The notes under the pieces are model-generated. The model searched no databases. It worked only from the letters and a program-made list of their open reading frames with translations, and was not told where the DNA came from. Positions 1-64,000 of a DNA stretch of 64,000 nucleotides are shown in pieces; position 1 is the stretch's first letter, and each line of letters starts with the position of its first letter. The position numbers were made by a program, and so were the translations under genes. Source of the DNA: Fusobacteria bacterium ZRK30 (GTDB lineage: Bacteria; Fusobacteriota; Fusobacteriia; Fusobacteriales; Fusobacteriaceae); contig CP102405.1 of NCBI GenBank assembly GCA_024628785.1, positions 1,736,001-1,800,000 on the forward strand, written 5' to 3'.

Positions 1-396
1 GGAGAGGATCAAAAAATAGACTATAAAAAAGCCCCTTATTGTATCTATACATTTCCAGAAGTAGCAGGGGTAGGCCTCACTGAAAGGGAGGCTAAAGAAC
101 AATATCCAAATGAAATTAAAATTTCTAAATTCCCTCTATCTGTTAATGGAAAAGCATTAGCTGAAGGGGAGGCTAGGGGCTTTGTAAAAATAATAGCTAC
201 TAAAAAATATGATGAAGTAATAGGAGTTCATATTGTTGCAAGCCATGCAACTGATATGATTAGTGAGATAGTTACGACTATGGAATTAGAAGGAACTGCC
301 AAGGAGATAACACGGGCTATCCACCCTCATCCAACTATGTCTGAGGCTGTTGTAGAATCTGCCATGGGAATAGTGGATAAAGCAATTCATATTTAG
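1..396 (+). CDS. lpdA: Dihydrolipoamide dehydrogenase (E3), C-terminal part
   Basis: The frame is open from the first base and ends with TAG, giving the last 131 residues of a flavoprotein disulfide reductase. This is the dimerisation domain: it has YTFPEVAGVGLTE near the start and the E3 active-site signature HPHPTMSEA near the end, where His and Glu form the catalytic base pair. E3 reoxidises lipoyl groups of 2-oxoacid dehydrogenase or glycine-cleavage complexes using NAD+. The FAD and NAD domains lie outside the window, so which complex it serves cannot be told. A terminator follows about 65 bases downstream. Confidence 0.93.
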   Translation, partial: GEDQKIDYKKAPYCIYTFPEVAGVGLTEREAKEQYPNEIKISKFPLSVNGKALAEGEARGFVKIIATKKYDEVIGVHIVASHATDMISEIVTTMELEGTAKEITRAIHPHPTMSEAVVESAMGIVDKAIHI

Positions 397-460
397 TTTA
401 AAATTATAAAATGTGTATAACTCATGGGTATGTCCCAAAATAAATATTTGAAAGATCATT

Positions 461-492
461 AAAAATAAGGGCTTTTAAGCCCTTATTTTTTT
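461..492. terminator. Bidirectional intrinsic terminator
   Basis: AATAAGGGCTT and AAGCCCTTATT form a perfect stem, with an A run on one side and a T run on the other. It lies between the convergent lpdA and ybaK-like genes and can serve both. Confidence 0.85.
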
Positions 493-495
493 AAT

Positions 496-966
496 TTATA
501 TCGTTTCATCCTTGGTAATATCTATCCAAACTCCCTCAGTTATCTCGGATAAATATTCTACATCTATCTTTACAGCAGAATTAGGAGAACCTCCTGCCGG
601 ATATACCGTGGTAAATTCCTTCAAAGATATATCCAAATATATCTCTAATTTTTTAGGAAGACCAAAGGGGCAGACTCCTCCTATAGGATGACCTGTGACC
701 TTCTCGACTTTTTCACACTTAACAAATTTAGGTTTTTGTTTAAAATAATCTTTGAACTTTCTATTGTCAGTTTTGGCACGGCCCTTAGTCAAAATTAAAA
801 TTTCCTTTTCTTTCAATTCAAATGCCAGAGTCTTAGCTATCATATCCGGTTCTACTCCCAGTGCTTTTGCTGCTTTTTCTACAGTAGAAGTATTTTCATT
901 GGTTTCAATAATCTTTAAAGGAAAGTTATTATCTTTAAAATACTGTTTTACACTCTGAACACTCAT
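496..966 (-). CDS. ybaK: YbaK/EbsC-family aminoacyl-tRNA deacylase
   Basis: This 156-residue protein spans the whole YbaK/ProX editing domain. Members hydrolyse mischarged tRNA, for example Cys-tRNA(Pro) or Ala-tRNA(Pro), in trans in the cytoplasm. The family signature GHPIGGVCPFG is present around residues 92-102, as are an early conserved stretch (EKAAKALGV) and a C-terminal PAGGSPNSAVKI loop. A GGGGGG ribosome site precedes the ATG. The GGVCPFG form is typical of Cys-tRNA(Pro)-type enzymes, but the substrate is inferred from family only. A small unknown gene lies 21 bases upstream on the same strand, so the two may be co-transcribed. Confidence 0.88.
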   Translation of the reverse strand: MSVQSVKQYFKDNNFPLKIIETNENTSTVEKAAKALGVEPDMIAKTLAFELKEKEILILTKGRAKTDNRKFKDYFKQKPKFVKCEKVEKVTGHPIGGVCPFGLPKKLEIYLDISLKEFTTVYPAGGSPNSAVKIDVEYLSEITEGVWIDITKDETI

Positions 967-987
967 GATTCCCCCCCTAATTTAATA

Positions 988-1179
988 TTAGTTTTCTTTA
1001 TTTCTCTCTTCTGACTCAAAATCATGTTTAAGCCATTTCATAAAATTATTATTATGCAATATATAAGTTTTTTTAGGATTTTCTTTTAAATATTTACTTT
1101 CTTCTGCCTTTGGAACATCTTTTTCATATTGAGAATACATTTCTTCTAATTTTTTTAATAATCCTTTAGATACTCTCAT
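988..1179 (-). CDS. Small uncharacterised protein, 63 aa
   Basis: I do not recognise this protein. The start chosen is the ATG at 1179 (MRVSKGLL), because GGAGGGG lies six bases before it; an in-frame TTG further upstream would sit inside that ribosome site. The product is short, charged and probably helical, with a WLKHDFESEE tail and no cysteine cluster or membrane segment. It lies just upstream of the ybaK-like gene on the same strand. Confidence 0.6.
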   Translation of the reverse strand: MRVSKGLLKKLEEMYSQYEKDVPKAEESKYLKENPKKTYILHNNNFMKWLKHDFESEERNKEN

Positions 1180-1327
1180 TATCTTCCCCTCCAAATATTT
1201 TAATCCTAATACTCTTTATACTACAATCTTGAAAGAAAATCAATTTTTCCTTACTGAAGGGTAACAATTACCTATAATTTTATAAAAAATCCCAAAGGAA
1301 TAAAAGTTTTATGAACATTTATATAAA

Positions 1328-1361
1328 CAAAAAACCAAGGGTATTTCCCTTGGTTTTTTAT
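1328..1361 (-). terminator. Intrinsic terminator after the GNAT gene
   Basis: AAAAACCAAGGG / CCCTTGGTTTTT forms a strong stem about 10 bases beyond the stop codon of the acetyltransferase at 1372, with T runs in both directions. Confidence 0.85.
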
Positions 1362-1371
1362 TCAATATTTT

Positions 1372-1923
1372 TTAAATCCGAGCTTCCCACTCTTCCCTCA
1401 ATACACCATAGCTTACAGAATCGTAATATTTGTTATCCAGAATACGGGCATTTCTATAAGTTGCTTCCTTTTTCATCCCTAATTTTTCTGATAATTTCAT
1501 CATCCGTTCATTTCCTGACCAAGTTGTAAGACCAAGTCTTACAATCTGAGGATTTTCATTAAACAACTCCGTTATCCATATCTTTAATGCATCATAACCT
1601 ATTCCTTTCCCCCAATAGTTCTCATTAAAGATAAGAATCCCAAATTCCATCCATAGTGTTTCTTTAGATTTCCAATAAGAGTTAAGTGCCCCAATCAGTT
1701 CATCGTTATCTGCATCGACAATCATTTTTCCTGATTTTACATCTTCTTCTCCGTTTAAAAATTTCTTCCTGTAATTTTCAACCTCTTCATTTAAATCTTT
1801 TAATGTTAACTTCTCAAAATACGGGCCATTATACTTATGGAACTCCCTCTCTGGCCTGTTTAATTCTAAGTAACTTTCTAAATCTTTTATCTCTAATTTT
1901 CTCAATTTAATATTTGTTCTCAT
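1372..1923 (-). CDS. GNAT N-acetyltransferase, RimJ/RimL-like
   Basis: The 183-residue product has the layout of RimJ/RimL-type GNAT enzymes, which move an acetyl group from acetyl-CoA to an amine. The acetyl-CoA loop (motif A) is NYWGKGIGYDAL near residue 105, followed by the LGLTTWSGNERMMKLSEKLGMKKEA helix-turn typical of this branch; the C-terminal DSVSYGVLREEW strand is also characteristic. The substrate (ribosomal protein N-terminus or small molecule) cannot be predicted. It is one of several unrelated GNAT genes in the window. It stands alone, with its own terminator. Confidence 0.88.
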   Translation of the reverse strand: MRTNIKLRKLEIKDLESYLELNRPEREFHKYNGPYFEKLTLKDLNEEVENYRKKFLNGEEDVKSGKMIVDADNDELIGALNSYWKSKETLWMEFGILIFNENYWGKGIGYDALKIWITELFNENPQIVRLGLTTWSGNERMMKLSEKLGMKKEATYRNARILDNKYYDSVSYGVLREEWEARI

Positions 1924-2118
1924 GGAACCTCCTAAAAAAATTCACTAATTTCTTAACATACATTAACCTCTTCAATAGATTGATTTACTCCTCCAAAATA
2001 TATGTTCATAATTATCCCCCTAATTTTTTTGATTCCTTTAATACTATACCATAATTTTTTATTTTGTCCATATATAAGTCCAAACTGATATATACTCAGT
2101 AATTGACATTCTAAAAAT

Positions 2119-2134
2119 TTTTCCTCTATGGAAT
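2119..2134 (+). repeat. Direct repeat, left of the pentapeptide gene
   Basis: TTTTCCTCTATGGAAT occurs here and again at 2853-2868, once on each side of the pentapeptide-repeat gene. It may be a scar of insertion or an accident of AT-rich sequence. Confidence 0.5.
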
Positions 2135-2159
2135 ATGTATTATAAATATTTTTAAATAT

Positions 2160-2765
2160 TTAGTCGACAGTGTCATCAAACTTGGTACCTACTAGATCTG
2201 CACCAGTTAAATTTACACCACTTAAGTTTGCACCACTTAAATCCGCATCTCTTAGATTAACATTCCTTAAATCAGCATTCCTTAAATTTGCATCTCTTAA
2301 ATCAGCACTCCTTAAATTTGCATTACTTAAGTCAGAATTACTCAAGTTAGCAAGAACTAATTTTGCACAAGTTAAATTAGTCCCGGTTAAATTAGTATTG
2401 CTTAAATCAGCATCAGTTAAATTTACACCATATAAATTTGCACCACGTAAAATATTAGCACTTAATTTAGCACAGCATAAATTTGCATTACGTAAATTTG
2501 TATAACTCAGATCAGTATTATTAAAATCAACACCACATAAATTTGCATAGCTTAAATCAGCATATATAAAATGAGTATCAGCTAAATCGATATCACGTAG
2601 ATCAGCACAAGTTAAGTTCACATTAGTTAAATTTGCATTACGTAAATCAGCATTACGTAAATTAGCATAACTTAAATCAAGATCCCTTAAATTCACATAA
2701 CTTAAATCGGCATTACGTAAATTCGCTTTCCTTAAATCACCACTTAAATCCTCAGATTGTAACAT
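2160..2765 (-). CDS. Pentapeptide-repeat protein
   Basis: Nearly all of the 201 residues are A(D/N)LxX pentapeptides, from about residue 14 to 195, for example ADLRNANLTNVNL. Such proteins fold as a right-handed quadrilateral beta-helix; some (Qnr, MfpA) mimic DNA and protect gyrase, but most have no known role. No signal peptide or other domain is visible, so it is probably cytosolic. AAGGAGG lies six bases before the ATG. The DNA itself is repetitive, with TTAAATTTGCA-like units, so copy-number change by slippage is plausible. The same 16-base sequence flanks both sides of the gene. Confidence 0.9.
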   Translation of the reverse strand: MLQSEDLSGDLRKANLRNADLSYVNLRDLDLSYANLRNADLRNANLTNVNLTCADLRDIDLADTHFIYADLSYANLCGVDFNNTDLSYTNLRNANLCCAKLSANILRGANLYGVNLTDADLSNTNLTGTNLTCAKLVLANLSNSDLSNANLRSADLRDANLRNADLRNVNLRDADLSGANLSGVNLTGADLVGTKFDDTVD

Positions 2766-2852
2766 AAAAACCTCCTTTTTAAATTTCTGTAACCATTAAA
2801 AATCTACTGATTATATCTAAAAAATTTTTAATGAGTTTTCAAGTCGGGCATA

Positions 2853-2868
2853 TTTTCCTCTATGGAAT
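2853..2868 (+). repeat. Direct repeat, right of the pentapeptide gene
   Basis: Exact second copy of TTTTCCTCTATGGAAT (first at 2119-2134). Confidence 0.5.
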
Positions 2869-3021
2869 TCTTTTTAAATCTATTTCTTATATAATTTTTT
2901 TCCATAAACTGCTTCCTCTTTATTTTTTTCATAAAATTAAGAATTAGTATACCATTTTTATTGAAACGTTGAAAGTCTAAATTTTAAAACTTAATGAGTT
3001 TAATTAATTTAATCAAAAAAA

Positions 3022-3058
3022 TAAAAAAACAGAATTAAAAAACATTCTGTTTTTTTAT
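3022..3058 (-). terminator. Terminator closing the riboswitch unit
   Basis: AAAAACAGAAT and ATTCTGTTTTT pair around a short A-rich loop, with T runs in both directions. It lies 20 bases past the end of the frameshifted zinc-ribbon gene and would end the transcript that starts near 3642 on the minus strand. Confidence 0.75.
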
Positions 3059-3077
3059 AAATTAATACTTCTTTAGA

Positions 3078-3225
3078 TTAAATTCTACCCCTTACTCCTC
3101 TCGCATAACTTACTCTATTCTTTTTACATAATGGACAAATCTTCTTATATGGAACTCCATTAGAATCTAATTCCATTTTAAATTCTCTTTTACATTATCA
3201 AACATAATATTTTTTCCTTTACCAT
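3078..3225 (-). pseudogene. Frameshifted small two-CxxC zinc-ribbon protein
   Basis: From ATG at 3225 the frame reads MVKEKILCL and then hits a stop; shifting by one base restores CKREFKMELDSNGVPYKK and ICPLCKKNRVSYARGVRGRI to TAA at 3078. The intact paralogue at 38227-38373 (KIKCLKCKKEF, VDSKGIPYKKICSNC, GRG near the end) shows where the break is: four bases stand between the Leu and second Cys codons where three are expected. It is therefore a one-base insertion, or a sequencing error. The product would be a roughly 48-residue zinc knuckle of unknown role. It is the second ORF downstream of the c-di-GMP riboswitch. Confidence 0.7.
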
Positions 3226-3258
3226 AATTTCACATCTACAAATAAAAACTACAAAGTA

Positions 3259-3414
3259 TCAGGTATTATTTTTTACAATTTGTTTCTTTTCTAAATTGTT
3301 TATTTTTTTCTCTAAATTTTCTAAAATATAAATTAATTCATTAACTCCTTCTTGATCTTTATATTTTTTTAAAATTTGATATTTCAAACGATTAATTAAA
3401 TCAATATCCACCAT
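3259..3414 (-). CDS. Micro-protein (51 aa) behind a c-di-GMP riboswitch
   Basis: The frame starts at ATG 3414, has GGTGG just upstream, and ends with TGA. The product (MVDIDLINRLKYQILKK...) is lysine- and leucine-rich and looks wholly alpha-helical, with a heptad-like ILENLEKKINNLEKK segment that could be a short coiled coil. I do not recognise a family; it lacks the SQELD motif of Spo0E-like peptides. It is the first ORF after the riboswitch and its terminator, so its expression is probably controlled by c-di-GMP. Whether it is translated cannot be shown from sequence alone. Confidence 0.55.
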   Translation of the reverse strand: MVDIDLINRLKYQILKKYKDQEGVNELIYILENLEKKINNLEKKQIVKNNT

Positions 3415-3497
3415 CCACCACCTTTTTAATTTTTTATAACTTATTTTTTAGTTGATTAATTTCATTTTTGCTTTTTAAACTTAAAATTATGCAAATA

Positions 3498-3537
3498 AAA
3501 AAGAGGCTATATTATTTTTTAAAATAGCACCTCTCTA
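3498..3537 (-). terminator. Riboswitch expression-platform terminator
   Basis: Read on the minus strand, AGAGG-T-GCTAT pairs with ATAGCCTCT and is followed by TTTTTT. It begins about 8 bases after the 3' end of the c-di-GMP aptamer and ends before the 51-residue ORF, so readthrough here decides expression of the downstream ORFs. Whether ligand promotes or prevents termination cannot be told by eye. Confidence 0.8.
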
Positions 3538-3544
3538 AAAAAGT

Positions 3545-3620
3545 TTGGCAACTGGCTGTCATATCTATAGACTTAGACCCTTTAGTTTTGCGTCATAGGA
3601 TTTCCCCTACTTTGCCTTTT
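3545..3620 (-). ncRNA. Cyclic di-GMP-I (GEMM-I) riboswitch
   Basis: On the minus strand the conserved aptamer is complete: GGCAAA, a short hairpin capped by a GAAA loop (GUAGG/CCUAU), GACGCAAAAC, then AAAGGGUCUAAG, a short second helix, GACAGCC and the closing GUUGCC that pairs with GGCAAA/C. These are hallmark blocks of class I c-di-GMP riboswitches, which sense the second messenger in the nascent transcript. The aptamer begins about 20 bases after a good sigma-70 promoter and is followed at once by an intrinsic terminator. The only ORFs downstream before the next terminator are two micro-ORFs. Confidence 0.95.
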
Positions 3621-3648
3621 TCAGAATTATTTTTTCTTAATTATAGTT

Positions 3649-3677
3649 ATATTATCATAACAGTTTATTTTTTTCAA
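3649..3677 (-). promoter_or_regulatory. Sigma-70 promoter of the riboswitch unit
   Basis: On the minus strand TTGAAA (3677-3672) and TAATAT (3654-3649) are separated by 17 bases. The expected start near 3642 would give a transcript that opens almost directly into the c-di-GMP aptamer. Confidence 0.7.
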
Positions 3678-3823
3678 CTACACTATACTTAAAACAAATT
3701 TAAAATCAATTAAAAAGAAGTGTTAAAAGTAAGGAAATAACCCCTCCAAATACAGAATTTGTATGATTGATCTATTTTTTATTTAGTAATATAAGTGCTT
3801 TTGCTCTCAAAAATATCAGTTGA

Positions 3824-4531
3824 TTATTTTTCAATTACTTTTCCATCCTTAAAGGTTGTTTTGAATTCAATCTCGCCGTTTTTATCATATATAATTTGAA
3901 TCCCATTTCGCTTCCCATTTTTAAAATTAACATCTACTAAAACTTTCCCATCTTTATAGTAACCAGTCCACTCTCCTGTATATGGCGTTTTTTTATTTTT
4001 TTCATATGCTATACCATCCTTATACTCTAAGACAACCTTATCTTTAATTAATTCCAATTTTTTCCTATAATCGTTAACATTAAAAGTAAAATTTTGGACT
4101 TTAGAGTACTTTCCATAGATAATAACTTTGATTTCTCCATTACTTTTTTTTATAAAATTTTTAATTTTTTTTGCATCATAACTTTTATATTGTGGAAAAT
4201 CAAAAGCATACATAGAATTTAATCTCATATTTAAAATTTCATTATTTGAATTTTTCATTTTAACGGTAATGTCTTTCATATTGGATTTAACCCTTCTAGA
4301 ATACCCATATTCATAAGTATTAAAAGATACAAAGTTTGTCCCGACTTTTAGAAACCCTTCTAATTTAGAACCCCTTGTTACAGCATTGGAAAAAGTCCCA
4401 TTTTCTATACTTGTTACTATTGCGACAGCTCCAGTTTTGTCACCAAATTCATCCACTTGATTAACTGATCTCCATTCTGAGCCAAACATGGCACTGTATA
4501 ATAAAAACATTGTTAATATAATTTTTTTCAT
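3824..4531 (-). CDS. Secreted MORN-repeat-like protein
   Basis: The 235-residue product begins MKKIILTMFLLYSAMFGSEW, a typical signal peptide with likely cleavage after Gly-Ser, so it is probably periplasmic or outer-membrane associated. The C-terminal part (from about residue 185) has MORN/toxin_WG-like units: YTGEWTGYYKDGKVLVDVNFKNGKRNG, then IIYDKNGEIEFKTTFKDGK. Fusobacterial genomes often encode such short MORN-like secreted proteins; their role is unknown. The middle region has no domain I recognise. The IS21 element ends 88 bases upstream of its start, within or close to the promoter region, so expression may be altered. Confidence 0.75.
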   Translation of the reverse strand: MKKIILTMFLLYSAMFGSEWRSVNQVDEFGDKTGAVAIVTSIENGTFSNAVTRGSKLEGFLKVGTNFVSFNTYEYGYSRRVKSNMKDITVKMKNSNNEILNMRLNSMYAFDFPQYKSYDAKKIKNFIKKSNGEIKVIIYGKYSKVQNFTFNVNDYRKKLELIKDKVVLEYKDGIAYEKNKKTPYTGEWTGYYKDGKVLVDVNFKNGKRNGIQIIYDKNGEIEFKTTFKDGKVIEK

Positions 4532-4608
4532 TTCCCCACCTCTTTTTTTAATTTTTTTTCTATAGATTTATTCTGATGGTATTTTTCAATGAAGCAAAAG
4601 ATTAGATA

Positions 4609-4619
4609 TTACATCTATT
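4609..4619 (+). repeat. Probable target-site duplication, left of IS21
   Basis: TTACATCTATT directly abuts the left end of the element; an identical 11-mer directly follows the right end (6909-6919). Confidence 0.6.
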
Positions 4620-4732
4620 TGTAAAGGGTAATATAAAATTGACCCTTTTGAGATAAAAAAGGCAGCTAATTATTGACCCACCCTAATATTACTCTGTACA
4701 ATCTTTTTAAAGAGATGTACAGGAGGTTTGAG

Positions 4733-6102
4733 GTGGCAATTCATATGGATACATATAAAAAAATTAGACGACTTCATCTAGTTGAAGGGGTTTCTATTAG
4801 AAAAATTTCTAGAGATCTTCATATTTCTAGAAACACTGTTAGAAAGTATATTAATGGAGATACAATTCCTGGAGAAAAAAAGTTTTCTTCTCGAGGAAAA
4901 CAAGTTATGACTAGAGAAGTCTTAGACTTTATTGAAGCTTGTATTTTTGAAGACAACGAGCATACTCATTCAAAACAGAGGCACACTGCTAATAGGGTTT
5001 GGGTTAGACTCAAAGAAGAGGTTGGGTTTCTTGGTTCATATTCTTCTGTTAAGGTTGCATTTAGAGAATTAAAAGGTAAAACAAAAGAGGTTTTTCTACC
5101 ACTTACCTTTAATCCTGCGGAAGCTATGCAAATTGATTTTGGTTCAGCGCATATCTTTCTCAATGATGAAAAGCAGGAAATAAAATATTTTTGTGCTCGG
5201 TTAGCATATAGCGCTCATATCTTTACTAAGGCCTACTTCGCAGAAAGAGAAGAATGTTTTTTAGATGGGATCATCTCTGCTTTTGAATATTTTGGTGGTA
5301 TTCCTAGAGAAGTTCTCTTTGATAATGCCAGAGTTGCTGTATCAGAAGGCTATGGAAAACATGTAACTAAAATAACTAAAGGGTATGAACTCTCGTTGCT
5401 CATTATGCTTTTAAACCTAAATTTTGCAATGTTAGAAGTGGAAATGAAAAAGGTTTGGTTGAAAATTTAGTAGGACTTATCAGAAGAAATACTATGGTTC
5501 CTATCCCTAGAGTTAAAAGTTTGAATGAGTTAAATATCAAAATAAAAAAGGCTTGTGATAACTACTTAGAAAATCATAAAGTTGGCGGTGAAAGCTTAAG
5601 TGTTAAACAAAAATTCCAGATTGAAGCTAATAACCTTTTAGAGCTTCCTAGCCATTCACTAGATATTTCTAAAAGAGACTATAAAAGAGTCACTAAGTTT
5701 TCAACTGTAACTTTTGAAACTAATAAATATTCATTACCCTGTGAATTAGTAGGAACTGAGGTGATTTTAAAAACTGGTCATTCAGAAATACAATTTCTTC
5801 ATAAAGGTAAAGTTGTTGCAATTCACCAGAGAATATTTAAAAAAAATAAGCATAGTTATCAATTAATTCACTATCTTAAAGCTTTAGAAAGAAAACCGCG
5901 AGCTGTATTTAATGCTGATCCAGTTATACAAAATATTCCTAAAGCAATTTTTGAAATGTATCACTCTAAAGGAGATTCAAAACTCTTTTTAGAATATCTA
6001 AGAGAAGAAGTCGGTCTTCCTAAAATCAACGACCAAATAGAAGTTCAAAGAAATAATTTAGGTAAATATGATAACTTAATTTCCCAAGAGGTGATCCAAT
6101 GA
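4733..6102 (+). pseudogene. istA: IS21 transposase IstA, frameshifted
   Basis: IstA is the DDE recombinase of IS21 elements. The chosen start is GTG 4733 with AGGAGG six bases upstream. An N-terminal helix-turn-helix (VSIRKISRDLHISRNTVRKYI) is followed by the catalytic core (AMQIDFGSA with the first Asp; FDNARVAV with the second). Around 5395 the frame is lost: after GKHVTKITKGYE the reading frame ends at 5470, while the next frame continues AHYAFKPKFCNVRSGNEKGLVENLVG to 6102. A one-base deletion between the YEL and AHY codons explains this. The C-terminal part is otherwise complete. Confidence 0.88.
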
Positions 6103-6831
6103 GTGTAATTAGTGAAAAAATTAAACTTTTTTCCAAAGCTTTAAAACTATCTAGCTTCAAAGACTATCATGAGGTTCAGCGCCAAGCAATAAATTCAAAA
6201 CAAGGATATGAAGAATTTCTGCTTACACTATTAGAAAAGGAAGTATTAACTAGACAAGACAATAAACTTTTCAGGTTAAAGCGCGGAGCTAAATTTCCCT
6301 TTGAAAAAACGCTAGAAGAGTTTGAAGTTAAACGTCTTAGCTATTTAAAACCTTCAGTAGTAGGCGAACTCTCCAGCTGTGAGTTTATCAAAAAAAAAAG
6401 AAAATATAATAATGATAGGGAACCCAGGAACTGGAAAGACACATCTTTCTATAGCTCTAGGACTTAAAGCTTGCAACTGTGGACATAAGGTGTACTTTAC
6501 TACAGCTGCTAACTTATCAAATAAATTAGTTGAAGCGCAAGAAAATAGTAATTTAGGGAGATTCTTAAGGCAATTAGCAAGATTAGATCTACTCATAATA
6601 GATGAGCTTTCCTACCTCTCCTTTAACAAACATCAATCAGAACTCCTATTTCAAGTGATTTCAGAAAGAAGTGAGAGGGGAAGTATTATAATTTCTACTA
6701 ATTTAGCATTTTCAGAGTGGGAAGAATTCTTCCCTGATACAATGTTAACAACAGCTTTAATAGATCGCGTAACATTTAGAGGACATATTTTAAACATGAA
6801 TGGTGACTCTTACAGGGTCTCTGCGAAATAG
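6099..6831 (+). pseudogene. istB: IS21 helper ATPase IstB, frameshifted at an A10 run
   Basis: IstB is the AAA+ partner of IstA. The first 94 codons (MSVISEKIKLFSKAL...) run into a stop at 6467 after an A10 tract at 6390-6399; the next frame continues with Walker A GNPGTGKTH, Walker B LLIIDEL, and SNLAFSEW near the C-terminus to 6831. A run of nine A would join them in frame (CEFIKKKENIIMIGNPGTGKTH), so this is a +1 change in a homopolymer. It could be a mutation, a read error, or a site of transcriptional slippage that makes some full-length protein. Confidence 0.88.
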
Positions 6832-6908
6832 GCAGGGTGGGTCACTTTTTAATTACCCTTAGGTGGGTCAAAAATTAACTGCCACATGGGTCAATTCTTG
6901 ATTGACAT

Positions 6909-6919
6909 TTACATCTATT
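6909..6919 (+). repeat. Probable target-site duplication, right of IS21
   Basis: Second copy of TTACATCTATT, adjoining the right end of the element. Confidence 0.6.
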
Positions 6920-6956
6920 ATCAAATTTTCTTTTATTTCCTTTTTTTTATAAAAAA

Positions 6957-6976
6957 GTAACGTGACGTTGCATCCA
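6957..6976 (-). repeat. Conserved hairpin motif, copy A
   Basis: GTAACGTGACGTTGCATCCA. Related copies are at 8869-8891 and 15336-15358. Read on the minus strand it is TGGATGCAACGTCACGTTAC followed by TTTTTT, a small terminator-like hairpin with a conserved GGATGC head. It lies about 175 bases past the end of the HIT gene in that gene's direction. Confidence 0.7.
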
Positions 6977-7106
6977 TTTAAACATGATCAAAGTTTAAAT
7001 GTAGTAATTCATCTAACATTTTTATATTTTCTCTATAATAAAAAAAGGGGAGGTTTAATCCTCTTCTCAAAACCTTAAATTCAAATAATTTTGTTTTGTG
7101 ATAAAT

Positions 7107-7138
7107 AAAAAAATCAGGTATTTATACCTGATTTTTTC
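7107..7138 (-). terminator. Intrinsic terminator after the HIT gene
   Basis: AAATCAGGTAT / ATACCTGATTT stem with T runs in both directions, 14 bases past the stop at 7152. Confidence 0.85.
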
Positions 7139-7151
7139 TGTCTAAATATTA

Positions 7152-7499
7152 TTACTTTGAAGATACCATAGAACCTAACGCTTTTCCGCCTAGGATATGA
7201 AAGTGCAGGTGAAACACTTCCTGCCCTCCATGGGTATTGCAATTTGTGATTACTCTGTATCCATCCTCTGCGATCTTTAAATCTCTGGTAATTTCCTTTA
7301 TAGCCTTATACATCTCCATTAGATATTCACAGTCTATCGTTTCAATATCATTTAATGTAGGTATCTCTTTTTTAGGAACTACCAAAACATGAACCGGTGC
7401 CTGGGGATTGATATCATTAAAAGCAATCACCTTCTCAGTTTCATATACTATGGATGCCGGAATTTCTCTGTTAATTATTTTTGTAAATAATGTACTCAT
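7152..7499 (-). CDS. HIT-family nucleotide-binding protein (HinT-like)
   Basis: This 115-residue protein is full length for the HinT branch of the histidine triad family, which hydrolyse adenosine phosphoramidates and aminoacyl-adenylates. The triad HLHFHIL is at about residues 98-104, preceded by FNDINPQAPVHVLVVPKK and a C-terminal LGGKALG. AGGAGG precedes the ATG. It follows rpiB on the same strand with a 30-base gap, so both are probably on one mRNA, with a terminator just after this gene. Confidence 0.95.
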   Translation of the reverse strand: MSTLFTKIINREIPASIVYETEKVIAFNDINPQAPVHVLVVPKKEIPTLNDIETIDCEYLMEMYKAIKEITRDLKIAEDGYRVITNCNTHGGQEVFHLHFHILGGKALGSMVSSK

Positions 7500-7529
7500 A
7501 AACTCTACCTCCTAAAATATAAATTTTAT

Positions 7530-7958
7530 CTATCCCTCTAATTGATCTATTCTTTTTTGGTGTCTTCCACCTTCAAATTCAGTAGTTAAGAAAACATCTA
7601 CCATTTCTAAAGCTAAGATATCTCCTACCATTCTTGCTCCCATAGATAATACGTTAGCATCATTATGTTCACGAGTCAGTCTAGCCATTGTTGTGTTTGT
7701 GCATAGCGCAGCTCTTACACCTTTTACTTTATTTGCAGCAATAGAAATCCCTATTCCAGTTCCGCAGATTACAATTCCTTTATCAGCTTTTTTTTCAACT
7801 ACTGCTTCTCCTACTAATCTTCCATATTTAGGGTAATCCACAGAATCTGTAGAGTTACATCCTAGATCTAAAACTTCATGTCCTTTTTCCGTTAAAAAAT
7901 TAATAACTTTTCCCTTTAATTCAAATCCACCGTGATCGCTGCCAATAGCTATTTTCAT
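7530..7958 (-). CDS. rpiB: Ribose-5-phosphate isomerase B
   Basis: At 142 residues this is a complete RpiB/LacAB-family enzyme, interconverting ribose-5-phosphate and ribulose-5-phosphate in the pentose phosphate pathway. Visible signatures are the N-terminal IGSDHGGFELK phosphate loop, DYPKYG, the catalytic-Cys loop GIVICGTGIGISIAANK near residue 66, and CTNTTMARLTREHNDANVLSMGAR. The terminal FEGGRHQKRI motif is also family-typical. It is the first gene of a likely rpiB-HIT pair. Confidence 0.96.
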   Translation of the reverse strand: MKIAIGSDHGGFELKGKVINFLTEKGHEVLDLGCNSTDSVDYPKYGRLVGEAVVEKKADKGIVICGTGIGISIAANKVKGVRAALCTNTTMARLTREHNDANVLSMGARMVGDILALEMVDVFLTTEFEGGRHQKRIDQLEG

Positions 7959-8153
7959 TTCTAATACCTTCCTCTTATATTTATTTATAATTATAAAAAA
8001 TTATCGTCTTATTATATTCTATATGCTTTATTTTTTCTAGGTTTGATTTTATTATTTTTAATTTAAAATTTATATCATTTAATTATCGGACTTTTGTTTG
8101 CGAACCATAAAACTATCACAATTAATTAATAAACTGGACATATTTAAATACTG

Positions 8154-8792
8154 CTATATATAGCTTATCTCTTCTACATTTTCTAAATGATCTATATTAG
8201 AAAAATTTTCCATCTTAAATTCACCGTCATTATAACTGATAGTTGTCACACTGGTATTTTGAGGTACCGGGTCTATCCAGAACTTATCCAAACCATGGCC
8301 TAATACATAGCCGAATATAACCTTCAATATCATCCCATGGCTGACTACCATGATATCTCCTGCTTTATTTTCCTCTACTAATTTTTCCAGACCTTCTATA
8401 GCTCTTTTTTCAACCTCTACAAAAGATTCTCCGGAAAAATCACTGGGGTCATATTTTACAGCATCGGTCCACAAATTCATAAAAGCTTCCGGATGTTTCT
8501 CTTTAAATTTTTCTTTTTCCAGACCTTCTACATCTCCAAATCCCATCTCCATAATCTCACAAAGCTCCAGGATCTTTATATCTTTTTCTCCCTTTAAGAT
8601 TCTGGCAGTGTGAAGTGCTCTCCCCTGGGGACTTGTATATATTTTATTAAAATCAACATATCTCAGTTTTTCGTAGAGAAGTTCTGTCTGCTCCACTCCC
8701 TCTTCGGTCAATGGCGAATTAAGATGCCCCTGTAATTTTTTTATAACGTTCCACTCGGTCTGTCCATGTCTAACAAAATGTATTTTTAACAT
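8154..8792 (-). CDS. Histidine phosphatase family protein (phosphoglycerate mutase-like)
   Basis: The 212-residue product carries the family signature VRHGQTEWN at residues 7-15, whose His is phosphorylated in catalysis, and the second catalytic region MVVSHGMILK near residue 150. SPQGRALHTA and GFGDVEG match the conserved Arg and acidic positions. Members include cobalamin/alpha-ribazole phosphatases, cofactor-dependent phosphoglycerate mutases and broad phosphatases; no neighbour here points to one of them. The gene stands alone. Confidence 0.9.
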   Translation of the reverse strand: MLKIHFVRHGQTEWNVIKKLQGHLNSPLTEEGVEQTELLYEKLRYVDFNKIYTSPQGRALHTARILKGEKDIKILELCEIMEMGFGDVEGLEKEKFKEKHPEAFMNLWTDAVKYDPSDFSGESFVEVEKRAIEGLEKLVEENKAGDIMVVSHGMILKVIFGYVLGHGLDKFWIDPVPQNTSVTTISYNDGEFKMENFSNIDHLENVEEISYI

Positions 8793-8868
8793 ACTTACTC
8801 CCTTTTCTATAAATTAATTTCTTATATTATATAAGTTTTTTTTTATTTTGTCACTCTATCTAAAAAAA

Positions 8869-8891
8869 GCAACGTGACGCTGCATCCAGAC
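8869..8891 (-). repeat. Conserved hairpin motif, copy B
   Basis: GCAACGTGACGCTGCATCC followed by AGAC. On the minus strand this is GTCTGGATGCAGCGTCACGT then TGC and a T run. It lies about 200 bases past the end of the zinc-ribbon gene at 9095, in that gene's direction. Confidence 0.7.
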
Positions 8892-9094
8892 AAGCACAAT
8901 TTAGGTTTTATAGTCTTTTATTTATTCCGTAAATTTTATCTGAAAATCCTGTATTTACTATGATAAACTAATGGTCCTATCACCTTTCTGATATAATTTT
9001 CTGGATAATAAAAAATCTTATACTTAAGTAAAAATTACTATGCTGATAAAATTAATTTATAATTCCTTGATATAATAATAAAAATAGAATTTTT
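8892..9094. other. AT-rich intergenic stretch
   Basis: Beyond copy B of the hairpin motif no ORF with a ribosome site and no clear terminator was seen here. Confidence 0.5.
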
Positions 9095-9448
9095 TTATAA
9101 CTTCTCCCCACATTTTGGACAATATTTAAAACTTTTATCTATTCCGGTACCACACTTTGGACAACTGATTTTTTCATAGATAATATCCTCTATATCGTCA
9201 TATTCTACTTTAGAACTCTCAATTATTTTATTGATTTTTTCTTCTTTGACTTTATATAAACTTCCACAAGACAAACAGTTTATAAAAAATACTTTATCCC
9301 AATGATATACAGGAATAAAAAACAAATCAAAACTTTTACTCTGTTGAATTAAAACCGCTTTTCCTTCCATACATCCTGTGCATTTAAACTTTACTTCTTT
9401 AAGTATTTTTCTTTTTTGTCCAATTCCAAAAACTCCTATAAAAAACAT
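9095..9448 (-). CDS. Zinc-ribbon protein, 117 aa
   Basis: The product has an N-terminal CTGC and CLSC pair (about residues 23-63), resembling a double-Cys zinc-ribbon/YdfR-like module, and a C-terminal zinc-ribbon CPKCGTGIDKSFKYCPKCGEK that is typical of zinc_ribbon_2 domains. An aromatic stretch SFDLFFIPVYHWDKVFFI lies between, a layout common in small clostridial and fusobacterial zinc-ribbon proteins that may bind membranes or nucleic acid. Specific function is unknown. No signal peptide is convincing. Confidence 0.75.
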   Translation of the reverse strand: MFFIGVFGIGQKRKILKEVKFKCTGCMEGKAVLIQQSKSFDLFFIPVYHWDKVFFINCLSCGSLYKVKEEKINKIIESSKVEYDDIEDIIYEKISCPKCGTGIDKSFKYCPKCGEKL

Positions 9449-9491
9449 CTTTCCTCCAACTCATCTATAATTTCCTCTATTATAACTTAAA

Positions 9492-9707
9492 TTATAACGA
9501 CTTACAAAAATTACCACAGATCCTGCTCTCAGGATTCAAATAAAAATTACCACTTGTACATCTTATCCTTGGCAATGAAGCAGTCCCGAACATATTATAG
9601 GTTACAGACAAGAGGGCTTCTGCATATACACATCCTTCTCTCACACACTCATAGTGCTTTTCCAGCTCTATCCTCTCCTCTTCCCTGGGTATCCTAAGCT
9701 CTGCCAT
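9492..9707 (-). CDS. Small cysteine-containing protein, 71 aa
   Basis: Not recognised. It begins MAELRIPREEERIELEKHYEC after a GGAGGAG ribosome site. Five cysteines occur (C..C in YECVREGC, then RIRCTSG and RICGNFC), spaced in a way that could bind a metal or Fe-S centre, but no known motif fits. The gene ends 43 bases upstream of the zinc-ribbon gene on the same strand and may be co-transcribed with it. Confidence 0.6.
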   Translation of the reverse strand: MAELRIPREEERIELEKHYECVREGCVYAEALLSVTYNMFGTASLPRIRCTSGNFYLNPESRICGNFCKSL

Positions 9708-9769
9708 CTATCTCCTCCTCAATCTGTTATTTATTTATAAAAGTTTTGCACTTTAAAAGCAGTTCTAAA

Positions 9770-9799
9770 AAAAAGACCCAATATATATTGGGTCTTTTC
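9770..9799 (-). terminator. Intrinsic terminator after threonine ammonia-lyase
   Basis: AAAGACCCAATA / TATTGGGTCTTTT stem with T runs in both directions, located 20-50 bases past the stop codon at 9821. Confidence 0.85.
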
Positions 9800-9820
9800 T
9801 GACTCTATATCAACTTCTAA

Positions 9821-11029
9821 TTAACCTAATATTTCGTATCCTTCTTCAGTTAATTTTGCTACAATTTTATCAGTATGTCCCTTATCAAAAGTTTCCAGTG
9901 TAAGTTTTACTTCCTGCTCACCAATTGCAAGGGAATTTTTATACATTGTTTGATTTAAAGTTAAGATATTAGCCTTTAATTCAGCTATTAATCCTAATAA
10001 TTTAGTCATCTCTCCGGCTTTATCCACTAATTTTACCTTTAATGTATATCTTCTGTTTTCACCGATTAAGGCTTTGTTAATGATTCTTTCCATAAGGTTA
10101 ACATCTAAGTTTCCACCAGATATTACAGATACTATATTTTTACCTTTAAGATCTAAGTCACTGTTTAAAAGTGCTGCTACCGATACTGCTCCTGCTCCCT
10201 CTGCTACTATCTTACCCTTTTCTAATAATAATAATACAGCTTTAGCTATCTCAGTTTCTGTAACAGTTACGAATTCATCTACATTCTCCTTGATGATCTC
10301 ATAAGTTAACTCTCCAGCTCTTCTTACAGCAATTCCATCAGCTATTGTAGCTTTTGAATCGATTGTATAAACTTCACCTTTTTCAATTGCACTCTTCATA
10401 CAAGGTGCATGAGCTGCTTCTACACCAATTACTTTTACACTTGGCTTGATTGCTTTTATAGCAGTAGAGATTCCAGCTAAGATTCCTCCTCCACCAATTG
10501 GTACAAGAACTGCATCTACATCTTCTAATTGATCCAAGATCTCCAATCCTATAGTTCCCTGTCCTGCAATTACAAACTTATCGTCGAATGGATGTAAGAA
10601 TGTAGCTCCAGTTTCTTTTTGGATCTCACAAGCTTTTGCATAGGCATCGTCATATACAGAACCGTGTAACACTACCTCTGCACCAAAGTTTTTAGTTGCT
10701 GCTACTTTTGCTAGTGGTGCGATCTCCGGCATCACTATAGTTGATTTTATTCCTAATTTAGTTGCACTAAGTGCTACCCCTTGAGCATGATTTCCAGCTG
10801 AAGATGCAATTACACCAGCTGCCTTTTCTGCCTCACTTAGGTTGCTTATCTTATTAAAAGCTCCTCTAATCTTAAATGATCCCGTTAACTGAAGGTTTTC
10901 TGTCTTTAAATAAACATTTCCACCTGTTATCTTACTTAACTCTTTACACTCTAATAAACAAGTGTCCTTTATAACCGGTTTTAAAACTTTTTGTGCCATT
11001 TGAATATCTTCTAATCTTACTTTATGCAT
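9821..11029 (-). CDS. ilvA: Threonine ammonia-lyase (PLP enzyme with ACT-like domain)
   Basis: This 402-residue enzyme deaminates threonine to 2-oxobutanoate and ammonia using PLP. The PLP lysine is in TGSFKIRGAFNK (about residue 51); ASSAGNHAQGVA binds the cofactor phosphate side, and the glycine loop is PIGGGGILAG. From about residue 325 a single regulatory ACT-like domain follows (RYTLKVKLVDKAGEMTKLLG...), the short form of IlvA/TdcB-like anaerobe enzymes. The start is ATG 11029 (MHKVRLEDIQ) with GGGGGATT upstream; a longer upstream frame lacks a ribosome site. It could serve isoleucine synthesis or threonine fermentation; no other pathway gene is adjacent. Confidence 0.93.
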   Translation of the reverse strand: MHKVRLEDIQMAQKVLKPVIKDTCLLECKELSKITGGNVYLKTENLQLTGSFKIRGAFNKISNLSEAEKAAGVIASSAGNHAQGVALSATKLGIKSTIVMPEIAPLAKVAATKNFGAEVVLHGSVYDDAYAKACEIQKETGATFLHPFDDKFVIAGQGTIGLEILDQLEDVDAVLVPIGGGGILAGISTAIKAIKPSVKVIGVEAAHAPCMKSAIEKGEVYTIDSKATIADGIAVRRAGELTYEIIKENVDEFVTVTETEIAKAVLLLLEKGKIVAEGAGAVSVAALLNSDLDLKGKNIVSVISGGNLDVNLMERIINKALIGENRRYTLKVKLVDKAGEMTKLLGLIAELKANILTLNQTMYKNSLAIGEQEVKLTLETFDKGHTDKIVAKLTEEGYEILG

Positions 11030-11142
11030 AATTAAATCCCCCGAATAATTTTTTAGTATTAAACTCCTTAAAACTATTATATAACTAAAGGTTAAAAAAA
11101 TGCAACATTTTTCGTTAAAAAATATCATTTATTTATACTCTT

Positions 11143-12000
11143 TTATGTCAATACTCTGTTTATTTGTTCTATTTCTATTACAAAATCACCGTTTTCCAAT
11201 ATCTCTTCCTCTAATAATTTATTTTTTATTTTATTATAAATATCCTCTCCCAGGATGTTTTTTAAGGTTTCACCATAGGTAACTATAAAGGGTTTAAAGT
11301 CATCTTCAAGGAAACCATTTGGATTTTCCCTTCTGAAAATCGGACTCATAGCAAAGTCTATATTTATACAGGATTTTGTATAAAAATTCTCTATAGTGAA
11401 ATTATTAGTAAAATCATCAGGCAGTGTAAAGTAGAGAGTATTTGTCTCTTCATCCAGGATTATCTCCAGTGGCCATATACTGCATATGAGTGGTTTATTA
11501 TCTATAATTTCTTTGGGACTCATATTTTTATCCAGACAAATCGAGTGCAGTGAGCACAGAGTCTGACCATTTTTAGGAGTATATGCACAGGCACACAGGT
11601 CTACCTCATTGCCTAAATACTTAGAAGGAACCAGCACATCCTCCTCTAAAATCATATCTTCTATCTCATCACTATCATTCCCCAGCTCCTCCAATATATC
11701 CAGAGTCTTGGTAAGTTTATTGTAACTCTCTTTATTCTCCAATATAAAATGTCTAATTTTTTTATTGAATATTGCCGGGGCATCACCGCAGCAGTGTTCA
11801 ACACAATTAAAACAATCAAAATTAGTTAAATTTGCAAACATTGCATAGTCTATAACGGCATTATATTCCTTTCCCTTCAGTGTAACTTTTGTTTCTATGG
11901 TATCTATTCCGCTAAAATACCTTCTGATCCTCTCTTCAATCTCCTCGCTGACTGTATCTAATCCACCCTTTGGATGGTCCGTAAATAAAAAATACTTCAT
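11143..12000 (-). CDS. Cysteine-cluster protein (YkgJ/DUF3109-like)
   Basis: The 285-residue product contains a cysteine cluster typical of the YkgJ/DUF3109 zinc/iron-chelating group: CFNCVEHCCG near residue 63, CACAYTPKNGQTLCSLHSICL near 137-160, and PLICSIWPLE near 170. These cysteines probably bind metal or an Fe-S cluster; the biochemical role of the family is unknown. It may be co-transcribed with the glutaminase-Nudix-UDG group upstream on the same strand, with a 61-base gap after the glycosylase gene. Confidence 0.7.
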   Translation of the reverse strand: MKYFLFTDHPKGGLDTVSEEIEERIRRYFSGIDTIETKVTLKGKEYNAVIDYAMFANLTNFDCFNCVEHCCGDAPAIFNKKIRHFILENKESYNKLTKTLDILEELGNDSDEIEDMILEEDVLVPSKYLGNEVDLCACAYTPKNGQTLCSLHSICLDKNMSPKEIIDNKPLICSIWPLEIILDEETNTLYFTLPDDFTNNFTIENFYTKSCINIDFAMSPIFRRENPNGFLEDDFKPFIVTYGETLKNILGEDIYNKIKNKLLEEEILENGDFVIEIEQINRVLT

Positions 12001-12061
12001 TGTTTTTCTCCTTCTATGGTTCTCGTTTATTATATAAAAAATTTAAATTTTTTATTGCTGA

Positions 12062-12781
12062 TTATACCTTTCCTGTCCACTGGACCAAGTCCCGTGTTTT
12101 TTCAAAACTTTCGCCATTCAAAAAATCTTTTGGATTTTTTAAGTTTCCACATATAGCCGGGTGATTGTGCTCTATTATCTGGGATTTCTCAATATACTTT
12201 TTATATTTCCCGGCTTTAGCCCCCCAGAGTAAAAATATAATATTATTATTTTTTTTCTCTATAAACCCTATAAGTTTTTCTGTAAAATTACCCCATAATT
12301 TAATATGACTCCCGGAATTTCCTATCTCCACAGTCAGTGCAGTATTTAAGAGAAGTACCCCTTGGGATTCCCAGGACTTAAATAATTCATTGGGGGGCAG
12401 AATATCAAAAGTTTTATCGCTAATTTCCTTTCTTAGCCTATCTACTGTAGGGATCTCCCCCATATAAGTTTTATAAATTAATTTCACCATATTTTTTAAT
12501 GAGGTATTTACCCCCTTGTCCATCCATGAGTCCTTCTCCACTTCAAATGCCAGACCTGTAGCGACTCCTTTCTGTGGATATGGATCCATGGCCAAAAGCA
12601 CTACTTTTACCCTGTTTAGATCATCTCTAAACACTTTAAATATATCTTTTTTGGCAGGAGTATAGTTGCTGATTGTTTCCATTATCTTCTCTATTTCCTG
12701 GATTATCTCTAAAGTAAAAAATTCATGATAGCTATCATGAATTTTATTATCCTCTAAAAATTTATTTTTGTCTAAATTCAA
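12062..12781 (-). CDS. ung: Uracil-DNA glycosylase family protein, divergent
   Basis: This 239-residue protein resembles family 1 UDG: AMDPYPQKGVATGLAF corresponds to the water-activating GQDPYH loop (the catalytic Asp is kept, the His is Pro-Gln), LLLNTALTVEIGNSGSH matches the uracil-binding Asn region, and HNHPA matches the HPS DNA-intercalation loop. It would start base-excision repair of deaminated cytosine. The changed first motif makes substrate range less certain. The start is TTG with AGGAGGG four bases upstream. It lies 9 bases after the Nudix gene; the set glsA-nudix-ung looks like an operon. Confidence 0.85.
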   Translation of the reverse strand: MNLDKNKFLEDNKIHDSYHEFFTLEIIQEIEKIMETISNYTPAKKDIFKVFRDDLNRVKVVLLAMDPYPQKGVATGLAFEVEKDSWMDKGVNTSLKNMVKLIYKTYMGEIPTVDRLRKEISDKTFDILPPNELFKSWESQGVLLLNTALTVEIGNSGSHIKLWGNFTEKLIGFIEKKNNNIIFLLWGAKAGKYKKYIEKSQIIEHNHPAICGNLKNPKDFLNGESFEKTRDLVQWTGKV

Positions 12782-12790
12782 TTTTCCCTC

Positions 12791-13231
12791 CTAAATTTTT
12801 TTAGCTTTAAATTCAAATTTTTCTCCATTTTTTATCAAATATTTTTTTATAAATTCTCCCTGAATCTCTGGATAGGTAAGATTTGAAGGGATTTCTTCCA
12901 CCAGAATTTTATCCTCCATCTCAAAATTAGGCAGATCACCAAATTTATTTATTGCAGCCATAAAAACACTTCCATAATTCAAGTCTCCATCTCTTTCTAC
13001 ACTATAATCACATAGATAGGTCAGCTCAAAACTGGTTGCACCGCTTTCTTCATACAACTCCCTCTTAGCTGCCATCTCTGCTGTTTCACCTTTTTCTATG
13101 TGTCCCCCAGGCAGCTCCAGGGTGTCTCTCTCTTCATGTTTAACTAAAACTAATTTTCCTTCGTACAGGGGAATAATTACCGAATATTTTTTCTTATCCA
13201 CAGCATTTTGATTATAAAATTTTATCTCCAT
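12791..13231 (-). CDS. Nudix hydrolase
   Basis: The Nudix box is complete: GGHIEKGETAEMAAKRELYEESGA fits GX5EX7REUXEEXGU (shown here by its key G, E, RE and EE positions, about residues 42-64 of 146). Nudix enzymes cleave nucleoside diphosphate derivatives with Mg2+. The following Asp-rich strand (MAAINKFGDLPNFEMEDK) is consistent with an NTP pyrophosphatase-type fold, but the substrate cannot be predicted. It sits between glutaminase and uracil-DNA glycosylase genes, with gaps of 31 and 9 bases. Confidence 0.9.
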   Translation of the reverse strand: MEIKFYNQNAVDKKKYSVIIPLYEGKLVLVKHEERDTLELPGGHIEKGETAEMAAKRELYEESGATSFELTYLCDYSVERDGDLNYGSVFMAAINKFGDLPNFEMEDKILVEEIPSNLTYPEIQGEFIKKYLIKNGEKFEFKAKKI

Positions 13232-13262
13232 AAAAGCCTCCCTTATCTCTAAATTACATTTT

Positions 13263-14177
13263 TTAAAATATGCTTAGATCCAATTCTTTGGACAGATCTT
13301 CCAATATACCGTCTCCACCTATGGAGTTACCTTTTTTATCCAAAGCCGGACCATATATTCCTATCCCCATCTTATTCGGAAGAACAGACATTATTCCTCC
13401 TCCTACTCCACTTTTAGATGGTATTCCTACTTTTAAAGCAAACTCTCCTGATCCATCATACATTCCACAGGTCATCATCAACGACTTTACAACCTTAGCC
13501 TCATAATCAGATATTATTTTTTCCCCAGTAGACAGCCTTCCGTTTCTAGCCAAAAACATCCCAACCATAGCAAGATCCATTGTAGTTACTTCTATAGAAC
13601 ACTGTTTAAAGTATACATCCAGACTCTCTTCTACAGAAGATTCTATTACACCCTGATCCTTCATAAAGTAAGCCATAGCCCTGTTTTTATTTCCAGTCCT
13701 GTTTTCTCCTGAATATATCTCCTCATTGTATGTCAATGTATCGTTTTCAGTTACCAGTTTGAAAAAATCCAACAGTCTCTCAAACTTCTCTTCCTTATTC
13801 TCTCCCTTTATCATAGATGAAACTGCTATAGCTCCGGCATTTATCATTGGATTGTAAGGTTTTTTTATAATAGCTGTTTCCAGTCTGATCATAGAATTAA
13901 AAGCATCTCCTGTAGGCTCAGTGCCCACTTTTGAAAATACATAATCTACACCATTATCCAACATAGCCAGCATAAGGGCTATGGGTTTAGATACACTTTG
14001 AATAGTAAATTTTTTATCATAATCACCATAAAAATACCTATTTCCATCCATATCTAATAAGCATATCCCCAAATCCTCTTTTTCTGCTTTATCCAGTCCA
14101 GGTATATAGTTTGCTACATTCCCAAATTTTGTTTTAATTTTATTTTTTTTTACTATTTTATCTAAAAGAATTTCCAT
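13263..14177 (-). CDS. glsA: Glutaminase A
   Basis: The 304-residue product is full length for bacterial glutaminase, a serine-dependent enzyme related to beta-lactamases that converts glutamine to glutamate and ammonia. The catalytic S-x-x-K is in FTIQSVSKPIAL (about residues 58-69). The motifs NPMINAGAIA, NRAMAYFMK, CSIEVTTMDLA and the SKSGVGGGI loop are all present. It is the first gene of a probable operon with the Nudix and UDG genes. GGGGGAGAG lies before the ATG. Confidence 0.95.
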   Translation of the reverse strand: MEILLDKIVKKNKIKTKFGNVANYIPGLDKAEKEDLGICLLDMDGNRYFYGDYDKKFTIQSVSKPIALMLAMLDNGVDYVFSKVGTEPTGDAFNSMIRLETAIIKKPYNPMINAGAIAVSSMIKGENKEEKFERLLDFFKLVTENDTLTYNEEIYSGENRTGNKNRAMAYFMKDQGVIESSVEESLDVYFKQCSIEVTTMDLAMVGMFLARNGRLSTGEKIISDYEAKVVKSLMMTCGMYDGSGEFALKVGIPSKSGVGGGIMSVLPNKMGIGIYGPALDKKGNSIGGDGILEDLSKELDLSIF

Positions 14178-14446
14178 CTCTCTCCCCCATATATTATGTT
14201 CATTTTAAAAAAAATAAATATCAAAAATGACAATTATTTTTTTATTTTGTTTACCTAAAGTTTACCACATCATCCATTAAAATAAAAGCTAATACAACTT
14301 TATTCATAGATGTTTTAGAGGTAATAATCTTTATAAAAATTAAAGTACTTTTTTTGCTCCTAAAAAAAATTAACTTTAATAAGTTGATAAAAGTTTTTAG
14401 TGATTTATATAAAATATCAGATTTTATAGGAATAAAAACACTGAAC
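14178..14446. other. AT-rich intergenic stretch between divergent genes
   Basis: Very AT-rich sequence between glsA and the PhnA-like gene. It probably holds the glsA promoter, which I could not place; no convincing ORF was seen. Confidence 0.5.
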
Positions 14447-14475
14447 TTGATTTTCATATCAAAATATTGTATAAT
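14447..14475 (+). promoter_or_regulatory. Sigma-70 promoter of the PhnA-like gene
   Basis: TTGATT at 14447-14452 and TATAAT at 14470-14475 with a 17-base spacer, about 85 bases before the start codon. Confidence 0.75.
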
Positions 14476-14558
14476 ATTGTGCTTGAGTTTTTTTTTATTT
14501 TGTATAAAAAACTATAGTTAAAAAATAAATTACAGATAGTAAAAGGAGAAATAAAATC

Positions 14559-14897
14559 ATGAAAACTTTACCAAATTGTCCAAAATGCAATTCAGAATAT
14601 ACATATGAAGATGGAAACCTTATGGTCTGTCCTGAATGTTCATACGAGTGGAACCCAGAGATCGAAGCTGAAGAAAATGCAGAAAAGGTGTACAAAGATA
14701 GCAATGGAAATATCTTAGTAGACGGAGATACAGTTAGCGTAATCAAAGATCTTAAAGTAAAAGGAAGTTCCCTTGTAGTAAAAAAAGGAACTAAAGTTAG
14801 AAACATAAGATTAGTAGATGCAGATCATGACATCAAATGTAAAATTGATGGAATTGGGTCTATGGAATTAAAAACTGAATTTGTAAAAAAAATATAG
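14559..14897 (+). CDS. PhnA/YjdM-family zinc-ribbon protein
   Basis: The 112-residue protein matches the YjdM/PhnA family (once linked to alkylphosphonate use, in fact of unknown function). It has the N-terminal zinc ribbon [16 protein letters not shown] followed by [10 protein letters not shown], then the PhnA domain with [26 protein letters not shown] and [20 protein letters not shown] precedes the ATG. It is a single-gene unit with a good promoter upstream and a very strong terminator downstream. Confidence 0.93.
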
Positions 14898-14902
14898 ATT
14901 CT

Positions 14903-14957
14903 TAATCTCCCTAATTAATTAGACTTGTTATCTAATTAATTAGGGAGATTTTTTATT
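14903..14957 (+). terminator. Long perfect terminator after the PhnA-like gene
   Basis: AATCTCCCTAATTAATTAGA pairs completely with its complement (20 base pairs, loop about 7 bases) and is followed by TTTTTTATTT. Confidence 0.92.
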
Positions 14958-15039
14958 TGTATAAAAAAGGAAATACAAATTTAAGGTGTAGATTATAATT
15001 AGAGTGAAAATTTAAAAAAATTAACCAGGGGTGATTATT

Positions 15040-15267
15040 ATGTCTAAACATTATCATGAAAAATTTATAGCTTATATAAAACATCTGCTTGAAATTGAAA
15101 AACATTCTATGGAGAATATCTCTAAGAAAACAGGGATCCCTATGGATGATCTAAAAAAATTCCATGAAGAGGATGATATTGCCAACAAATTTGAATATGA
15201 AAAATTAATTGAAGCATTTGACCCGGATAAAAAAGATGAGAAAAATAAAACTGAGGAAAGTAAATAG
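15040..15267 (+). CDS. Small uncharacterised protein, 75 aa
   Basis: Not recognised. ATG 15040 is chosen because AGGGGTG lies five bases upstream; a GTG at 15031 would overlap that site. The product (MSKHYHEKFIAYIKHLLE...) looks helical, contains a helix-turn-helix-like stretch (HSMENISKKTGIPMDDLKKF) and ends in a charged KKDEKNKTEESK tail. The segment resembles the recognition part of small XRE-type repressors but is too short for a firm call. It has its own terminator. Confidence 0.6.
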   Translation: MSKHYHEKFIAYIKHLLEIEKHSMENISKKTGIPMDDLKKFHEEDDIANKFEYEKLIEAFDPDKKDEKNKTEESK

Positions 15268-15285
15268 AAAGCAATAAAATATTAA

Positions 15286-15318
15286 AAAAAAAATCTCCCA
15301 TGTGGAGATTTTTTTTAT
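15286..15318 (+). terminator. Intrinsic terminator
   Basis: AAAATCTCC / GGAGATTTT hairpin followed by TTTTTT, just past the stop codon at 15267. Confidence 0.85.
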
Positions 15319-15335
15319 CTCGAGGAATTATATCT

Positions 15336-15358
15336 GTCTGGATGCAACGTCACGTTGC
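15336..15358 (+). repeat. Conserved hairpin motif, copy C
   Basis: GTCTGGATGCAACGTCACGT followed by TGC, then TTTTTTATTTTTTT. Same element as at 6957 and 8869, here on the plus strand. GCAACG / CGTTGC is the stem. It lies just beyond a strong conventional terminator, so it is not needed to end the preceding gene. Confidence 0.7.
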
Positions 15359-15536
15359 TTTTTTATTTTTTTATTGGTATTATTATCTTAAAAGCTGAAC
15401 TACCGCAATATTCTTAAGCCTTTAAAATCATCATTAAGTATTTTAAGAAAAATTTAAAAGATAATTTAAAGAAGCTTGACATTTATAAGAATTTACCGGG
15501 AAACATCAGTTAAACATCGATGTTAGAGGAGGTAAA

Positions 15537-16688
15537 ATGAAAATAATGCACCTGGGTGATCTCCACATAGGAAAAAAAGTCAACGGATATTCTATGATTG
15601 AAAATCAAAGGAATATTTTTGAACAAATATATAGTGCAATTTCAAAACATAGAGTAGAAACTGTTTTAATTGCAGGGGATATCTACGACAGATCTGTCCC
15701 TTCAGAAGAATCTATCCAACTATTGGACGATTTTTTGTCCCACCTGATCAATACATTAAAGGTCCGTGTAATCGCCATAAGCGGTAATCACGACAGTCCT
15801 GCAAGACTAGATTTTTCAAGGGGTATCCTGGCTAAACAGGGTCTTCATATCCTTGGAGAATATAAAAAACTGGTCAATAAAATAAGTGTAGATAATTTTG
15901 ATTTCTATTTGATGCCCTTTGTTACTCCCGCTGCCATAAGGAAAAAGTTTGAAACAGTTATAAAGGAGAGGGATCTGACAATCTCTACCTATGATGATAC
16001 TATGAAATTTATTGCAGGTGAAGCCTCTAAAAATTTAGATAGTAGCAGAGTTAACATAGCTCTCTATCACGGATTTGTTATCGGCAGTGGAGATGATGAA
16101 AAAGAGATAGAGAGGGAAGATTCTGTAAAGATATTAGCCATAGGAGGGAAAGAATCTGTTGCTGAAAGATATTTCTTAGACTTTGATTATACAGCCCTGG
16201 GTCACCTCCACGGCAACCGGAAGGTTAAAAGTGAAAGGGTAAGATATGCCGGCTCTCCTATCAAATACTCTTTTTCTGAAAAAAATCAAAAAAAATCACT
16301 GACTGTTATAGAGATCGACAAAAATAAATTTGATCTGGAACAAATTGAGATAAAGGATAGATATCCCATGATCGAATTAAAGGGTACTTTCGATGAAATT
16401 ATGGAAACTGATATAGATCGAGATGCATATTTGAAGATAACTCTCACTGAAAGTGTCTTGGATGCCATGAATAAGCTGAGGAGCAGATATTCTCAGATAA
16501 TGGAACTTGGAATAGAGATCTCAACTATTGATCCCATGGATAAAGATCACTCCTCCAAAGAGATCCATAAGATCCCGGCTGACCAGCTTTTTGAAGATTT
16601 GGGCCACAGTGTAGGAATCGAAATAGATGATGAGGAGATGAAACAATTAAGAGATGTCATCAATGAAATCAAGGAGGTGGCTCATTAA
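15537..16688 (+). CDS. sbcD: Exonuclease SbcCD subunit D
   Basis: The 383-residue Mre11-type nuclease subunit has all metallophosphoesterase motifs: GDLHIGK (residues 7-13), AGDIYDRSVPS, the GNHD motif in ISGNHDSPARL, YHGFVIG and LGHLHG. With SbcC it opens hairpins and double-strand ends with ATP-dependent endo/exonuclease activity, and processes palindromes and protein-blocked ends. AGGAGG precedes the ATG. Its TAA overlaps the ATG of sbcC by one base (TAATG), so the two are translationally coupled. Confidence 0.97.
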   Translation: MKIMHLGDLHIGKKVNGYSMIENQRNIFEQIYSAISKHRVETVLIAGDIYDRSVPSEESIQLLDDFLSHLINTLKVRVIAISGNHDSPARLDFSRGILAKQGLHILGEYKKLVNKISVDNFDFYLMPFVTPAAIRKKFETVIKERDLTISTYDDTMKFIAGEASKNLDSSRVNIALYHGFVIGSGDDEKEIEREDSVKILAIGGKESVAERYFLDFDYTALGHLHGNRKVKSERVRYAGSPIKYSFSEKNQKKSLTVIEIDKNKFDLEQIEIKDRYPMIELKGTFDEIMETDIDRDAYLKITLTESVLDAMNKLRSRYSQIMELGIEISTIDPMDKDHSSKEIHKIPADQLFEDLGHSVGIEIDDEEMKQLRDVINEIKEVAH

Positions 16689-19600
16689 TGAGACCTATAA
16701 GACTTAAGATGATGGGGATCGGTCCCTATGCCGGTGAGGTTGATCTTGACTTTTCAAAACTCAATGAGGAGGGGTTATTTCTTATCACCGGAGCTACAGG
16801 AGCAGGGAAAACATCTATATTTGACGGGATTACCTATGCCCTGTTCGGAAAAGCTAATTTCGATGATAATGAGAAAAAAAACGGTATAATCTGTGACTAT
16901 ATCGACGACAAGGAAAAATCTAAAGCCTATGTAGAATATACATTTGATCTGGATGGTGTCGAATACCGTGTGAAAAGAACTCCTGCATATGAATATATCA
17001 ATAGGAACGGGAAATTTTCAAAAAAAAGCGAAAGTGTGGAGATTGAATTTAAAGACGAAATCAAAACCAATAAAACACAGGTAGATAAATTTATCGAGGA
17101 AGATATTATAAAGCTTGACTATAAACAATTTAAAAAGATAATCATGCTGGCCCAGGGGTCCTTCAGTGAATTTATCAAATCCAATTCCAACCAAAAATCA
17201 GAGATACTGAAACAGATCTTCAATACCGATATCTATGAAAAGATCAGTTACAGACTAAAAGACAGGTCGGATAATATCAGGAAAAATATCTATAAAAGTA
17301 AGGGAGATCTCTTTGCTGCCTTGAGAACTTTGGAGATAGAAGATGAAGTATGGAAAATTCTCTTAAAAAATGAAGTTTTGGAATATGAGAAACTTACCAG
17401 TATAATAAGCTCAAATAAGTTTTCCTTGGAATCTCTTATAAAAGAAAAGAAAGCTGAAAAATCAAAATTAGATATTGTAGGTCTTACCAAGGAAATTGAG
17501 GAGTCTAAAATTATCAATGAGGGAATAAAGAAATTAAATTCAGCTGAGAATTCCCTTTTACTCCTTCAGCAGCAGGATAAAGATATTGAGTTTAAAAAAA
17601 ATCAAATAAAGAGAAACCAAGATGCTATGAAGATAAAGGGGGAGTGTGAAATACTTTTAGATTCTAAAAGAAATCTGGAATCTAAAAAATCAAAGTATTC
17701 AGAAGGCAGAAATACCCTTGAAAAACTGGAGGTAAACTCTAAAATAAATATTGATAATTACGATGGATTAAAAGATGAGTTGGAGGAGAAATCCAAATTT
17801 ATAAGTAAGATGAGTATTTTAGAGGGAGATCTAAAAGTTTTTATTTCCAATGAGAAAGAGGTAATTAATTTAAATAAAGAGATAAAAAAGTTAACCAGAA
17901 GACTCCGGGATACCAAAAGGAGTATTAAACATTTAAATTTTCAAAAACATCACCTTGAACACATTGAGTCCACCCTGAAAAAAGAGCTGGAGAGGAGTAA
18001 AGAAATTAATGACAATAAGGGAGTATTAGAAAAAAAACAGCTTATTTTAACTCCTATCCTGTCTAAGGCAAATGATATTTCTTTCCTTGAAGACAGGATA
18101 AAATCATTAAAAACAGATGAAAACAGACTGTTAGAGATAACTAAAGCAAAATTGAAAATTTATACTGATCTCCATAATATATGGGTTCAAAATGAAGCTT
18201 ATAACCTGTCAAAGGAGTTAGAAACAGGAAAGCCTTGTATGGTATGTGGTTCTACGACCCACCCGAACCTTCCTAAAAAACCCGCAGATTGTCCTACCAA
18301 AAGAGAATTGGATAAAAATAAAAACGAGTATGAAGTTTCCAAAGAAAGGTTAAATCTTTGTGAAGGTAATCTCCTCACATTGAAAGATCAATTAAAATCT
18401 GAAAACGCTAAATTATTAGAATTAATTACTCCTAATAATCTTCCAGGTGATAAAATCAGTCTGTTAAATTTAAAGGTAGAATACCAAGATAAAATATCTG
18501 ATCTTAACATCCAGTTAGAGACTTTGCCTACACAGGCTGACCTGGATAAAGCTATTCTAGATAAAAATGAAAATAATGATAAAATCATCCAAGCCATTGC
18601 AAAGGAAAGTAAAATCACGACCGATTTAGAAGTTTCAACTTCTCAAATAGAAGGTTTTACCCATGGCAATTTGGAGATACAAAAAAAATTCCAAGAAAAT
18701 AAACTGAATATTGAAAAGTTTGAAAAAGTTTTAGAATCTGCACAGAATAGATGTAGGGAACTTCAAACGACTATTAAAGATCTTGAAACTTTAAAAGAGG
18801 AGATTAAAACTCAAGGTATTCAGTTAAAAGCTGTTGAAGACGACATTAACAAGTTAACTAAAACTATTAAAACTCAAGAACATAGATGGAATGAAACTCT
18901 GATAAAAAATAATTTTAAAGATTTAGATGAGTATCAGTCTATACTCACTATCCTTGTAGACCCCCTGAATGAGGAGATCAAAACTTATCGTGAGGAGGTC
19001 ATCAAACAAAAAACTATAATCTCTGAATCTGAAAAATTTAAAAAAGCAGATTCGATAAATTTGGAGAAGTTAAATGAAAAAAGCAAGTTATTAACTCAGG
19101 AGATTGAGGAGATAGACAGGTTTATAAATAAAAAACAGACTAAACTGAACAGCTTTACCAATCCTGAAAAAAAACTAGATGAGAGTAGAAAGGTATTGGA
19201 AGAGAAAGAGAAACAGTATAAAATTTTTAATAAACTCTATGAGATATCAGTGGGTAAATATGGAGAAAAAAGAAATAATATAACTTTTCAAAACTATGTT
19301 TTAGCAGTTTATTTCCAAGATGTCTTAGACAGAGCTAACGACAGGCTCAGCCTAATGACAAACAATCAATACCATATGAGGCTGGATACTGCTAAAAAAG
19401 GAAATGCCGGCTCAGGATTAGAGGTAAATGTCTTCGATTCCCATACAGGAAAGGAAAGGAGCATTAAAACTCTCTCCGGAGGTGAAACTTTTAAAGCATC
19501 TATGGCTTTAGCTCTGGGATTATCCGATGTAGTACAGGCTCAAAATGGGGGGATAAAGCTCGATTCAGTCTTTATAGATGAAGGTTTTGGTACACTAGAT

Positions 19601-19762
19601 GAGGAGTCCCTCTCTGTAGCTATGGATATTTTAATGGAATTAAAAACGAGTGGTCGAACTGTGGGAATCATATCCCACGTCAATGAATTAAAGCAGACAA
19701 TAACCAGCCAGATCAAAGTAGAAAAAACTATTAGGGGAAGTAAGGCAGAGGTTATCTACTAA
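16688..19762 (+). CDS. sbcC: Exonuclease SbcCD subunit C (SMC-like ATPase)
   Basis: This 1024-residue Rad50-type ATPase has the Walker A motif GATGAGKTS near residue 34, a Q-loop (MLAQGSFSEF), a very long coiled coil, and the zinc hook CMVCGSTTHPNLP near residues 516-528 that joins two SbcC molecules. The C-terminal part has the ABC signature TLSGGETFKAS, Walker B SVFIDEGFGTLD and the H-loop ISHVNEL. It dimerises and controls the SbcD nuclease. Length and motifs are normal. A terminator follows directly. Confidence 0.97.
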   Translation: MRPIRLKMMGIGPYAGEVDLDFSKLNEEGLFLITGATGAGKTSIFDGITYALFGKANFDDNEKKNGIICDYIDDKEKSKAYVEYTFDLDGVEYRVKRTPAYEYINRNGKFSKKSESVEIEFKDEIKTNKTQVDKFIEEDIIKLDYKQFKKIIMLAQGSFSEFIKSNSNQKSEILKQIFNTDIYEKISYRLKDRSDNIRKNIYKSKGDLFAALRTLEIEDEVWKILLKNEVLEYEKLTSIISSNKFSLESLIKEKKAEKSKLDIVGLTKEIEESKIINEGIKKLNSAENSLLLLQQQDKDIEFKKNQIKRNQDAMKIKGECEILLDSKRNLESKKSKYSEGRNTLEKLEVNSKINIDNYDGLKDELEEKSKFISKMSILEGDLKVFISNEKEVINLNKEIKKLTRRLRDTKRSIKHLNFQKHHLEHIESTLKKELERSKEINDNKGVLEKKQLILTPILSKANDISFLEDRIKSLKTDENRLLEITKAKLKIYTDLHNIWVQNEAYNLSKELETGKPCMVCGSTTHPNLPKKPADCPTKRELDKNKNEYEVSKERLNLCEGNLLTLKDQLKSENAKLLELITPNNLPGDKISLLNLKVEYQDKISDLNIQLETLPTQADLDKAILDKNENNDKIIQAIAKESKITTDLEVSTSQIEGFTHGNLEIQKKFQENKLNIEKFEKVLESAQNRCRELQTTIKDLETLKEEIKTQGIQLKAVEDDINKLTKTIKTQEHRWNETLIKNNFKDLDEYQSILTILVDPLNEEIKTYREEVIKQKTIISESEKFKKADSINLEKLNEKSKLLTQEIEEIDRFINKKQTKLNSFTNPEKKLDESRKVLEEKEKQYKIFNKLYEISVGKYGEKRNNITFQNYVLAVYFQDVLDRANDRLSLMTNNQYHMRLDTAKKGNAGSGLEVNVFDSHTGKERSIKTLSGGETFKASMALALGLSDVVQAQNGGIKLDSVFIDEGFGTLDEESLSVAMDILMELKTSGRTVGIISHVNELKQTITSQIKVEKTIRGSKAEVIY

Positions 19763-19773
19763 AAAACAAAATT

Positions 19774-19810
19774 TAAAAGCTTGTTTCCTACGGGTCTCAA
19801 GCTTTTTTTA
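19774..19810 (+). terminator. Intrinsic terminator after sbcDC
   Basis: AAAAGCTTG / CAAGCTTTTTTT hairpin with about a 14-base loop, 12 bases past the sbcC stop codon. Confidence 0.8.
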
Positions 19811-19967
19811 TTTTCATTCCCTCAAAAAAATTAAATAAAACATCCATACTTCTGAAACTAAAATATCCTATTTGAAATTTATTTTTTATTCAGAAAAAAT
19901 TAAGCAGGATAAAACAAGTCTTTTCTCTAAATTATAATAAAGACTTTGTTTTCAGGGGAGGATGATT

Positions 19968-22900
19968 ATGAAAAAAATATATAAGATTATTCTACTATCT
20001 CTAGGTACAATTGTATTTCTTTTGATGATAGGTACAAACCTTATTTTAAAAGGAGTAGTCACTTCATATTTAGAAAGTAGTCTAAACAGAAGAGTAACTA
20101 TTAGCAGTCTCTGGTTAAACCCTTTCACAGGTACTCTTTTTTCCCGTAATGTGACTATATGGAACGGGGAAGAGCAACCACTGCTGTCTCTCAAATCCAT
20201 AGAGATAAATACCGATCCTCTTAAACTTTTTAGAAGAAAACTCTCTATAAGTGAGGTCCGCCTCATTGAACCTGCTTTAAACCTTATTAGTTTAGAAGAT
20301 AACTCAAAAGATAATACTGAAACTTCTCCAAAAATAAAAGAGTCGGCTTCTACGGCCTCTTCACAAGGCTTTTTAAGAGAGGTAGAAGTTCACAATATTG
20401 CAATAGAAAACCTGACTTTTATCAGGCCAGATGGGATATTAAAATCAATGAATACAATAACCCTTAAGGTTCCTGAATCTACCTATGAAAACAATGACTT
20501 GGACCTGTCTGCTAATCTAAATATCTTAGGCAGCGGACTCGTTGATATAAAAATTAAAGTTAATACAAAAACCGGTCTGTTAAACACCTCGTTGGTCTCC
20601 CAGGGATTTCACTTAAATAACACCTTTTCTTCCAAGGAAAAAGGTGACCTTAGTTTATCTGGGAATATTAAAGGTAATATCTTTATTCAAGGTAACTACC
20701 TGAAAAAAATATTTCAGGCAGGAGGAAATATAATCGGTTCAAATATCCTTGTTGAAGATGAAAAGGGCGAACAGGTTCTAAACTCTGAACATATCTTTGT
20801 CGACCTGGAAAGTCTGACCATTCCCGAGATATCCTTAAACCTAAAAAAAGTAGAAATAAAAAACACCCAAAGCAGCTTATCTATTTTTCAAAAAGAAAAA
20901 AAGGGGTCTACCCCTGAGAAAAAACAGGAAATCAGTCCAAAATCTGCAGGGATGAAAAGTCCCCTACTAAAAGATATAAGGATAGATGAGTTTATCATTA
21001 AAAGATCTTCCCTTTCTTACAGAGATCTTATATTTACAGACATCGATTTAGATCTCAAGGATCTGAGAAATGTTCCTCAGAATAAGTCATCTGCTGCACT
21101 TTCCTTTACCCTTAACAACACCATAAATTTTTCATCTCAGTCCCTTGTTGAGGTCTTGGATTATTCCATGGGATTTGATCCCCTTAAATCTCTTATTTTT
21201 AAAGGAAACTTTACATTGGATACCCCATCTTTGGCACTTCCTGATTCTATTCAAAAGAATCTCCCATATGAGGCTGAGATCAAAAATGTTAATCTCAAAG
21301 GAAATTATTCCTATAACTATCCCAATATCACATTAAAGTCAGATATATTTACCGAAGATCTAAAACTCATAGGAAAGAAGACCCAGCTTCATAATATTCT
21401 GCTTAAATCTCTTTCCGGTAAGGTCTCTTCGGCGTATAATTTAGATGATAACTCCTACTCCCTCTCCGGTCCACTAGATCTAAAAATACTTAATATCAAA
21501 GATAAAAAAGGTCAGAATTTTTTTAATGGAGATCTCGCAGTTGCAGTGAGTAGTTTGAATAAGAAAAAAATTATTTTAGACTCAGTGAAGTTTAGCAGCT
21601 TTTTTTTAGATTTAAATACAAAAATATCTCCTGAAGATTCTAAAAGTTCTCCTGCAGAAGAAGCTACCTCCCAAGGTGATAAGTCACTTTCTAAAGAAGA
21701 GGAAATTGAAGTTGTGATAGACAGTCTTAAGTTGAGAAAGGGTCGGATAGTTACAGGGGATCTCTCCTTTGAAAATGTCTATCTCAATGGAAATAATATA
21801 TCCAATAAAAAAATTAATTCAAATTTTGTAGTTGATATACTTATAAATAGTTCCGCTTCCTTAAAGGGAGACTTGAATATAAAGTTAGACGATATAGATA
21901 TGTTGTCAGATCTCAAGGCAAAGGGGAATATATCTATTTCAAATTTAGACCTTAAGATATTGACCCCTTATATCGAAATGCTTCCTTATAAGTTGAATGG
22001 AATTATCAATTATTCATCTTTTTTAGATTATTCAAAGGATAGTATGAGTTCCAAGGGAAGTTTTTCTGCCTCTGATCTCTACATAAAAAAATCTGATTCT
22101 ATGGAAATGTTTATAGAAAATATTCGTTCTAAGATGGATTTCAGATTAAAAAAAGAGGAAGTCACTCTTTTAAAAAGCAATTTCTCTTTTTTGAATCTAA
22201 ATGGAAAAATAAAAGATGAAACTAAGTTTAAAATATCTAAAGGTGATATAGGTGTGAAGGAGCTATCTCCTAAAACAATAAAATTTGGCTCCATCTCCCT
22301 GACCTCACCCATGATAGACCTAAGAGAACCTCCTAAAGAGTCCGGTGATATAAAAGTGTCTTCAAAAATTCCCGATGAACAAAAGGAGAAAAAACCTCTT
22401 CCTGTAATATCAGCTTCAAAAATTAAAATTAAAAATGGAAAAGTTACCTACAGGGGACTGAAAAAAACATCGGTTTATGACAATATAGGAATCTCAGCTG
22501 TAAACTTTACCACTGAAAAAAATAAAAGATTTTCTATAGATGCAGGTTTTTCCATTATAGGAATAGAAAAAATACAGCTCAACGGAAATCTTACCCTGAA
22601 GGAAGATTGGGATTTTTCACCTAAGACACTTACCTTTAGCGGAGTTTTCAATGTTACTAAGTTAAAAATACCTGATTTTAACAATTACCTCAGAAAAAGC
22701 CTTCCCAACGAGTTTGACGGGGGACTTCTGTCGTCCAAAGGAAAGGTTAATGTGAAAGCCGGTCAATTAGATTCAGAGCATGATATAACCATCTCAAAGG
22801 TGGTATTGGGAAAATCTACCGGTTATTCCAAGGAAATTCCTCTAGGATCTATAATAAAAGTTCTTATTGATAAATATGGAAATATCAATCTCACCCTTCC

Positions 22901-23384
22901 TATAACCGGTGACCTTACAAATCCAAAGTTAGGTATAACCACAATTGTTTCCAGTAGTCTTATGAGTGGTCTGGTAAAAGCAGCCAGATCTCCTCAGACT
23001 ATAATTTCCAAGATCCTCCCCTTGGAAAATAACGAGATCAAGACCATTTACTTTCAATACCTTTCAAATGAATTGAGTAAATTAGAGAGAGACAAACTGA
23101 GTGAAATTGTAAATATACTTACAGAAAATCCAAACTCTAAGGTTACCTTTACCCTCTATACCAATAATAATATAGAAAAGAATCTTATAGCCACCAAATC
23201 CATCACCGGTATCCTCTCAGGCCAGAGAATAGGTTCAAAAATGACCTTAGAAGATCTCATGGAGGAGAGAAAACAATATATCCTGAACTTCTTTACAAAT
23301 AGGGTTTCTTCCAAAAGAATCGAAATAAAAATCTCTAAAGACAGTCGGTCACTTCCCCAGGCTAAGGTGGATTTTAAGGAGTAA
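19968..23384 (+). CDS. AsmA/DUF748-family envelope protein
   Basis: The product (about 1138 residues) starts with a membrane anchor, MKKIYKIILLSLGTIVFLLMIGTNLIL, then GVVTSYLESSLNRRVTISSLWLNPFTGTL, the classic N-terminal block of AsmA-like/DUF748 proteins. The rest is repetitive beta-rich sequence (LNLKGNYSY, LNLNGKI, VTYRGLKKTSVYDN) with low-complexity KES/PEKK linkers, as in proteins thought to bridge inner and outer membranes in lipid transfer (AsmA, YhdP, TamB). The C-terminal part (about 1060-1130) has FTLYTNNN... resembling an OmpA-like tail without a clear binding motif. ATG 19968 is chosen because GGGGAGG abuts the ATG at 19962. Its presence supports a diderm host. Confidence 0.88.
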   Translation: MKKIYKIILLSLGTIVFLLMIGTNLILKGVVTSYLESSLNRRVTISSLWLNPFTGTLFSRNVTIWNGEEQPLLSLKSIEINTDPLKLFRRKLSISEVRLIEPALNLISLEDNSKDNTETSPKIKESASTASSQGFLREVEVHNIAIENLTFIRPDGILKSMNTITLKVPESTYENNDLDLSANLNILGSGLVDIKIKVNTKTGLLNTSLVSQGFHLNNTFSSKEKGDLSLSGNIKGNIFIQGNYLKKIFQAGGNIIGSNILVEDEKGEQVLNSEHIFVDLESLTIPEISLNLKKVEIKNTQSSLSIFQKEKKGSTPEKKQEISPKSAGMKSPLLKDIRIDEFIIKRSSLSYRDLIFTDIDLDLKDLRNVPQNKSSAALSFTLNNTINFSSQSLVEVLDYSMGFDPLKSLIFKGNFTLDTPSLALPDSIQKNLPYEAEIKNVNLKGNYSYNYPNITLKSDIFTEDLKLIGKKTQLHNILLKSLSGKVSSAYNLDDNSYSLSGPLDLKILNIKDKKGQNFFNGDLAVAVSSLNKKKIILDSVKFSSFFLDLNTKISPEDSKSSPAEEATSQGDKSLSKEEEIEVVIDSLKLRKGRIVTGDLSFENVYLNGNNISNKKINSNFVVDILINSSASLKGDLNIKLDDIDMLSDLKAKGNISISNLDLKILTPYIEMLPYKLNGIINYSSFLDYSKDSMSSKGSFSASDLYIKKSDSMEMFIENIRSKMDFRLKKEEVTLLKSNFSFLNLNGKIKDETKFKISKGDIGVKELSPKTIKFGSISLTSPMIDLREPPKESGDIKVSSKIPDEQKEKKPLPVISASKIKIKNGKVTYRGLKKTSVYDNIGISAVNFTTEKNKRFSIDAGFSIIGIEKIQLNGNLTLKEDWDFSPKTLTFSGVFNVTKLKIPDFNNYLRKSLPNEFDGGLLSSKGKVNVKAGQLDSEHDITISKVVLGKSTGYSKEIPLGSIIKVLIDKYGNINLTLPITGDLTNPKLGITTIVSSSLMSGLVKAARSPQTIISKILPLENNEIKTIYFQYLSNELSKLERDKLSEIVNILTENPNSKVTFTLYTNNNIEKNLIATKSITGILSGQRIGSKMTLEDLMEERKQYILNFFTNRVSSKRIEIKISKDSRSLPQAKVDFKE

Positions 23385-23402
23385 AAATTATAATTTTATT
23401 TT

Positions 23403-23443
23403 AAAAGAGCAAGTCGACAGATTAAATCGACTTGCTCTTTTTT
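23403..23443. terminator. Bidirectional terminator
   Basis: AAAAGAGCAAGTCGA / TCGACTTGCTCTTTTTT stem between the convergent DUF748 and AGCS genes. Confidence 0.9.
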
Positions 23444-23449
23444 ATTATC

Positions 23450-24988
23450 CTATGATATTTTTAATTCTGCTGCTCCCTCTTCAACTATTACTGTGTCTCT
23501 TCCTTCTCTTCTTATTTCATCCCAGACAGCAAATTCTCCTTGAATTCCAATCTTATTCGGATTAAAGTCCCACTCATCTTCTCTGTTTTCCTTCATTCTT
23601 AATTTATAATCTTTCAGACAGGCAATCGCCGGTTTATGCATGATTAAAATTCCTACTATGTTTATCCATGCCATTATTCCTATTCCGATATCTCCAAAGG
23701 TCCAAGCCATTCCTCCTGCTGCTACAGAACCTGAAAATGTAAACCCAAGATATACTAATTTTGAAACAAACCTGATTTTTTTCCCTTTTTCACTGCCCTT
23801 AGTTAGATAAACTAATGCTGTATCTCCATTCCAGAAAAACGCTAATAGTGTAGTAAAGGCAAAGAATACAATAGCTATGGCAACTATATATGCACCATAC
23901 CCAATACCGATATCTAAAGCTGTAGATGTATTAGCTGCTCCTACTGTTCCCATACTCATACTAGAGGTTGCACCCTTTCCTGCATAAATTACCTTACCGG
24001 TAACTCCATCAAAAACCTTATATGCTCCTGTAATGATAATCATCAAGGCTGTAGCTGTACATACAAATATCGAATCGATGTAGATAGAAAATGCCTGTAT
24101 CAATCCCTGCTTTGCAGGATGCGATGTGTCCGCTGCTGCTGCTGAAGCTGGTCCGGTCCCCTGGCCTGCTTCATTTGAATAAATACCTCTTTTTACACCC
24201 CAAGATATTGCTGCACCGGCAATCCCTGCAAAAGCCTCTTCTTTTCCAAATGCAGATTTAACTATTAAAGTCAGTGATGGGATGATATCCCCAGCATTGA
24301 GTGCCAACACTATCACTGCAATGATGATATATATTACTGCCATAAATGGAACCACTATCCCGGCAAACTTCGCTAACCTCTTAGCTCCACCAAAAACAAT
24401 GACACTTAAAAATCCTACAATAATTAATCCTGTCACCCACTCTGGAACTCCTACTGCTGTTTTTAAACTTCCTGCGATTACATTTGATTGAGTAGACGGC
24501 ATACATATAAGCATAGCCAGCACTGTAGATAAGGCAAATAAATTTCCATACCAGGTCTTCCCGCCTAATAATCCTTTTTTAAAGTAATAAGCAGGTCCTC
24601 CTCTGTATCCACCTTCAAATTTTTCTTTATATAATTGTCCCAATGTAGATTCCACATATGATGATGCAGCGCCTAATAATGAGATTACCCATAACCAAAA
24701 TATAGACCCGGGTCCTCCCAATGCTATGGCTGTAGCTACTCCTGCAATGTTTCCAGTTCCTACCCTTCCAGAAACCGACATACACATGGCTTCAAATCCG
24801 CTTATTGAATCCTCTGATTTCTCTCCCTCCTTAACATCTTTTCCCAATAATAGCCTTATCATCTCTTTAATCATCATAAATTGAACACCGCTTGTTTTTA
24901 GTGTAAAGAATAGTCCTGCACCTAAACAAAGATATACAAGTACCGGTGACCAAACAATACTATTTAACCCATTAATTATAACTTCCAT
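23450..24988 (-). CDS. AGCS-family sodium:alanine/glycine symporter (copy 1)
   Basis: The 512-residue integral membrane protein belongs to the alanine/glycine:cation symporter family; it imports Ala or Gly with Na+ (or H+). Family signatures include GFEAMCMSVSGRVGTGNIAGVATAI near the N-terminus, the PGSIFWLWVISLLGAASSYVESTL block, and GVKRGIYSNEAGQGTGPASAAAA. About ten or more membrane helices are visible; the C-terminal tail is cytosolic and acidic. The ATG at 24988 has GGAGGT five bases upstream; a longer frame from TTG would overlap that site. A nearly identical copy lies at 54199-55737, differing at only a few residues. Promoter assigned at 25052-25081. Confidence 0.95.
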   Translation of the reverse strand: MEVIINGLNSIVWSPVLVYLCLGAGLFFTLKTSGVQFMMIKEMIRLLLGKDVKEGEKSEDSISGFEAMCMSVSGRVGTGNIAGVATAIALGGPGSIFWLWVISLLGAASSYVESTLGQLYKEKFEGGYRGGPAYYFKKGLLGGKTWYGNLFALSTVLAMLICMPSTQSNVIAGSLKTAVGVPEWVTGLIIVGFLSVIVFGGAKRLAKFAGIVVPFMAVIYIIIAVIVLALNAGDIIPSLTLIVKSAFGKEEAFAGIAGAAISWGVKRGIYSNEAGQGTGPASAAAADTSHPAKQGLIQAFSIYIDSIFVCTATALMIIITGAYKVFDGVTGKVIYAGKGATSSMSMGTVGAANTSTALDIGIGYGAYIVAIAIVFFAFTTLLAFFWNGDTALVYLTKGSEKGKKIRFVSKLVYLGFTFSGSVAAGGMAWTFGDIGIGIMAWINIVGILIMHKPAIACLKDYKLRMKENREDEWDFNPNKIGIQGEFAVWDEIRREGRDTVIVEEGAAELKIS

Positions 24989-25051
24989 TGAAACCTCCAA
25001 AGTAATTTTGTTAAGAAATATAAATTCTTAATTTTTTTATTTACTAATAGA

Positions 25052-25081
25052 AGTTTAGCTTCACTTTCTACTTAATGTCAA
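25052..25081 (-). promoter_or_regulatory. Promoter of AGCS copy 1
   Basis: On the minus strand TTGACA (25081-25076) and TAAACT (25057-25052), spacer 18. The same boxes and the surrounding AAGTGA-GCTAAACTT sequence occur upstream of the second AGCS copy, which supports the call. Confidence 0.72.
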
Positions 25082-25683
25082 ACCTAAAACAGAACAAGCT
25101 ATCTCGTTTCAGTTCATTCGTAACGAGTTAGATCCCTTTGATTGTGATTTTTTTGTCAAAAAATAATTTTTTTTAACAAAAGAAGGTTAAGACTAATGTT
25201 TAAGTACAGAAATACTAAAATTATATAACTGATGAGTGATAAAAATAGAACTACGGGAACTTAAATATTTAAAATCTAAACTATTAATTTTATTTATTTT
25301 ATTTTGATCTAATCATCAATAGATCTCTAAGTTTATTATAATTCCTGTTGTAGCCACCAATTACTATATTGATCTCTACAGTTATATTTAATTTAGCCTA
25401 ATATAGGATATTTTTACCACTTTTTTTATTTCTATTAAAATTATACAATAAAATGGTATTAAATTGTGAAATGATCTATTTTATTTTACTTCGGTTTTAG
25501 CCTTTTTATAAGTTTTCTTTAATTAAGTGAAAGAGGTAACAATTCATTTAGATTTTAATTTTTTTTATTTTCATACTTTTCTAATCTTTTTCTAATGTGA
25601 TTATAATAAAGGCTAACCAATTTCTAATTTTAAAAGTGTTTGTTCACTTTTACTGTTACATTTGTGCTTTTTTCAACACAATA
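25082..25683. other. AT-rich intergenic stretch
   Basis: No credible ORF. An imperfect hairpin (CTCGTT / AACGAG) lies just upstream of the AGCS promoter. A section near 25370-25410 resembles 56145-56185 upstream of the second AGCS copy, so this is the diverged upstream half of the duplication. Confidence 0.5.
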
Positions 25684-25732
25684 AAAAACCTCCAAATTAA
25701 TGTAATTATAGGTTACACTAATTTAAAGGTTT
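25684..25732 (-). terminator. Terminator of the MazG-like gene
   Basis: On the minus strand AAACCT-AAATTA-TGTAA pairs, with small bulges, with TTACA-TAATTT-AGGTTT and runs into a T tract. About 80% of this 50-base sequence recurs at 60078-60128, also just after a minus-strand gene. Confidence 0.7.
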
Positions 25733-25813
25733 ATATACAATATGAGACAGCCTCTCTTATATATATCTACTATTTACAATAGCAGCCTCCTTAGATATTA
25801 GACATTCTCAGCT

Positions 25814-26134
25814 TTATACCTTGTTTTTTTCAACTTTTTCTAAAATTATTCTCCTTTTAAATGCTCCCCGTTTTCTATCTTTTTCTATCCTGGCTTTTTC
25901 AATTTTATCCTCACTAAAACCATAATAATCTCCTAAGGCCCTTAAAACTTCCAATATATCTGCCATCTCTTCTATAGATGGAGTTTCATAAAATTCTTCT
26001 ACCTCCTCATTAATCTTAGCTCTCAAAGCTTCTAAGTATTCTTTATCACCTGCAATATGGCAATGATATTTTTCACCATTTTCTTCAATTATCTCAGGTA
26101 TCTTATCCCTAATTAATTTATTATATATTTTCAT
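25814..26134 (-). CDS. Nucleoside triphosphate pyrophosphohydrolase (MazG-like)
   Basis: The 106-residue product starts YNKLIRDKIPEIIEENG and has the EExxE...ExxD metal motif of the all-alpha NTP pyrophosphatase superfamily (KINEEVEEFYETPSIEEMADILEVLRAL, residues about 42-69). Such house-cleaning enzymes hydrolyse non-canonical NTPs to NMP and pyrophosphate. Length fits the short single-domain group often annotated as phosphoribosyl-ATP pyrophosphohydrolase-like. AGGAGG precedes the ATG. A GNAT gene fragment lies directly upstream on the same strand. Confidence 0.85.
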   Translation of the reverse strand: MKIYNKLIRDKIPEIIEENGEKYHCHIAGDKEYLEALRAKINEEVEEFYETPSIEEMADILEVLRALGDYYGFSEDKIEKARIEKDRKRGAFKRRIILEKVEKNKV

Positions 26135-26162
26135 TTTAAACCTCCTAATGTTTAATACCCTT

Positions 26163-26321
26163 TTATAGTTCTATCCACTATCTTCTGACCCCGTCTACTA
26201 TATTTTCAAAAACTACTATATTCTTTTCTATGATCTTTCTTGAAACTGTATTGGCAGTATTACACGTAATCAAAATTCTGTTTGCCCCTTCTTTTCTCAA
26301 AAGATTAAAACATAAGTGCAA
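26163..26321 (-). pseudogene. C-terminal fragment of a GNAT acetyltransferase
   Basis: The minus strand reads LHLCFNLLRKEGANRILITC, then NTANTVSRKIIEKN and FENIVDGVRR before an in-frame stop, then WIEL. It aligns with the C-terminus of the intact GNAT at 59333-59827 (LCLDLLKKEGMDRVLITC, DIDNKGSQKIIEGN, LENIIDRSKRYWI). No N-terminal half or start is present and there is an internal stop, so it is a decayed remnant. Confidence 0.75.
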
Positions 26322-26395
26322 TATATTTTAAGATACAGTATCATATATATAATTTATCTATTTTATAGTTTTATTCAAAAAAAATAAATATTTAA

Positions 26396-26424
26396 TTGAC
26401 TATCCTTGTTGTATAATATATACT
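26396..26424 (+). promoter_or_regulatory. Promoter of the small membrane protein
   Basis: TTGACT at 26396-26401 and TATACT at 26419-26424, spacer 17, about 100 bases before the ATG. Confidence 0.65.
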
Positions 26425-26525
26425 ATATATGTTACATACAAGTAAGATAAATTACATAAATAAATTTGTACTTGAATTGTTTTTTTAATTAGTGTATATA
26501 TTTTTATAATTTATGGAGGTGTAAA

Positions 26526-26714
26526 ATGATTAACAAACAAAAAAGCGAGATGACTACAGAAGAAAAGGATAATAAAATAATTTTTAATATATTATTTCTA
26601 ACTGGCCTTCTCATAATAGCAGGCTTTATTTATAGTATCGTCAATAAACCACAACCAGCAAAAGCGGGTATAAAAAGTGTATTTGAAAAAAATTATCAGG
26701 TAAAAATAACTTAA
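26526..26714 (+). CDS. Small single-span membrane protein, 62 aa
   Basis: Not assigned to a family. GGAGGTG precedes the ATG. A charged N-terminus (MINKQKSEMTTEEKDNK) leads into one membrane helix (IIFNILFLTGLLIIAGFIYSIV, residues about 18-39) and a short basic tail with KPQPAKAG. Topology is probably N-in. It is a monocistronic unit with a promoter and a terminator-like hairpin. Confidence 0.65.
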   Translation: MINKQKSEMTTEEKDNKIIFNILFLTGLLIIAGFIYSIVNKPQPAKAGIKSVFEKNYQVKIT

Positions 26715-26737
26715 TTTAGATCTATCCAAAATGTCTT

Positions 26738-26778
26738 TTAAAGAGGAATAATTTCTTTGAAATCACTCCTCTTTATTT
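26738..26778 (+). terminator. Hairpin after the small membrane gene
   Basis: AAAGAGGA / TCCTCTTT stem with a 19-base loop followed by ATTTTA. Weak T run. Confidence 0.55.
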
Positions 26779-26805
26779 TAATAATTTTACACTCTTCAAC
26801 ATACT

Positions 26806-26871
26806 TTACGCACTATATTCCCCTCTGTTGTAAGGGTTTTATCTATATCAAATACTACTATCTTATACATA
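26806..26871 (-). pseudogene. N-terminal fragment of a HAD-superfamily hydrolase
   Basis: After AAGGAGTG the minus strand reads MYKIVVFDIDKTLTTEG and then leaves frame and stops. DIDKTLT is the catalytic DxDx(T/V) motif I of HAD phosphatases. Only about 20 residues survive, so this is a remnant. Confidence 0.65.
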
Positions 26872-27138
26872 AAACACTCCTTTCTTACTCCTAAATATTA
26901 ATCTAAAGTATATCGTATTTTTTAGTTTTTTTCTTTTCATTAGTGAATGAGATTTAAATTTTCATTATAATTCAACAACTTTTATTTATAAATGAAAAAG
27001 CCGTTTCTGATATCCACAGCTTTTTCTATACATTTCCTCTAACCAGAGAAAAAGAGAGTAAATGTATCCCTCCATATTTTTTTAAGCTCCATATTTTTCC
27101 AACTAATAAAAATAGTTTTTAGGAGATAAAAAATAAGA

Positions 27139-27226
27139 GTATTTTTTCCACGCTGGTTAGATTAATATTATATTTCTAAAGACATGCTAAAATCATATTT
27201 ACATTCCACACTGGTTAAATTTAATA
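27139..27226 (+). repeat. Two CRISPR-like repeats downstream of the cas genes
   Basis: Two copies of the array repeat, at about 27139-27167 (CCACGCTGGTTAGATTAATA at its 3' end) and 27197-27226 (ATTTACATTCCACACTGG at its 5' end), are separated by 29 bases. They match the repeats at 31805-32321 in orientation and sequence but lie at the other end of the cas operon. Confidence 0.75.
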
Positions 27227-27255
27227 TAAGAATTTTTAAAATTATATTCTGTTTC

Positions 27256-28356
27256 CTATATAAAATTAACAATATAACTCTCTTTTTCGCCATTTTTTAC
27301 CTCTCTGGTGTCTATATAGATATCTTCACTATCTTCACCAATACCATATTCCGACGTATAAATAACGCTTTTTTTATTGAATACCCTTTTATTACCACAT
27401 ATTTCATAATCTTTATTTAAAAAATATTTTGTTCCATTTCTATTTTTTAATGTTATATCATTTTCTTTTATCTTCTTATAATCTAAATATACAGAATTTT
27501 TACCGGTTAAACCTCCTAATTTATCTATAACTTCTCCCGACAAATCTTCAGTCAGTTCTACGATCTTACATTCATTTATATCCACAAAATCTTCACTTCT
27601 TCCTATGGATTTTAGACTATAGATGTTTTCCCTTATAACTTTTAGTGTCTCATCATCTGTTTTAACATGAATTATTAAATTTACATCGTGTAAAATTTCA
27701 TAATATCTGACTGATGTTGTCAAAGAATTATATTTTGAAATTTCCCTTGTATAGTTATTATATTCAAATGTTTTTACCCTTTCATTGATCCTCTTTTCTT
27801 TATTTCTAACCTCTTTCTCCCTCAAAACTACATTTTTGTACCTCAATGATTTTTTTCCCAAATTTTTTTTCTTATCTGTCAGAGATTTTTTCCTGACTTT
27901 AAATATTCTTTTTAATCTCTCTATTCTGGTCTTTTTAAAATTTAAAATTTTATCGTTTAAATTTTTTAAGTTTCTATACTCCTCCAACAAATCAGAGTTT
28001 TTTACCTCTATGGTAATCCCTTTTCTAAAACTATTTCCCATACTTTTTTTAGCTACTGCCACCTTATCAAAGGCAGTGGAGATAAGGTTATTGTTTTTCA
28101 TCTTTACTAAAATGCCCCGGTCATCCATGACAGAGTTTAAAAAACAATAATCTGTGTATGGCTGTTTTATAAGGGATGAATAAGTACCTTGAATAGATAG
28201 ATCCATAGGGTGATACTCTTTAAAGTTACAGGCATTATGCAGGGCACCTATCACTGTTGAAAAAGGAGGAAGTGGGTAGGTCATCTTATTGGTTATAGTC
28301 TCCTCCTTCTTATAGTGTGCCTTATTTTGAGTTAATACTAATCTCAGAGCTTTCAT
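27256..28356 (-). CDS. cas5: Type I-B Cascade subunit Cas5
   Basis: The 366-residue product begins MKALRLVLTQNKAHYKKEET and continues TYPLPPFSTVIGALHNAC, the RAMP start of Cas5 (Tneap type). Cas5 caps the 5' handle of crRNA in the Cascade surveillance complex. Residues about 130-210 form an unusually long, Lys/Arg-rich helical insertion (KKTRIERLKRIFKVRKKSL, KKKNLGKKSLRYKN, EKEVRNKEKRINERVK), making it longer than the roughly 230-260 residues I would expect. The C-terminal half again looks Cas5-like. It starts 2 bases after cas7 and is last in the operon. Confidence 0.85.
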   Translation of the reverse strand: MKALRLVLTQNKAHYKKEETITNKMTYPLPPFSTVIGALHNACNFKEYHPMDLSIQGTYSSLIKQPYTDYCFLNSVMDDRGILVKMKNNNLISTAFDKVAVAKKSMGNSFRKGITIEVKNSDLLEEYRNLKNLNDKILNFKKTRIERLKRIFKVRKKSLTDKKKNLGKKSLRYKNVVLREKEVRNKEKRINERVKTFEYNNYTREISKYNSLTTSVRYYEILHDVNLIIHVKTDDETLKVIRENIYSLKSIGRSEDFVDINECKIVELTEDLSGEVIDKLGGLTGKNSVYLDYKKIKENDITLKNRNGTKYFLNKDYEICGNKRVFNKKSVIYTSEYGIGEDSEDIYIDTREVKNGEKESYIVNFI

Positions 28357-28358
28357 AA

Positions 28359-29255
28359 TTACACTCCATAGTATTGATCGACTTCATCTTTTAAATTATC
28401 AAAGAACTTAGCTACACTTACAGGTTCTAATTCTTTGACTATATCAGTCTCATTATCTATACCATCTCCCTCTAAAAGTCCTACCCTGTATCCTCTGGCT
28501 ATCCTGTCCTTTAAATCATTCGTTATCTTTAATTTCCCATCTTTTACTCTCACAACATTTTCAAATTGATGGGTCATCCTATCCGATAATCCTCCTACAA
28601 CAAATATAGGTTCAGCATTATCTAAATTTCCTTTTACAATTAAATTAAGGTTTTCAACAGTTTTTAACATTGAGTTAACTCTCTGTGCTTTCTCCTCTCT
28701 GCTGGCTTCTATATCAAAATTTTCATCTTTTCCAATCATGGAAAGATCAAATGTAATAGAATAGATCTTTAAGGATTTATCATATTCATAGTTATACGGC
28801 ATAAGCCCTGTTTTTTTAGCAGCTTCCTTATCCTGAAGCTTTATATTATTTGCTTTACCATATGTTCTGGCCAGATGAAGGTTATTGTGAAATCTTGCTT
28901 CATTTACAAAGGGTTCACAGGCAACAGCATCTGTCAGATAAAATGAACTTTTCCTTACATATGTAAGTTTTTTATCTCCTACAGATGTATTCATATACCC
29001 TCCCTCCAACGCCCTGCAGTTACTTACATTTAATTCTTCACTTACTTCTTTTTGAGTAGCTCCGTCTACAGTTACTTGCAAATCATCGTACATTCCACTC
29101 TGTACCATCAATGAATTTTTTAAACTTTCCCTGCTTCTGGCAGCATAGGTGTTTCCATTTCTAAAAACTTTTTGTATGGAGGATATATTTCCCATTCCCT
29201 CTCCATAGTTTGACGTTATATTAGCAACTACCGTCAACGTTAATGCTTTTTTCAT
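28359..29255 (-). CDS. cas7: Type I-B Cascade backbone Cas7 (Cst2/DevR family)
   Basis: The 298-residue product has the DevR/Cst2 N-terminus: LTLTVVANITSNYGEGMGNIS, then RNGNTYAARSRESLKNSLM, where Cas7 contacts crRNA. Cas7 polymerises along the spacer to make the Cascade filament. GGLSDRMTHQFENV near residue 220 is another family-typical block. Its ATG overlaps the cas8 stop by one base (TAATG), showing translational coupling. Confidence 0.92.
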   Translation of the reverse strand: MKKALTLTVVANITSNYGEGMGNISSIQKVFRNGNTYAARSRESLKNSLMVQSGMYDDLQVTVDGATQKEVSEELNVSNCRALEGGYMNTSVGDKKLTYVRKSSFYLTDAVACEPFVNEARFHNNLHLARTYGKANNIKLQDKEAAKKTGLMPYNYEYDKSLKIYSITFDLSMIGKDENFDIEASREEKAQRVNSMLKTVENLNLIVKGNLDNAEPIFVVGGLSDRMTHQFENVVRVKDGKLKITNDLKDRIARGYRVGLLEGDGIDNETDIVKELEPVSVAKFFDNLKDEVDQYYGV

Positions 29256-30595
29256 TATTTCTCCTCCCCTTTAAAAGTTTTTTTCTCTCCCAATGTATTT
29301 ATAAATGTATATGCCAGATTTTTATTGTTTTCAAAATTTTCAAAGAGATCTACAGCAACTCCTATACTGACCTGTGTATAAGCAGAAAGATGTAATAATA
29401 TTTCGCATACTCTGTTATAATCTTTCAATGTAATAGCACTTATCAGTCTTTGCTCATACGCTCTTATCTTACTTGGATTATTTCTCAATGCTTTCCTTAT
29501 CTGCATAGCAGATCCATAAGCGATCTTTTGTTTATCGGTCATATTTCCTCCCCTGTAGATCAATTCATTTATCTTTACTAGATGTGATATGAAGTACCCT
29601 TTATTTCTCTCCTTCAATAAGATATCTAACAAATCATCCAGTTTTATCTCATTTAAAATACTGTCAGTTACAATTTTTTCTAGTTTTATAAATTCATTTT
29701 TTACCTTACAGGGTTTTCTTAGAACATCTAATTGTTTTTTATCTATCTGATTAAATATCTTTCGAGCTTTTTCTCTGACATAGATGGTCTCAAAATAATC
29801 TTTCTCCCTCACTTTATAGATGATCTCTACATCATAATCTATAAAGTTAAAGCTATCCCTGTTAAATAAATTATTTCTAATACTTTTTTGTGGCTGGTCA
29901 TGGCACTCCCAGCTATTGGTTTTTATAAGTTGATCCAGGTTAAAATTATTATTTATAAAGAAGGCTTCCCTTGTTTTAGAAAAAGCAAAGGGGATAAAAT
30001 CAAATATTCTATCATCTGAATACAAAAAAGTAGATGTATCTCTCATATAAGCTATAGATCTTCCTTTTTTAGGCATATCGATAGAATATCCCCTGATCCT
30101 ACAGGAATTGAGGTCTTCTTTCAAAAGATTATTTTCATTACAGAAATTATAATATAAACTCCTCCCCCCTCTAAAAGTCTCAGTTATTAACCGCAGTCTG
30201 TTCCTGTCTATAATCTTTAGTATCTCCAAACTATTTTTACCATTATATTTAATTTCTTTAAAAGTTTTTAACATTATAGTATTGCTAGATATATTTTTAG
30301 ATAATTTTTCATTGACTGCCTTTACCCTTTCATCCTCCCTTTCATCATTCCAAGGGGTATCCAATAGATCCTCAACTTTTTTATGATGCATTGATTCTCT
30401 AAAATATTTTTCTGCAAAGAGCAGGTATTTTTCATCTGTTATCTCTTTAATATTAAATTCCAAATAATCATCTGTCTGATTATAGTGAATATCATAATTC
30501 CTTAAATATTTACTTACTCCTACAATGGCTGCACTCCAACGCCAATCTGACGGGTACACCCGGGTATCAAATTCTCCCTCTGTAATTTCCTTCAT
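29255..30595 (-). CDS. cas8: Type I-B Cascade large subunit Cas8 (Cst1-like)
   Basis: Large, poorly conserved 446-residue protein located between cas6 and cas7, the position of Cas8b/Cst1. The N-terminus (VYPSDWRWSAAIVGVSKYL) resembles the start of Cst1-type Cas8 proteins, and DRNRLRLITETFRGGRSLYYNF and FIPFAFSKTREAFFINNN are also consistent. Cas8 recognises the PAM and helps unwind target DNA. The C-terminal part (LRNNPSKIRAYEQRLISAIT) is helical, as in the small-subunit-like domain. The call rests partly on gene order. Confidence 0.82.
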   Translation of the reverse strand: MKEITEGEFDTRVYPSDWRWSAAIVGVSKYLRNYDIHYNQTDDYLEFNIKEITDEKYLLFAEKYFRESMHHKKVEDLLDTPWNDEREDERVKAVNEKLSKNISSNTIMLKTFKEIKYNGKNSLEILKIIDRNRLRLITETFRGGRSLYYNFCNENNLLKEDLNSCRIRGYSIDMPKKGRSIAYMRDTSTFLYSDDRIFDFIPFAFSKTREAFFINNNFNLDQLIKTNSWECHDQPQKSIRNNLFNRDSFNFIDYDVEIIYKVREKDYFETIYVREKARKIFNQIDKKQLDVLRKPCKVKNEFIKLEKIVTDSILNEIKLDDLLDILLKERNKGYFISHLVKINELIYRGGNMTDKQKIAYGSAMQIRKALRNNPSKIRAYEQRLISAITLKDYNRVCEILLHLSAYTQVSIGVAVDLFENFENNKNLAYTFINTLGEKKTFKGEEK

Positions 30596-30603
30596 GTTCC
30601 CCC

Positions 30604-31311
30604 CTACTCTATAAGTTCCAACATTCCAAAGCCAGCTGATGACCTGCTTCCAAATCCCGATTTGTATAAATAATTTAATATTTTTTTATCTGCCTTCATA
30701 TAGAAGTTCCCTAGAGTTACAGGAAATTTAGAACTGTAAAAACTCACTACAGTACGTTTTGTTTTTATAGGTACTATCTCGAATTCTTCCAATGATGATT
30801 TAGAAAATTTATCCTTTAAATTATACAGAGTATTTTTCTTTAAAATTTCCAGTCCTTTTTTATCAAAATCATGGTACCAGCTATTTTTCCCTTCTCTGAC
30901 CTCCCTGATTACTATAGGTGATAACGTCCTAAATACAGCCTCATCTCTTACAACTTCCTTTTCCTGTCTCTTATGAATCCTCTCCACTACAAATGAATTT
31001 TCATCCATAGAAATTTTTTTCCCCTTACTGCCTATCAAGGCATTTAAAAAATGAAGGGCTTCCATCATATTTTCAACAGATAAAAATATTTTTATATAAT
31101 TATTTTTTAGATACACCCTGTCTTTTTCTATTTTTTCAACTGGGAGATATACAGAAAAAGTAAAATTTCTCCTCTCTGGATCATCATATATAGCCCTCTT
31201 TATATCTCTATTATATTCTTCCAGTGATCCTTTAAAAAATGAGAGTATTTTCCTTCTATAATCTGTAGAAATCACTTTTTTTTCTAGTTTACACCTTATT
31301 TCAAACCTCAT
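30604..31311 (-). CDS. cas6: CRISPR RNA endonuclease Cas6
   Basis: The 235-residue RAMP protein ends with the Cas6 glycine-rich loop SGFGSRSSAGFGMLEL (about residues 218-233). Cas6 cuts the repeat within pre-crRNA and keeps hold of the 3' handle in type I-B. A catalytic His may lie in the N-terminal domain but I cannot assign it. It is the first gene of the operon; cas8 follows after 8 bases. The array lies about 500 bases upstream, on the far side of a presumptive leader region. Confidence 0.9.
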   Translation of the reverse strand: MRFEIRCKLEKKVISTDYRRKILSFFKGSLEEYNRDIKRAIYDDPERRNFTFSVYLPVEKIEKDRVYLKNNYIKIFLSVENMMEALHFLNALIGSKGKKISMDENSFVVERIHKRQEKEVVRDEAVFRTLSPIVIREVREGKNSWYHDFDKKGLEILKKNTLYNLKDKFSKSSLEEFEIVPIKTKRTVVSFYSSKFPVTLGNFYMKADKKILNYLYKSGFGSRSSAGFGMLELIE

Positions 31312-31373
31312 AGTGCCCCCTCTATAATTGAATAAAAAAACTTAATTTTTAAAATTGATATCTCTTATAAAGT

Positions 31374-31405
31374 AAAAAAAAGAACCTCAGGTTCTTTACT
31401 TTTTA
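31374..31405 (-). terminator. Hairpin between array and cas6
   Basis: AAAGAACC-TCA-GGTTCTTT stem with T runs in both directions, upstream of cas6. It could stop transcription entering the cas operon from the array side. Confidence 0.65.
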
Positions 31406-31804
31406 ATAGATATTCTTCCCACAAATAACCACGATTAATCAATAATTTAAAGGATCATTATAATCAATAAATTATTTTTTTTGTACACCTTCTTTCCTTT
31501 CAAACTTAGTGTACTTCAAAAAAATAGATTAATCAATAGTATCTTTGAAAAAACTTAATTTTTTCACAAGTTTAATTAAAATTTAGCTATTTTAACCTAA
31601 AATAATAACTAATTTGTATAGTTGGACTACTTTTTAGATTTACAGGCCTAATCTCAGGATACAATAACAAAAGAAATATTGAGAGGTATTTTTGAAACGT
31701 TTCCTGAGAAGAAAAAAAGTCTACTGGAGAAACAAATAATCTCTCAGTAGACATTTAAAGTCCATAAATATAAGCTCAATTACAGCAATTGTTGTTGTTT
31801 TAAA
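31406..31804. other. Region between cas6 and array, possible leader
   Basis: Apart from two hairpins no gene is visible. At 31657-31743 an open stretch reads SQDTITKEILRGIFETFPEK before a stop, perhaps a decayed gene end. If the array is read on the plus strand, the CRISPR leader should lie here; I see no clear promoter. Confidence 0.4.
31708..31745 (-). terminator. Strong hairpin with T run on the minus strand
   Basis: GTCTACTG-AGA ... TCT-CAGTAGAC; read on the minus strand it is followed by TTTTTTTC. It would stop minus-strand transcription leaving the array. Confidence 0.7.
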
Positions 31805-32321
31805 GTTTTTACTCCATATTGGTTAGATTAATAATTTGTCTGTATCTGGCTGAATCACTGGTCTTTGATTTAAATTCCATACTGGTTAGATTAAATTTAT
31901 CATTAAATCTGATTTTAGACTTGATTTTAATATGTTTACATTCCACATTGATTAGATTAATAATTGTCATTTTAATGAAAATAATACATTTACATTCCAT
32001 TTTGATTAGATTAATACAGATTAGCATAAACAAAACACCCTTTTCAAGGGTCTGTTTACACTTTATTTCTGCTAAGCTGATAATAAATTTATCTGTGGTA
32101 ATATTCTAAAAGAAAACAATTTAAATTCCACTTTGATTAGATTAATATTTAGACGAATCTGTATTCTATTGAAATAAAAGGGATTTACATTCCACACTGA
32201 TTAAATTAATATCTAAGTATCCATTCTCTCACGGTATCATTTCCTTTAGATTCCATATTGGTTAGATTACCAGCCGGTAGAGTTATTTACCAATTTAGAT
32301 TCCACTCTAGTTAGATTAATA
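31805..32321 (+). CRISPR. Degenerate type I-B repeat array, about 9 repeats
   Basis: Repeats of about 29 bases begin near 31805, 31868, 31934, 31988, 32054 (very degenerate), 32119, 32183, 32244 and 32293. The consensus is ATTTACATTCCACA followed by YTGRTTAGATTAATA; hardly any two copies are identical. Spacers of about 20, 25, 32, 34, 34, 35, 37 and 37 bases are unique in the window. A living array has near-identical repeats and uniform spacers, so this one has probably not acquired spacers or been homogenised for a long time. The repeat type matches the adjacent Cas6. Confidence 0.85.
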
Positions 32322-32477
32322 TGAAATTTGTTTTTTGTCAATAGAGTATACTCTATTGAACCTTATCTGTCGACCCTGAAAAAATAAAATTTTATTGTAA
32401 TATTTTTTTCTCTTTAAAATTCATTTCATAAAATTTAACTCTGTAGTCTGGAATGTCGTTCTGAATAAATCTTACGT

Positions 32478-33529
32478 TGTCAAATTAAATGCAACACTTT
32501 TCAATTTCACCCCAAAATACTTCTTTTGGGGTTTTCCAATTTAAACACTTCCTTGGTCTATTATTAATTTTGTTTACCGCTTTATAAAATTCACATCTCT
32601 TTATCTTACTAAAAATAGTCCCTTTAGGGAAAGTTCTCCTTAATAAATCGTTTGTATTCTCATTTGTTCCTCTCTCCCATGAGTGATAAGGGTTAGCAAA
32701 ATAAGCTTTAATACCTAATGCTTCCTCTAATTCTTTAAATTTAGAGAATTCTTTCCCGTTATCCGATGTAAATGTTTTTATGTATTCTTTAGGTATATAT
32801 TTAAAATTCTCTATTGTTGCCTCATTAAAAGTATCTGATTTTCTATTAATCATTAGCTCCGCTACAAGATATCTTGATTTCCTATCAACATAAGTCATCA
32901 TAGCACCTTTTTTCCTGCGCCAACGATAGTATCGCTTTCAAAATGACCAATCTCACTTCTATCATTCGCTTCTTCAGACCTTTCTTCTATCATCTTTTTA
33001 TTAGGGATTTTACCCCTTGTTTCTTTCAATCCTCTAGGCTTTTGTTTGCCTTTTCTAGTTAAAAGGTATTTAGCACTCTCCGTAAGAAAATCAAGATATA
33101 TTGCTCTATAAATTGTTTTAAATGAAATAGAATATTGGTTGTCTAATTTAGCTCTTCCTGATATTTGTTCTGGACTCCAACCTGATTCTAACTTTTCTTG
33201 AATATCTACCAAAAGGATCGAATCTCTTAATTTGTGCTTTCTTCCACAAAGTTGTTTTCTTTTTTTGTATAAAAACTGGGCTTTATTAGGAGTGTACTCA
33301 CCATCAACTGAATTTCTATTAATTTCTCTATAAATACTAACTCTATTTTTCTTTAATTTAGCTGCAATAAAACTAATTGATTTTTTTTGCGCTAAAAATT
33401 TAAATATACTTTCTCTTTCTTCAATGGTAAAATGTTTATGATTCATAAATACTCCTTTAATGTTTGGTCGCACTTACATTATACCAAGGAAATATTTATG
33501 AATTTTTTTTGTTGCATTTAATTATACAA
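32478..33529 (-). mobile_element. IS30-family insertion sequence
   Basis: A roughly 1.05 kb element. Its ends share AATTAAATGCAACA as an inverted repeat (32484-32497 and, reversed, around 33511-33525), preceded by TTGT at the tips. The single transposase gene is frameshifted. It abuts the distal end of the CRISPR array. I could not identify a target duplication. Confidence 0.82.
32485..33446 (-). pseudogene. IS30 transposase, frameshifted
   Basis: From ATG 33446 (AAAGGAG upstream) the N-terminal part has the helix-turn-helix MNHKHFTIEERESIFKFLAQ / ISFIAAKLKKNRVSIYREI and GWSPEQISGR, and reaches the first catalytic Asp in IGHFESDTIVG. The frame stops after GAGKKVL; the next frame resumes AMMTYVDRKSRY and holds the second Asp (FTSDNGKEF) and Glu (SWERGTNENTN). 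GGAAAAAAGG is the likely slip site: one more A restores GAGKKGAMMTYVDRK. Mutation, read error or slippage are all possible. Confidence 0.88.
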
Positions 33530-33552
33530 TTCAAGTTCTCCAAAAGCAATAT

Positions 33553-34140
33553 TTATAACAATTTTACCATGTGTTTATATTTTAAATCTTTTATTTTTAC
33601 ATCAATATCATGGTTATACCCCAAACTTTTATAAAGTCTATATGCTTTATCATTTGAGTAACTGCATAGTAAGGACGTCTTATTGCAAAAGTTGTCCAAG
33701 GCAAGATTTTCTGCATAGATCATCAAATTTCTTCCTAAACCATATCTCCGATAATTTTCCTCTACAGCAAGGCTGTCTATATAGTATTCTCCTTCAAAAG
33801 ATTCTGAAAATTCTAATTGAGGTTCAATATATTTTTTATACCCTTGAGTTCCGGGTTTATATTTATTTATAAGGTTATCCATTATAGGAGAGGAGAGTTT
33901 TTCACTCCTATCATGGGGCAGAGTAACCATACACCCGACAACATTTCCATCAACTTCAGCAATCGTACAATTTTCATAACTGAGAAAATTGCCCTTTAAA
34001 ATAAAAAATTTAGCCAGTTCTTCAATAGTTTTTTCTCTGGTATCCTCCCCTACAATTAAAGGTGCCAGGTCTAAATTGGCTTGATATATTAGCTCTGCTG
34101 CTTTTAAATGATCTTCCGGCGTTGCTTTTCGTATTTTCAT
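33553..34140 (-). CDS. GNAT N-acetyltransferase
   Basis: The 195-residue product is a typical single-domain GNAT. The acetyl-CoA binding segment is YYIDSLAVEENYRRYGLGRNLMIYAE (about 122-147), followed by TSLLCSYSNDKAYRLYKSLGYNHDID. The N-terminus MKIRKATPEDHLKAAELIYQ is family-typical. The substrate is unknown. It begins 24 bases beyond the right end of the IS30 element, reading the same way, and is not interrupted. Confidence 0.88.
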   Translation of the reverse strand: MKIRKATPEDHLKAAELIYQANLDLAPLIVGEDTREKTIEELAKFFILKGNFLSYENCTIAEVDGNVVGCMVTLPHDRSEKLSSPIMDNLINKYKPGTQGYKKYIEPQLEFSESFEGEYYIDSLAVEENYRRYGLGRNLMIYAENLALDNFCNKTSLLCSYSNDKAYRLYKSLGYNHDIDVKIKDLKYKHMVKLL

Positions 34141-34317
34141 AATTGCCTCCCAACTTTTATGATTTTCTTTGAGTTTGATCTCTACTATTTTTAGATCATC
34201 AACCTGTAATTCAAGTATGCTTTAAAAGAATACTAAAATCAATTTTTTAAATCTATCTTTATTTTCTTTTAATTAAAAGTTCTAATTTCTCCCAATTTTA
34301 TAGAAAATAGTTCTAAA

Positions 34318-34351
34318 TAAAAAACCAGAGATAAATATCTCTGGTTTTTTA
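34318..34351 (-). terminator. Terminator after the diguanylate cyclase gene
   Basis: AAAAAACCAGAGATA / TATCTCTGGTTTTTT. A second perfect hairpin, TTTCATACTTTTGAT / ATCAAAAGTATGAAA at about 34386-34423, lies between it and the stop codon. Confidence 0.85.
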
Positions 34352-34428
34352 TTGCACTTCTACTATTTCTTTTGTAAGACATATTTCATACTTTTGATAA
34401 TAAACATCAAAAGTATGAAATAGAAATA

Positions 34429-35605
34429 TTAAAACTCTATTCGATTTCTTCCGTTATTTTTAGCTCTGTAAAGAAGCTCATCCACACCTTTAACAATATT
34501 TTTAATGTCTATATCTTGTGCACTTTCTATTACACCTATACTCAGAGTAATTCGATCTCTGCTTTTTAAATAATCTGCTTCATATTCCATCATAGTCATT
34601 CTAAGTCTTTCAGCAGTTTCTAATACCTTTCTCAGCTTTATATTTGGTAGTATAATCAAAAATTCTTCTCCACCCCAGCGGCCAAGATAATCTGAACTTC
34701 TTATATTTTTTTCCAATATCTGGGTTACGTCTATAAGTGCTAAATCTCCTATCTGGTGACCATAGGTGTCATTTATTTTTTTAAAATGATCTATATCTGC
34801 CAGCAGAACTGAAAAGGGCACCTTAGAATATTGAAATTTTTCTATTTTACTCGTGAGGATTTCTTCTATCTTTCTTCTATTATAGATACCTGTCAATGAA
34901 TCAGTTACAGCCATCAGCTTAGTTGTTTTAAGAAGACTCTCTCTTTCAGCAGCTGCTTCATCTGCCTGGTCAAACAAATTATTAATAATCATTAATTCCA
35001 ATAAAAAAGCAAGCAATACTGTCAGCCCTTCACTCAACATCACAAAAAATGTATCCAATATAGGCGTATAAAAATAATTCAATACTGCGCCGCCAGTAAT
35101 GGCGAAAAATATTCTTAAAATATTAATTATTATAAAAAAAATACAGATATAGCCTACACCTAAAGCATATTTACGTAATTTATAGTATGATTTAAAAAAT
35201 ATCCAATATACAGCATTGCAAAAAAATGGAATAGTAAGTGCTGAAAATAAAATAATTCTAATTGTTACATCTGGACTGATAACTGTATAATAGGCATATA
35301 TTGTCGTAAATCCTCCTATATAGATATAATATGGTTTTTTATTGACATTTATATCCAGAAAACAAGCCATTCCAAATAAAAAGAAAAATATACCTGAAAA
35401 CATTAAGAAATTTGGGAGGATTATTGAAATTACAGGATGAAGTGTCTTTGTAAAAACAGCTAATGTTAATCCAATTGATTGAAATATAAAGTCAATTACA
35501 AAGAATTTAAGACATTTAAAGGTTCGTCCGTAAGAAATCTACAGCTGAATAATTATTAAGGTACAGATATAGCTGATAAAAATATAATTAGTAATCAGAG
35601 TATTC
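34429..35605 (-). pseudogene. Membrane diguanylate cyclase (GGDEF), interrupted
   Basis: The C-terminal half is an intact GGDEF domain: DSLTGIYNRRKIEE, FSVLLADIDHFKKINDTYGH, and RSSDYLGRWGGEEFLIILP with an RxxD inhibitory site five residues before the GGEEF active site. It would make c-di-GMP from GTP. The frame extends upstream of the first Met (35403) as membrane-helix sequence to 35605, where it meets the IS256 left end, and is crossed by one amber TAG at 35541-35539 (IIIQL*ISYGRTF). So the gene lost its start to the insertion and has a nonsense codon. A truncated protein from ATG 35403, without an evident ribosome site, could still hold several membrane spans plus GGDEF. Confidence 0.8.
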
Positions 35606-37064
35606 GGGACTATCCAAAAAAGTCTGTAAATAAAATATGAAGAAGTAGTTTCCTGTGGTAATAATATTACTAAAGGAGGCTATTTTTTATGGCAAAAAGA
35701 AAACGAAATGATTTATCTGATGGGGAAAAACAAATTATTGCTGGCTTATTGAATGAATATGATATTAAAACTACTGAAGATATTCAGGAAGCTTTGAAAG
35801 ATCTTTTAGGTGGAACTATTAAAAATATCATGGAAGCTGAAATGGAAGAACATTTAGGTTATGAAAGAGGCCAGAGAAGCGAGTCTTTAAATTCTAGAAG
35901 TGGGTATAAAAACAAAAAAGTTCGAGGGCACTATAGTGAGTTGAATTTATCTGTTCCTCAAGATCGTGAAAGCTCTTTTGAACCTAAAATTGTTCCAAAG
36001 AGACAAAAAGAAATATCACAAATTGATGAAAAAATCATTGCTATGTATGCGCGTGGCCTTACTACTAATCAAATCTCTGAACAAATTGAAGATATTTATG
36101 GGTTTGAAGTTAGTCAAAGTTTTGTTTCTAATGTTACAAACAAAATATTACCTGATATTATGGAATGGCAGAATAGACCCTTGAGTACTCTGTACCCCAT
36201 TGTTTTTATCGATGCGGTTCACTTCTCTGTTAGAGATGATAAAATTATCAGAAAGTTAGCAGCCTATGTTGTCTTAGGGATAAATCAAGACGGCTATAAA
36301 GAGGTTTTAGGGCTATATATTGGACAGAATGAAAGTAGTAAATACTGGTTAGGTATTCTCAATGAGCTTAAAAATCGAGGGGTTAAGGACATCTTGATAA
36401 TGTGCGCAGATGGACTATCCGGGATAAAAGAAAGCATCTCAGTTGCCTTTCCAGAGACAGAATATCAAAGATGTATTGTGCATCAAGTTAGAAATACTCT
36501 TAAATATGTATCGTATAAAGACAGAAAAGAGTACGCGAAAGACCTCAAAGGAATCTATACATCTCCTTCTGAAGAGAGAGGGTATGAATTAATGGTTGAA
36601 GTTACAGAGAAGTGGAATAAATCTTATCCTAACTCCATGAAGAGCTGGAACAGCAATTGGGATGTATTAACGCCAATTTTTAAATTTTCTTCAGAAGTAA
36701 GAAAGGTAATTTACACTACTAAGCTTAAATAGTACTTACAAGCGCCTGAATCGTCAAAGAAGCGTTTTCCCTTCAGATACTGCTCTACTTAAAGCATTGT
36801 ATCTAGCAACTCAAATAGCTACTAAAAAATGGGCATTTCCCCTTAGAAATTGGGGCAAGGTCTATGGTGAACTATCAATAATGTATGCTGATAGAGTTCC
36901 AGAATAAAGTAAAAAAATATGCCAAGAAGCCTTTTTTTAAAGGCTTGCTTGACATGCTAAAATTTTAAACCTATACTTGAATTAATGAAAACTCATAAAT
37001 TTTTATCGTATTAAAATTACTAGAGGAACTATTTTTCTATTTGCAGACTTTTCTGGACACCCTC
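35606..37064 (+). mobile_element. IS256-family insertion sequence
   Basis: The ends carry imperfect inverted repeats: TCCAAAAAAGTCTGTAAATA on the left and, reversed, TCCAGAAAAGTCTGCAAATA on the right. One damaged Mutator-type transposase gene fills it. The left end lies inside the diguanylate cyclase reading frame; the sequence beyond the right end supplies GAAATGA, which with AATACTCTG from the left flank would recreate MNTL, the likely original start of that gene. No clean target duplication was seen. Confidence 0.8.
35689..36907 (+). pseudogene. IS256 transposase, deleted/frameshifted near the C-terminus
   Basis: A Mutator-type transposase starting MAKRKRNDLSDGEKQ after AAAGGAGG. It has GYKNKKVRG, the first catalytic Asp in YPIVFIDAVHFSVR, the second in ILIMCADGLSGI and the C/H region YQRCIVHQVRN. 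At about 36720 the frame breaks: IYTT is followed by KLK and a stop, whereas the next frame reads SLNSTYKRLNRQRSVFPSD and goes on to 36907. The family motif here is IYTTNAIES-N, so an 11-base deletion removing NAIE explains the break. The active-site Glu region before it is intact, but the protein is probably dead. Confidence 0.88.
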
Positions 37065-37266
37065 ATTTCAACAGAATAGTCTATAACTAGTCTTATACTT
37101 TATTTTATTTTATTTCTTCGTCGATTAAATTCTTTAAAGAAAATTTTTTTTTAGGATTTTCTTTATAATATTGAAATTGTAAAGTTATTTAGTCTATCAC
37201 TAAAATAACCCCTAAACAATGACACTTTTTTAGGTCTAGTCTAGGGGAGCTACTTTTATTAATTTA
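37065..37266. other. AT-rich region right of IS256
   Basis: No gene recognised. The first bases may be the former 5' flank and start codon of the diguanylate cyclase gene; see that entry. Confidence 0.4.
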
Positions 37267-37429
37267 CTAAATTTTTTTAATCCAATAATATCCTTCTTCA
37301 GTTATTTCATCTCTAACATATCTTAATCTTTAAAATTTATAATAGATCACTAGCCACTACCAGTATTTTTTTGTCTTCTTGGACAGGTGGATACATCATA
37401 AATAATAAAATCATAAATAATACAAACAT
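37267..37429 (-). pseudogene. Small membrane protein, probably frameshifted
   Basis: GAGGAGG precedes ATG 37429. The frame MFVLFMILLFMMYPPVQEDK is a membrane or signal helix; it continues KILVVASDLL and stops at 37337. Another frame then reads RLRYVRDEITEEGYYWIKKI to a stop at 37267, which looks like its lost C-terminus. The gene lies 38 bases after the HMA gene on the same strand and probably belonged to that cluster. Function unknown. Confidence 0.55.
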
Positions 37430-37467
37430 ATATATACCTCCTCTATAATTTTTATAGGATTAGCAAC

Positions 37468-37815
37468 TTATTGATCTTTTTTATTGAGATCACAGCAGTC
37501 AAGGTTACCTTCACCAAAAGTATTTTCATTTGAATTTCCTATTTTATCTATTAATTTAGAAAAAAATCCTTTTTTAGCAGAAGTATTTGCAGATTTAGAT
37601 TTTACACGATTTACTTCCTTTATATCTATTATTTTATATCCTTCACTTTCAACAGCTATTTTTAAAACATCGTCAGAAATATCTCCATCTATAAAAACTT
37701 CATTGGTTTCTAATGCTACTTTAACTTCCCCTATCCCCTCTAAATTTTTTAATTTATTTTCAATAATAGCTACACACTGAGTAGACATCATACCTTCAAT
37801 TAATATTTTTTTCAT
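37468..37815 (-). CDS. Heavy-metal-associated (HMA) domain protein, divergent
   Basis: The first 70 of 115 residues have the ferredoxin-like HMA fold: MKKILIEGMMSTQCVAIIENKLKNLEGIGEVKV, then VFIDGDISDDVLKIAVESEGYKI. Classic HMA proteins bind Cu(I) with MxCxxC, but here the motif is MMSTQC, so the first Cys is missing. The tail is low-complexity with a terminal CC (NLDCCDL) that might replace it. It could be a copper chaperone derivative; metal binding is not assured. Neighbours are a SHOCT membrane protein and a small membrane gene, all on the same strand. Confidence 0.75.
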   Translation of the reverse strand: MKKILIEGMMSTQCVAIIENKLKNLEGIGEVKVALETNEVFIDGDISDDVLKIAVESEGYKIIDIKEVNRVKSKSANTSAKKGFFSKLIDKIGNSNENTFGEGNLDCCDLNKKDQ

Positions 37816-37840
37816 CTAGGCCCTCCTGTTATTTTAAAAA

Positions 37841-38071
37841 TTATTTAATATCTTTTTTCATTTCATTATATTCTTCCCTGTTCATCTCACCTTTAGAATA
37901 CCTTCTTTTTAAAATTTTAATTGATTCTTTTTCATGGACCTTAATTTTTTTTAAGATGGTCGATATTATTAGAAGTAGAATTACCCCCATAGCAGCAGCT
38001 AACACCATACTGCCAAACATTCCATCCCCAAAAACATTACAACCATATCCATCTCTATACCACAGCATCAA
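37841..38071 (-). CDS. SHOCT-domain small membrane protein
   Basis: The 76-residue product has one membrane helix (FGSMVLAAAMGVILLLIISTIL, about residues 19-40) and a C-terminal SHOCT motif, ILKRRYSKGEMNREEYNEMKKDI. SHOCT domains are short oligomerisation or interaction tails of unknown biochemical role. Such proteins often sit beside copper transport genes, which fits the HMA gene 25 bases downstream. A weak AGGAG-type site precedes the start. Confidence 0.8.
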   Translation of the reverse strand: MMLWYRDGYGCNVFGDGMFGSMVLAAAMGVILLLIISTILKKIKVHEKESIKILKRRYSKGEMNREEYNEMKKDIK

Positions 38072-38226
38072 ATCATCTCCTAAGTTTTTATCCCGACTCT
38101 AAATACCTTCTCCATTGAAAATTTTTAGAATCACCAATATCAGTAAAGTTATTTTAATTATACAAAAACCAATACTCTTTACTGAATCAGTATAAAATAG
38201 TTGTGTGAAAACTCTGTGAAGAAATA

Positions 38227-38373
38227 TTAAACGGCTCCACTTAATCCTCGTCCATATTTTTTATTGTGTTGTTTACAGTTTGAACATATTTTTTTATACG
38301 GAATCCCTTTTGAATCCACTTCCGTTATAAATTCTTTTTTGCATTTTAAGCATTTTATTTTTTTCTTCTCCAA
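38227..38373 (-). CDS. Small two-CxxC zinc-ribbon protein, 48 aa
   Basis: The gene starts at TTG 38373, six bases after GAGGTGA. The product MEKKKIKCLKCKKEF ... VDSKGIPYKKICSNCKQ ... ends in GLSGAV. Two CxxC knuckles about 19 residues apart should bind one zinc ion, as in many nucleic-acid or protein-binding micro-proteins. The same design occurs in the frameshifted ORF at 3078-3225. Two copies conserved in spacing argue that it is a real gene family. Function unknown. A TTTTGA-17-TATAAT promoter lies upstream. Confidence 0.72.
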   Translation of the reverse strand: MEKKKIKCLKCKKEFITEVDSKGIPYKKICSNCKQHNKKYGRGLSGAV

Positions 38374-38414
38374 GAAAATCACCTCTTTTATCATTTTTAT
38401 TTGAATAATTACAA

Positions 38415-38443
38415 ATTATATCACCGATTCAATAAATTCAAAA
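38415..38443 (-). promoter_or_regulatory. Promoter of the 48-aa zinc-ribbon gene
   Basis: Minus strand TATAAT at 38420-38415 and a weak TTTTGA at 38443-38438, spacer 17. Confidence 0.5.
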
Positions 38444-38638
38444 GATAACCTAAATTATCTAAATTAATTAAATAAACTAAACTTTTTTTACACTGATTTG
38501 GATATCATTAAGCCTGAGATAATTTCTAGTTTTATATTAAAATTTTATTAGAAGTACATTAGAAAATATTTTGATTTTTTAATTTAATATTGTATATATG
38601 TAGTATCAAATGGAAATATAAGGGGGGGAGAAGGATTG

Positions 38639-40210
38639 ATGACTAAGACTCCTACTGGTAAATTAGTTAAATCAAAGTGGGTTGATAGTTTAGTTACTAC
38701 GAAGTCAGATCCATCTAAGAGAAGTGAAGATATCTGGACGTTTAAAATAAAAGATGGAATGAAATTTTCAAATGGAAATCCATTGACTGTTAAAGATGTT
38801 AAGTTCACATATGATTTCTATATGGATGAAAAAGCTCTAAATTCTACAGGAGCTACAGATGATCTAAATGAGTTTATGGATAAAGTTGAAGTGAATGAAG
38901 CAGCAAATACAATAAAATTCCATCTGAAGAAAGTTATATACATGGTGGATTCCACGTTTGAGTATTTTGTTTTAGATTCAAATACCATCATTAAAAATTC
39001 TGAAAAAGAAGGGGTAACTCCCCAGCAATGGGTGAAGGCTAATATGTCTTCTCCAATAGGATATGGTCCTTATAAGATAGACAAATTTGTCCCTTCTCAA
39101 TATGTAAAGTTATCTATCAACAAAAATTACCAGGGTAACTACGAGGGAGATAAACCTAGCATTAAAGAAATTATATTACAAAATACTCCAACTGAAACTA
39201 AGCTTACACAGTTAATTACAGGAGAAATAGATATTGCAACAGGGATATCAAAAGAAGAAGATGTAGACGCTGTTTTAGGTCAAGATACATTACAGACAAA
39301 CAGATATTATAGACATGGAACCGGTCAGCTTACATTCCATACAGATTTCGGTCCAGTTCAATTAGAGGAAGTCAGAAAGGCTATTGCTTACAGTTTCGAC
39401 AGAATTAAGTATAAGAACATTATTGTTGGTAAAAATGGGTTAATGGCTAATGCACCGTATTCTAGAAGTATGTGGATGATGTACGATGATGATGAAAAAA
39501 TAGGAACAGAAAGTAGATTATCAAGAACATATACTGATTATGATATATTAGATACTGACGGTAAGTGGGATGAACAAGCTAATATTAAAGAAGCTCATAA
39601 ATATTTAGATCAGGCAGCTAATAAAACAAATGGTGAATACGCTAAGTTAACCAAAGTAAGTGGTAAGTATTTATGGGAAGGTAAACCATTAGAGATCAAC
39701 ATGGCTTTAACTGCCGGAGTGGTAGACGCTTATAATCTTATATTCACTAAGGAAGTACAGAAAGAATTTGGAATAAAAATCAATATGGATTCTATGGACT
39801 GGTCAGTTCTAGCTAAGTGTCTATATGGCAGCGCTCCATTATCAGAGAGAAGATACCACGTATTTGCTACATCTACAAACTTTGCAACTAAGACAGATTA
39901 TAATTTTTATAGAAAAAGTTATATAATACCATACGGTAGCGGAGTTACAAGTAATGTAACAAGATTCCCTATAAATGAAGAGATTCTAAATAGGATGAGA
40001 ATTGCTAATCCATCTACTAAAGAGGGAGACCAGCAGTATAAAAAAGCGTTCAGGGATTATATGAAAGTCATGAATGAAGAAATTCCTTTGTTACCTACAT
40101 TTTCAAGCTTGTACTTTGATACTTATGCAGATGATATAACTGATTTTGATACTACTCCTATGTGGAGTTTCCCCTATGCTATAGTTAAAGCTAAATTTAA
40201 AAGCAATTAA
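38639..40210 (+). pseudogene. Peptide ABC transporter substrate-binding protein lacking its N-terminus
   Basis: About 523 residues of an SBP_bac_5 (DppA/OppA-type) protein: IWTFKIKDGMKFSNGNPLTVKDVKFTYDFY, then YGPYKIDKF, IKEIILQNTPTETKLTQLITGEIDIATG, VRKAIAYSFDRIK and the C-terminal EEIPLLPTF. There is no signal peptide or lipobox; the sequence begins inside the usual GLMTKTPTGKLV segment, so about 60-80 residues are missing. A G7 tract with GGAG upstream might allow translation from 38636/38639, but the product would stay in the cytoplasm. It is best read as a 5'-truncated gene. No permease or ATPase genes are nearby. Confidence 0.75.
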
Positions 40211-40260
40211 TTTTTAAATCGCATAGGACAGATAAAGAGTTTAAACTCTATCTAAATATA

Positions 40261-40297
40261 ACAAAAAAAACACCTTCAAAATTTGAAGGTGTTTTTT
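40261..40297. terminator. Bidirectional terminator
   Basis: AAAACACCTTCAAA / TTTGAAGGTGTTTTTT between the convergent SBP and BFD-like genes. Confidence 0.88.
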
Positions 40298-40298
40298 A

Positions 40299-40619
40299 CT
40301 ATCGTCCTAAATCTATTACATTTTGTACAAGAGCTTTGCATCTTTGACAGCCTTTTCCTGCATGAGTCACTTCCTCGATTTTTTCTATTGTATCATCACC
40401 GTTTTTAACAGCACTGACAACATCTTCAAGTGATACATTGTTGCATCCGCATACTGACTTTAAGATCTTTTCTATTTCACCTGCACACCCACCGCATTTA
40501 GTTGCAGCACCAGTCATTTCTTTTATTTCATCTAAAGTTCGAGCACCTGCAATCATCGCCTTTCTTATTGTTATGTAGTCAACATTTTTGCACTTACAAA
40601 TAATTATATTTTCAGCCAT
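40299..40619 (-). CDS. Tandem BFD-like [2Fe-2S]-binding protein
   Basis: The 106-residue product contains two BFD-like (Fer2_BFD) modules. The first has ICKCKNVDYITIRKAMIAGARTLDEIKEMTG and CGGC, the normal CxC...CxxC cluster ligands; the second has VCGCNNVSLEDVVSAVKNGDDTIEKI and CQRC. Each could hold a [2Fe-2S] cluster. Single BFD proteins mobilise iron or serve as redox modules of oxidoreductases; stand-alone double proteins occur in anaerobes. A promoter with a Crp/Fnr-like palindrome centred at -41.5 lies upstream, and a Crp/Fnr-family gene is the next gene. Confidence 0.85.
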   Translation of the reverse strand: MAENIIICKCKNVDYITIRKAMIAGARTLDEIKEMTGAATKCGGCAGEIEKILKSVCGCNNVSLEDVVSAVKNGDDTIEKIEEVTHAGKGCQRCKALVQNVIDLGR

Positions 40620-40660
40620 TTTTCCTCCTCATATCATAATGTTCCTAAGTTAAGGACTTA

Positions 40661-40702
40661 ATTATACCTATATTCACTTTTTTTTACCACGTCATTTGAC
40701 GT
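40661..40702 (-). promoter_or_regulatory. Promoter with Crp/Fnr-type operator at -41.5
   Basis: On the minus strand a TATAAT box is at 40666-40661; no good -35 hexamer precedes it. Instead a palindrome, ACGTCA-at/tt-TGACGT, occupies 40689-40702. Its centre lies 29.5 bases upstream of the first T of the -10 box, that is near -41.5, the standard place for class II Crp/Fnr activation. The -10 call and operator are visible; the regulator is inferred. Confidence 0.65.
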
Positions 40703-40770
40703 AAAATCTATATCTAAAATAAAAAATAATATTTGAGCTTTATAAAAAAATAAAGGAGCTAAAGGCTCCC

Positions 40771-41433
40771 TTATCTTTCAATTTTTCTTTTATATTTATC
40801 TACTTTATCTTTTTTTCCTATTGATATTTTTTTATTTTCTTTTACTATTACCTCTGCTTTCTGAAGATTTTTAATTATTCTCTGGAAAGTTCTAAGATTT
40901 ATATTCAGCATCTCTGAAAGTTCTCTTGTTGTTTTATTTATGACCTTATGTTTTTCCATAGTTTTTATAAAAAAACTTTCTTCTGAATATAATGATTTAT
41001 GAAAAAAATATTCGGAGACTTGAAAATGTTCTTCAGCAAATAAAAATATGAAGTTTTTTAAAGTTTCTTCTTTCCCTTGAAATTTCATATCAAACATTTT
41101 TTCAAAAGGAAGGGTAACTATAATCGAATCTTCTCTTGCCACAAGATCAGCTTCAAAACTTCTGTTCATTTTACCTTTAATTTGATGAGAAAGTGTAGCA
41201 CCAATCCCTGCCAGATCTCCTGGAAAGTAATCTATATAAAATTCTCCTCCTTCTGGACCATATACTACATATTGAACCTTTCCTTTAAGTACATATATGG
41301 CTGTCATCTCTTTATCCTGGCTATAATAAATTGTATCTCTTTTTTTCATATTTATAACATCCATAAAAGTTTCAAAGTTAGTATCTATAAGTTTATCCAA
41401 TCCCAGTTCATGCAATATTTCTGAATTTGTCAT
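40771..41433 (-). CDS. Crp/Fnr-family transcription regulator
   Basis: The 220-residue protein has a cNMP-binding-type beta-roll (IYVLKGKVQYVVYGPEGGEFYIDYFPGDLAGIGATL, about 47-82), a dimer helix, and a C-terminal winged helix with TTRELSEMLNINLRTFQRIIKNLQKAEVI. It has no N-terminal Fnr-like cysteine cluster, so it does not look like an oxygen-sensing Fe-S Fnr; the effector is unknown. It is upstream of, and in the same orientation as, the tandem BFD gene, whose promoter bears a matching palindrome, so it is the obvious candidate regulator. Confidence 0.88.
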   Translation of the reverse strand: MTNSEILHELGLDKLIDTNFETFMDVINMKKRDTIYYSQDKEMTAIYVLKGKVQYVVYGPEGGEFYIDYFPGDLAGIGATLSHQIKGKMNRSFEADLVAREDSIIVTLPFEKMFDMKFQGKEETLKNFIFLFAEEHFQVSEYFFHKSLYSEESFFIKTMEKHKVINKTTRELSEMLNINLRTFQRIIKNLQKAEVIVKENKKISIGKKDKVDKYKRKIER

Positions 41434-41776
41434 CTATCCCACCTCGAAAAAATCATATCATGATCATATCATTTTAATCAAGATCGGTCTTCTAGAAATA
41501 AGATTTTCTATATATATTAGAACTTTTAAATTGATAAAATCTGAAGTATAACAGCTACCATTTCTCTTAAATTATTTATATATTATTCTGACATTACATT
41601 GAACCTGTAAAAAACATTTATTCATCACCCCTCTTAACCCCTTTATATTCACATTACTCCGTTTTTTAGGAGTATATACTTTTAATTATAGTACTTGTAA
41701 TTAAAGTAACATAACAATATAATTATTACTATAATCCATGGAATGAGTTAAATAATTTTATACAGGAGGCAATATA
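41434..41776. other. Divergent intergenic region
   Basis: Two direct copies of ATCATATCAT lie just upstream of the regulator gene (41454-41475) and may be an autoregulatory site. At about 41636-41670 a roughly 30-base sequence (CCCCTTTATATTCACATTAC...) nearly repeats 57048-57075 near the HxlR fragment. No gene is seen. Confidence 0.5.
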
Positions 41777-42178
41777 ATGAGTAAGTTACTTGATTATTTA
41801 AATAAAAACAAGGTAGGACAATTAGCAACTTTAAGGGATAGAAAACCAGAACTTAGACCTTTTACATTTGCTTACGAAAAAGAAGGTATATTTTACTTTA
41901 TTACATCAAATGATAGGAAGGTCTTTAAAGAACTGAAGGAGGAAGGAGTGGCCGGGTTTTCTTCTATGGGAGGAGATTACAAGTATGTTAGGTTAAGTGG
42001 AAAGGTTACATTTATAGATGACTTAGAATTGAAGACAGAGGTTCTTAATAATACTCCAACAGGACTTCAACACTATAAGACAGCAGACAATCCTATTATG
42101 GAATGTTTCTACATTCATAATGGTGTAGCAACTTTAAACACAGCATTCGGAGAGCTAATTGAAGAAATAAAAATTTAG
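41777..42178 (+). CDS. Pyridoxamine 5'-phosphate oxidase-family protein
   Basis: The 133-residue protein has the split-barrel FMN-binding layout: NKVGQLATLRDRKPELRPFTFAYEKEGIFYFITSNDRKVFKEL, then YKYVRLSGKVTFIDDLE. This small group is common in anaerobes and probably binds a flavin; the substrate is unknown. AGGAGG precedes the ATG. It lies 58 bases before a flavodoxin-domain gene in the same direction, so both may belong to one redox operon. Confidence 0.88.
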   Translation: MSKLLDYLNKNKVGQLATLRDRKPELRPFTFAYEKEGIFYFITSNDRKVFKELKEEGVAGFSSMGGDYKYVRLSGKVTFIDDLELKTEVLNNTPTGLQHYKTADNPIMECFYIHNGVATLNTAFGELIEEIKI

Positions 42179-42236
42179 AAGCACAAACATCTGAATTAAT
42201 GATAAGAATAGTTATCTTTTATAAGGAGGTCATAAA

Positions 42237-42896
42237 ATGAAAGCAGCAATTGTATATTTTTCAGGTACAGGTAACACATTTAGAGTTGGGGAGGTATTTA
42301 AGGCATATTTAGAAACTATCAATTATCAAGTTGATATGATCGATATCGCTAAGTACAAAGAAAAACTTAAGGATTATGATTTATTTATTGCAGGAACACC
42401 AAGCTATACTAAAACTTCTTCATATAATATGTATGAATTTATTGAAAAAAATATCAACAAAAATAATAATCCTAAAGCAAATTTCATAACATACGTTACT
42501 CAAAGCTGGGGCATAGCATTCGGTCACTTAACTATAAAAGACTTTGTAGAAAAAAAAGGATTTGAGGTTTTAGGAGCAAGAGCATTTTTAGCCCCAAGTA
42601 ATTTTTATATGTATAATGAAAAAGAACAGCCTAAATCTGACGAAAAAGAAATGCATCAGTTGTATCAGAATATTTATAAAGGTGTTTGGAACTTAATGGA
42701 CTCTTATGTCAAAGGACATGTTCAAATAGATAAAAGATCAACTTTCCAAAAGATTAAAATGGTTATAGTTTCAAAACTTTTGAAAAAAATATTTATAACC
42801 AAATTCTCAAAATCCGCATTAGAAGTGGACAGTGAAAAATGTCGGCGGAAAGAATCATTTTCGTTTTTGAAAATGACAAATATTACTAAAAAATAA
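42237..42896 (+). CDS. Flavodoxin-domain protein (EFR1-type), C-terminally truncated
   Basis: The first 150 residues are a flavodoxin domain with the FMN phosphate loop FSGTGNTFRVGE and AGTPSYTKTSS. EFR1-family proteins continue into a C-terminal ferredoxin domain with two CxxCxxCxxxCP clusters. Here the sequence KSALEVDSEKC, where that domain should begin, is followed by RRKESFSFLKMTNITKK and a stop: only one cysteine is left. The domain appears to have decayed, as no frame downstream restores the cysteines. FMN binding may remain; electron transfer through Fe-S clusters would not. Confidence 0.78.
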   Translation: MKAAIVYFSGTGNTFRVGEVFKAYLETINYQVDMIDIAKYKEKLKDYDLFIAGTPSYTKTSSYNMYEFIEKNINKNNNPKANFITYVTQSWGIAFGHLTIKDFVEKKGFEVLGARAFLAPSNFYMYNEKEQPKSDEKEMHQLYQNIYKGVWNLMDSYVKGHVQIDKRSTFQKIKMVIVSKLLKKIFITKFSKSALEVDSEKCRRKESFSFLKMTNITKK

Positions 42897-43004
42897 CTAT
42901 ACCAAAGATACTGTTGAGAATTATTTTTGAGGAATAACAGCATATACATCAATATTTTCTATAAATAAATGCTGAATTACAATGGTAATTTCAAAGTTCC
43001 ATGG

Positions 43005-43041
43005 CAAAAAAAAGATCCTAATTTTTTAGGATCTTTTTTTA
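43005..43041 (+). terminator. Intrinsic terminator
   Basis: AAAAAGATCCTAA / TTAGGATCTTTTTTT between the flavodoxin gene and the convergent nucleotidyltransferase gene; usable both ways. Confidence 0.88.
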
Positions 43042-43090
43042 ACTACTGTAGTCTAGACTATTCTGAGTCTCTAAAATTTATAGTTCATAT

Positions 43091-43561
43091 TTAATGATTC
43101 CTCATATACTCTTCTATCAGGCTGACCTTCTCCTCCCTACCAGGCAGTAATTTATAGATGTCATACCAGTCGGTCAGTTTAGATAGAGGAACTTTTATAT
43201 TGTCGATCTCCATAAAATCTCCAATTGAATCTTTGGTGAAATCAAATGAATGGTCTCGGTTATCAAAACAAATACATAGTCCTGCCATAACATCTATCTC
43301 TATTCCATCGATAATATATTCATAAAAATATCTGGTTTTATAGATTTTATTGGGAAGCTTTTCCTGTTTTTCGCCTATTTCGGATAAAATATTATCTAAT
43401 TTATGGATATCTTTTAATTCGACTAAAATATCGATGTCCCCGGGTCCCTGAATTATCCCATAATAATTTAACATTACCGATGCTCCTACAGCCCAGGTAA
43501 TATTTTGATCATTCAACAGTTCAGCAATTTTTTTCAAAATAAATTTCAATCTATTACTCAT
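43091..43561 (-). CDS. Nucleotidyltransferase-fold protein
   Basis: The 156-residue product has a minimal nucleotidyltransferase core: WAVGASVMLNYYGIIQGPGDIDILVEL gives the G(S/A) helix and the DxD metal motif (DID), and IIDGIEIDVMAG supplies a third acid. This resembles AbiEii/MNT-like and lincosamide-resistance-like nucleotidyltransferases. No HEPN partner gene is next to it, so an antitoxin role is not supported. Substrate unknown. GGTGGG precedes the ATG. Confidence 0.75.
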   Translation of the reverse strand: MSNRLKFILKKIAELLNDQNITWAVGASVMLNYYGIIQGPGDIDILVELKDIHKLDNILSEIGEKQEKLPNKIYKTRYFYEYIIDGIEIDVMAGLCICFDNRDHSFDFTKDSIGDFMEIDNIKVPLSKLTDWYDIYKLLPGREEKVSLIEEYMRNH

Positions 43562-43728
43562 TTCCCACCTCTAAATAAAGTTATATAGTAGATTTATTAT
43601 AACTTTATTCTATTTTAAAATGCAATGAAATAAATAAAAAGTTATAAATTAAAATTTAAAGTGTCCCCGTAAGATAATATGTAAATTGAAACAGTGAGTT
43701 GATATTTCACAGTAGTATACCAAATAAA

Positions 43729-43752
43729 AAGGCTCTCGAAAGAGCCTTAACT
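43729..43752 (-). terminator. Terminator after the 110-aa membrane gene
   Basis: AAGGCTCT-TTC-GAGAGCCTT on the minus strand followed by TTTATTT. It is about 100 bases past the stop codon. Confidence 0.75.
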
Positions 43753-43853
43753 TTATTTTTTTATTGCTCTTTAAAATTAAAGTTATAAAAAAATTTAGAA
43801 CTTAATTGAAATGTATTTATAATTTTTTTATGTAGAATGACTATTCCAGACTA

Positions 43854-44186
43854 TCAACTTATCGTGACTTTTTTTAAACTATAAAAACTTACTATAAGTA
43901 TTAATAAACTGATCATCCCTAAGGTATGTAATATTTTCTCCAAGGAACCTTCACTAAAACCATCCATTCCAATGATACACCCTGTTAAAAAATTACTATA
44001 TAAACCTCTCTTTTTTTTCCCAATTTTATTCAATAAATAAAGTATATACGTTCCAAGAGCGATCATTAAAAATGTGACAATATCATAACTTTTAGGAATA
44101 ATTCCAAATTTTATCCCTTTATATAGTGCAAATATTTTCAATAAAACCAATAATAGTAAAGAACACCAGATCATTTTCTTTTTCAT
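43854..44186 (-). CDS. Small membrane protein, 110 aa
   Basis: No family recognised. Three hydrophobic segments are visible: MIWCSLLLLVLLKIFALY, SYDIVTFLMIALGTYILYLL and LGMISLLILIVSFYSL, with a basic KIGKKKRG loop after the second. GGAG lies before the ATG. Monocistronic by its surroundings. Confidence 0.65.
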   Translation of the reverse strand: MKKKMIWCSLLLLVLLKIFALYKGIKFGIIPKSYDIVTFLMIALGTYILYLLNKIGKKKRGLYSNFLTGCIIGMDGFSEGSLEKILHTLGMISLLILIVSFYSLKKVTIS

Positions 44187-44352
44187 ATTTTCTCCTTTTT
44201 TAATTAATTTTTAAGTTTTACTCAAGGTTAATATTATCTTTTAATTTTTAAGAAGTCAATTTTTAAATAAAAAAAAATAAGGATCTTACTTTTATCCTTG
44301 TAAAAAATAGATTCCTTTATCTCCCTGCCTTTTAAAGATATTAAGATAAAAC

Positions 44353-44381
44353 TTTACTTTTTGTAACGATTATGATACTAT
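44353..44381 (+). promoter_or_regulatory. Possible promoter of the cold-shock gene
   Basis: TTTACT-17-TACTAT about 120 bases before the start codon. This would give a long 5' leader, as cold-shock genes often have; boxes are weak. Confidence 0.4.
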
Positions 44382-44503
44382 TTAATAGTAACAGAGAGTA
44401 AGACAAGAGCTTCATTAGTTAAGAAACCCTTGAAATGGGTCAGAGTTATATGAATTTTCAAGAAAAACTTATCTGTATTAAAATTTTACGGAGGAATATA
44501 TAT

Positions 44504-44704
44504 ATGTTAAAAGGAACAGTTAAATGGTTTAACGACGAGAAAGGATTTGGATTTATTTCAGCAGAAGACGGGAACGATTACTTCGCACATTTTTCACAGA
44601 TCAAAAAAGAAGGATTTAAAACTTTAAACGAGGGAGCGGAAGTAACTTTCGAAATTACTCAAAGTGATAAAGGCCCTCAAGCTTCAAACATAGAAACTGT
44701 ATAA
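44504..44704 (+). CDS. Cold-shock domain protein (CspA family)
   Basis: The start is ATG 44504 ([10 protein letters not shown]) after GGAGG; a longer in-frame extension upstream has no sense as a Csp. The 66-residue OB fold has both RNA-binding motifs: [11 protein letters not shown] (RNP1) and DYFAHFSQI (RNP2). It binds single-stranded RNA/DNA and prevents secondary structure. Flanked by a long leader and a strong terminator, as a monocistronic gene. Confidence 0.96.
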
Positions 44705-44726
44705 TTATGTAAAATTTTAAATATTA

Positions 44727-44757
44727 AAAGAGGTTGAAGTTTCAACCTCTTTTTTAT
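44727..44757. terminator. Terminator after the cold-shock gene
   Basis: AAAGAGGTTGAA / TTCAACCTCTTTTTT, shared with the convergent GNAT gene. Confidence 0.9.
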
Positions 44758-44780
44758 TTGCTGTTTTTAGATATTAAATG

Positions 44781-45344
44781 CTACTCTTCAACCCAATATT
44801 CCATTTTGTTCATAGTATTAGCGCAAATTACCCTACCTGGATTTTGCTTGATTTCTTCCATTGACATTAACGGCATATACATCCACGCATCATAGTGTTC
44901 TTCCGGGATATCATAAGTTGGTTTATACCCTATCTCTTTTATGGCATTTTTTATAAATCCGTATCTAGGGTAAAAATCTAAATGTCCTAAAACAAAAACA
45001 ATATCTGTTTTTAGTTCTTTTAATCTTTTTATCCCTTCATCTATAAGTTTTCCGCCAATTCCTAATTTTTGGTATTCCTTAATAATTCCCATAGGTGCCA
45101 GAATATAAGTCGATAAGTTATTTTTATCATTCTCTATTTTAGATTTTGAAAAAATTATATGCCCAACAGGTTTCTCATCAACAAATGCAAGCAATGATAT
45201 TATAGGTTTTGCAGTTTCATCCTCTAAAAGGTCGGTAACTAAAGTTACTATCTCCTCTTCCCCATAATTCTCAAATGCATCTCTATTAACCTTTATTATA
45301 TCCTCATAATCAAATTTAGTTGTTTCTCTAATTTCTATATTCAA
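44781..45344 (-). CDS. GNAT N-acetyltransferase (YhbS-like)
   Basis: The 187-residue product has the YhbS-type GNAT core: LSTYILAPMGIIKEYQKLGIGGKLIDEGIKRLKE with the acetyl-CoA loop, and VFVLGHLDFYPRYGFIKNA, where LGHxxYYPRFGF is the usual signature. GGAGAAC precedes the start, which may be the TTG (written here as Met) at 45344. Substrate unknown. A 13-codon ORF (MFVLRSNFGERNR, 45411-45370) with GGAG upstream lies just before it and may be a leader or chance. Confidence 0.86.
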   Translation of the reverse strand: MNIEIRETTKFDYEDIIKVNRDAFENYGEEEIVTLVTDLLEDETAKPIISLLAFVDEKPVGHIIFSKSKIENDKNNLSTYILAPMGIIKEYQKLGIGGKLIDEGIKRLKELKTDIVFVLGHLDFYPRYGFIKNAIKEIGYKPTYDIPEEHYDAWMYMPLMSMEEIKQNPGRVICANTMNKMEYWVEE

Positions 45345-45580
45345 TTTAGTTCTCCTTTAATTCTTATTTTTATCTGTTTCTTTCTCCAAAATTACTTCTT
45401 AATACAAACATAGTTCCACTCCTTGAATTCACCAAGTCCCTTAAAATATAGTCAGACCCTGTAATTCTTACGATTTATTTAAAGTACTCTATAAAGCTAC
45501 TTTATAGGGACATAATAACATAGTTATGTCAAAAAATAAATTACTTTTTTCCTGTTAAAACTGCATCTAAATTTTACTCT

Positions 45581-46783
45581 CTAGAACCCTAAAATATAGA
45601 GTATAGATCCCACTATTAAAGCTGGAATCACATTATAAAATGTAGTTATAATGGCAGATTTCCGGTCGATAGCCAATAATGGAAAAAGTGCATCCCCATC
45701 ATTACATATGGCATTGGCCATAAGAGCAGAAAATGGTATAACTCCGTTTATAAAAAGTGTCGTTAATATAACCTGTGGACCGCATCCTGGAATTATACCT
45801 ATGAGAACAGCTGCAAGGATAACTATAAAACCTGGCTGGCTCATAAAATTGGTAACAACAGTTTCCCCTCCTACAGATGCAACCAAAACTTCATAGGAAA
45901 AAAGGGCTATAAATACCCACATAATAACAAAAGCTGTTTCTTCTGCATTGTGTATAAGTGTTTCTTTGAAAGAATTCATCTTACTCTCTACTTCAGCATG
46001 ATTTTCATCGGATATGATTTTTTTACTGATAATAGTATAGATCACTGAGAATATAGTCCCTATAAAACCTAAAACACTTAAATCCTTTATAAAAAAAATG
46101 GTATCTACATCTTTTTGCAATAGGTTTAAAACTGCCAGGGGAAATGAAAAAATAATTAAAGTCCAAAAGATTTTATATCCCAGAGTATGTCTGAATTTAT
46201 GAAAGGTTCCTTCCATACTCTTCCCGTGATGAAGAGCTATATCTACAGCATCTCCCTCTTCATGGCCCAGATGTTTGAATGTATAAATTTTATTTTCTGC
46301 ATTTAATTCAAATTCTGTCGGTTCCTTTCTAAACATCTTATGTTCTTTTTCCAGTTCATATTTTGTCTTGGGTTTTTTAAGTATATTTTTCCCTATCCCA
46401 AAATAATCAATAATATAACCTGTTACTATAGCCACTATAAATGAAATTATAGATACAGCAGCAAATATTTTAGGAGACTTTACCAACAATAAAAAAGCTG
46501 CATCTCCCATTGTAGCTATAAGGGTCGCCACTATAGTTCCAAAAGTTACCTTTCCTAAGTGGTAGAGAGGCATGACCATTATAGCTCCTCCACACCCTGG
46601 TGTCATCCCCAGAAAAGCTCCTAAAAGTACCTGAACTTTTTTATTTTTTTCCATTTTATCGATGAGTCTGCCCTCGGTTTTGAAATTAATATAGCCTAAA
46701 ATTAACAGAGGTATTGCTACAAATGTCCCAACCTCTATAAATGAACCTACTGCTGTTTCATAAAATATATTTTTTATATTCAT
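45581..46783 (-). CDS. Putative 10-TM heavy-metal (manganese) exporter, PF11449-like
   Basis: The 400-residue protein has two homologous halves, each with a Pro-Gly-Cys-Gly signature: GAFLGMTPGCGGAIMVMPLY near residue 52 and IGIIPGCGPQVILTTLF near 335. About ten membrane helices are visible, with a hydrophilic central loop (about 135-205) rich in Glu and His (FKHLGHEEGDAVDIALHHGKS). This is the ArsP_2-type family often annotated as a putative manganese transporter; the transported ion is not proven. ATG 46783 is chosen because AAAGGAG lies before it. Confidence 0.82.
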   Translation of the reverse strand: MNIKNIFYETAVGSFIEVGTFVAIPLLILGYINFKTEGRLIDKMEKNKKVQVLLGAFLGMTPGCGGAIMVMPLYHLGKVTFGTIVATLIATMGDAAFLLLVKSPKIFAAVSIISFIVAIVTGYIIDYFGIGKNILKKPKTKYELEKEHKMFRKEPTEFELNAENKIYTFKHLGHEEGDAVDIALHHGKSMEGTFHKFRHTLGYKIFWTLIIFSFPLAVLNLLQKDVDTIFFIKDLSVLGFIGTIFSVIYTIISKKIISDENHAEVESKMNSFKETLIHNAEETAFVIMWVFIALFSYEVLVASVGGETVVTNFMSQPGFIVILAAVLIGIIPGCGPQVILTTLFINGVIPFSALMANAICNDGDALFPLLAIDRKSAIITTFYNVIPALIVGSILYILGF

Positions 46784-47041
46784 AATTTTACTCCTTTTTT
46801 TATTTATTAATATCTTTAAAAGATATTGCTCAACATAGATTACCACTTTTGAAAAATATTGTAAATATTTTTCTTTCCAATTATTTGATCCTCAAATTAA
46901 TTTGTTTTTTTAAAATAAAAATCTACTATTCCTTACATTAAATTTTATTGCTTTTTATTGATATTGTGGTATATATGATACTAACTTAAAATAGGAACTT
47001 ATTTTATTAAAACCAAAATCAAAATAATACTAGGAGAAATT

Positions 47042-48658
47042 ATGTACTCACTATTAAAAAAATCAAAGCTGAGATGGAGCCAATCTTTATTTTTTACGAT
47101 CATTGAGGCTTTATCTTATATGATCATCCCATTAGTTCAAAAAAATATATTAGATGACATTGTAAATAAAGATTATTCTAAAATAAACAGGTTAATACTC
47201 TATATGTTAGGTCTATATTTTTTACACTATGTATTCCAAATAATAAGGTCTTATTACGATGCTTCACTTTCTACAACTATTAAAACAGAATTTCAAAAAG
47301 ATGTTTATAATAAAATGTTAAATTCCAACCTGTCAAATATAACAAAAAATAAAGTAGGAAAACTGATGACAATTATGGAGAGTGACATCACCACAGTGTC
47401 TACATTTCTAAGTTCTACTTTAAAATTATTCACTTATAATATAATAATAATAATATTTCTATTGATAACAATGTTTAAACTCTCTGTGGAAATAACCGGT
47501 ATAATAGTTTTTTTATTTTTATTGATCTATTACTTTAATACTTTTCATAACAAAAAATATAAAAAATATAAAGTTCAAATTTTAAAAAATAAAGAAAGAT
47601 TTATGGAATTATTAAATCAATCGATATTATCATTAAAGTTAATAAAATCTAATAACTTAAAAAAATATTTTTCAAAAAAATTAATAGATATAACAGAAGC
47701 AGAAAAAGAAATAAATGTTAAATCAATCGTGTTTTCAAATCTATTAGGAGCATTGACTAAATACACCTTAACAGGTGGAAGAGTAGTCATATTTTTTATA
47801 GGTATTTTAGAAATTAAATCTGGAAAATTAACAATTGGAAGTTTATTAGCTCTCCTCAGTTATTATGAATTTATGTATAACCCTGTATTGCAATTTCGAA
47901 AATTTTTAGAAGATCGAGTAAAAACAGAAGAATCCTATAAAAGAATAGAGGATATATTCATTAAAGATAAAAATTACTTTAGATCTATTGAAACTTTGGA
48001 GATGTTTAGATCTTTAGAATTTAAAAAAATTAATTTTTCATACGGCACTAAAATTGTATATAAAGATTTTTCCTATAAAATAAATCATGGTGACAAGATA
48101 GCTATTGTAGGAGGAAATGGAAGAGGCAAAAGTACCCTGATTAATATTATTACAGGAATAGAAAAAATAGACTTAGGAGAGATCCTCTTAAACAACAGGA
48201 ATTTTTATGACATAAATATAGAAGATTATAGAGATAAAATTTCAATCCTTTTCCAAGAGAATAATTTATTTGATTTTAGTATAGAGGAAAATTTAAGATT
48301 AGGAAATGATGATGTAGATATTAATGATATAATAGACATCTGTAAAAAATTAAATATTCATAATTTAATTTCTTCTCTCCCTATGGGTTATCAGACTAGA
48401 TTAAGCCATCTAGGTTCTAATTTTTCAGGGGGCGAAAAGAGAAAGATGCTTTTAGCCAGAACATTTTTAAAAAATTCTGATGTTTATATCTTTGATGAGC
48501 TAACGAGTAATTTAGATGAAGAATCACAAATAAGGATATTAGATTTAGTATTAGATTTATTTAAAGATAAAACTATATTATTTATTACCCATAGTAAATA
48601 TGAGATCTCAAAATTTGATAAAGTTCTTAACCTAAACAAGTATTCTAATTTAGAATAA
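47042..48658 (+). CDS. ABC exporter, fused membrane and ATPase domains
   Basis: The 538-residue half-transporter has six membrane helices in about the first 290 residues and an ATPase domain with Walker A GGNGRGKST, Q-loop ILFQENNLF, signature FSGGEKRKM, Walker B VYIFDELTSNLD and H-loop ITHSKYE. It should work as a homodimer exporting a peptide, lipid or drug. The ATPase signature FSGGE is slightly unusual for LSGGQ. No peptidase C39 domain or precursor peptide gene is visible. The next genes are a GNAT and an arginyl-tRNA synthetase. A very strong terminator separates them. Confidence 0.92.
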   Translation: MYSLLKKSKLRWSQSLFFTIIEALSYMIIPLVQKNILDDIVNKDYSKINRLILYMLGLYFLHYVFQIIRSYYDASLSTTIKTEFQKDVYNKMLNSNLSNITKNKVGKLMTIMESDITTVSTFLSSTLKLFTYNIIIIIFLLITMFKLSVEITGIIVFLFLLIYYFNTFHNKKYKKYKVQILKNKERFMELLNQSILSLKLIKSNNLKKYFSKKLIDITEAEKEINVKSIVFSNLLGALTKYTLTGGRVVIFFIGILEIKSGKLTIGSLLALLSYYEFMYNPVLQFRKFLEDRVKTEESYKRIEDIFIKDKNYFRSIETLEMFRSLEFKKINFSYGTKIVYKDFSYKINHGDKIAIVGGNGRGKSTLINIITGIEKIDLGEILLNNRNFYDINIEDYRDKISILFQENNLFDFSIEENLRLGNDDVDINDIIDICKKLNIHNLISSLPMGYQTRLSHLGSNFSGGEKRKMLLARTFLKNSDVYIFDELTSNLDEESQIRILDLVLDLFKDKTILFITHSKYEISKFDKVLNLNKYSNLE

Positions 48659-48750
48659 TAAAAATGAGGTATTTCGTTAAAAATCCCATTTTTTTTATTA
48701 AAATATTAATATAATTCTTTAGTGATTTACCAGATACTTCAAAAAAAAAC

Positions 48751-48797
48751 CAGGGTAAAAAAGATATATATATCTTTTTTACCCTGGGGTTTTTCTT
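48751..48797. terminator. Very long perfect terminator
   Basis: CCAGGGTAAAAAAGATATA pairs completely with TATATCTTTTTTACCCTGG; T runs in both directions. About 95 bases after the ABC gene. Confidence 0.92.
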
Positions 48798-48921
48798 TAA
48801 CATACCCTTAACTTTCTCTATGACGTTTTACTATCTCTTTCACTTTCCGGATTAATTTTATTGAAGTAAATCATAAAAATTAATTTTAGAATATTCTCAA
48901 TGTTTCCATTAAATTTTAGGT

Positions 48922-48950
48922 TAGACAATAAAAATTAAAGATGCTACAAT
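48922..48950 (+). promoter_or_regulatory. Promoter of the GNAT leader
   Basis: TAGACA (48922-48927) and TACAAT (48945-48950), spacer 17. Confidence 0.65.
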
Positions 48951-48982
48951 CTAAAATATAAATAAAAAAGGAGGCGATAATA

Positions 48983-49015
48983 ATGAAAAATTTAAGAGGT
49001 AGTAAAACAATTTAA
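48983..49015 (+). CDS. Ten-codon ORF (leader peptide or argS relic)
   Basis: AAGGAGG precedes ATG and MKNLRGSKTI follows, then TAA. It lies downstream of a promoter and upstream of the terminator and GNAT gene, so it could be a leader peptide, although it has only one Arg codon. Its start (AAAAAGGAGG, then ATGAAAAATTTAA) resembles the argS start region at 50513-50540 (AAAAAGGAGG, then ATTAAAACTTTAA), so it may instead be the remnant 5' end of a lost argS copy. Confidence 0.45.
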   Translation: MKNLRGSKTI

Positions 49016-49158
49016 TAAAAAGAGGATGTTTGGTAATATAATTATAGAACTATAAATTACTTATGGTATTTTTAGTATTTAAATTTATTGTTATTTATTC
49101 AAAACAACTCTTTCCCAAGAGTTTAGGTTTGTATCAATGGCTATTAGTTTAAGTAAAT

Positions 49159-49195
49159 TAAAGTCTATTTAGGATATTCCTAGATAGGCTTTTTT
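49159..49195 (+). terminator. Terminator/attenuator upstream of the GNAT gene
   Basis: AAAGTCTATTTAGG / CCTAGATAGGCTTTTTT. About 90 bases before the GNAT start and about 210 bases after its promoter. Sequence here and downstream nearly repeats 52275-52385 (after argS). Confidence 0.8.
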
Positions 49196-49281
49196 GATAC
49201 AATTTATTACCTTGGAGATTATACAAAGGAGGTATAACAGGAAAATTATTATAAATACTTTATTCATTGAGGAGATGAAAT

Positions 49282-49746
49282 ATGGAAATAAAAAAAATAA
49301 AAAAAGAGACACTAAAAGATTATTTGGGGTTAAAAAAAATTATAGTTGATTATTTTAAATATCTATACCGTGAAGATATCCAAGCAGGAAAAAAATATAA
49401 TTTAGAGGATCATGGAGAATATGTCATATCTTTAGTTACTGGAGACAATAATACAAATATGATGATTGCTTTAGAAAAAGATGTTATTCTGGGATTTATT
49501 ATGTATGATAAATACAATTTTAAAAATATAGTTCATGGAAGAATTTGTGAATTATATGTTGATCCAAATGCCAGAAATATTGATATTGGAACAAGGTTGG
49601 TTTTCCTGGCAGAAGAGGTATTAGCTACAAAATCCTATTATATTACTGCTGATAAGGATGCTGTAAATTTTTGGAAGAAAAACGGATACCACCATATTAA
49701 GGAAACTGCCAATAATGGTTGCGGTATTTTTATTAAAAATTTATGA
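49282..49746 (+). CDS. GNAT N-acetyltransferase
   Basis: The 154-residue product is a minimal GNAT: GFIMYDKYNFKNIVHGRICELYVDPNARNIDIGTRLVFLAEEVL holds motif A with an unusual R-N-I-D-I-G-T-R loop, and FWKKNGYHHIKE ends the fold. GAGGAG precedes the ATG. Substrate unknown. Its leader has a terminator, and argS-related debris lies on both sides: the terminator block on the left, and a 22-base exact match to the inside of argS at 49762-49783 on the right. It therefore seems to sit where an argS copy once was, or to have been inserted there. Confidence 0.83.
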   Translation: MEIKKIKKETLKDYLGLKKIIVDYFKYLYREDIQAGKKYNLEDHGEYVISLVTGDNNTNMMIALEKDVILGFIMYDKYNFKNIVHGRICELYVDPNARNIDIGTRLVFLAEEVLATKSYYITADKDAVNFWKKNGYHHIKETANNGCGIFIKNL

Positions 49747-49898
49747 ACTTAATGATAACAAGAACAAGTTTTTAGATGTGCATTAAGAGGGGAATAAGGA
49801 GGTCTTTTCAAATTAAGAGGTCTAAAGTTTTGAAGATAAAAATCCAAAATAGGAGCAATCTTTTTGCCTTAAACATAAGTTTTAAAATTAAAAAAATA
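49747..49898 (+). repeat. Region with an argS-derived fragment
   Basis: GAACAAGTTTTTAGATGTGC followed by AT (49762-49783) is identical to codons for EQVFRCA inside argS (51590-51611). The rest of the stretch holds AGGAGG at 49798 without a usable ORF. Confidence 0.7.
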
Positions 49899-49928
49899 TT
49901 GACATAATTAAATGATATCTGATAGTAT
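49899..49928 (+). promoter_or_regulatory. Promoter of the argS leader
   Basis: TTGACA (49899-49904) and TAGTAT (49923-49928), spacer 18, about 48 bases before the first leader peptide. Confidence 0.75.
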
Positions 49929-49975
49929 TGATTCAAATAAAAAAGAGTAGAAAATTAATCTCAGGAGGATTTGTT

Positions 49976-50047
49976 ATGTTAATCAGGAGAATTAGGATGA
50001 GGAGAAGAAAACCAATAAACCCTATAATTTTAAAATGGCTTGATTAA
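49976..50047 (+). CDS. Arginine leader peptide L1 (23 aa)
   Basis: AGGAGG lies eight bases before the ATG. The peptide begins MLIRRIRMRRRK: six of residues 4-11 are Arg, encoded by AGG or AGA, followed by a neutral tail (PINPIILKWLD). This is the pattern of amino-acid attenuation leaders, where scarce charged tRNA stalls the ribosome on its codons. A short palindromic hairpin and two terminators follow, and the first long gene downstream is arginyl-tRNA synthetase, the matching target. Confidence 0.8.
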   Translation: MLIRRIRMRRRKPINPIILKWLD

Positions 50048-50072
50048 TCTAATAATTTTTTGTACAAAGATT

Positions 50073-50090
50073 TGGAAATAATTATTTCCA
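50073..50090 (+). other. Possible pause hairpin
   Basis: TGGAAATAATTATTTCCA is a perfect 18-base palindrome 25 bases after the L1 stop codon, in the place of a transcription pause hairpin of an attenuator. Confidence 0.5.
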
Positions 50091-50115
50091 GTGAATAAAA
50101 AAAGTTTATTAGCAG

Positions 50116-50146
50116 GTCAGCAATAATATTGCTGACTTTTATTTTT
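50116..50146 (+). terminator. argS leader terminator T1
   Basis: GTCAGCAAT-AAT-ATTGCTGAC, perfect 9-bp stem, followed by TTTTATTTTT. Confidence 0.85.
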
Positions 50147-50152
50147 AGAGAT

Positions 50153-50198
50153 AACCTGGTAGAAGTCCATTTTAAGTCGCTTATACCAGGTTTTTTTA
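50153..50198 (+). terminator. argS leader terminator T2
   Basis: AACCTGGTA / TACCAGGTT with a 22-base loop, followed by TTTTT. It begins only 7 bases after T1. Confidence 0.8.
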
Positions 50199-50236
50199 TT
50201 ATAAAGTTTTAAATAAATATTTTGAGGAGGACACAG

Positions 50237-50299
50237 ATGCTAAGGGAAAGTTTTAGGAAAAGTAAATTATACAATTTAATATTTTTTTATAACCGTTAA
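50237..50299 (+). CDS. Second leader peptide L2 (20 aa)
   Basis: GAGGAGG lies six bases before the ATG. The peptide starts MLRESFRKSK and ends NR; Arg codons AGG, AGG and CGT are at positions 3, 7 and 20, the last just before the stop. It is followed 20 bases later by terminator T3. A further possible ORF with paired AGG-AGA codons (GTG 50417 to TGA 50512) lies between T3 and argS, but its ribosome site is poor. Confidence 0.65.
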   Translation: MLRESFRKSKLYNLIFFYNR

Positions 50300-50318
50300 T
50301 ATTTTTGTTGATTCCCAG

Positions 50319-50351
50319 GAGTCTGCCAATTTTCGGTAGGCTCATTTTTTA
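50319..50351 (+). terminator. argS leader terminator T3
   Basis: GAGTCTGCC / GGTAGGCTC with two wobble pairs, loop about 7 bases, followed by ATTTTTT. Confidence 0.75.
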
Positions 50352-50528
50352 TACAAAAAAATAGGGTGAAACAGAGAGAAATAGAGATTTAAAGTAAAAC
50401 AATTCATAAATTGGAGGTGCAAACAGATAAACAATGTTGGAATATTAGGAGATTAAAGAACTTATACGGCATTAAAAAAATTCAGGGATTTAAGGAGACA
50501 AAAATAAATTGAAAAAGGAGGAAATACA

Positions 50529-52274
50529 ATTAAAACTTTAAAAAACTTTATAAATAAAACAATAGAAAATTCATTTTTAGAGAATGGATATGACTCAAGC
50601 TTAGGTGTAGTAGAGTATTCTTCAAACAATAAGTTTGGACAATTCCAATGCAGTGGATCATTAACTTTAGCAAAAAGAATAAAGGAAAACCCTATGTTGA
50701 TAGCTGAAAAAATTAAAATTTCTCTTGAGAAAACAAAATATTTTAACTCTGTTAATGTTTTAAAACCAGGTTTTATTAACTTAGTAATAAAAGATGAACT
50801 TTTAATGAATTATACAAAAAAAACTTATATACAATTAAATGAAGAAAGAGAACAAAATAAAGGTAAAATAATTATTGATTATGGGGGACCGAATATAGCG
50901 AAACCGTTACATGTGGGCCATTTACGGTCTGCTATTATAGGAGAAAGCTTAAAAAGAATAGGGAATTATATAGGTTATAATGTTATAGGAGATGTACATC
51001 TGGGAGATTGGGGGTTACAAATAGGTTTAATTATGTGTGAAATGAAGGAAAGAAATCCTTCTTGGTGTTATTTTAATGATAATTTTAACGGCTTATATCC
51101 TACTAAGTCACCATTTACAATTGAAATTTTAGAAGAAATATATCCTTTTGCTTCCATAAAATCTAAAAAAAATTCTAAGTTTTTAACTGAAGCTAAAAAA
51201 GCAACAAAAGATTTTCAACAAGGAAATAAAGGATTGAAAGAGTTGTGGTCACAAATTCTAGATGTTTCTATCAATGATTTGAAAAAAAATTATTCAAATC
51301 TAAATGTTAATTTTGAACTTTGGAAAAAAGAAAGCGATGTTCAAAAATATATACCTCAAATTATTAAATATTTAAAAGATAAAAACTATTCTAAAGTTAG
51401 TGAGGGTGCTGTTGTTGTTCCTGTTAGTTTCAATGACGATAAAAGAACTATCCCTCCATTTATGTTGGTAAAAACAGATGGAGCAACCTTATATTCAACA
51501 ACCGACTTAGCTACAATAGTTGAAAGAGAGGAACAATTCACTCCTCAAGAAATTATTTATGTTGTTGATAAAAGACAAGAGTTACATTTTGAACAAGTTT
51601 TTAGATGTGCATATAAAACAAAGTTGTTTCCTGAAAATAAAAGGTTATCTTTTATTGGATTTGGAACTATGAATGGAAAAGATGGCAAACCTTTTAAAAC
51701 AAGGGATGGTGGTACTCTTAAGCTTTCTGATTTTTTGATTACTGTTGAAGAAAGTGTTAGAAGCAAAATGTTACAAAGTAAAAAAGAATATAATGAAGAA
51801 ACTATGAAAAAAATTTCTTTAGCTGCTATAAAATATGCTGATCTATCTAATCAGCCTCATAAAGATTATATATTTGATATTAGAAAATTTACTTCATTTG
51901 AAGGAAATACTGGGCCATATATCTTATATTCATTAACTAGAATCAAATCTATTTTAAACAAATCAACAACAAAGGATTTAACTTTATTAACGTTAGAATC
52001 GCCTAATAGTGAAGTAGAAAGACAGTTATATTTAGAATTAACAAAGTTTGAGGAAGTTATAAATCAAAGCTTTGAAATTTATTCTCCACATAAAATTTGT
52101 CAATATATTTACACCATATCTAATTTATTTAATAGTTTCTATCATAAAACAAATATCTTAAATGAAAAAGATTTAAAGCAAAAAAAATCTTGGTTACAGC
52201 TTTTAAAAATTACAGAAAAAAACTTAGAAATATCCTTAAACTTATTAGGATTAGAATCTGTTGATAAAATGTAA
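50529..52274 (+). CDS. argS: Arginyl-tRNA synthetase, apparent AUU start
   Basis: The protein (about 581 residues) charges tRNA(Arg). It has the N-terminal Add1 domain (FINKTIENSFLENGYDSSLG ... FGQFQCSGSLTLAKRI ... PGFINLVI), the HIGH motif as NIAKPLHVGHLRSAIIGE, the KMSK-equivalent loop GKPFKTRDGGTLKL, and an all-helical anticodon domain with NLFNSFYH and LLGLESVDKM. The first in-frame ATG is 50694, which would delete half of Add1. Upstream of it the frame stays open with strong homology back to ATT 50529, which lies seven bases after AAGGAGG; no ATG, GTG or TTG occurs in between, and a stop is at 50505. So AUU is the likely start, a rare and poorly used codon. Confidence 0.88.
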   Translation: MKTLKNFINKTIENSFLENGYDSSLGVVEYSSNNKFGQFQCSGSLTLAKRIKENPMLIAEKIKISLEKTKYFNSVNVLKPGFINLVIKDELLMNYTKKTYIQLNEEREQNKGKIIIDYGGPNIAKPLHVGHLRSAIIGESLKRIGNYIGYNVIGDVHLGDWGLQIGLIMCEMKERNPSWCYFNDNFNGLYPTKSPFTIEILEEIYPFASIKSKKNSKFLTEAKKATKDFQQGNKGLKELWSQILDVSINDLKKNYSNLNVNFELWKKESDVQKYIPQIIKYLKDKNYSKVSEGAVVVPVSFNDDKRTIPPFMLVKTDGATLYSTTDLATIVEREEQFTPQEIIYVVDKRQELHFEQVFRCAYKTKLFPENKRLSFIGFGTMNGKDGKPFKTRDGGTLKLSDFLITVEESVRSKMLQSKKEYNEETMKKISLAAIKYADLSNQPHKDYIFDIRKFTSFEGNTGPYILYSLTRIKSILNKSTTKDLTLLTLESPNSEVERQLYLELTKFEEVINQSFEIYSPHKICQYIYTISNLFNSFYHKTNILNEKDLKQKKSWLQLLKITEKNLEISLNLLGLESVDKM

Positions 52275-52282
52275 ATTAAGTT

Positions 52283-52319
52283 AAAGTCTATTTAGATTTT
52301 TCTAGATAGGCTTTTTTTT
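52283..52319 (+). terminator. Terminator after argS
   Basis: AAAGTCTATTTAGA / TCTAGATAGGCTTTTTTTT. Paralogous to the terminator at 49159-49195, with about 60 similar bases following. Confidence 0.85.
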
Positions 52320-52391
52320 GACATAAATTATTAACTTAAAGATTATACAAATGAGGTATGGCAGAAAAAATTATATATAAATAATATTCTA

Positions 52392-52420
52392 TTGACAAAA
52401 TCATAATAAATTATTATAGT
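52392..52420 (+). promoter_or_regulatory. Promoter of metK-nifU
   Basis: TTGACA (52392-52397) and TATAGT (52415-52420), spacer 17. Confidence 0.8.
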
Positions 52421-52426
52421 TAAAAC

Positions 52427-52438
52427 GTGCATATGCAC
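52427..52438 (+). promoter_or_regulatory. Possible operator at the metK start site
   Basis: GTGCATATGCAC is a perfect 12-base palindrome exactly where the transcript should begin (about +1 to +12). A repressor bound here would block the metK promoter. The regulator is unknown. Confidence 0.45.
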
Positions 52439-52503
52439 AATACTAATAAAAGATATAATTTGAAAAGATTAATCATAAAAGTTTATACGGAGATGATCAA
52501 CAG

Positions 52504-53658
52504 ATGGAAAAGAAAATATTATTTACTTCGGAGTATGTATCACCGGGACATCCAGATAAAATTTCAGATCAGATATCAGATGCAGTATTAGATGTCTGCT
52601 TAAAGGGTGATCCAAATTCCAGAGTAGCCTGCGAAGTTTTCTGCACAACTGGGCAGGTTGTGGTTGGAGGAGAGATTACAACCAGTAGTTATGTGGATGT
52701 TCAGAAAATTGTAAGGGAAAAGATAGATGAGATAGGATATGAGGAAGGGATGGGGTTTGATTCAAATTGCGGAGTGATAAACTTAATTTGTTCCCAGTCA
52801 CCTGATATTGCAATGGGTGTCGATAAAGGTGGAGCAGGAGATCAGGGAATAATGTTTGGAGGAGCTGTCAGAGAAACTCCGGAGCTTATGCCCCTGGCAT
52901 TAGTTCTCTCTAGGGAGATTATTAAGAGATTGACTCAAATGACTAGGTCAAAGGAAATTATCTGGGCAAGACCTGATGCCAAATCCCAGGTAACCCTGGC
53001 CTACGATGAATGCGGGAATATTGATTGTGTTGATACAGTGGTAGTGTCTGTACAGCACCACCCGGAAGTGACACAGGAGGAGATCCATAAAACAATTATA
53101 GAGGAGGTAATCAACCCTGTTCTGAAAAAATATAAAATAGATCCGGCAGATGTTAAAAACTACCATATTAATCCTACAGGAAGATTTGTAATAGGGGGAC
53201 CCCATGGAGATGTAGGACTTACAGGAAGAAAAATTATTGTGGATACCTACGGGGGATACTTCAGACATGGAGGAGGAGCATTCTCCGGAAAAGATCCTTC
53301 CAAAGTAGATAGATCAGCAGCATATGCAGCAAGGTGGGTTGCAAAAAACATCGTAGGAGCAGATCTTGCAGAAAAATGTGAGGTACAGCTGTCCTATGCA
53401 ATCGGTGTAGCAGAGCCAATCTCTATAAAGATCGATTCTTTCGGGACAGGTAAAATCAGTGACATAGAGATGGCTGATATTGTAAAAGATACCTTCGATC
53501 TTACCCCTAAGGGAATAGAAAATGACCTTGAATTGAGAAGAGGTAAATTTAATTATCAGGATTTAGCTGCATTTGGTCATATTGGAAGAACAGACATAGA
53601 TCTTCCCTGGGAAAGATTAAATAAAGTAGACCTGGTAAACTTTCAGCTGAAAAAATAA
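52504..53658 (+). CDS. metK: S-adenosylmethionine synthetase
   Basis: The 384-residue enzyme makes S-adenosylmethionine from methionine and ATP. Signatures are [23 protein letters not shown] at the N-terminus, [27 protein letters not shown] (the GAGDQG loop), [10 protein letters not shown]-type [35 protein letters not shown], and the C-terminal DLPWER. All of the enzyme is present. GGAGATG precedes the ATG. nifU follows after 24 bases, so the two form an operon. No SAM riboswitch motif was recognised upstream. Confidence 0.97.
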
Positions 53659-53682
53659 TTTAAAAAGTGGGAGTGATGATAG

Positions 53683-54090
53683 ATGATATCTACAGAAAAA
53701 ATAATGGCTAATTTGATGTATACAAAAAAATTAATGGATCATTTTATGAATCCTAGAAATGTCGGGGTAATTGAAAACCCTGATGGATATGCAAAAGTTG
53801 GAAGCCCATCTTGCGGGGATATGATGGAGATCTTCTTAAAGATAGAAGATGAAATAATCAGAGATGCAAAATTTAGAACATTTGGATGTGCATCAGCTAT
53901 CGCCTCCTCATCTGTGACAACAGAGATGATTCTAAATAAAACTATAGAAGAAGCATTACAATTGACAAATAAATCTATTGTACAAAATTTAGATGGGTTA
54001 CCGGCATCAAAATTACATTGTTCCGTCTTGGCTGAAGAAGTTATAAATGCAGCAATAGAAGATTATACTTCTAAAAAACAAAAGACTTAA
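53683..54090 (+). CDS. nifU: NifU/IscU-like Fe-S cluster scaffold
   Basis: The 135-residue protein matches the NifU N-terminal/IscU scaffold: the three cluster-binding cysteines lie in GSPSCGDMM (with its Asp), RTFGCASAIASSS and SKLHCSVLAEEVI; LMDHFMNPRNVG is the conserved start. It assembles [2Fe-2S] or [4Fe-4S] clusters with sulfur from a cysteine desulfurase, which is not in the window. GGGAG precedes the ATG. Second gene after metK, as in some clostridial and fusobacterial genomes with linked sulfur and Fe-S genes. Confidence 0.93.
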   Translation: MISTEKIMANLMYTKKLMDHFMNPRNVGVIENPDGYAKVGSPSCGDMMEIFLKIEDEIIRDAKFRTFGCASAIASSSVTTEMILNKTIEEALQLTNKSIVQNLDGLPASKLHCSVLAEEVINAAIEDYTSKKQKT

Positions 54091-54160
54091 TTGATTTAAA
54101 TTCATTACAGTCTTAAAAAATCATAGAGCTGAAAAGGGACAGTAAACTTATAAAATATAT

Positions 54161-54192
54161 AAAAAAGCCTCAGATAAATTCATATCTGAGGC
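54161..54192 (-). terminator. Terminator between nifU and AGCS copy 2
   Basis: GCCTCAGAT / ATCTGAGGC, followed on the minus strand by TTTTTTATAT. Confidence 0.85.
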
Positions 54193-54198
54193 AATTCA

Positions 54199-55737
54199 TT
54201 ATGATATTTTTAATTCTGCTGCACCTTTTTCAACTATTACTGCGTCTCTTCCTTCTCTTCTTATTTCATCCCAGACAGCAAATTCTCCTTCTATTCCAAT
54301 CTTATTTGGGTTGAAGTCCCACTCATCTTCCCTGTTTTCCTTCATCCTTAATTTATAATCTTTCAGGCAGGCAATTGCCGGTTTATGCATAATTAAAATT
54401 CCTACTATGTTTATCCATGCCATTATTCCTATTCCGATATCTCCAAAGGTCCAAGCCATTCCTCCTGCTGCTACAGAACCTGAAAATGTAAATCCAAGAT
54501 ATATTAATTTTAGAATAAACCTGATTTTTTTCCCTTTTTCACTGCCCTTAGTTAGATAAACTAATGCTGTATCTCCATTCCAGAAAAATGCTAATAGTGT
54601 AGTAAAGGCGAAGAATACAATAGCTATGGCAACTATATATGCACCATACCCAATACCGATATCTAAAGCTGTAGATGTATTAGCTGCTCCTACTGTTCCC
54701 ATACTCATACTAGAGGTTGCACCCTTTCCTGCATAAATTGCCTTACCGGTAACTCCATCAAAAACCTTATATGCTCCTGTAATGATGATCATCAAGGCTG
54801 TAGCTGTACATACAAATATCGAATCGATGTAGATAGAAAATGCCTGTATCAATCCCTGCTTGGCAGGATGCGATGTGTCTGCTGCTGCTGCTGAAGCTGG
54901 TCCCGTTCCCTGCCCTGCTTCATTTGAATAAATACCTCTTTTTACACCCCAAGATATTGCTGCACCAGCAATCCCTGCAAAAGCCTCTTCTTTTCCAAAT
55001 GCAGATTTAACTATTAAAGTCAGTGATGGGATGATATCCCCAGCATTGAGTGCCAGCACTACCACTGCAATAATTATATATATTACCGCCATAAATGGAA
55101 CCACTATCCCGGCAAACTTCGCTAACCTCTTAGCTCCACCAAAAACAATAACACTTAAAAATCCTACAATAATTAATCCTGTTACCCACTCTGGAACTCC
55201 TACTGCTGTGTTTAAACTTCCTGCAATTACATTTGATTGAGTCGAAGGCATACATATAAGCATAGCCAGCACTGTAGATAAGGCAAATAAATTTCCATAC
55301 CAGGTCTTCCCGCCTAATAATCCTTTTTTAAAGTAATAAGCCGGTCCTCCTCTGTATCCACCTTCAAATTTTTCTTTATATAATTGTCCCAATGTAGATT
55401 CCACATATGATGAGGCAGCGCCTAATAATGAGATTACCCATAACCAAAATATAGACCCGGGTCCTCCCAATGCTATGGCTGTAGCTACTCCTGCAATGTT
55501 TCCAGTTCCTACCCTTCCAGAAACCGACATACACATGGCTTCAAATCCGCTTATTGAATCCTCTGATTTCTCTCCCTCTTTAACATCTTTTCCCAATAAT
55601 AGCCTTATCATCTCCTTAATCATCACAAATTGAACACCGCTTGTTTTTAGTGTAAAGAATAGTCCTGCACCTAAACAAAGATATACAAGTACCGGCGACC
55701 AAATAATACCATTTAATCCATTAATTAAAACTTCCAT
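54199..55737 (-). CDS. AGCS-family sodium:alanine/glycine symporter (copy 2)
   Basis: This 512-residue protein is almost the same as that at 23450-24988; differences include NGII for NSIV near the N-terminus, VMIKEM for MMIKEM, NTAVG for KTAVG and EKGAA for EEGAA. It carries the same AGCS signatures (GRVGTGNIAGVATAI; GIYSNEAGQGTGPAS). The start is ATG 55737 after GGAGGT, as in copy 1. The promoter boxes are also conserved, whereas the sequence further upstream has diverged. Two functional copies could differ in regulation; the synonymous differences show this is not an assembly duplicate. Confidence 0.95.
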   Translation of the reverse strand: MEVLINGLNGIIWSPVLVYLCLGAGLFFTLKTSGVQFVMIKEMIRLLLGKDVKEGEKSEDSISGFEAMCMSVSGRVGTGNIAGVATAIALGGPGSIFWLWVISLLGAASSYVESTLGQLYKEKFEGGYRGGPAYYFKKGLLGGKTWYGNLFALSTVLAMLICMPSTQSNVIAGSLNTAVGVPEWVTGLIIVGFLSVIVFGGAKRLAKFAGIVVPFMAVIYIIIAVVVLALNAGDIIPSLTLIVKSAFGKEEAFAGIAGAAISWGVKRGIYSNEAGQGTGPASAAAADTSHPAKQGLIQAFSIYIDSIFVCTATALMIIITGAYKVFDGVTGKAIYAGKGATSSMSMGTVGAANTSTALDIGIGYGAYIVAIAIVFFAFTTLLAFFWNGDTALVYLTKGSEKGKKIRFILKLIYLGFTFSGSVAAGGMAWTFGDIGIGIMAWINIVGILIMHKPAIACLKDYKLRMKENREDEWDFNPNKIGIEGEFAVWDEIRREGRDAVIVEKGAAELKIS

Positions 55738-55796
55738 TAAAACCTCCAAAGTAATTTCGAGCAATAAATCTAAACTTTATTTATTTACTAAATAAA

Positions 55797-55825
55797 AGTT
55801 TAGCATCACTTTTCACATATGTCAA
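55797..55825 (-). promoter_or_regulatory. Promoter of AGCS copy 2
   Basis: Minus strand TTGACA (55825-55820) and TAAACT (55802-55797), spacer 17. Just upstream is a hairpin, GCGAACA / TGTTCG plus TTTTT, that could end transcription from the far side. Confidence 0.75.
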
Positions 55826-55857
55826 AGCTAAAAACGAACACCTATTGCTGTTTTTGT

Positions 55858-56522
55858 TCGCTTTTTTTCTTTTAAACATTATAGAATGTGATTTTTTTAT
55901 CATAATAAAACTAAATAAGTATAACAAAGGAAAGGAAAATTTAGAGTCCCAATATTATAACGTTTTAAAATAGTACAAATAAATAAATTAACTATCTCAG
56001 CTAAAATATTCTAATTTTAAATTGTAGATTTTTCATATTTATTCAAATCTATATTTTTTAGATTTCAGATAGATCTATCAACAGATATTTTAGTTTATTG
56101 GTTATTTCTTATAAAAACTTCTATAACTCACTAGTTATTAGACTTATCTCTATAAGGATATTTAATTTAACTTAGTATAGAAAACTTATAATAATTGAAA
56201 AATCCTCTTGAATACTGTATTTAAAAATGATACTAGAGTATCAAAAAGTATGCTTCTCACCCTCAATTTAGTGAAATAAATAACAAAATTTAAATAGTCC
56301 CCCTGTTATTATTTTCTAATACTATTCTAATGAAAATATAATTAAATACTAATTTTATGTGTTGATTTTTCAACTTTCATCCAGCTGATGCCAAAATTAA
56401 TAAAGTCCCTGTCATCTTAATCACTCCAATTTATTTTTTATCTAAGATAATGAAATATACTCAATAAATTTTTTTTATCTTTTGTAAATTCCAAAACTCT
56501 TGGACAGATAAAAACCCCGGTA
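55858..56522. other. AT-rich intergenic stretch
   Basis: No credible gene. A section near 56145-56185 resembles 25370-25410, consistent with a diverged duplication of the AGCS upstream region. Confidence 0.45.
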
Positions 56523-56792
56523 ATGAGAGAAGGTGAAAAGTATATTTTAGATAAAAACAGTAGATTTTTTACAGATGATATATTTTATGGAATTGCCATA
56601 ACAAAATGGCTTGCAGATAAATATGAGATAGAAGTTCCTATGGTTAATAAACTCCTAAATTGGAGCCAAAGTTATTTAAATTTAGATCTTTTAAAAAATG
56701 ATGTGCTAAATACTGAATATGAGTACAATGGTGTAAAAGTTGGGATACCAACAAAATATAAAACATATCAAGAGATAGACCTAAAAAAATAA
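56523..56792 (+). pseudogene. C-terminal fragment of an opine/octopine dehydrogenase-like protein
   Basis: The 89-residue frame contains DKNSRFFTDDIFYGIAITKWLADKYEIEVPMVNKLLNW, which resembles the NAD/NADP octopine/nopaline dehydrogenase C-terminal domain (SRFFTEDIPYGL-like). The NAD-binding Rossmann domain, normally about 180 residues before this, is absent, and no ribosome site precedes the frame. It is a relic. Confidence 0.65.
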
Positions 56793-56901
56793 TATCGAAA
56801 TAGTATTCAAATATCAAAAAAAGATTTAATGAGTCCCCTTGCAGACTTATTAAACCTTTTTTATACTGATTTTTTACTAAACAAAAAAATTTAATCAACA
56901 C

Positions 56902-57060
56902 CTAATCTAAAACTTTTTCTGAATCAAATACTTTATATTCAGGATAAATTTCTTCCAGACGCTTTCTGTATTTGGCCCCCCAAACTTTCACACTCTCTAG
57001 AACCGGAATAAATTCTTTCCCCATTTCTGTTAGAGAATATTTGACCCCTTTATACTCACA
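56902..57060 (-). pseudogene. C-terminal fragment of an HxlR-family regulator
   Basis: The minus strand reads CEYKGVKYSLTEMGKEFIPV, then LESVKVWGAKYRKRLEE, to TAG at 56902. VEYSLTExGK-x-LxPVLExLxxWG is the winged-helix end of HxlR regulators. The DNA-binding helices are missing and a stop lies immediately upstream in frame, so it is a remnant. Confidence 0.72.
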
Positions 57061-57261
57061 TTACTCTGTTTTTTTATGTCTCTAATTTTACTGAAACTCT
57101 ATTTTATAAAAAAATGAAAAAATTAAATATCCATATTGTGGTACACTCTAACTAATATTACAGGGTAATCATTTATCCTTTCCTCTTTGCCATTTCAGTT
57201 TATTTTTAAGTACTGTGGTGTTTGCCAAATCGTCATCATACCAAAAAAATAGTCAAAACAG

Positions 57262-57290
57262 TTGATTTAGTGGGACAAATATAGTATAAT
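57262..57290 (+). promoter_or_regulatory. Promoter of the BCCT leader
   Basis: TTGATT (57262-57267) and TATAAT (57285-57290), spacer 17. The transcript would start near 57297, about 270 bases before the gene. Confidence 0.72.
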
Positions 57291-57296
57291 ATTAAA

Positions 57297-57568
57297 GAAT
57301 ACAATATGAAGTAAATTAAATGATTACTTAATTGGCGAGGTTTATAATGTTTTATATAGTGTAGATGCAAACCAATTGAACAAAAAGAAAAATTTAACTT
57401 GAAAAATATTTATAGAACTGGGGTTTATTCAGGGTCTCTTTTGAGGCAATGTATTATGCTACTTATGTGGCATATTGTGAGTCTATTAGACGAAACTTAA
57501 ACACTCTAACTCTATTACCTTTATGGTAGTAGAATTAGAGTGTTTTTTTGTTATTTAGGAGGAGTAAG
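57297..57568 (+). promoter_or_regulatory. Long structured 5' leader of the BCCT gene
   Basis: About 270 bases separate the promoter from the BCCT start. The leader holds small hairpins (ATGCTAC-TTAT-GTGGCAT; GTCT-ATT-AGAC) and ends in a strong terminator that abuts the ribosome site. A five-codon ORF with GCGAGG upstream (MFYIV, ATG near 57347) is also visible. It matches no riboswitch class I know by sequence (not glycine, T-box, SAM or c-di-GMP). An alternative is that 57425-57525 is a gene relic, since one frame reads NWGLFRVSFEAMYYATYVAY. Confidence 0.5.
57499..57549 (+). terminator. Terminator immediately before the BCCT gene
   Basis: AAACACTCTAACTCTATTACC pairs, with minor mismatches, with GGTAGTAGAATTAGAGTGTTT and is followed by TTTTG. 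AGGAGG begins only 8 bases later. Confidence 0.85.
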
Positions 57569-59272
57569 ATGGAGAAAAAAAAGAAGACAGTACAAAAATC
57601 AAAAACAAGGTTAAAAAAACCAAAGTTTGAAACCGATAAACTAAAGGGAAAAACAAAGTTATTACATTCTAGAAATATTAATAAGTGGGGGTTTGATTTT
57701 CACCCACAGGTATCTATTATTTCCGGATTGCTGGTTTTATTCTTTATAGGCTCTACTTTAAAAGACCCAATTATGGTAAATAAAGTTTTGAGTGGGGTTA
57801 AAGATAATATAACCAATAATTGGAATTGGTTTTTTATTATAAGCGCAAATATATTTTTGGTCTTCCCTATTTACCTTATGTTTAGTAAATTAGGAGAGGT
57901 TCGATTAGGAGGACCTAAGGCAAAACCAGAATATACTAATTTTGGATGGTATTCTATGCTTATAAGTGCCGGAATGGGTATCGGACTTATGTTCTGGAGT
58001 GTGGGAGAACCTCTTTATCATGCCACCGGTAAAATGCCAATAACCGATGGAAATTCAATTGGAGAAGCTTTAGGAGTAACTTTTTATCATTGGGGATTTC
58101 ATCCATGGGGGATCTATGCTCTGGTAGCCCTATCCCTGGCATTCTTTGCATATAACAGAGGATTACCTCTTTCTTTGAGATCTGTTTTTTATCCAATATT
58201 TAAAGACAGGGTCTTCGGTTGGATAGGAGATATTATCGATATCACAGCTGTAATTTCATGTCTTTTTGGACTGGCCACTTCCCTTGGATTTGGTTCCCAG
58301 CAAATAAATGCAGGGTTAAATTTTTTATTTGGGGTTCCTCAATCACCGAAAATTCAAGTGTTGATTATAGTTATCATCACATTTATAGCAACTATATCTG
58401 TTGTTTCCGGGATAGGAAAGGGTGTTAGAATCCTTTCGGAATTGAATATGAAAGTTGCTACTGTTTTTCTTATTATGATTATAGTTTTAGGCCCGACCCT
58501 TTATATTGTAAGAGCTTTTAATAATGGACTGGGATTTTATCTGAACAACTTAATTTCAATAAGTTTCTTTACTGAAAACGGAAACAAGTGGCAGGGATCA
58601 TGGACTATTTTCTATTGGGCATGGTGGATTTCATGGTCTCCATTTGTAGGAATGTTTATTGCTAGAATCTCAAAAGGAAGAACAGTCAGAGAATTTATAT
58701 TAGCTATCCTTATAGTCCCAACATTATTAAGTTTTATCTGGATGTCTGCTTTTGGCGGAACAGCCTTATTTCAAAACAGTGTAGATGGCGGTGCTCTGCT
58801 GGATGCAGTTAATAATAATGTGGCTACTTCACTGTTTGCAATGATTCAAAATCTAGATATATCTTCATCTTTTAAAATGATTCTTTCAATAACGGGGACA
58901 TTCTTAGTTATATCATTCTTCGTCACTTCATCGGATTCAGGATCTCTTGTGGTTGATAATCTAACTTCCGGAGGAAAGACAGACTCTCCAATTTCCCAGA
59001 GAATATTCTGGGCTGTGATGCAGGGAACCATAGCAGCAGCACTTTTAATAGCCGGAGGAAGCGAGGCCCTGAGTGCTCTTCAAACAGGTGTAATTATTTC
59101 AGGTCTGCCCTTTACAGTTATGCTCCTTGCTATGACTTATAGTTTACATATCGGTCTTCGGGATGACTTGAAAAAACTTAAACAATATAGAAGTGATAAG
59201 CTTCTAAATAAAATGTTTAACGAGAAAATATACGGTGAATTTCATAAAGATGAACCAGTAAAAGAAATTTAA
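57569..59272 (+). CDS. BCCT-family transporter (betaine/carnitine/choline type)
   Basis: The 567-residue protein has twelve membrane spans and BCCT signatures: GMGIGLMFWSVGEPLYH near residue 140, FYHWGFHPWGIYALVALSLAFFAYNRG, and the tryptophan-rich substrate box FYWAWWISWSPFVGMFIARISKGRT near residue 355. BCCT carriers import quaternary ammonium compounds with Na+, for osmoprotection or as carbon/nitrogen sources. A basic, Lys-rich N-terminal tail (about 45 residues) is present. ATG 57569 is chosen for its AGGAGG; an in-frame earlier ATG lies in the terminator. The long leader suggests regulated readthrough. Confidence 0.95.
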   Translation: MEKKKKTVQKSKTRLKKPKFETDKLKGKTKLLHSRNINKWGFDFHPQVSIISGLLVLFFIGSTLKDPIMVNKVLSGVKDNITNNWNWFFIISANIFLVFPIYLMFSKLGEVRLGGPKAKPEYTNFGWYSMLISAGMGIGLMFWSVGEPLYHATGKMPITDGNSIGEALGVTFYHWGFHPWGIYALVALSLAFFAYNRGLPLSLRSVFYPIFKDRVFGWIGDIIDITAVISCLFGLATSLGFGSQQINAGLNFLFGVPQSPKIQVLIIVIITFIATISVVSGIGKGVRILSELNMKVATVFLIMIIVLGPTLYIVRAFNNGLGFYLNNLISISFFTENGNKWQGSWTIFYWAWWISWSPFVGMFIARISKGRTVREFILAILIVPTLLSFIWMSAFGGTALFQNSVDGGALLDAVNNNVATSLFAMIQNLDISSSFKMILSITGTFLVISFFVTSSDSGSLVVDNLTSGGKTDSPISQRIFWAVMQGTIAAALLIAGGSEALSALQTGVIISGLPFTVMLLAMTYSLHIGLRDDLKKLKQYRSDKLLNKMFNEKIYGEFHKDEPVKEI

Positions 59273-59302
59273 TGGAAAATTAAATGAAATGAAAAATCAA
59301 AT

Positions 59303-59335
59303 AAAAAAGGCCAGGGAATAATTCCCTGGCTTTTA
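59303..59335. terminator. Bidirectional terminator
   Basis: AAAAGGCCAGGGAA / TTCCCTGGCTTTT between the convergent BCCT and GNAT genes; it overlaps the GNAT stop by a few bases. Confidence 0.85.
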
Positions 59336-59827
59336 ATTAATAGTTATCCAATATCTTTTACTTCTATCTATTATATTTTCAAGAATTCCTCCATTACCTT
59401 CTATAATTTTTTGTGAACCTTTATTGTCAATATCACATGTAATTAATACTCTATCCATACCTTCTTTCTTCAAAAGGTCTAAACACAATCCCAGCATTTT
59501 TTCACCATAACCTTTTCTCCTACAATCTTTTTTTATATAATACCCAATGTGTCCTCCTCTTTTGAGCAGAGATTCATTAATTTGTCTTCTAACAACAATC
59601 ATTCCACACAAAATTTGATCTGCATAAAGCCAATAAGTTGTCTGGGGAACTCTTCCATCCTTTAAATTAATTCCTAAATCTTCATTATATTTGTCCACTA
59701 AATATTCTTGAAATTCTTCAAGAGTCATTGAATCTAGTAATCCCCATCCTTCTTCAACTGTTTCTTGGAGTAAATTAAAAATTTTAATTGGTTCTTCTAA
59801 TTCTAATTTTTTTAAATATATATTCAT
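59333..59827 (-). CDS. GNAT N-acetyltransferase
   Basis: The 164-residue product begins MNIYLKKLELEEPIKIFNLLQ after AGGAGGAAG (ATG 59827); an upstream in-frame extension lacks a ribosome site. It has HIGYYIKKDCRRKGYGEKMLGLCLDLLKKEGMDRVLITCDIDN, the acetyl-CoA loop and beta-5 of GNAT folds, and RSKRYWITI at the end. It belongs to a branch of YjcF-like/AAC-like enzymes with unknown substrates. A fragment of a close relative lies at 26163-26321. Confidence 0.87.
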   Translation of the reverse strand: MNIYLKKLELEEPIKIFNLLQETVEEGWGLLDSMTLEEFQEYLVDKYNEDLGINLKDGRVPQTTYWLYADQILCGMIVVRRQINESLLKRGGHIGYYIKKDCRRKGYGEKMLGLCLDLLKKEGMDRVLITCDIDNKGSQKIIEGNGGILENIIDRSKRYWITIN

Positions 59828-60065
59828 TTTTCTTCCTCCTATTGATCCATTATTAGAGTATACTATATAACTAAAAAAGGACAAATAGATTTACTTTATC
59901 TACCTGCCCTCTTAAAAATTTTATATTTATTTTTTCTCACCTTTGTTTTTAGTATTTTTTTAAGACTAATTCTATACTTTGATTCTTAAAAAGTCAACCT
60001 TTTAGTTTATCCTTTCAAAATAACTTTTTTATAGAATTAACCTCCCTAAAAATTTAAAATAATAA

Positions 60066-60128
60066 AGAAAAAATTGTCAAATTAATACAATTGTAGTCTA
60101 CACTAATTTGGAGGTTTATACAAAATAT
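60066..60128 (-). terminator. Terminator of the DUF1847 gene, repeated sequence
   Basis: Minus strand CAAATTA / TAATTTG with an inner TGTAG/CTACA hairpin, followed by ACAATTTTTTC. Bases 60078-60128 are about 80% identical to 25693-25743. Confidence 0.65.
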
Positions 60129-60137
60129 TCTATAGGA

Positions 60138-60701
60138 CTATTTTTCTTTGCTCATAAAACCAATTGTAGGACAATGTTTATTGACCCTGTCTTTAACAAC
60201 CAAAGTTGTTACAGGTGATTCTGAATATTTAGAAAATAGAATATCATGACCGATACAGAATCCCAAAGCAATGTTTAATTCTGTTTTTAAATTATTCATA
60301 ATAGTTGCTTGTCCATATGGGTTACAACTAACTTCAAAAGCATCTTTATTTTTTTTTCTTAAATTTAAATCTTCATTATCTATACTAGCGTGTCCGCAAA
60401 TAACTGAATGGCATTCTACACCCTTACCAGTAAGGTAATTATGTAATATTTCACCCTCTTTTTGAAGGCCTTTACAAAATCCTATACCTACAACTTTTAT
60501 TCCCATAAAATCAATATAGGTAGAAACTTCTTCTATTCTTGAAATATTTTTAGGTATTTTAGAACTTGTATTTAATATTCTAGTATCTGAATCAGACCCT
60601 AAATAATGTTTTATATTTTCTGTTTTTGAATTTATTCCATAAAATTTATCACACTCTATACCTCTAAGACATATTTTATTTTGACATAATGCACATTCCA
60701 T
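60138..60701 (-). CDS. DUF1847 cysteine-rich protein
   Basis: The 187-residue product starts MECALCQNKICLRGIEC, a Cys-rich metal- or cluster-binding segment, and continues YIDFMGIKVVGIGFCKGLQKEG, VECHSVICGH, and CNPYGQATIMNNLKTELNIALGFCIGHDILFSKYS, with PVTTLVVKDRVNKHCPTIGFMSKEK?-like end. This matches DUF1847, a conserved family of anaerobes with a probable metal-binding role but no known activity. AGGAGG precedes the ATG. Confidence 0.88.
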   Translation of the reverse strand: MECALCQNKICLRGIECDKFYGINSKTENIKHYLGSDSDTRILNTSSKIPKNISRIEEVSTYIDFMGIKVVGIGFCKGLQKEGEILHNYLTGKGVECHSVICGHASIDNEDLNLRKKNKDAFEVSCNPYGQATIMNNLKTELNIALGFCIGHDILFSKYSESPVTTLVVKDRVNKHCPTIGFMSKEK

Positions 60702-60965
60702 ATCTATTCCTCCTAAGTTTTATATATAATAATTATATCTAATTTAAGTATTTTTTTTAAATACTACTTTCTAATCGCAATTATAGGTTTTTACTTATGT
60801 CAATATGGCAGCGAACCTAGTCCTAACTACTTTTATTACAGATCTAAAATTATCAGATAACCGTTAGATTCTAAATTAAACTCTTTTCAACTTAAATAAA
60901 GGATTAATCTGAAATTAGCAGTATATGCTCTATGTAAATTTATAAAATAAAAAAAGGAGGGAAAA
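60702..60965. other. Regulatory region of the ferredoxin-hcp operon
   Basis: No gene. TTATC-A-GATAA at about 60851-60861 is a short palindrome that could be an operator; no certain promoter boxes were identified. Confidence 0.4.
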
Positions 60966-61145
60966 ATGGCTTATAGAATCAATGAAGGTGAATGTATTGC
61001 CTGCGGTGCTTGTGAACCAGTATGCCCAGTAGAGTGTATCTCCGAGGTAGCAGATGGTAAAAGAAAAATTGATGAGGATGCATGTATAGATTGTGGTGCC
61101 TGTGCAGGAGTATGTCCTGTGGAATGTATAGCTTCGGTAGAATAA
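60966..61145 (+). CDS. 2[4Fe-4S] ferredoxin
   Basis: AAGGAGGG precedes ATG; the product has 59 residues, the length of clostridial-type ferredoxins. Two complete CxxCxxCxxxCP motifs are present: CIACGACEPVCPVEC and CIDCGACAGVCPVEC, each followed by the usual I-S/A. It transfers electrons at low potential in the cytoplasm. The hcp gene begins 36 bases later, so this ferredoxin may be the electron donor to the hybrid cluster protein. Confidence 0.97.
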   Translation: MAYRINEGECIACGACEPVCPVECISEVADGKRKIDEDACIDCGACAGVCPVECIASVE

Positions 61146-61181
61146 TTTTTATATCATAATATATTTAGGAGGAGATGTTAT

Positions 61182-62927
61182 ATGTCAATGTTTTGTTATC
61201 AGTGCCAGGAAACAGCCATGAATAAAGGATGTACTGTTAGAGGAGTCTGTGGAAAAACTCCGGAAACTGCTAAATTACAAGATTTACTTATCTATACGGC
61301 TAAGGGAGTTTCAGCATACTGCAATGTATTAGAAGGTAAAACTAAAGTGTCGGGAGATAAATATAAATGGGTTGTAAACTCTTTATTCATGACTATCACT
61401 AACTCAAATTTTAATGATGAAGCTATTATGGCTGAGATAAGAAAAGGTCATGCTTATAAAAAAGAATTAGAAGCAAAAGTTGGTGAATTAGGAGTAACTA
61501 TTCCTGATAAATATCTTCAATTTTTACAATGTACTTATCATATTACTTCTGAAGACGATAGTGTAGAATTTGGCGAGAAGGGCATTTCTACACCAAATGA
61601 GAATAATCCACTCTTAGACAGTGCCTGTAGTATTTCTTCTAAAGAAAGTATGATTGAATTTGGAGAAAAAGTAGGAGTACTTAGAACTGAAAATGAAGAT
61701 GTTAGATCTTTAAGAGAACTTATTACTTATGGTCTAAAAGGTATGAGTGCTTATGTTGAACATGCGATGAACCTTGGTTCAGAAAATTGCGATATATATA
61801 GTTTTATGACTAGAGCGTTGGCTGAATTAGATAATGATGCTCTATCTGTAGATGAGTTAGTAGCTCTTACTTTAGAAACAGGAAAATATGGTGTAGAAGC
61901 TATGGCACTTCTTGATGGTGCAAATACTAGTACATATGGGAATCCTGAGGCAACTCAGGTAAACATTGGTGTAAAAAATAATCCAGGTATATTAATATCA
62001 GGACACGATTTAAAAGATTTAGAGCAGCTATTAGAACAAACAAAGGGAACAGGAGTAGATGTATATACTCATTCTGAAATGTTACCTGCTAACTCTTATC
62101 CTGCATTTAAAAAATATGATAATTTAGCTGGAAACTATGGTGGTTCCTGGTGGCATCAAACTAAAGAATTTATTTCATTTAATGGTCCAGTTTTATTTAC
62201 AAGTAACTGTATAGTACCTCCTAGAGGGCAAGCTTCAGAATACATTGATAGAATCTATACTACCAATTCAGCTGGATTAACAGGTGCTAAACATATCCTC
62301 AAAGATAAAGATGGTAAAAAAGATTTTTCTGCAATTATAGAACATGCTAAAAAATGTGCTCCTCCTATAGAAATAGAAACTGGTACTGTTACTGGCGGTT
62401 TTGCTCATAACCAAATACTAGCTGTTGCTGATAAAGTAGTTGAAGCAGTTAAATCTGGTGCAATCAAAAAGTTCTTCGTTATGGGTGGTTGTGACGCCAG
62501 GATGCAGGATAGAAAATATTATACTGAATTTGCTGAAAAATTACCAAAGGATACTGTAATTCTAACTGCCGGGTGTGCAAAATACAGATATAATAAATTA
62601 GATTTAGGAGATATTGGTGGGATACCAAGAGTCTTAGACGCTGGTCAATGTAATGACTCTTATTCTTTAGCAGTTGTAGCTATGAAATTACAAGAAGTTT
62701 TCGGATTGGATGATATAAATGATCTTCCTATTGTGTTTAATATTGGATGGTATGAGCAAAAAGCAGTTCTTGTACTATTAGCATTATTACATCTAGGCAT
62801 CAAAAATATTCATGTAGGACCAACTCTTCCTGCATTTTTATCACCAAACGTTACTAATGTATTAGTTGAAAATTTTGGCATTGGAACTATCAGTGATGTA
62901 GATAGTGATCTAGCTAAATTCTTATAA
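61182..62927 (+). CDS. hcp: Hybrid cluster protein (hydroxylamine/NO reductase)
   Basis: The 581-residue protein contains the N-terminal [4Fe-4S] motif CYQCQET...[10 protein letters not shown] (CxxC-x8-CxxxxxC spacing of anaerobe-type Hcp) and the hybrid-cluster ligands in [24 protein letters not shown] and [10 protein letters not shown]. Hcp reduces hydroxylamine and nitric oxide and helps in nitrosative stress defence. AGGAGG precedes the ATG. Ferredoxin lies upstream and rubredoxin 15 bases downstream, a compact electron-transfer operon with a terminator. Confidence 0.97.
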
Positions 62928-62942
62928 AAAAGGAGGAATAAT

Positions 62943-63104
62943 ATGGACAAGTGGATGTGTATACCTTGCGGTTATATTTATGACCCTGAAATTGGTGATG
63001 ATACTACTGATATAGGACCAGGTGTGAAGTTTGAGGACCTTCCTGAAAATTGGGTGTGCCCTTTATGTGGAGCACCCAAGGAAGATTTTGAAAAGGTAGA
63101 ATAA
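62943..63104 (+). CDS. Rubredoxin
   Basis: AAGGAGG lies before ATG 62943. The 53-residue protein has both iron-binding motifs, [15 protein letters not shown] and [13 protein letters not shown], and the usual [10 protein letters not shown] block. It is a one-electron carrier of anaerobes, used with oxygen or peroxide reductases. Here it is in an operon with ferredoxin and Hcp, so it may deliver electrons for hydroxylamine/NO detoxification. CIPCG (rather than CxxCG with Val/Lys) is slightly unusual but keeps the spacing. Confidence 0.97.
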
Positions 63105-63142
63105 TTGTGATTTTTATTTATTTGTTGTAACTTTAAAATATA

Positions 63143-63192
63143 GCTATGCTAGTCATTAATTTCAATTTTAGTGGCTAGCATAGTTTTTTATT
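63143..63192 (+). terminator. Terminator of the hcp operon
   Basis: CTATGCTAG-CA / TG-CTAGCATAG stem with a long loop, then TTTTTTATTT. Confidence 0.85.
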
Positions 63193-63382
63193 TCTAAATA
63201 ATATTTAATTGTATAATAAAATATAGGGATGATATTAGGGGCTTACAATAAGAATACAATTTCAGAAGAATTGATTAAAGAAGATTGATTTTATTGATTT
63301 CATTTCTAGATATTTTAAATTGAATAATTCATGGTTTCCAAAGAAACCTACTTTTAGTTGAAGTTTACATAATTTAAGTAAT

Positions 63383-63415
63383 AAAAAATACCAGTCTTAA
63401 AACTGGCATTTTTTA
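63383..63415 (-). terminator. Terminator after the edge gene
   Basis: Minus strand ATGCCAGT-TTTAAG-ACTGGTAT followed by TTTTTTA. Confidence 0.8.
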
Positions 63416-64000
63416 TTACTTTTTCACTATTACCGAAGAGTCCAGATCAAAAGGATTGGTTCTGCAGGCAAGGGAAAATAAATAAGGGTAACTTTCTCTT
63501 AAATGATCTATATAGCTTACCCATTGATTTTTTAATTCACCATAAACTCTGTTCATATCTCCTGTTAGATGTTTATAATCTTCTTCAGGAAGACCTATGA
63601 GAGTATCTCTATGCTTCAGCTCTTCAGTAAGGTGGAATACAGCCCACAAAAGATCTGTAAAACTTTCATGCTCCAGTAAATTATTATTTTCAAGGAGCCT
63701 CAATAAAAAATCTTTTTTATTTTCCAAAAGAAATTTTAATTTTTTCCAGTCAACATCTTTATGATTGAATTGACTTTTATGTTCCTTTAAAACTGTACAT
63801 ATATTTTGAAATTCTTCCTTTGAAGGATGATCTGTTATTTTAAATTTAGATTGTGATCTTACTATCTCCACATCCATATTTGCAATAACACTCAAAAGTT
63901 CTGTACCTATCTCACTGTAAAAAGTTCCTATAACCATATTCAATTTTTCCATCCGTTCTTTTTTTTCCCTGTTATCAAGAATTTTATGAATAATCAATGT
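63416..64000 (-). CDS. Uncharacterised protein, probably with N-terminal part outside the window
   Basis: The frame remains open to the window edge, so the start is not seen; a TTG at 63997 lies at the edge but has no visible ribosome site. About 194 residues are visible: IIHKILDNREKKERMEKLNMVIGTFYSEIGTELL, then largely helical sequence (FLLRLLENNNLLEHESFTDLLWAVFHLTEEL) and a C-terminal SLACRTNPFDLDSSVIVKK. In similar proteins of anaerobes a membrane helix precedes the IIHK segment. I do not recognise a function. Confidence 0.65.
   Translation of the reverse strand, partial: TLIIHKILDNREKKERMEKLNMVIGTFYSEIGTELLSVIANMDVEIVRSQSKFKITDHPSKEEFQNICTVLKEHKSQFNHKDVDWKKLKFLLENKKDFLLRLLENNNLLEHESFTDLLWAVFHLTEELKHRDTLIGLPEEDYKHLTGDMNRVYGELKNQWVSYIDHLRESYPYLFSLACRTNPFDLDSSVIVKK

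Follow-up and report, generated by a model that had tools for sequence, protein, structure and literature searches.

A c-di-GMP-I riboswitch ahead of two micro-ORFs in Fusobacteria bacterium ZRK30 and its likely origin by duplication

Introduction

The targets of c-di-GMP-I riboswitches in C. difficile include, according to the accessible part of PMC11477304, several small hypothetical proteins, two antitoxin RNAs and one orphan riboswitch, the small proteins being of 58 aa and without conserved domains. Four of the small-protein riboswitch regions are 88–93% identical and, in the available portion of PMC3649979, are attributed to duplication. The riboswitches of CD1424, CD1990.3, CD2309 and CD3368.2 resemble the unit dealt with here in their class I aptamer, their small hypothetical proteins and their duplicated copies, and premature termination is reported by northern blot for Cdi1_9 (accessible parts of PMC11477304 and PMC3649979). 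They differ in that they belong to another phylum, that class I is called OFF, and that those parts of the papers mention no zinc ribbon; the proteins can be likened by description only. The orphan riboswitch, between CD2517 and CD2517.1 (same portion of PMC11477304), is a class I aptamer without an assigned target, whereas the present locus contains a conserved-looking ORF in two species. No rule is overturned by the present unit, an example in another phylum of what C. difficile is known to have with its small-protein and orphan c-di-GMP-I riboswitches. Literature searches for ‘c-di-GMP riboswitch’ with ‘small ORF’, and for Psychrilyobacter with c-di-GMP, found no paper.

The window is a stretch of 64,000 nucleotides (G000:C2:1736001-1800000) of G000, the 3.6-Mb genome of the source, which is a marine member of the Fusobacteriota; the genome contains ten c-di-GMP-I elements. 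The genomes most often named below are G007 (sister species), G002 (a third species with a short-P3 aptamer) and G011 (outside the genus); the genus of G000, G007 and G002 is probably Psychrilyobacter, judging from the named relatives of the zinc-ribbon gene. It is our opinion that the locus quite likely holds a c-di-GMP-I transcription-termination riboswitch duplicated from that of a phosphodiesterase gene and now heading a lineage-specific micro-operon. If this riboswitch responds to c-di-GMP, the second messenger would be linked to two unstudied micro-proteins in Psychrilyobacter.

Results

Layout of the riboswitch unit

The unit runs along the minus strand from position 3677 to 3023 of the window and is formed, in this order, by a promoter-like site, a c-di-GMP-I aptamer, a terminator-like hairpin, a 51-codon frame (ORF51), a zinc-ribbon ORF and a closing hairpin. 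The promoter-like site (3649..3677), TTGAAA-N17-TAATAT with TG before the -10, scored 9 of 12 in a promoter scan. Since the scan itself performed no better than chance (15 sites versus 13.9 expected in shuffles, sd 3.1), support for the site comes from its retention in the sister species G007 as TTGAAA-17-TAACAT, with the N17 spacing kept. The aptamer (3544..3626), with a short P3, is followed by the first terminator-like hairpin and its U-tract (3497..3536), located by folding (-10.3 kcal/mol when folded alone). The 5′ arm of this hairpin, AGAGAGG, and the 3′ strand of an extended P1 overlap. ORF51 (3259..3414) has an SD-like AGGTGG upstream. The zinc-ribbon gene (3078..3225), of 48 codons, is frameshifted by one extra base near 3195-3203, and the closing terminator-like hairpin, CAGAAT...ATTCTG plus a T-run (3023..3056), was read from the sequence. 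A simple terminator scan of 2400-4400 called no terminator, the closing hairpin included; by our reading, it missed the first hairpin because the stem is interrupted. The promoter and both hairpins are based on folding, sequence reading and conservation in G007 rather than on automatic scans.

The self-contained unit proposed in the initial annotation was borne out, as all its parts were located. The syntenic locus of G007 also keeps promoter, aptamer, hairpin, ORF51 and zinc ribbon, among shared neighbours of 84–96% identity. The proposal that the riboswitch controls only micro-ORFs was supported in part, these two being the only sense ORFs between the riboswitch and the closing hairpin. Neither an HD-GYP-type gene nor any other large gene directly follows the riboswitch (the first 450 nt contain no start of an ORF that reaches 100 aa), and no remnant of one was recognized at the locus by inspection. 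Elsewhere in the window, istA/istB genes, IS21-like as read from the sequence and each split in two frames, lie at 4673-6831 (+).

Identity and conservation of the aptamer

At threshold, Rfam gave a single match for the whole window, RF01051 at 3626..3544 (-), covering the full model (1-87) with 78.1 bits (cut-off 35) and E 1.2e-13. The RF01051 alignment places in it a P2 GAAA tetraloop and the conserved core GGCAAA / GACGCAAA. The ligand-selectivity position, which we take to be that of G20 in Vc2, would correspond to one of two bases of the window GGCAAA, and both are G in the alignment. The factor described for selectivity is that base being G rather than A (PMC9262584, in the part available).

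Aligned over ~132 columns, the aptamer and hairpin of G000 and G007 show 3 substitutions and a single 1-base indel (about 97% conserved), while neighbouring genes show dS values of 0.29–0.68, which indicates more than chance similarity. Judged from its sequence, the element is a real, conserved c-di-GMP-I riboswitch; it would be functional and act on transcription termination, presumably in response to the ligand. This conservation, with a local dS of about 0.3 or more, argues against the locus being an orphaned relic in which, after loss of a large gene, the riboswitch slowly decays and the frame of ORF51 is open by chance. Eroded riboswitch loci do exist, such as G011:C1:84873, with a 14-codon stub after a start codon in the hairpin, and G000:C2:1723226, with an 83-aa fragment after the riboswitch; even so, we regard this alternative as unlikely, also in view of the coding evidence given below for ORF51.

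In G002, the locus C4:17529 has the same short-P3 aptamer and hairpin, without the 51-aa ORF. Its orthology, which is based on the shared short P3, is a weak assignment. A maximum-likelihood tree of the long aptamers was discarded because of low supports and an alignment end that was out of register in those elements that lack one A.

Genes downstream of c-di-GMP-I riboswitches

The search for c-di-GMP-I elements covered 41 genomes (the source and 40 relatives), 13 of which had a match, 12 of them over the cut-off; 62 of the 63 matches listed were over the cut-off. An element was counted as having a large gene when an ORF of at least 100 aa started within 450 nt, a rule by which fragments of broken genes also count (e.g. 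G000:C2:1557197). On this basis, a large ORF followed 52 of the 62 elements above cut-off: 27/33 in the genus (all elements of the five members having any) and 15/16 and 10/13 outside it. The four misses outside the genus were two 97-98-aa frames, MarR-like by reading, one contig end and the 14-codon stub of G011. The six in the genus were the present locus in G000 and G007, G002:C4:17529, G000:C2:1723226, G007:C2:1332129 and G002:C9:41769. Large genes as the usual targets of class I switches are thus confirmed for the genus as a count, but small-protein and orphan cases have been described before in C. difficile (PMC11477304, PMC3649979, as far as their available text goes). As a separate observation, a c-di-GMP-I riboswitch abuts the SD of ~120-130-aa proteins of tetratricopeptide type, a label taken from the annotation of Ilyobacter polytropus plasmid pILYOP02, at L127:4001-4511 (that plasmid), L072 (G000:C5), L078, L088 and L100.

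The last three elements in the genus list (L141:7227, L142:8130 and L143, respectively) form a second set without a large gene directly downstream, in which the aptamer and terminator are near-identical and the downstream sequence diverges. In the G007 copy, an A replaces the first G of GGCAAA, possibly what we assume to be the ligand-selectivity base. The 83-aa fragment of the G000 copy shares 38.6% identity with a protein of 176 aa whose gene lies downstream of the G002:C9 riboswitch. That aptamer and terminator stay near-identical across species at two c-di-GMP-I loci lacking a large gene, while the downstream part diverges, would fit an RNA product, namely a c-di-GMP-binding sRNA of ~130 nt that ends at the terminator and acts in trans or as a sink for the ligand. 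Control in cis can, however, explain the retention, and the conservation of ORF51 is of the coding type, so that an RNA product seems to us very unlikely. In a broader and frankly speculative version, which we hold to be improbable, Psychrilyobacter keeps the two loci without a large-protein product either as stand-alone c-di-GMP-responsive small RNAs or as drivers of fast-evolving micro-proteins (helical hairpin plus zinc ribbon) that constitute an unrecognized c-di-GMP output module.

Paralogous riboswitches and probable origin by duplication

The aptamer, the extended P1 (UUCUGAAAAA/UUUUUUAGAG) and the hairpin recur near-identical before genes of 725-731 aa at G000:C1:450330, G007:C3:1056058, G002:C6:41590 and G007:C2:1158983. 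At G000:C2:1557197, the riboswitch precedes the same large gene, there broken into three frames; the riboswitch-headed HD-GYP-type gene at L113:9420-11645 is interrupted in G000 by two single-base indels and intact in G007. The ~727-aa protein of G007 contains HD_5 (E 1.7e-33) and HD domains, plus SBP_bac_3 with 5.8e-5, under its cut-off; HHEKWNGKGYG, in its HD region, is what we take to be an HD-GYP-like motif without the final P. The ~727-aa genes are putative c-di-GMP phosphodiesterases.

Compared to these HD-GYP-type riboswitches of Psychrilyobacter, the window copy shares aptamer, extended P1, hairpin and a vestigial ATG/GTG-CTA-TTT, and differs by the lack of a large gene, an A6 in the hairpin loop and a shorter P3; the AG duplication that it carries is common to some of the paralogues. 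The vestigial start is GTG-CTA-TTT in the window hairpin. In the genus, ATG or GTG followed by CTATTT occurs in the hairpin of 8/9 elements inspected, with a stop after 3–4 codons in 7/8. Two HD-GYP-type genes of G011 start inside the hairpin, their first codons forming the 3′ arm; at G011:C1:80200 the first match of the start-codon pattern is not the likely start. Since the start pattern persists in the genus hairpins and the G011 genes start there, the window hairpin may be read as the remains of the start region of a large gene, put to use in another transcript. At G011:C14:25181 (L095) and G011:C1:80200 (L097) both the SD and the start codon of the controlled gene lie within the terminator hairpin, and it is signal-peptide-like codons that make the 3′ arm.

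A large partner was probably ancestral to this riboswitch family. Regarding the possibility, raised at the outset, that relatives carry a large gene that was deleted here, near-identical blocks do precede ~727-aa genes in the same and sister genomes, but the lack of a recognized remnant leaves a deletion at this very locus without a trace. According to the explanation that we prefer, the riboswitch would have been copied from one preceding the ~727-aa sensor genes (an SBP_bac_3-like part plus an HD-GYP-type domain), in an order of events that is conjectural, and the promoter–riboswitch block would now head a short transcript with the 51-aa helical-hairpin protein and, presumably co-transcribed, the 48-aa zinc ribbon. 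The loci can be arranged as a comparative series of partner change: the gene starts within the terminator (G011), the start codon has shifted further downstream and the old one is vestigial (HD-GYP-type genes of Psychrilyobacter), or the large gene is absent (window locus, G002:C4, G011:C1:84873).

Direction of the switch

In the mechanism envisaged, c-di-GMP would stabilize P1, and as the 3′ strand of P1 and the 5′ arm of the terminator have AGAG in common, high c-di-GMP would favour read-through (ON). In the available portion of PMC9262584, a switch is of the ON type when P1 and terminator exclude each other and of the OFF type when the two coexist. For the class I switches of C. difficile, the direction given is OFF (PMC11477304, accessible part).

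All 10 pairs of the extended P1 can form in 13/14 elements examined. When elements were folded with P1 forced or blocked, pairing of the terminator base was lower with P1 forced in 8/9 genus elements, the exception being G007:C3:494226 (0.42 vs 0.39). Exclusivity was clear for the AGAGG paralogues, with 0.17–0.22 forced versus 0.76–0.81 blocked (0.17 vs 0.80 in G000:C2:1557197), and partial for the AGAGAG copies (window, G007, G000:C1:450330 and G007:C3:1056058), with 0.59–0.64 versus 0.84–0.95, the window copy giving 0.59 and 0.95. In the minimum-energy fold of the window copy, P1 coexists with a shortened terminator because of the AG duplication. Among five elements of G011, the ON pattern appeared in C14:25181 and C9:28208, was faint in C1:84873 and absent in C1:80200 and C28:13975.

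The pilM ON-switch and the Cd1 OFF-switch are comparable systems, where an aptamer strand competes or coexists with the terminator, and the P1/terminator geometry of the genus matches that of pilM. The differences are that pilM binds c-GAMP and that the competition in the window copy is only partial, its coexisting fold being as much like Cd1 as like the ON type (PMC9262584, same portion). From these folding models, we lean slightly towards the window copy being a c-di-GMP ON switch. If true, the ON direction would mean negative feedback for a phosphodiesterase, which concerns the paralogues.

The 51-residue protein

In the first 44 codons of ORF51, 5 synonymous and 3 non-synonymous changes separate G000 from G007 (dS 0.25, dN 0.028, ratio 0.11, Fisher p 0.004). 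With simulated random substitutions, the frame stayed open with at most 3 amino acid changes in 0.4–4.6% of trials, depending on the transition fraction. The spacer ahead of ORF51 differs by a 48-base indel. The comparison, which amounts to eight substitutions in two species, favours ORF51 being protein-coding and, presumably, translated. The bias to synonymous changes, together with the intact zinc ribbon of G007, speaks against the decaying relic mentioned above, while the narrow distribution of ORF51 and the frameshift in the window zinc ribbon are what such a relic would lead one to expect.

ORF51 was found in 2/98 Fusobacteriota genomes, G000 and G007, with E below 1e-19; a third match, with E 0.004 inside a 736-aa frame, was taken as chance. 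So, concerning its conservation in Fusobacteriota, the ORF is restricted to two genomes but is kept in the sister species with coding-type changes. It was not found in the genome_contigs, viral_contigs and plasmids collections. A single-sequence AlphaFold model consists of two helices (mean pLDDT 91), in agreement with the helical product without a recognized family that had been predicted: no usable family and no meaningful score came from Pfam, PHROGs, NCBIfam or PADLOC, the PADLOC ‘Cyclase’ match having 15.5 bits and aligning 32 residues with a model of 419 positions. A comparison of the sequence with solved structures returned designed coiled coils only, and Foldseek, queried with the AlphaFold model, reached no E value below 2.3. 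At G000:C1:760610 (L118:8362-8712), a helical segment and a zinc ribbon form one in-frame fusion, and this segment was compared with ORF51 after viewing ~20 zinc-ribbon loci; the score of 57 was reached by 3/2000 shuffles, and homology is not claimed.

The zinc-ribbon gene

Compared to G007, whose ORF is intact at 48 aa, the window zinc ribbon (3225..3078) has one extra base and a neighbouring substitution; its match to the family profile contains stops. Since single-base indels versus G007 occur in other genes of G000 as well (the HD-GYP-type gene and a permease-like one), the frameshift could be a sequencing error. The broken zinc ribbon, the presence of ORF51 in so few genomes, its absence from the G002 locus and the lack of a recognized large-gene remnant are among the points that count against the preferred micro-operon of duplicated origin.

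The zinc-ribbon family is multi-copy and occurs in 10/98 genomes of 2 genera. Its named relatives come from a Psychrilyobacter MAG and an unclassified Fusobacteriaceae MAG. The family profile found one IMG/VR viral contig, with the copy beside a gene that reads as lysozyme-like, and no solved structure; single-sequence searches gave no plasmid or phage record.

Five zinc-ribbon copies lie within ~1 kb of a c-di-GMP-I element: downstream of the riboswitch and on the same strand in the window, G007 and G002, and divergent from an HD-GYP-type riboswitch in G000 and G007. This linkage may be functional or may be inherited from one ancestral neighbourhood. It also raises the alternative that the zinc ribbon is the selected output, paired with the riboswitch, and ORF51 a lineage-specific insertion. 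The zinc ribbon is indeed downstream within about 350 bases in all three short-P3 genomes, being in G002 (99% complete) the only copy, ~350 bases from the riboswitch, and the divergent copies are within about 800 bases of theirs. Nevertheless, the G002 gene has a promoter-like TTGGTA-N17-TATACT of its own, as read from the sequence, most of the genus copies lie away from c-di-GMP-I elements and the window copy is broken; a pairing of this kind is a tentative alternative, on the doubtful side. A second zinc-ribbon copy, intact, is present in the window at 38227-38394 (-).

What the first reader, a model, noticed from the sequence alone, without database searches (positions are those of the whole stretch)
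49899..50528. Tandem arginine attenuator upstream of argS: two leader peptides, three terminators
Seen in sequence: one promoter, then a 23-codon ORF with six Arg codons in positions 4-11, a palindromic hairpin, two back-to-back intrinsic terminators, a second 20-codon ORF with Arg codons, a third terminator, a further ORF with an AGG-AGA pair, then the arginyl-tRNA synthetase gene. Established: Arg-rich leaders followed by terminators are the classic sign of ribosome-mediated attenuation. Inference: scarce charged tRNA(Arg) stalls ribosomes and lets polymerase read through to argS. A multi-stage leader like this for argS is not something I know to be described; no T-box was seen.
Basis: partly seen in the sequence, partly recalled or inferred. 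Interest (0 to 1): 0.82.

Follow-up and report, generated by a model that had tools for sequence, protein, structure and literature searches.

The report
Arginine attenuator captured by second argS
A bacterium's spare arginine-charging enzyme gene sits behind a copied switch that related bacteria use to turn on arginine synthesis and uptake genes, a switch that appears to sense arginine shortage by watching whether ribosomes stall on arginine codons.

Summary
Window 49899-50528 carries a promoter, a 23-codon ORF with six Arg codons (4-11), a palindromic hairpin, two back-to-back intrinsic terminators, a second short Arg ORF and a third terminator, then argS. No T-box. Comparison adds four things. 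(1) The same leader, 70-87% identical DNA, precedes argC operons in this genome and its relatives. Arg-rich leaders with tandem terminators precede argC, arginine-type transporter and argH genes across the phylum: 18 of 30 argC upstreams pass all criteria, against 0 of 30 canonical argS and 1 of 400 random windows. (2) The end of ORF1 and its stop codon form an arm that pairs either with the ORF start or with the 5' arm of terminator 1, the classical mutually exclusive layout. (3) Leader Arg codons are AGG in 61% (argC-type set) and 75% (others), against 21% in genes. (4) This argS is a second, foreign copy (Lachnospiraceae-type), and the 'third ORF' is a decayed argC start, so an arg-operon leader became joined to a foreign argS. 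Ribosome-mediated attenuation is strongly supported but unproven by experiment. How the second module and tandem terminators work is unresolved. New variant of a known kind.

The parts
49899..49928 (+). promoter: TTGACA (49899-49904), TG-TAGTAT (49923-49928)
   Evidence: TTGACA aligned in all 7 homologous leaders
49963..50047 (+). leader ORF1 (SD 49963-49968; ORF 49976-50047) MLIRRIRMRRRKPINPIILKWLD, six AGG/AGA codons at positions 4-11
   Evidence: Arg codons conserved before argC, transporter and argH genes
49978..49987 (+). segment 1 (GUUAAUCAGG, contains Arg codon 4): pairs with segment 2
   Evidence: 10-bp pairing, -10 to -11.7 kcal/mol, in five homologues; different sequence but same idea in G043/G044
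50036..50048 (+). segment 2 (UGGCUUGAUUAAU, overlaps ORF1 stop 50045-50047): pairs with segment 1 or with segment 3 (antiterminator 50036-50119)
50073..50090 (+). palindromic hairpin, apex of the antiterminator stem
   Evidence: five pairs with changes on both sides across 8 distinct sequences
50113..50147 (+). terminator T1 (segment 3 = 5' arm 50113-50119, segment 4 = 3' arm; stem 50114-50138 and U-tract)
   Evidence: five pairs with compensatory changes
50153..50199 (+). terminator T2, directly behind T1
   Evidence: tandem T1+T2 found at 42 of 48 loci examined
50225..50299 (+). leader ORF2 (SD 50225-50230; ORF 50237-50299) MLRESFRKSKLYNLIFFYNR, 3 Arg codons
   Evidence: Arg-rich ORF2 also in G000, G056, G058 and G054 argC leaders only
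50319..50351 (+). terminator T3
   Evidence: conserved in the same five leaders
   Evidence: alignment with own and congener argC starts
50516..52274 (+). argS, second copy (SD 50516-50521, probable ATT start 50529)
52285..52319 (+). putative terminator after argS (monocistronic unit)
   Evidence: sequence; by eye

Best explanation
A duplicated copy of the arginine-operon attenuator controls a horizontally acquired second arginyl-tRNA synthetase. Transcription starts near 49935. A ribosome translates ORF1. When Arg-tRNA (chiefly the AGG-reading isoacceptor) is charged, the ribosome runs to the stop codon and covers segment 2; if ORF1 is not being read, segment 2 pairs back with segment 1. Either way T1 forms, T2 backs it up, and transcription stops. 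When Arg-tRNA is uncharged the ribosome stalls at codons 4-11, segment 1 is occupied, segment 2 pairs with the T1 5' arm (antiterminator 50036-50119), and polymerase reads on towards argS, raising the capacity to charge tRNA-Arg. Shown by computation: anatomy, conservation, exclusive pairings, covariation of T1, AGG bias, shared targets, argC relic. Inferred: stalling, antitermination in vivo, and how T2 and the ORF2-T3 module are overcome.
For: Homologous leaders before argC operons and, with diverged RNA but Arg-rich ORFs, before argC, transporter and argH genes. Controls: 18/30 argC upstreams pass the full test, 0/30 canonical argS, 1/400 random windows. T1 covaries: 5 pairs changed on both sides, 96.6% cells paired. 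Antiterminator -17 to -22 kcal/mol in all nine, window z -2.9, 0/300 shuffles; own-locus pairing beats cross-locus, p = 0.01 over 27 loci. In G054 the ORF1 tail is frameshifted while its RNA (UUUAAAAUGGCUUGA) is kept. AGG 68/111 in the argC-type set and 36/48 in other leaders, against 21% in genes; a tRNA-Arg(CCU) gene exists.
Against: At equilibrium the T1 state is 4-11 kcal/mol more stable than the antiterminator state in all nine, and P(T1) is about 0.9 even with a stalled ribosome, so the switch must be kinetic. The base helix of the antiterminator varies only by G-U type changes. In several leaders segment 2 lies 18-37 nt past the stop codon, so a ribosome at the stop would not cover it. 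No expression data. The leader-argS junction is seen in one genome only.
Confidence: 0.82

Rival explanations
1. Hitch-hiking relic: the attenuator works at the argC operon, but the window copy is a duplicated remnant that merely supplies a promoter, without useful regulation of argS.
For: Seen in one genome; junction carries a decayed argC start; argS has a poor start codon, ATT; the argC operon of this genome is decaying.
Against: ORF1, its six Arg codons, segments 1-4, T1, T2, ORF2 and T3 are all intact although the copy differs from the own argC leader by 13%; three strong terminators would silence argS unless overcome; promoter, SDs and argS frame are intact.
Confidence: 0.1
2. Nascent-peptide arrest: the Arg-rich peptide itself stalls the ribosome in response to a ligand (as SpeFL/orf34 is thought to do with ornithine), rather than codons sensing charged tRNA.
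For: R-x-x-R or RRIR-like core recurs in many leaders; the C-terminal IILKWLD is conserved in four leaders.
Against: Outside the Arg residues the peptide varies freely between targets; the conserved tail is conserved as RNA, not as peptide, in the frameshifted G054; bias towards AGG codons is not expected for a peptide-level sensor; no Pfam hit.
Confidence: 0.05
3. Arginine-binding riboswitch (aptamer RNA), the ORFs being incidental.
For: Conserved RNA blocks between ORF1 and T1 within the close relatives.
Against: No Rfam match; RNA differs between genera while Arg-rich ORFs and tandem terminators persist; conserved blocks are explained by segments 1-4.
Confidence: 0.03

Closest known systems
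Ribosome-mediated attenuators of aminoacyl-tRNA synthetase genes (pheST, trpS, leuS as named in PMC1262725; cysS uORFC-8-2, PMC8632094)
   Same: short leader ORF with codons of the cognate amino acid, alternative RNA structures, synthetase gene downstream
   Different: arginine; two back-to-back terminators behind one leader; a further ORF-terminator module; here before a second, foreign synthetase gene
Histidine leader peptide before hisZ and the duplicate hisS* in bacilli (PMC2965389)
   Same: duplicate synthetase-type genes sharing a leader peptide; the authors raise capture of an attenuator by a duplicate gene
   Different: arginine, Fusobacteriota; here the source (argC leader, with a relic of argC) is recognisable
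orf34/SpeFL leader of speF in gamma-proteobacteria (PMC6386406)
   Same: short ORF with two consecutive Arg codons that senses arginine through ribosome pausing
   Different: acts through Rho, RNase G and ribosome-site masking rather than intrinsic terminators; unrelated peptide; different target
T-box riboswitch
   Same: senses tRNA charging before synthetase and biosynthesis genes; used for arginine genes elsewhere (stated in PMC1262725)
   Different: no T-box here; sensing would be by a translating ribosome

Membership tests
ribosome-mediated transcription attenuator (leader peptide) | translatable short ORF rich in codons for the regulated amino acid | tested here: met
   ORF1, SD AGGAGG, 6 Arg codons of 23; conserved at argC, transporter and argH genes
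ribosome-mediated transcription attenuator (leader peptide) | intrinsic terminator between leader ORF and gene | tested here: met
   T1, T2, T3; 0 of 300 shuffles as stable; T1 covaries
ribosome-mediated transcription attenuator (leader peptide) | antiterminator mutually exclusive with the terminator and controlled by ribosome position | tested here: met
   by prediction only: in all nine homologues, coevolution p = 0.01, blocked when a ribosome sits at the stop; the energetic switch is kinetic only
ribosome-mediated transcription attenuator (leader peptide) | regulated gene belongs to the pathway of the sensed amino acid | tested here: met
   argS here; argCJBD(F), arginine-type transporter, argH elsewhere
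ribosome-mediated transcription attenuator (leader peptide) | read-through rises when the cognate tRNA is uncharged, dependent on leader translation | not testable with these tools
   needs RNA or reporter measurements
T-box riboswitch | stem I specifier loop and T-box antiterminator | tested here: not met
   no Rfam match at gathering score or at E up to 5
SpeFL/orf34 (PF10940) arginine/ornithine-sensing leader | PF10940 peptide core | tested here: not met
   no Pfam match to ORF1 or two relatives up to E = 10; such short peptides limit the test
metabolite riboswitch | conserved aptamer independent of translation | tested here: inconclusive
   no known family; conservation explained by segments 1-4; an unknown aptamer is not formally excluded

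The most novel reading that the evidence does not exclude
A phylum-wide arginine regulon built on a leader-peptide attenuator whose sensor is specifically the AGG-reading tRNA-Arg, with two sensing modules in series in one lineage (ORF1-T1/T2, then ORF2-T3) acting as a two-step gate, and transferable as a cassette to new genes, as happened to a foreign argS.
Probability: 0.3. Interest if true: 0.72.

Novelty: new variant of a known kind. Interest (0 to 1): 0.55.

Why it matters
Leader-peptide attenuation is best known from Proteobacteria, Actinobacteria and some Firmicutes. An arginine-specific version across Fusobacteriota would explain how these AT-rich anaerobes tie arginine synthesis and uptake to tRNA charging. 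It would also give a natural test of selective-charging theory, because a CCU-anticodon tRNA-Arg gene is present and leaders prefer AGG. The window adds an evolutionary snapshot: a foreign synthetase gene placed behind the host's own kind of attenuator, with a scar of the original operon left in place. I found no description of an arginine leader-peptide attenuator in Fusobacteriota in the open-access library searched, which is not the whole literature.

Tried and rejected
Relay hypothesis (freed T1 3' arm holding T2 open): attractive by eye in nine leaders, but own-locus pairing is not clearly better than cross-locus pairing (p = 0.06); not claimed. An antiterminator for T3: only weak and inconsistent pairings, some with ORF2's start region, which would give the wrong logic; left open. 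Lachnospiraceae argS leaders: no matching Arg leader in 12 relatives inspected, so the leader probably did not come with the gene. Canonical argS leaders: none in 30. Viral contigs, plasmids: no relative of the gene in viral contigs, no match to the leader in plasmids. Source of the duplicated leader: own argC leader 86.8%, G056 argC leader 85.7%, too close to tell a duplication in this lineage from import from a sister species. Equilibrium folding alone does not show a switch.

Full report
What is in the sequence. Rfam finds no T-box or any other family in it. Arg makes up 3.5% of codons in the window's genes against 6 of 23 in ORF1.

The gene. The genome has two argS genes. The canonical one (64.5% identical to Fusobacterium vincentii, next best about 41%) has no such leader. 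The window copy is at most 38% identical to any other ArgRS found in the 98 searched genomes of the phylum, and none of its congeners holds a second full-length copy; it is 52% identical to Lachnospiraceae enzymes, where most of the genomes checked have one argS. In a tree it joins the Lachnospiraceae side on a long branch, so 'Lachnospiraceae-type' is safe but the donor is not known. It seems to start at ATT 50529, which aligns with the Met of its relatives and lies 7 nt after AGGAGG. The locus breaks synteny with congener G055 at about 52363, upstream of a second metK.

Where the leader comes from. A DNA search of the phylum found the leader, 70-87% identical, not before other argS genes but before argC-argJ-argB-argD operons in this genome and in G056, G058 and G054, with a diverged version in G042, where a second copy precedes an amino-acid ABC transporter followed by argH and argG. 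In the window the homology runs from the promoter through the first codons of argC: window CAGATAAACAATGTTGGAATATTAGGAG against argC CAGATGAAAAATGTCGGAATATTAGGAG. The 'further ORF with an AGG-AGA pair' is therefore a scar of argC. The leader was copied from an arg operon and joined to the foreign argS; whether from this genome's own operon or a sister species' cannot be told (86.8% against 85.7%).

How general it is. ORFs with Arg codons in the first 14 codons precede 26 of 30 argC genes on inspection. Under a strict automatic test (SD, at least three Arg, at least two terminators) 18 of 30 argC upstreams pass, 0 of 30 canonical argS upstreams, and 1 of 400 random windows, which were drawn partly from this window itself. 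A covariance model of the antiterminator-T1 stretch, run over 98 genomes, found further Arg-rich leaders before amino-acid ABC permeases, an Na+/H+-antiporter-family protein (function unassigned), and argH. Two terminators in tandem were found at 42 of 48 loci examined. Some weaker model hits (for example G017, G018, G034) show no Arg leader and are probably chance. No other argS was found with this leader.

Mechanism. In the nine closest leaders the nascent RNA up to the T1 5' arm folds into a long antiterminator hairpin (-17 to -22 kcal/mol), with the palindromic hairpin at its tip. Its base pairs UGGCUU at the ORF1 stop with the T1 5' arm. T1 has five pairs with changes on both sides and the palindromic hairpin five, while the T1 5' arm stays complementary to the nearly invariant UGGCUU by G-U tolerant changes. 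Own-locus pairing of the segment with the T1 arm beats shuffled pairing over 27 loci (p = 0.0096). In five leaders ORF1's start (GUUAAUCAGG, containing the first Arg codon) pairs over 10 bp with CUUGAUUAAU, which overlaps both the stop codon and the antiterminator arm. These are the 1:2, 2:3 and 3:4 segments of a classical attenuator. With a ribosome masked at the stop, the antiterminator base has probability 0.0; with it on the Arg codons, 0.59, until T1 is complete. At equilibrium T1 wins in every state, so control has to be kinetic. In several transporter and antiporter leaders segment 2 lies beyond the footprint of a ribosome at the stop; there the 1:2 pairing, or another feature, would have to do the work.

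Codon choice. AGG is 21% of Arg codons in the window's and flanking genes but 68 of 111 in the first set of leaders and 36 of 48 in the others. The binomial p of 5e-20 for the first set treats related leaders as independent and is too small. A tRNA-Arg(CCU) gene exists. Preference in leaders for the codon whose tRNA loses charge most easily is what selective-charging theory predicts (PMC1183508); that the CCU tRNA is that one here is inference. Conservation of AGG as RNA sequence (segment 1 contains AGG) is an alternative cause.

What stays open. ORF2-T3 is conserved only in this genus and G054, with Arg codons, but I found no convincing antiterminator. The coupling of T2 to T1 is unproven. 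This genome's argC lacks 118 residues including NPGCYP, so it may not make arginine by this route, which would make arginine supply, and an inducible second ArgRS, more important to it; that is inference.

Comparison with the known. It works like the leader-peptide attenuators of pheST, trpS and leuS (PMC1262725), cysS (PMC8632094) and, closest in history, the histidine leader shared by hisZ and a duplicate hisS in bacilli (PMC2965389). Arginine sensing through a leader ORF is known from speF in Salmonella, with other effectors (PMC6386406). Searches of the open-access library found no arginine attenuator in Fusobacteriota.

Noticed in passing
L122 8706 (+), L123 7351 (+), L124 6870 (+): Short ORFs with 4-5 consecutive His codons (for example MFNQMFAIRHHHHH) upstream of hisZ in this genome and two congeners, suggesting leader-peptide attenuation of his genes too.
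   Followed up: no
L122 6305-6988 (-) (G000:C2, argC): argC of this genome has lost 118 residues in frame, including the NPGCYP motif; neighbouring hisZ and hisF-like ORFs also look truncated.
   Followed up: partly
window 52504-53658 (+): metK downstream of argS is itself a second metK in the genome (95% to a second copy in G055, about 76% to the other).
   Followed up: partly
window 50529-50531: Probable ATT start codon for argS, as known for infC; could also be a mutated or misread ATG.
   Followed up: partly
L184 (G021), about 1430-1800: An Arg leader with tandem hairpins is followed by only the first few codons of argH, then a lactate dehydrogenase gene: another stranded arginine leader.
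   Followed up: no
window 3544-3626 (-): c-di-GMP-I riboswitch, 78 bits.
   Followed up: no
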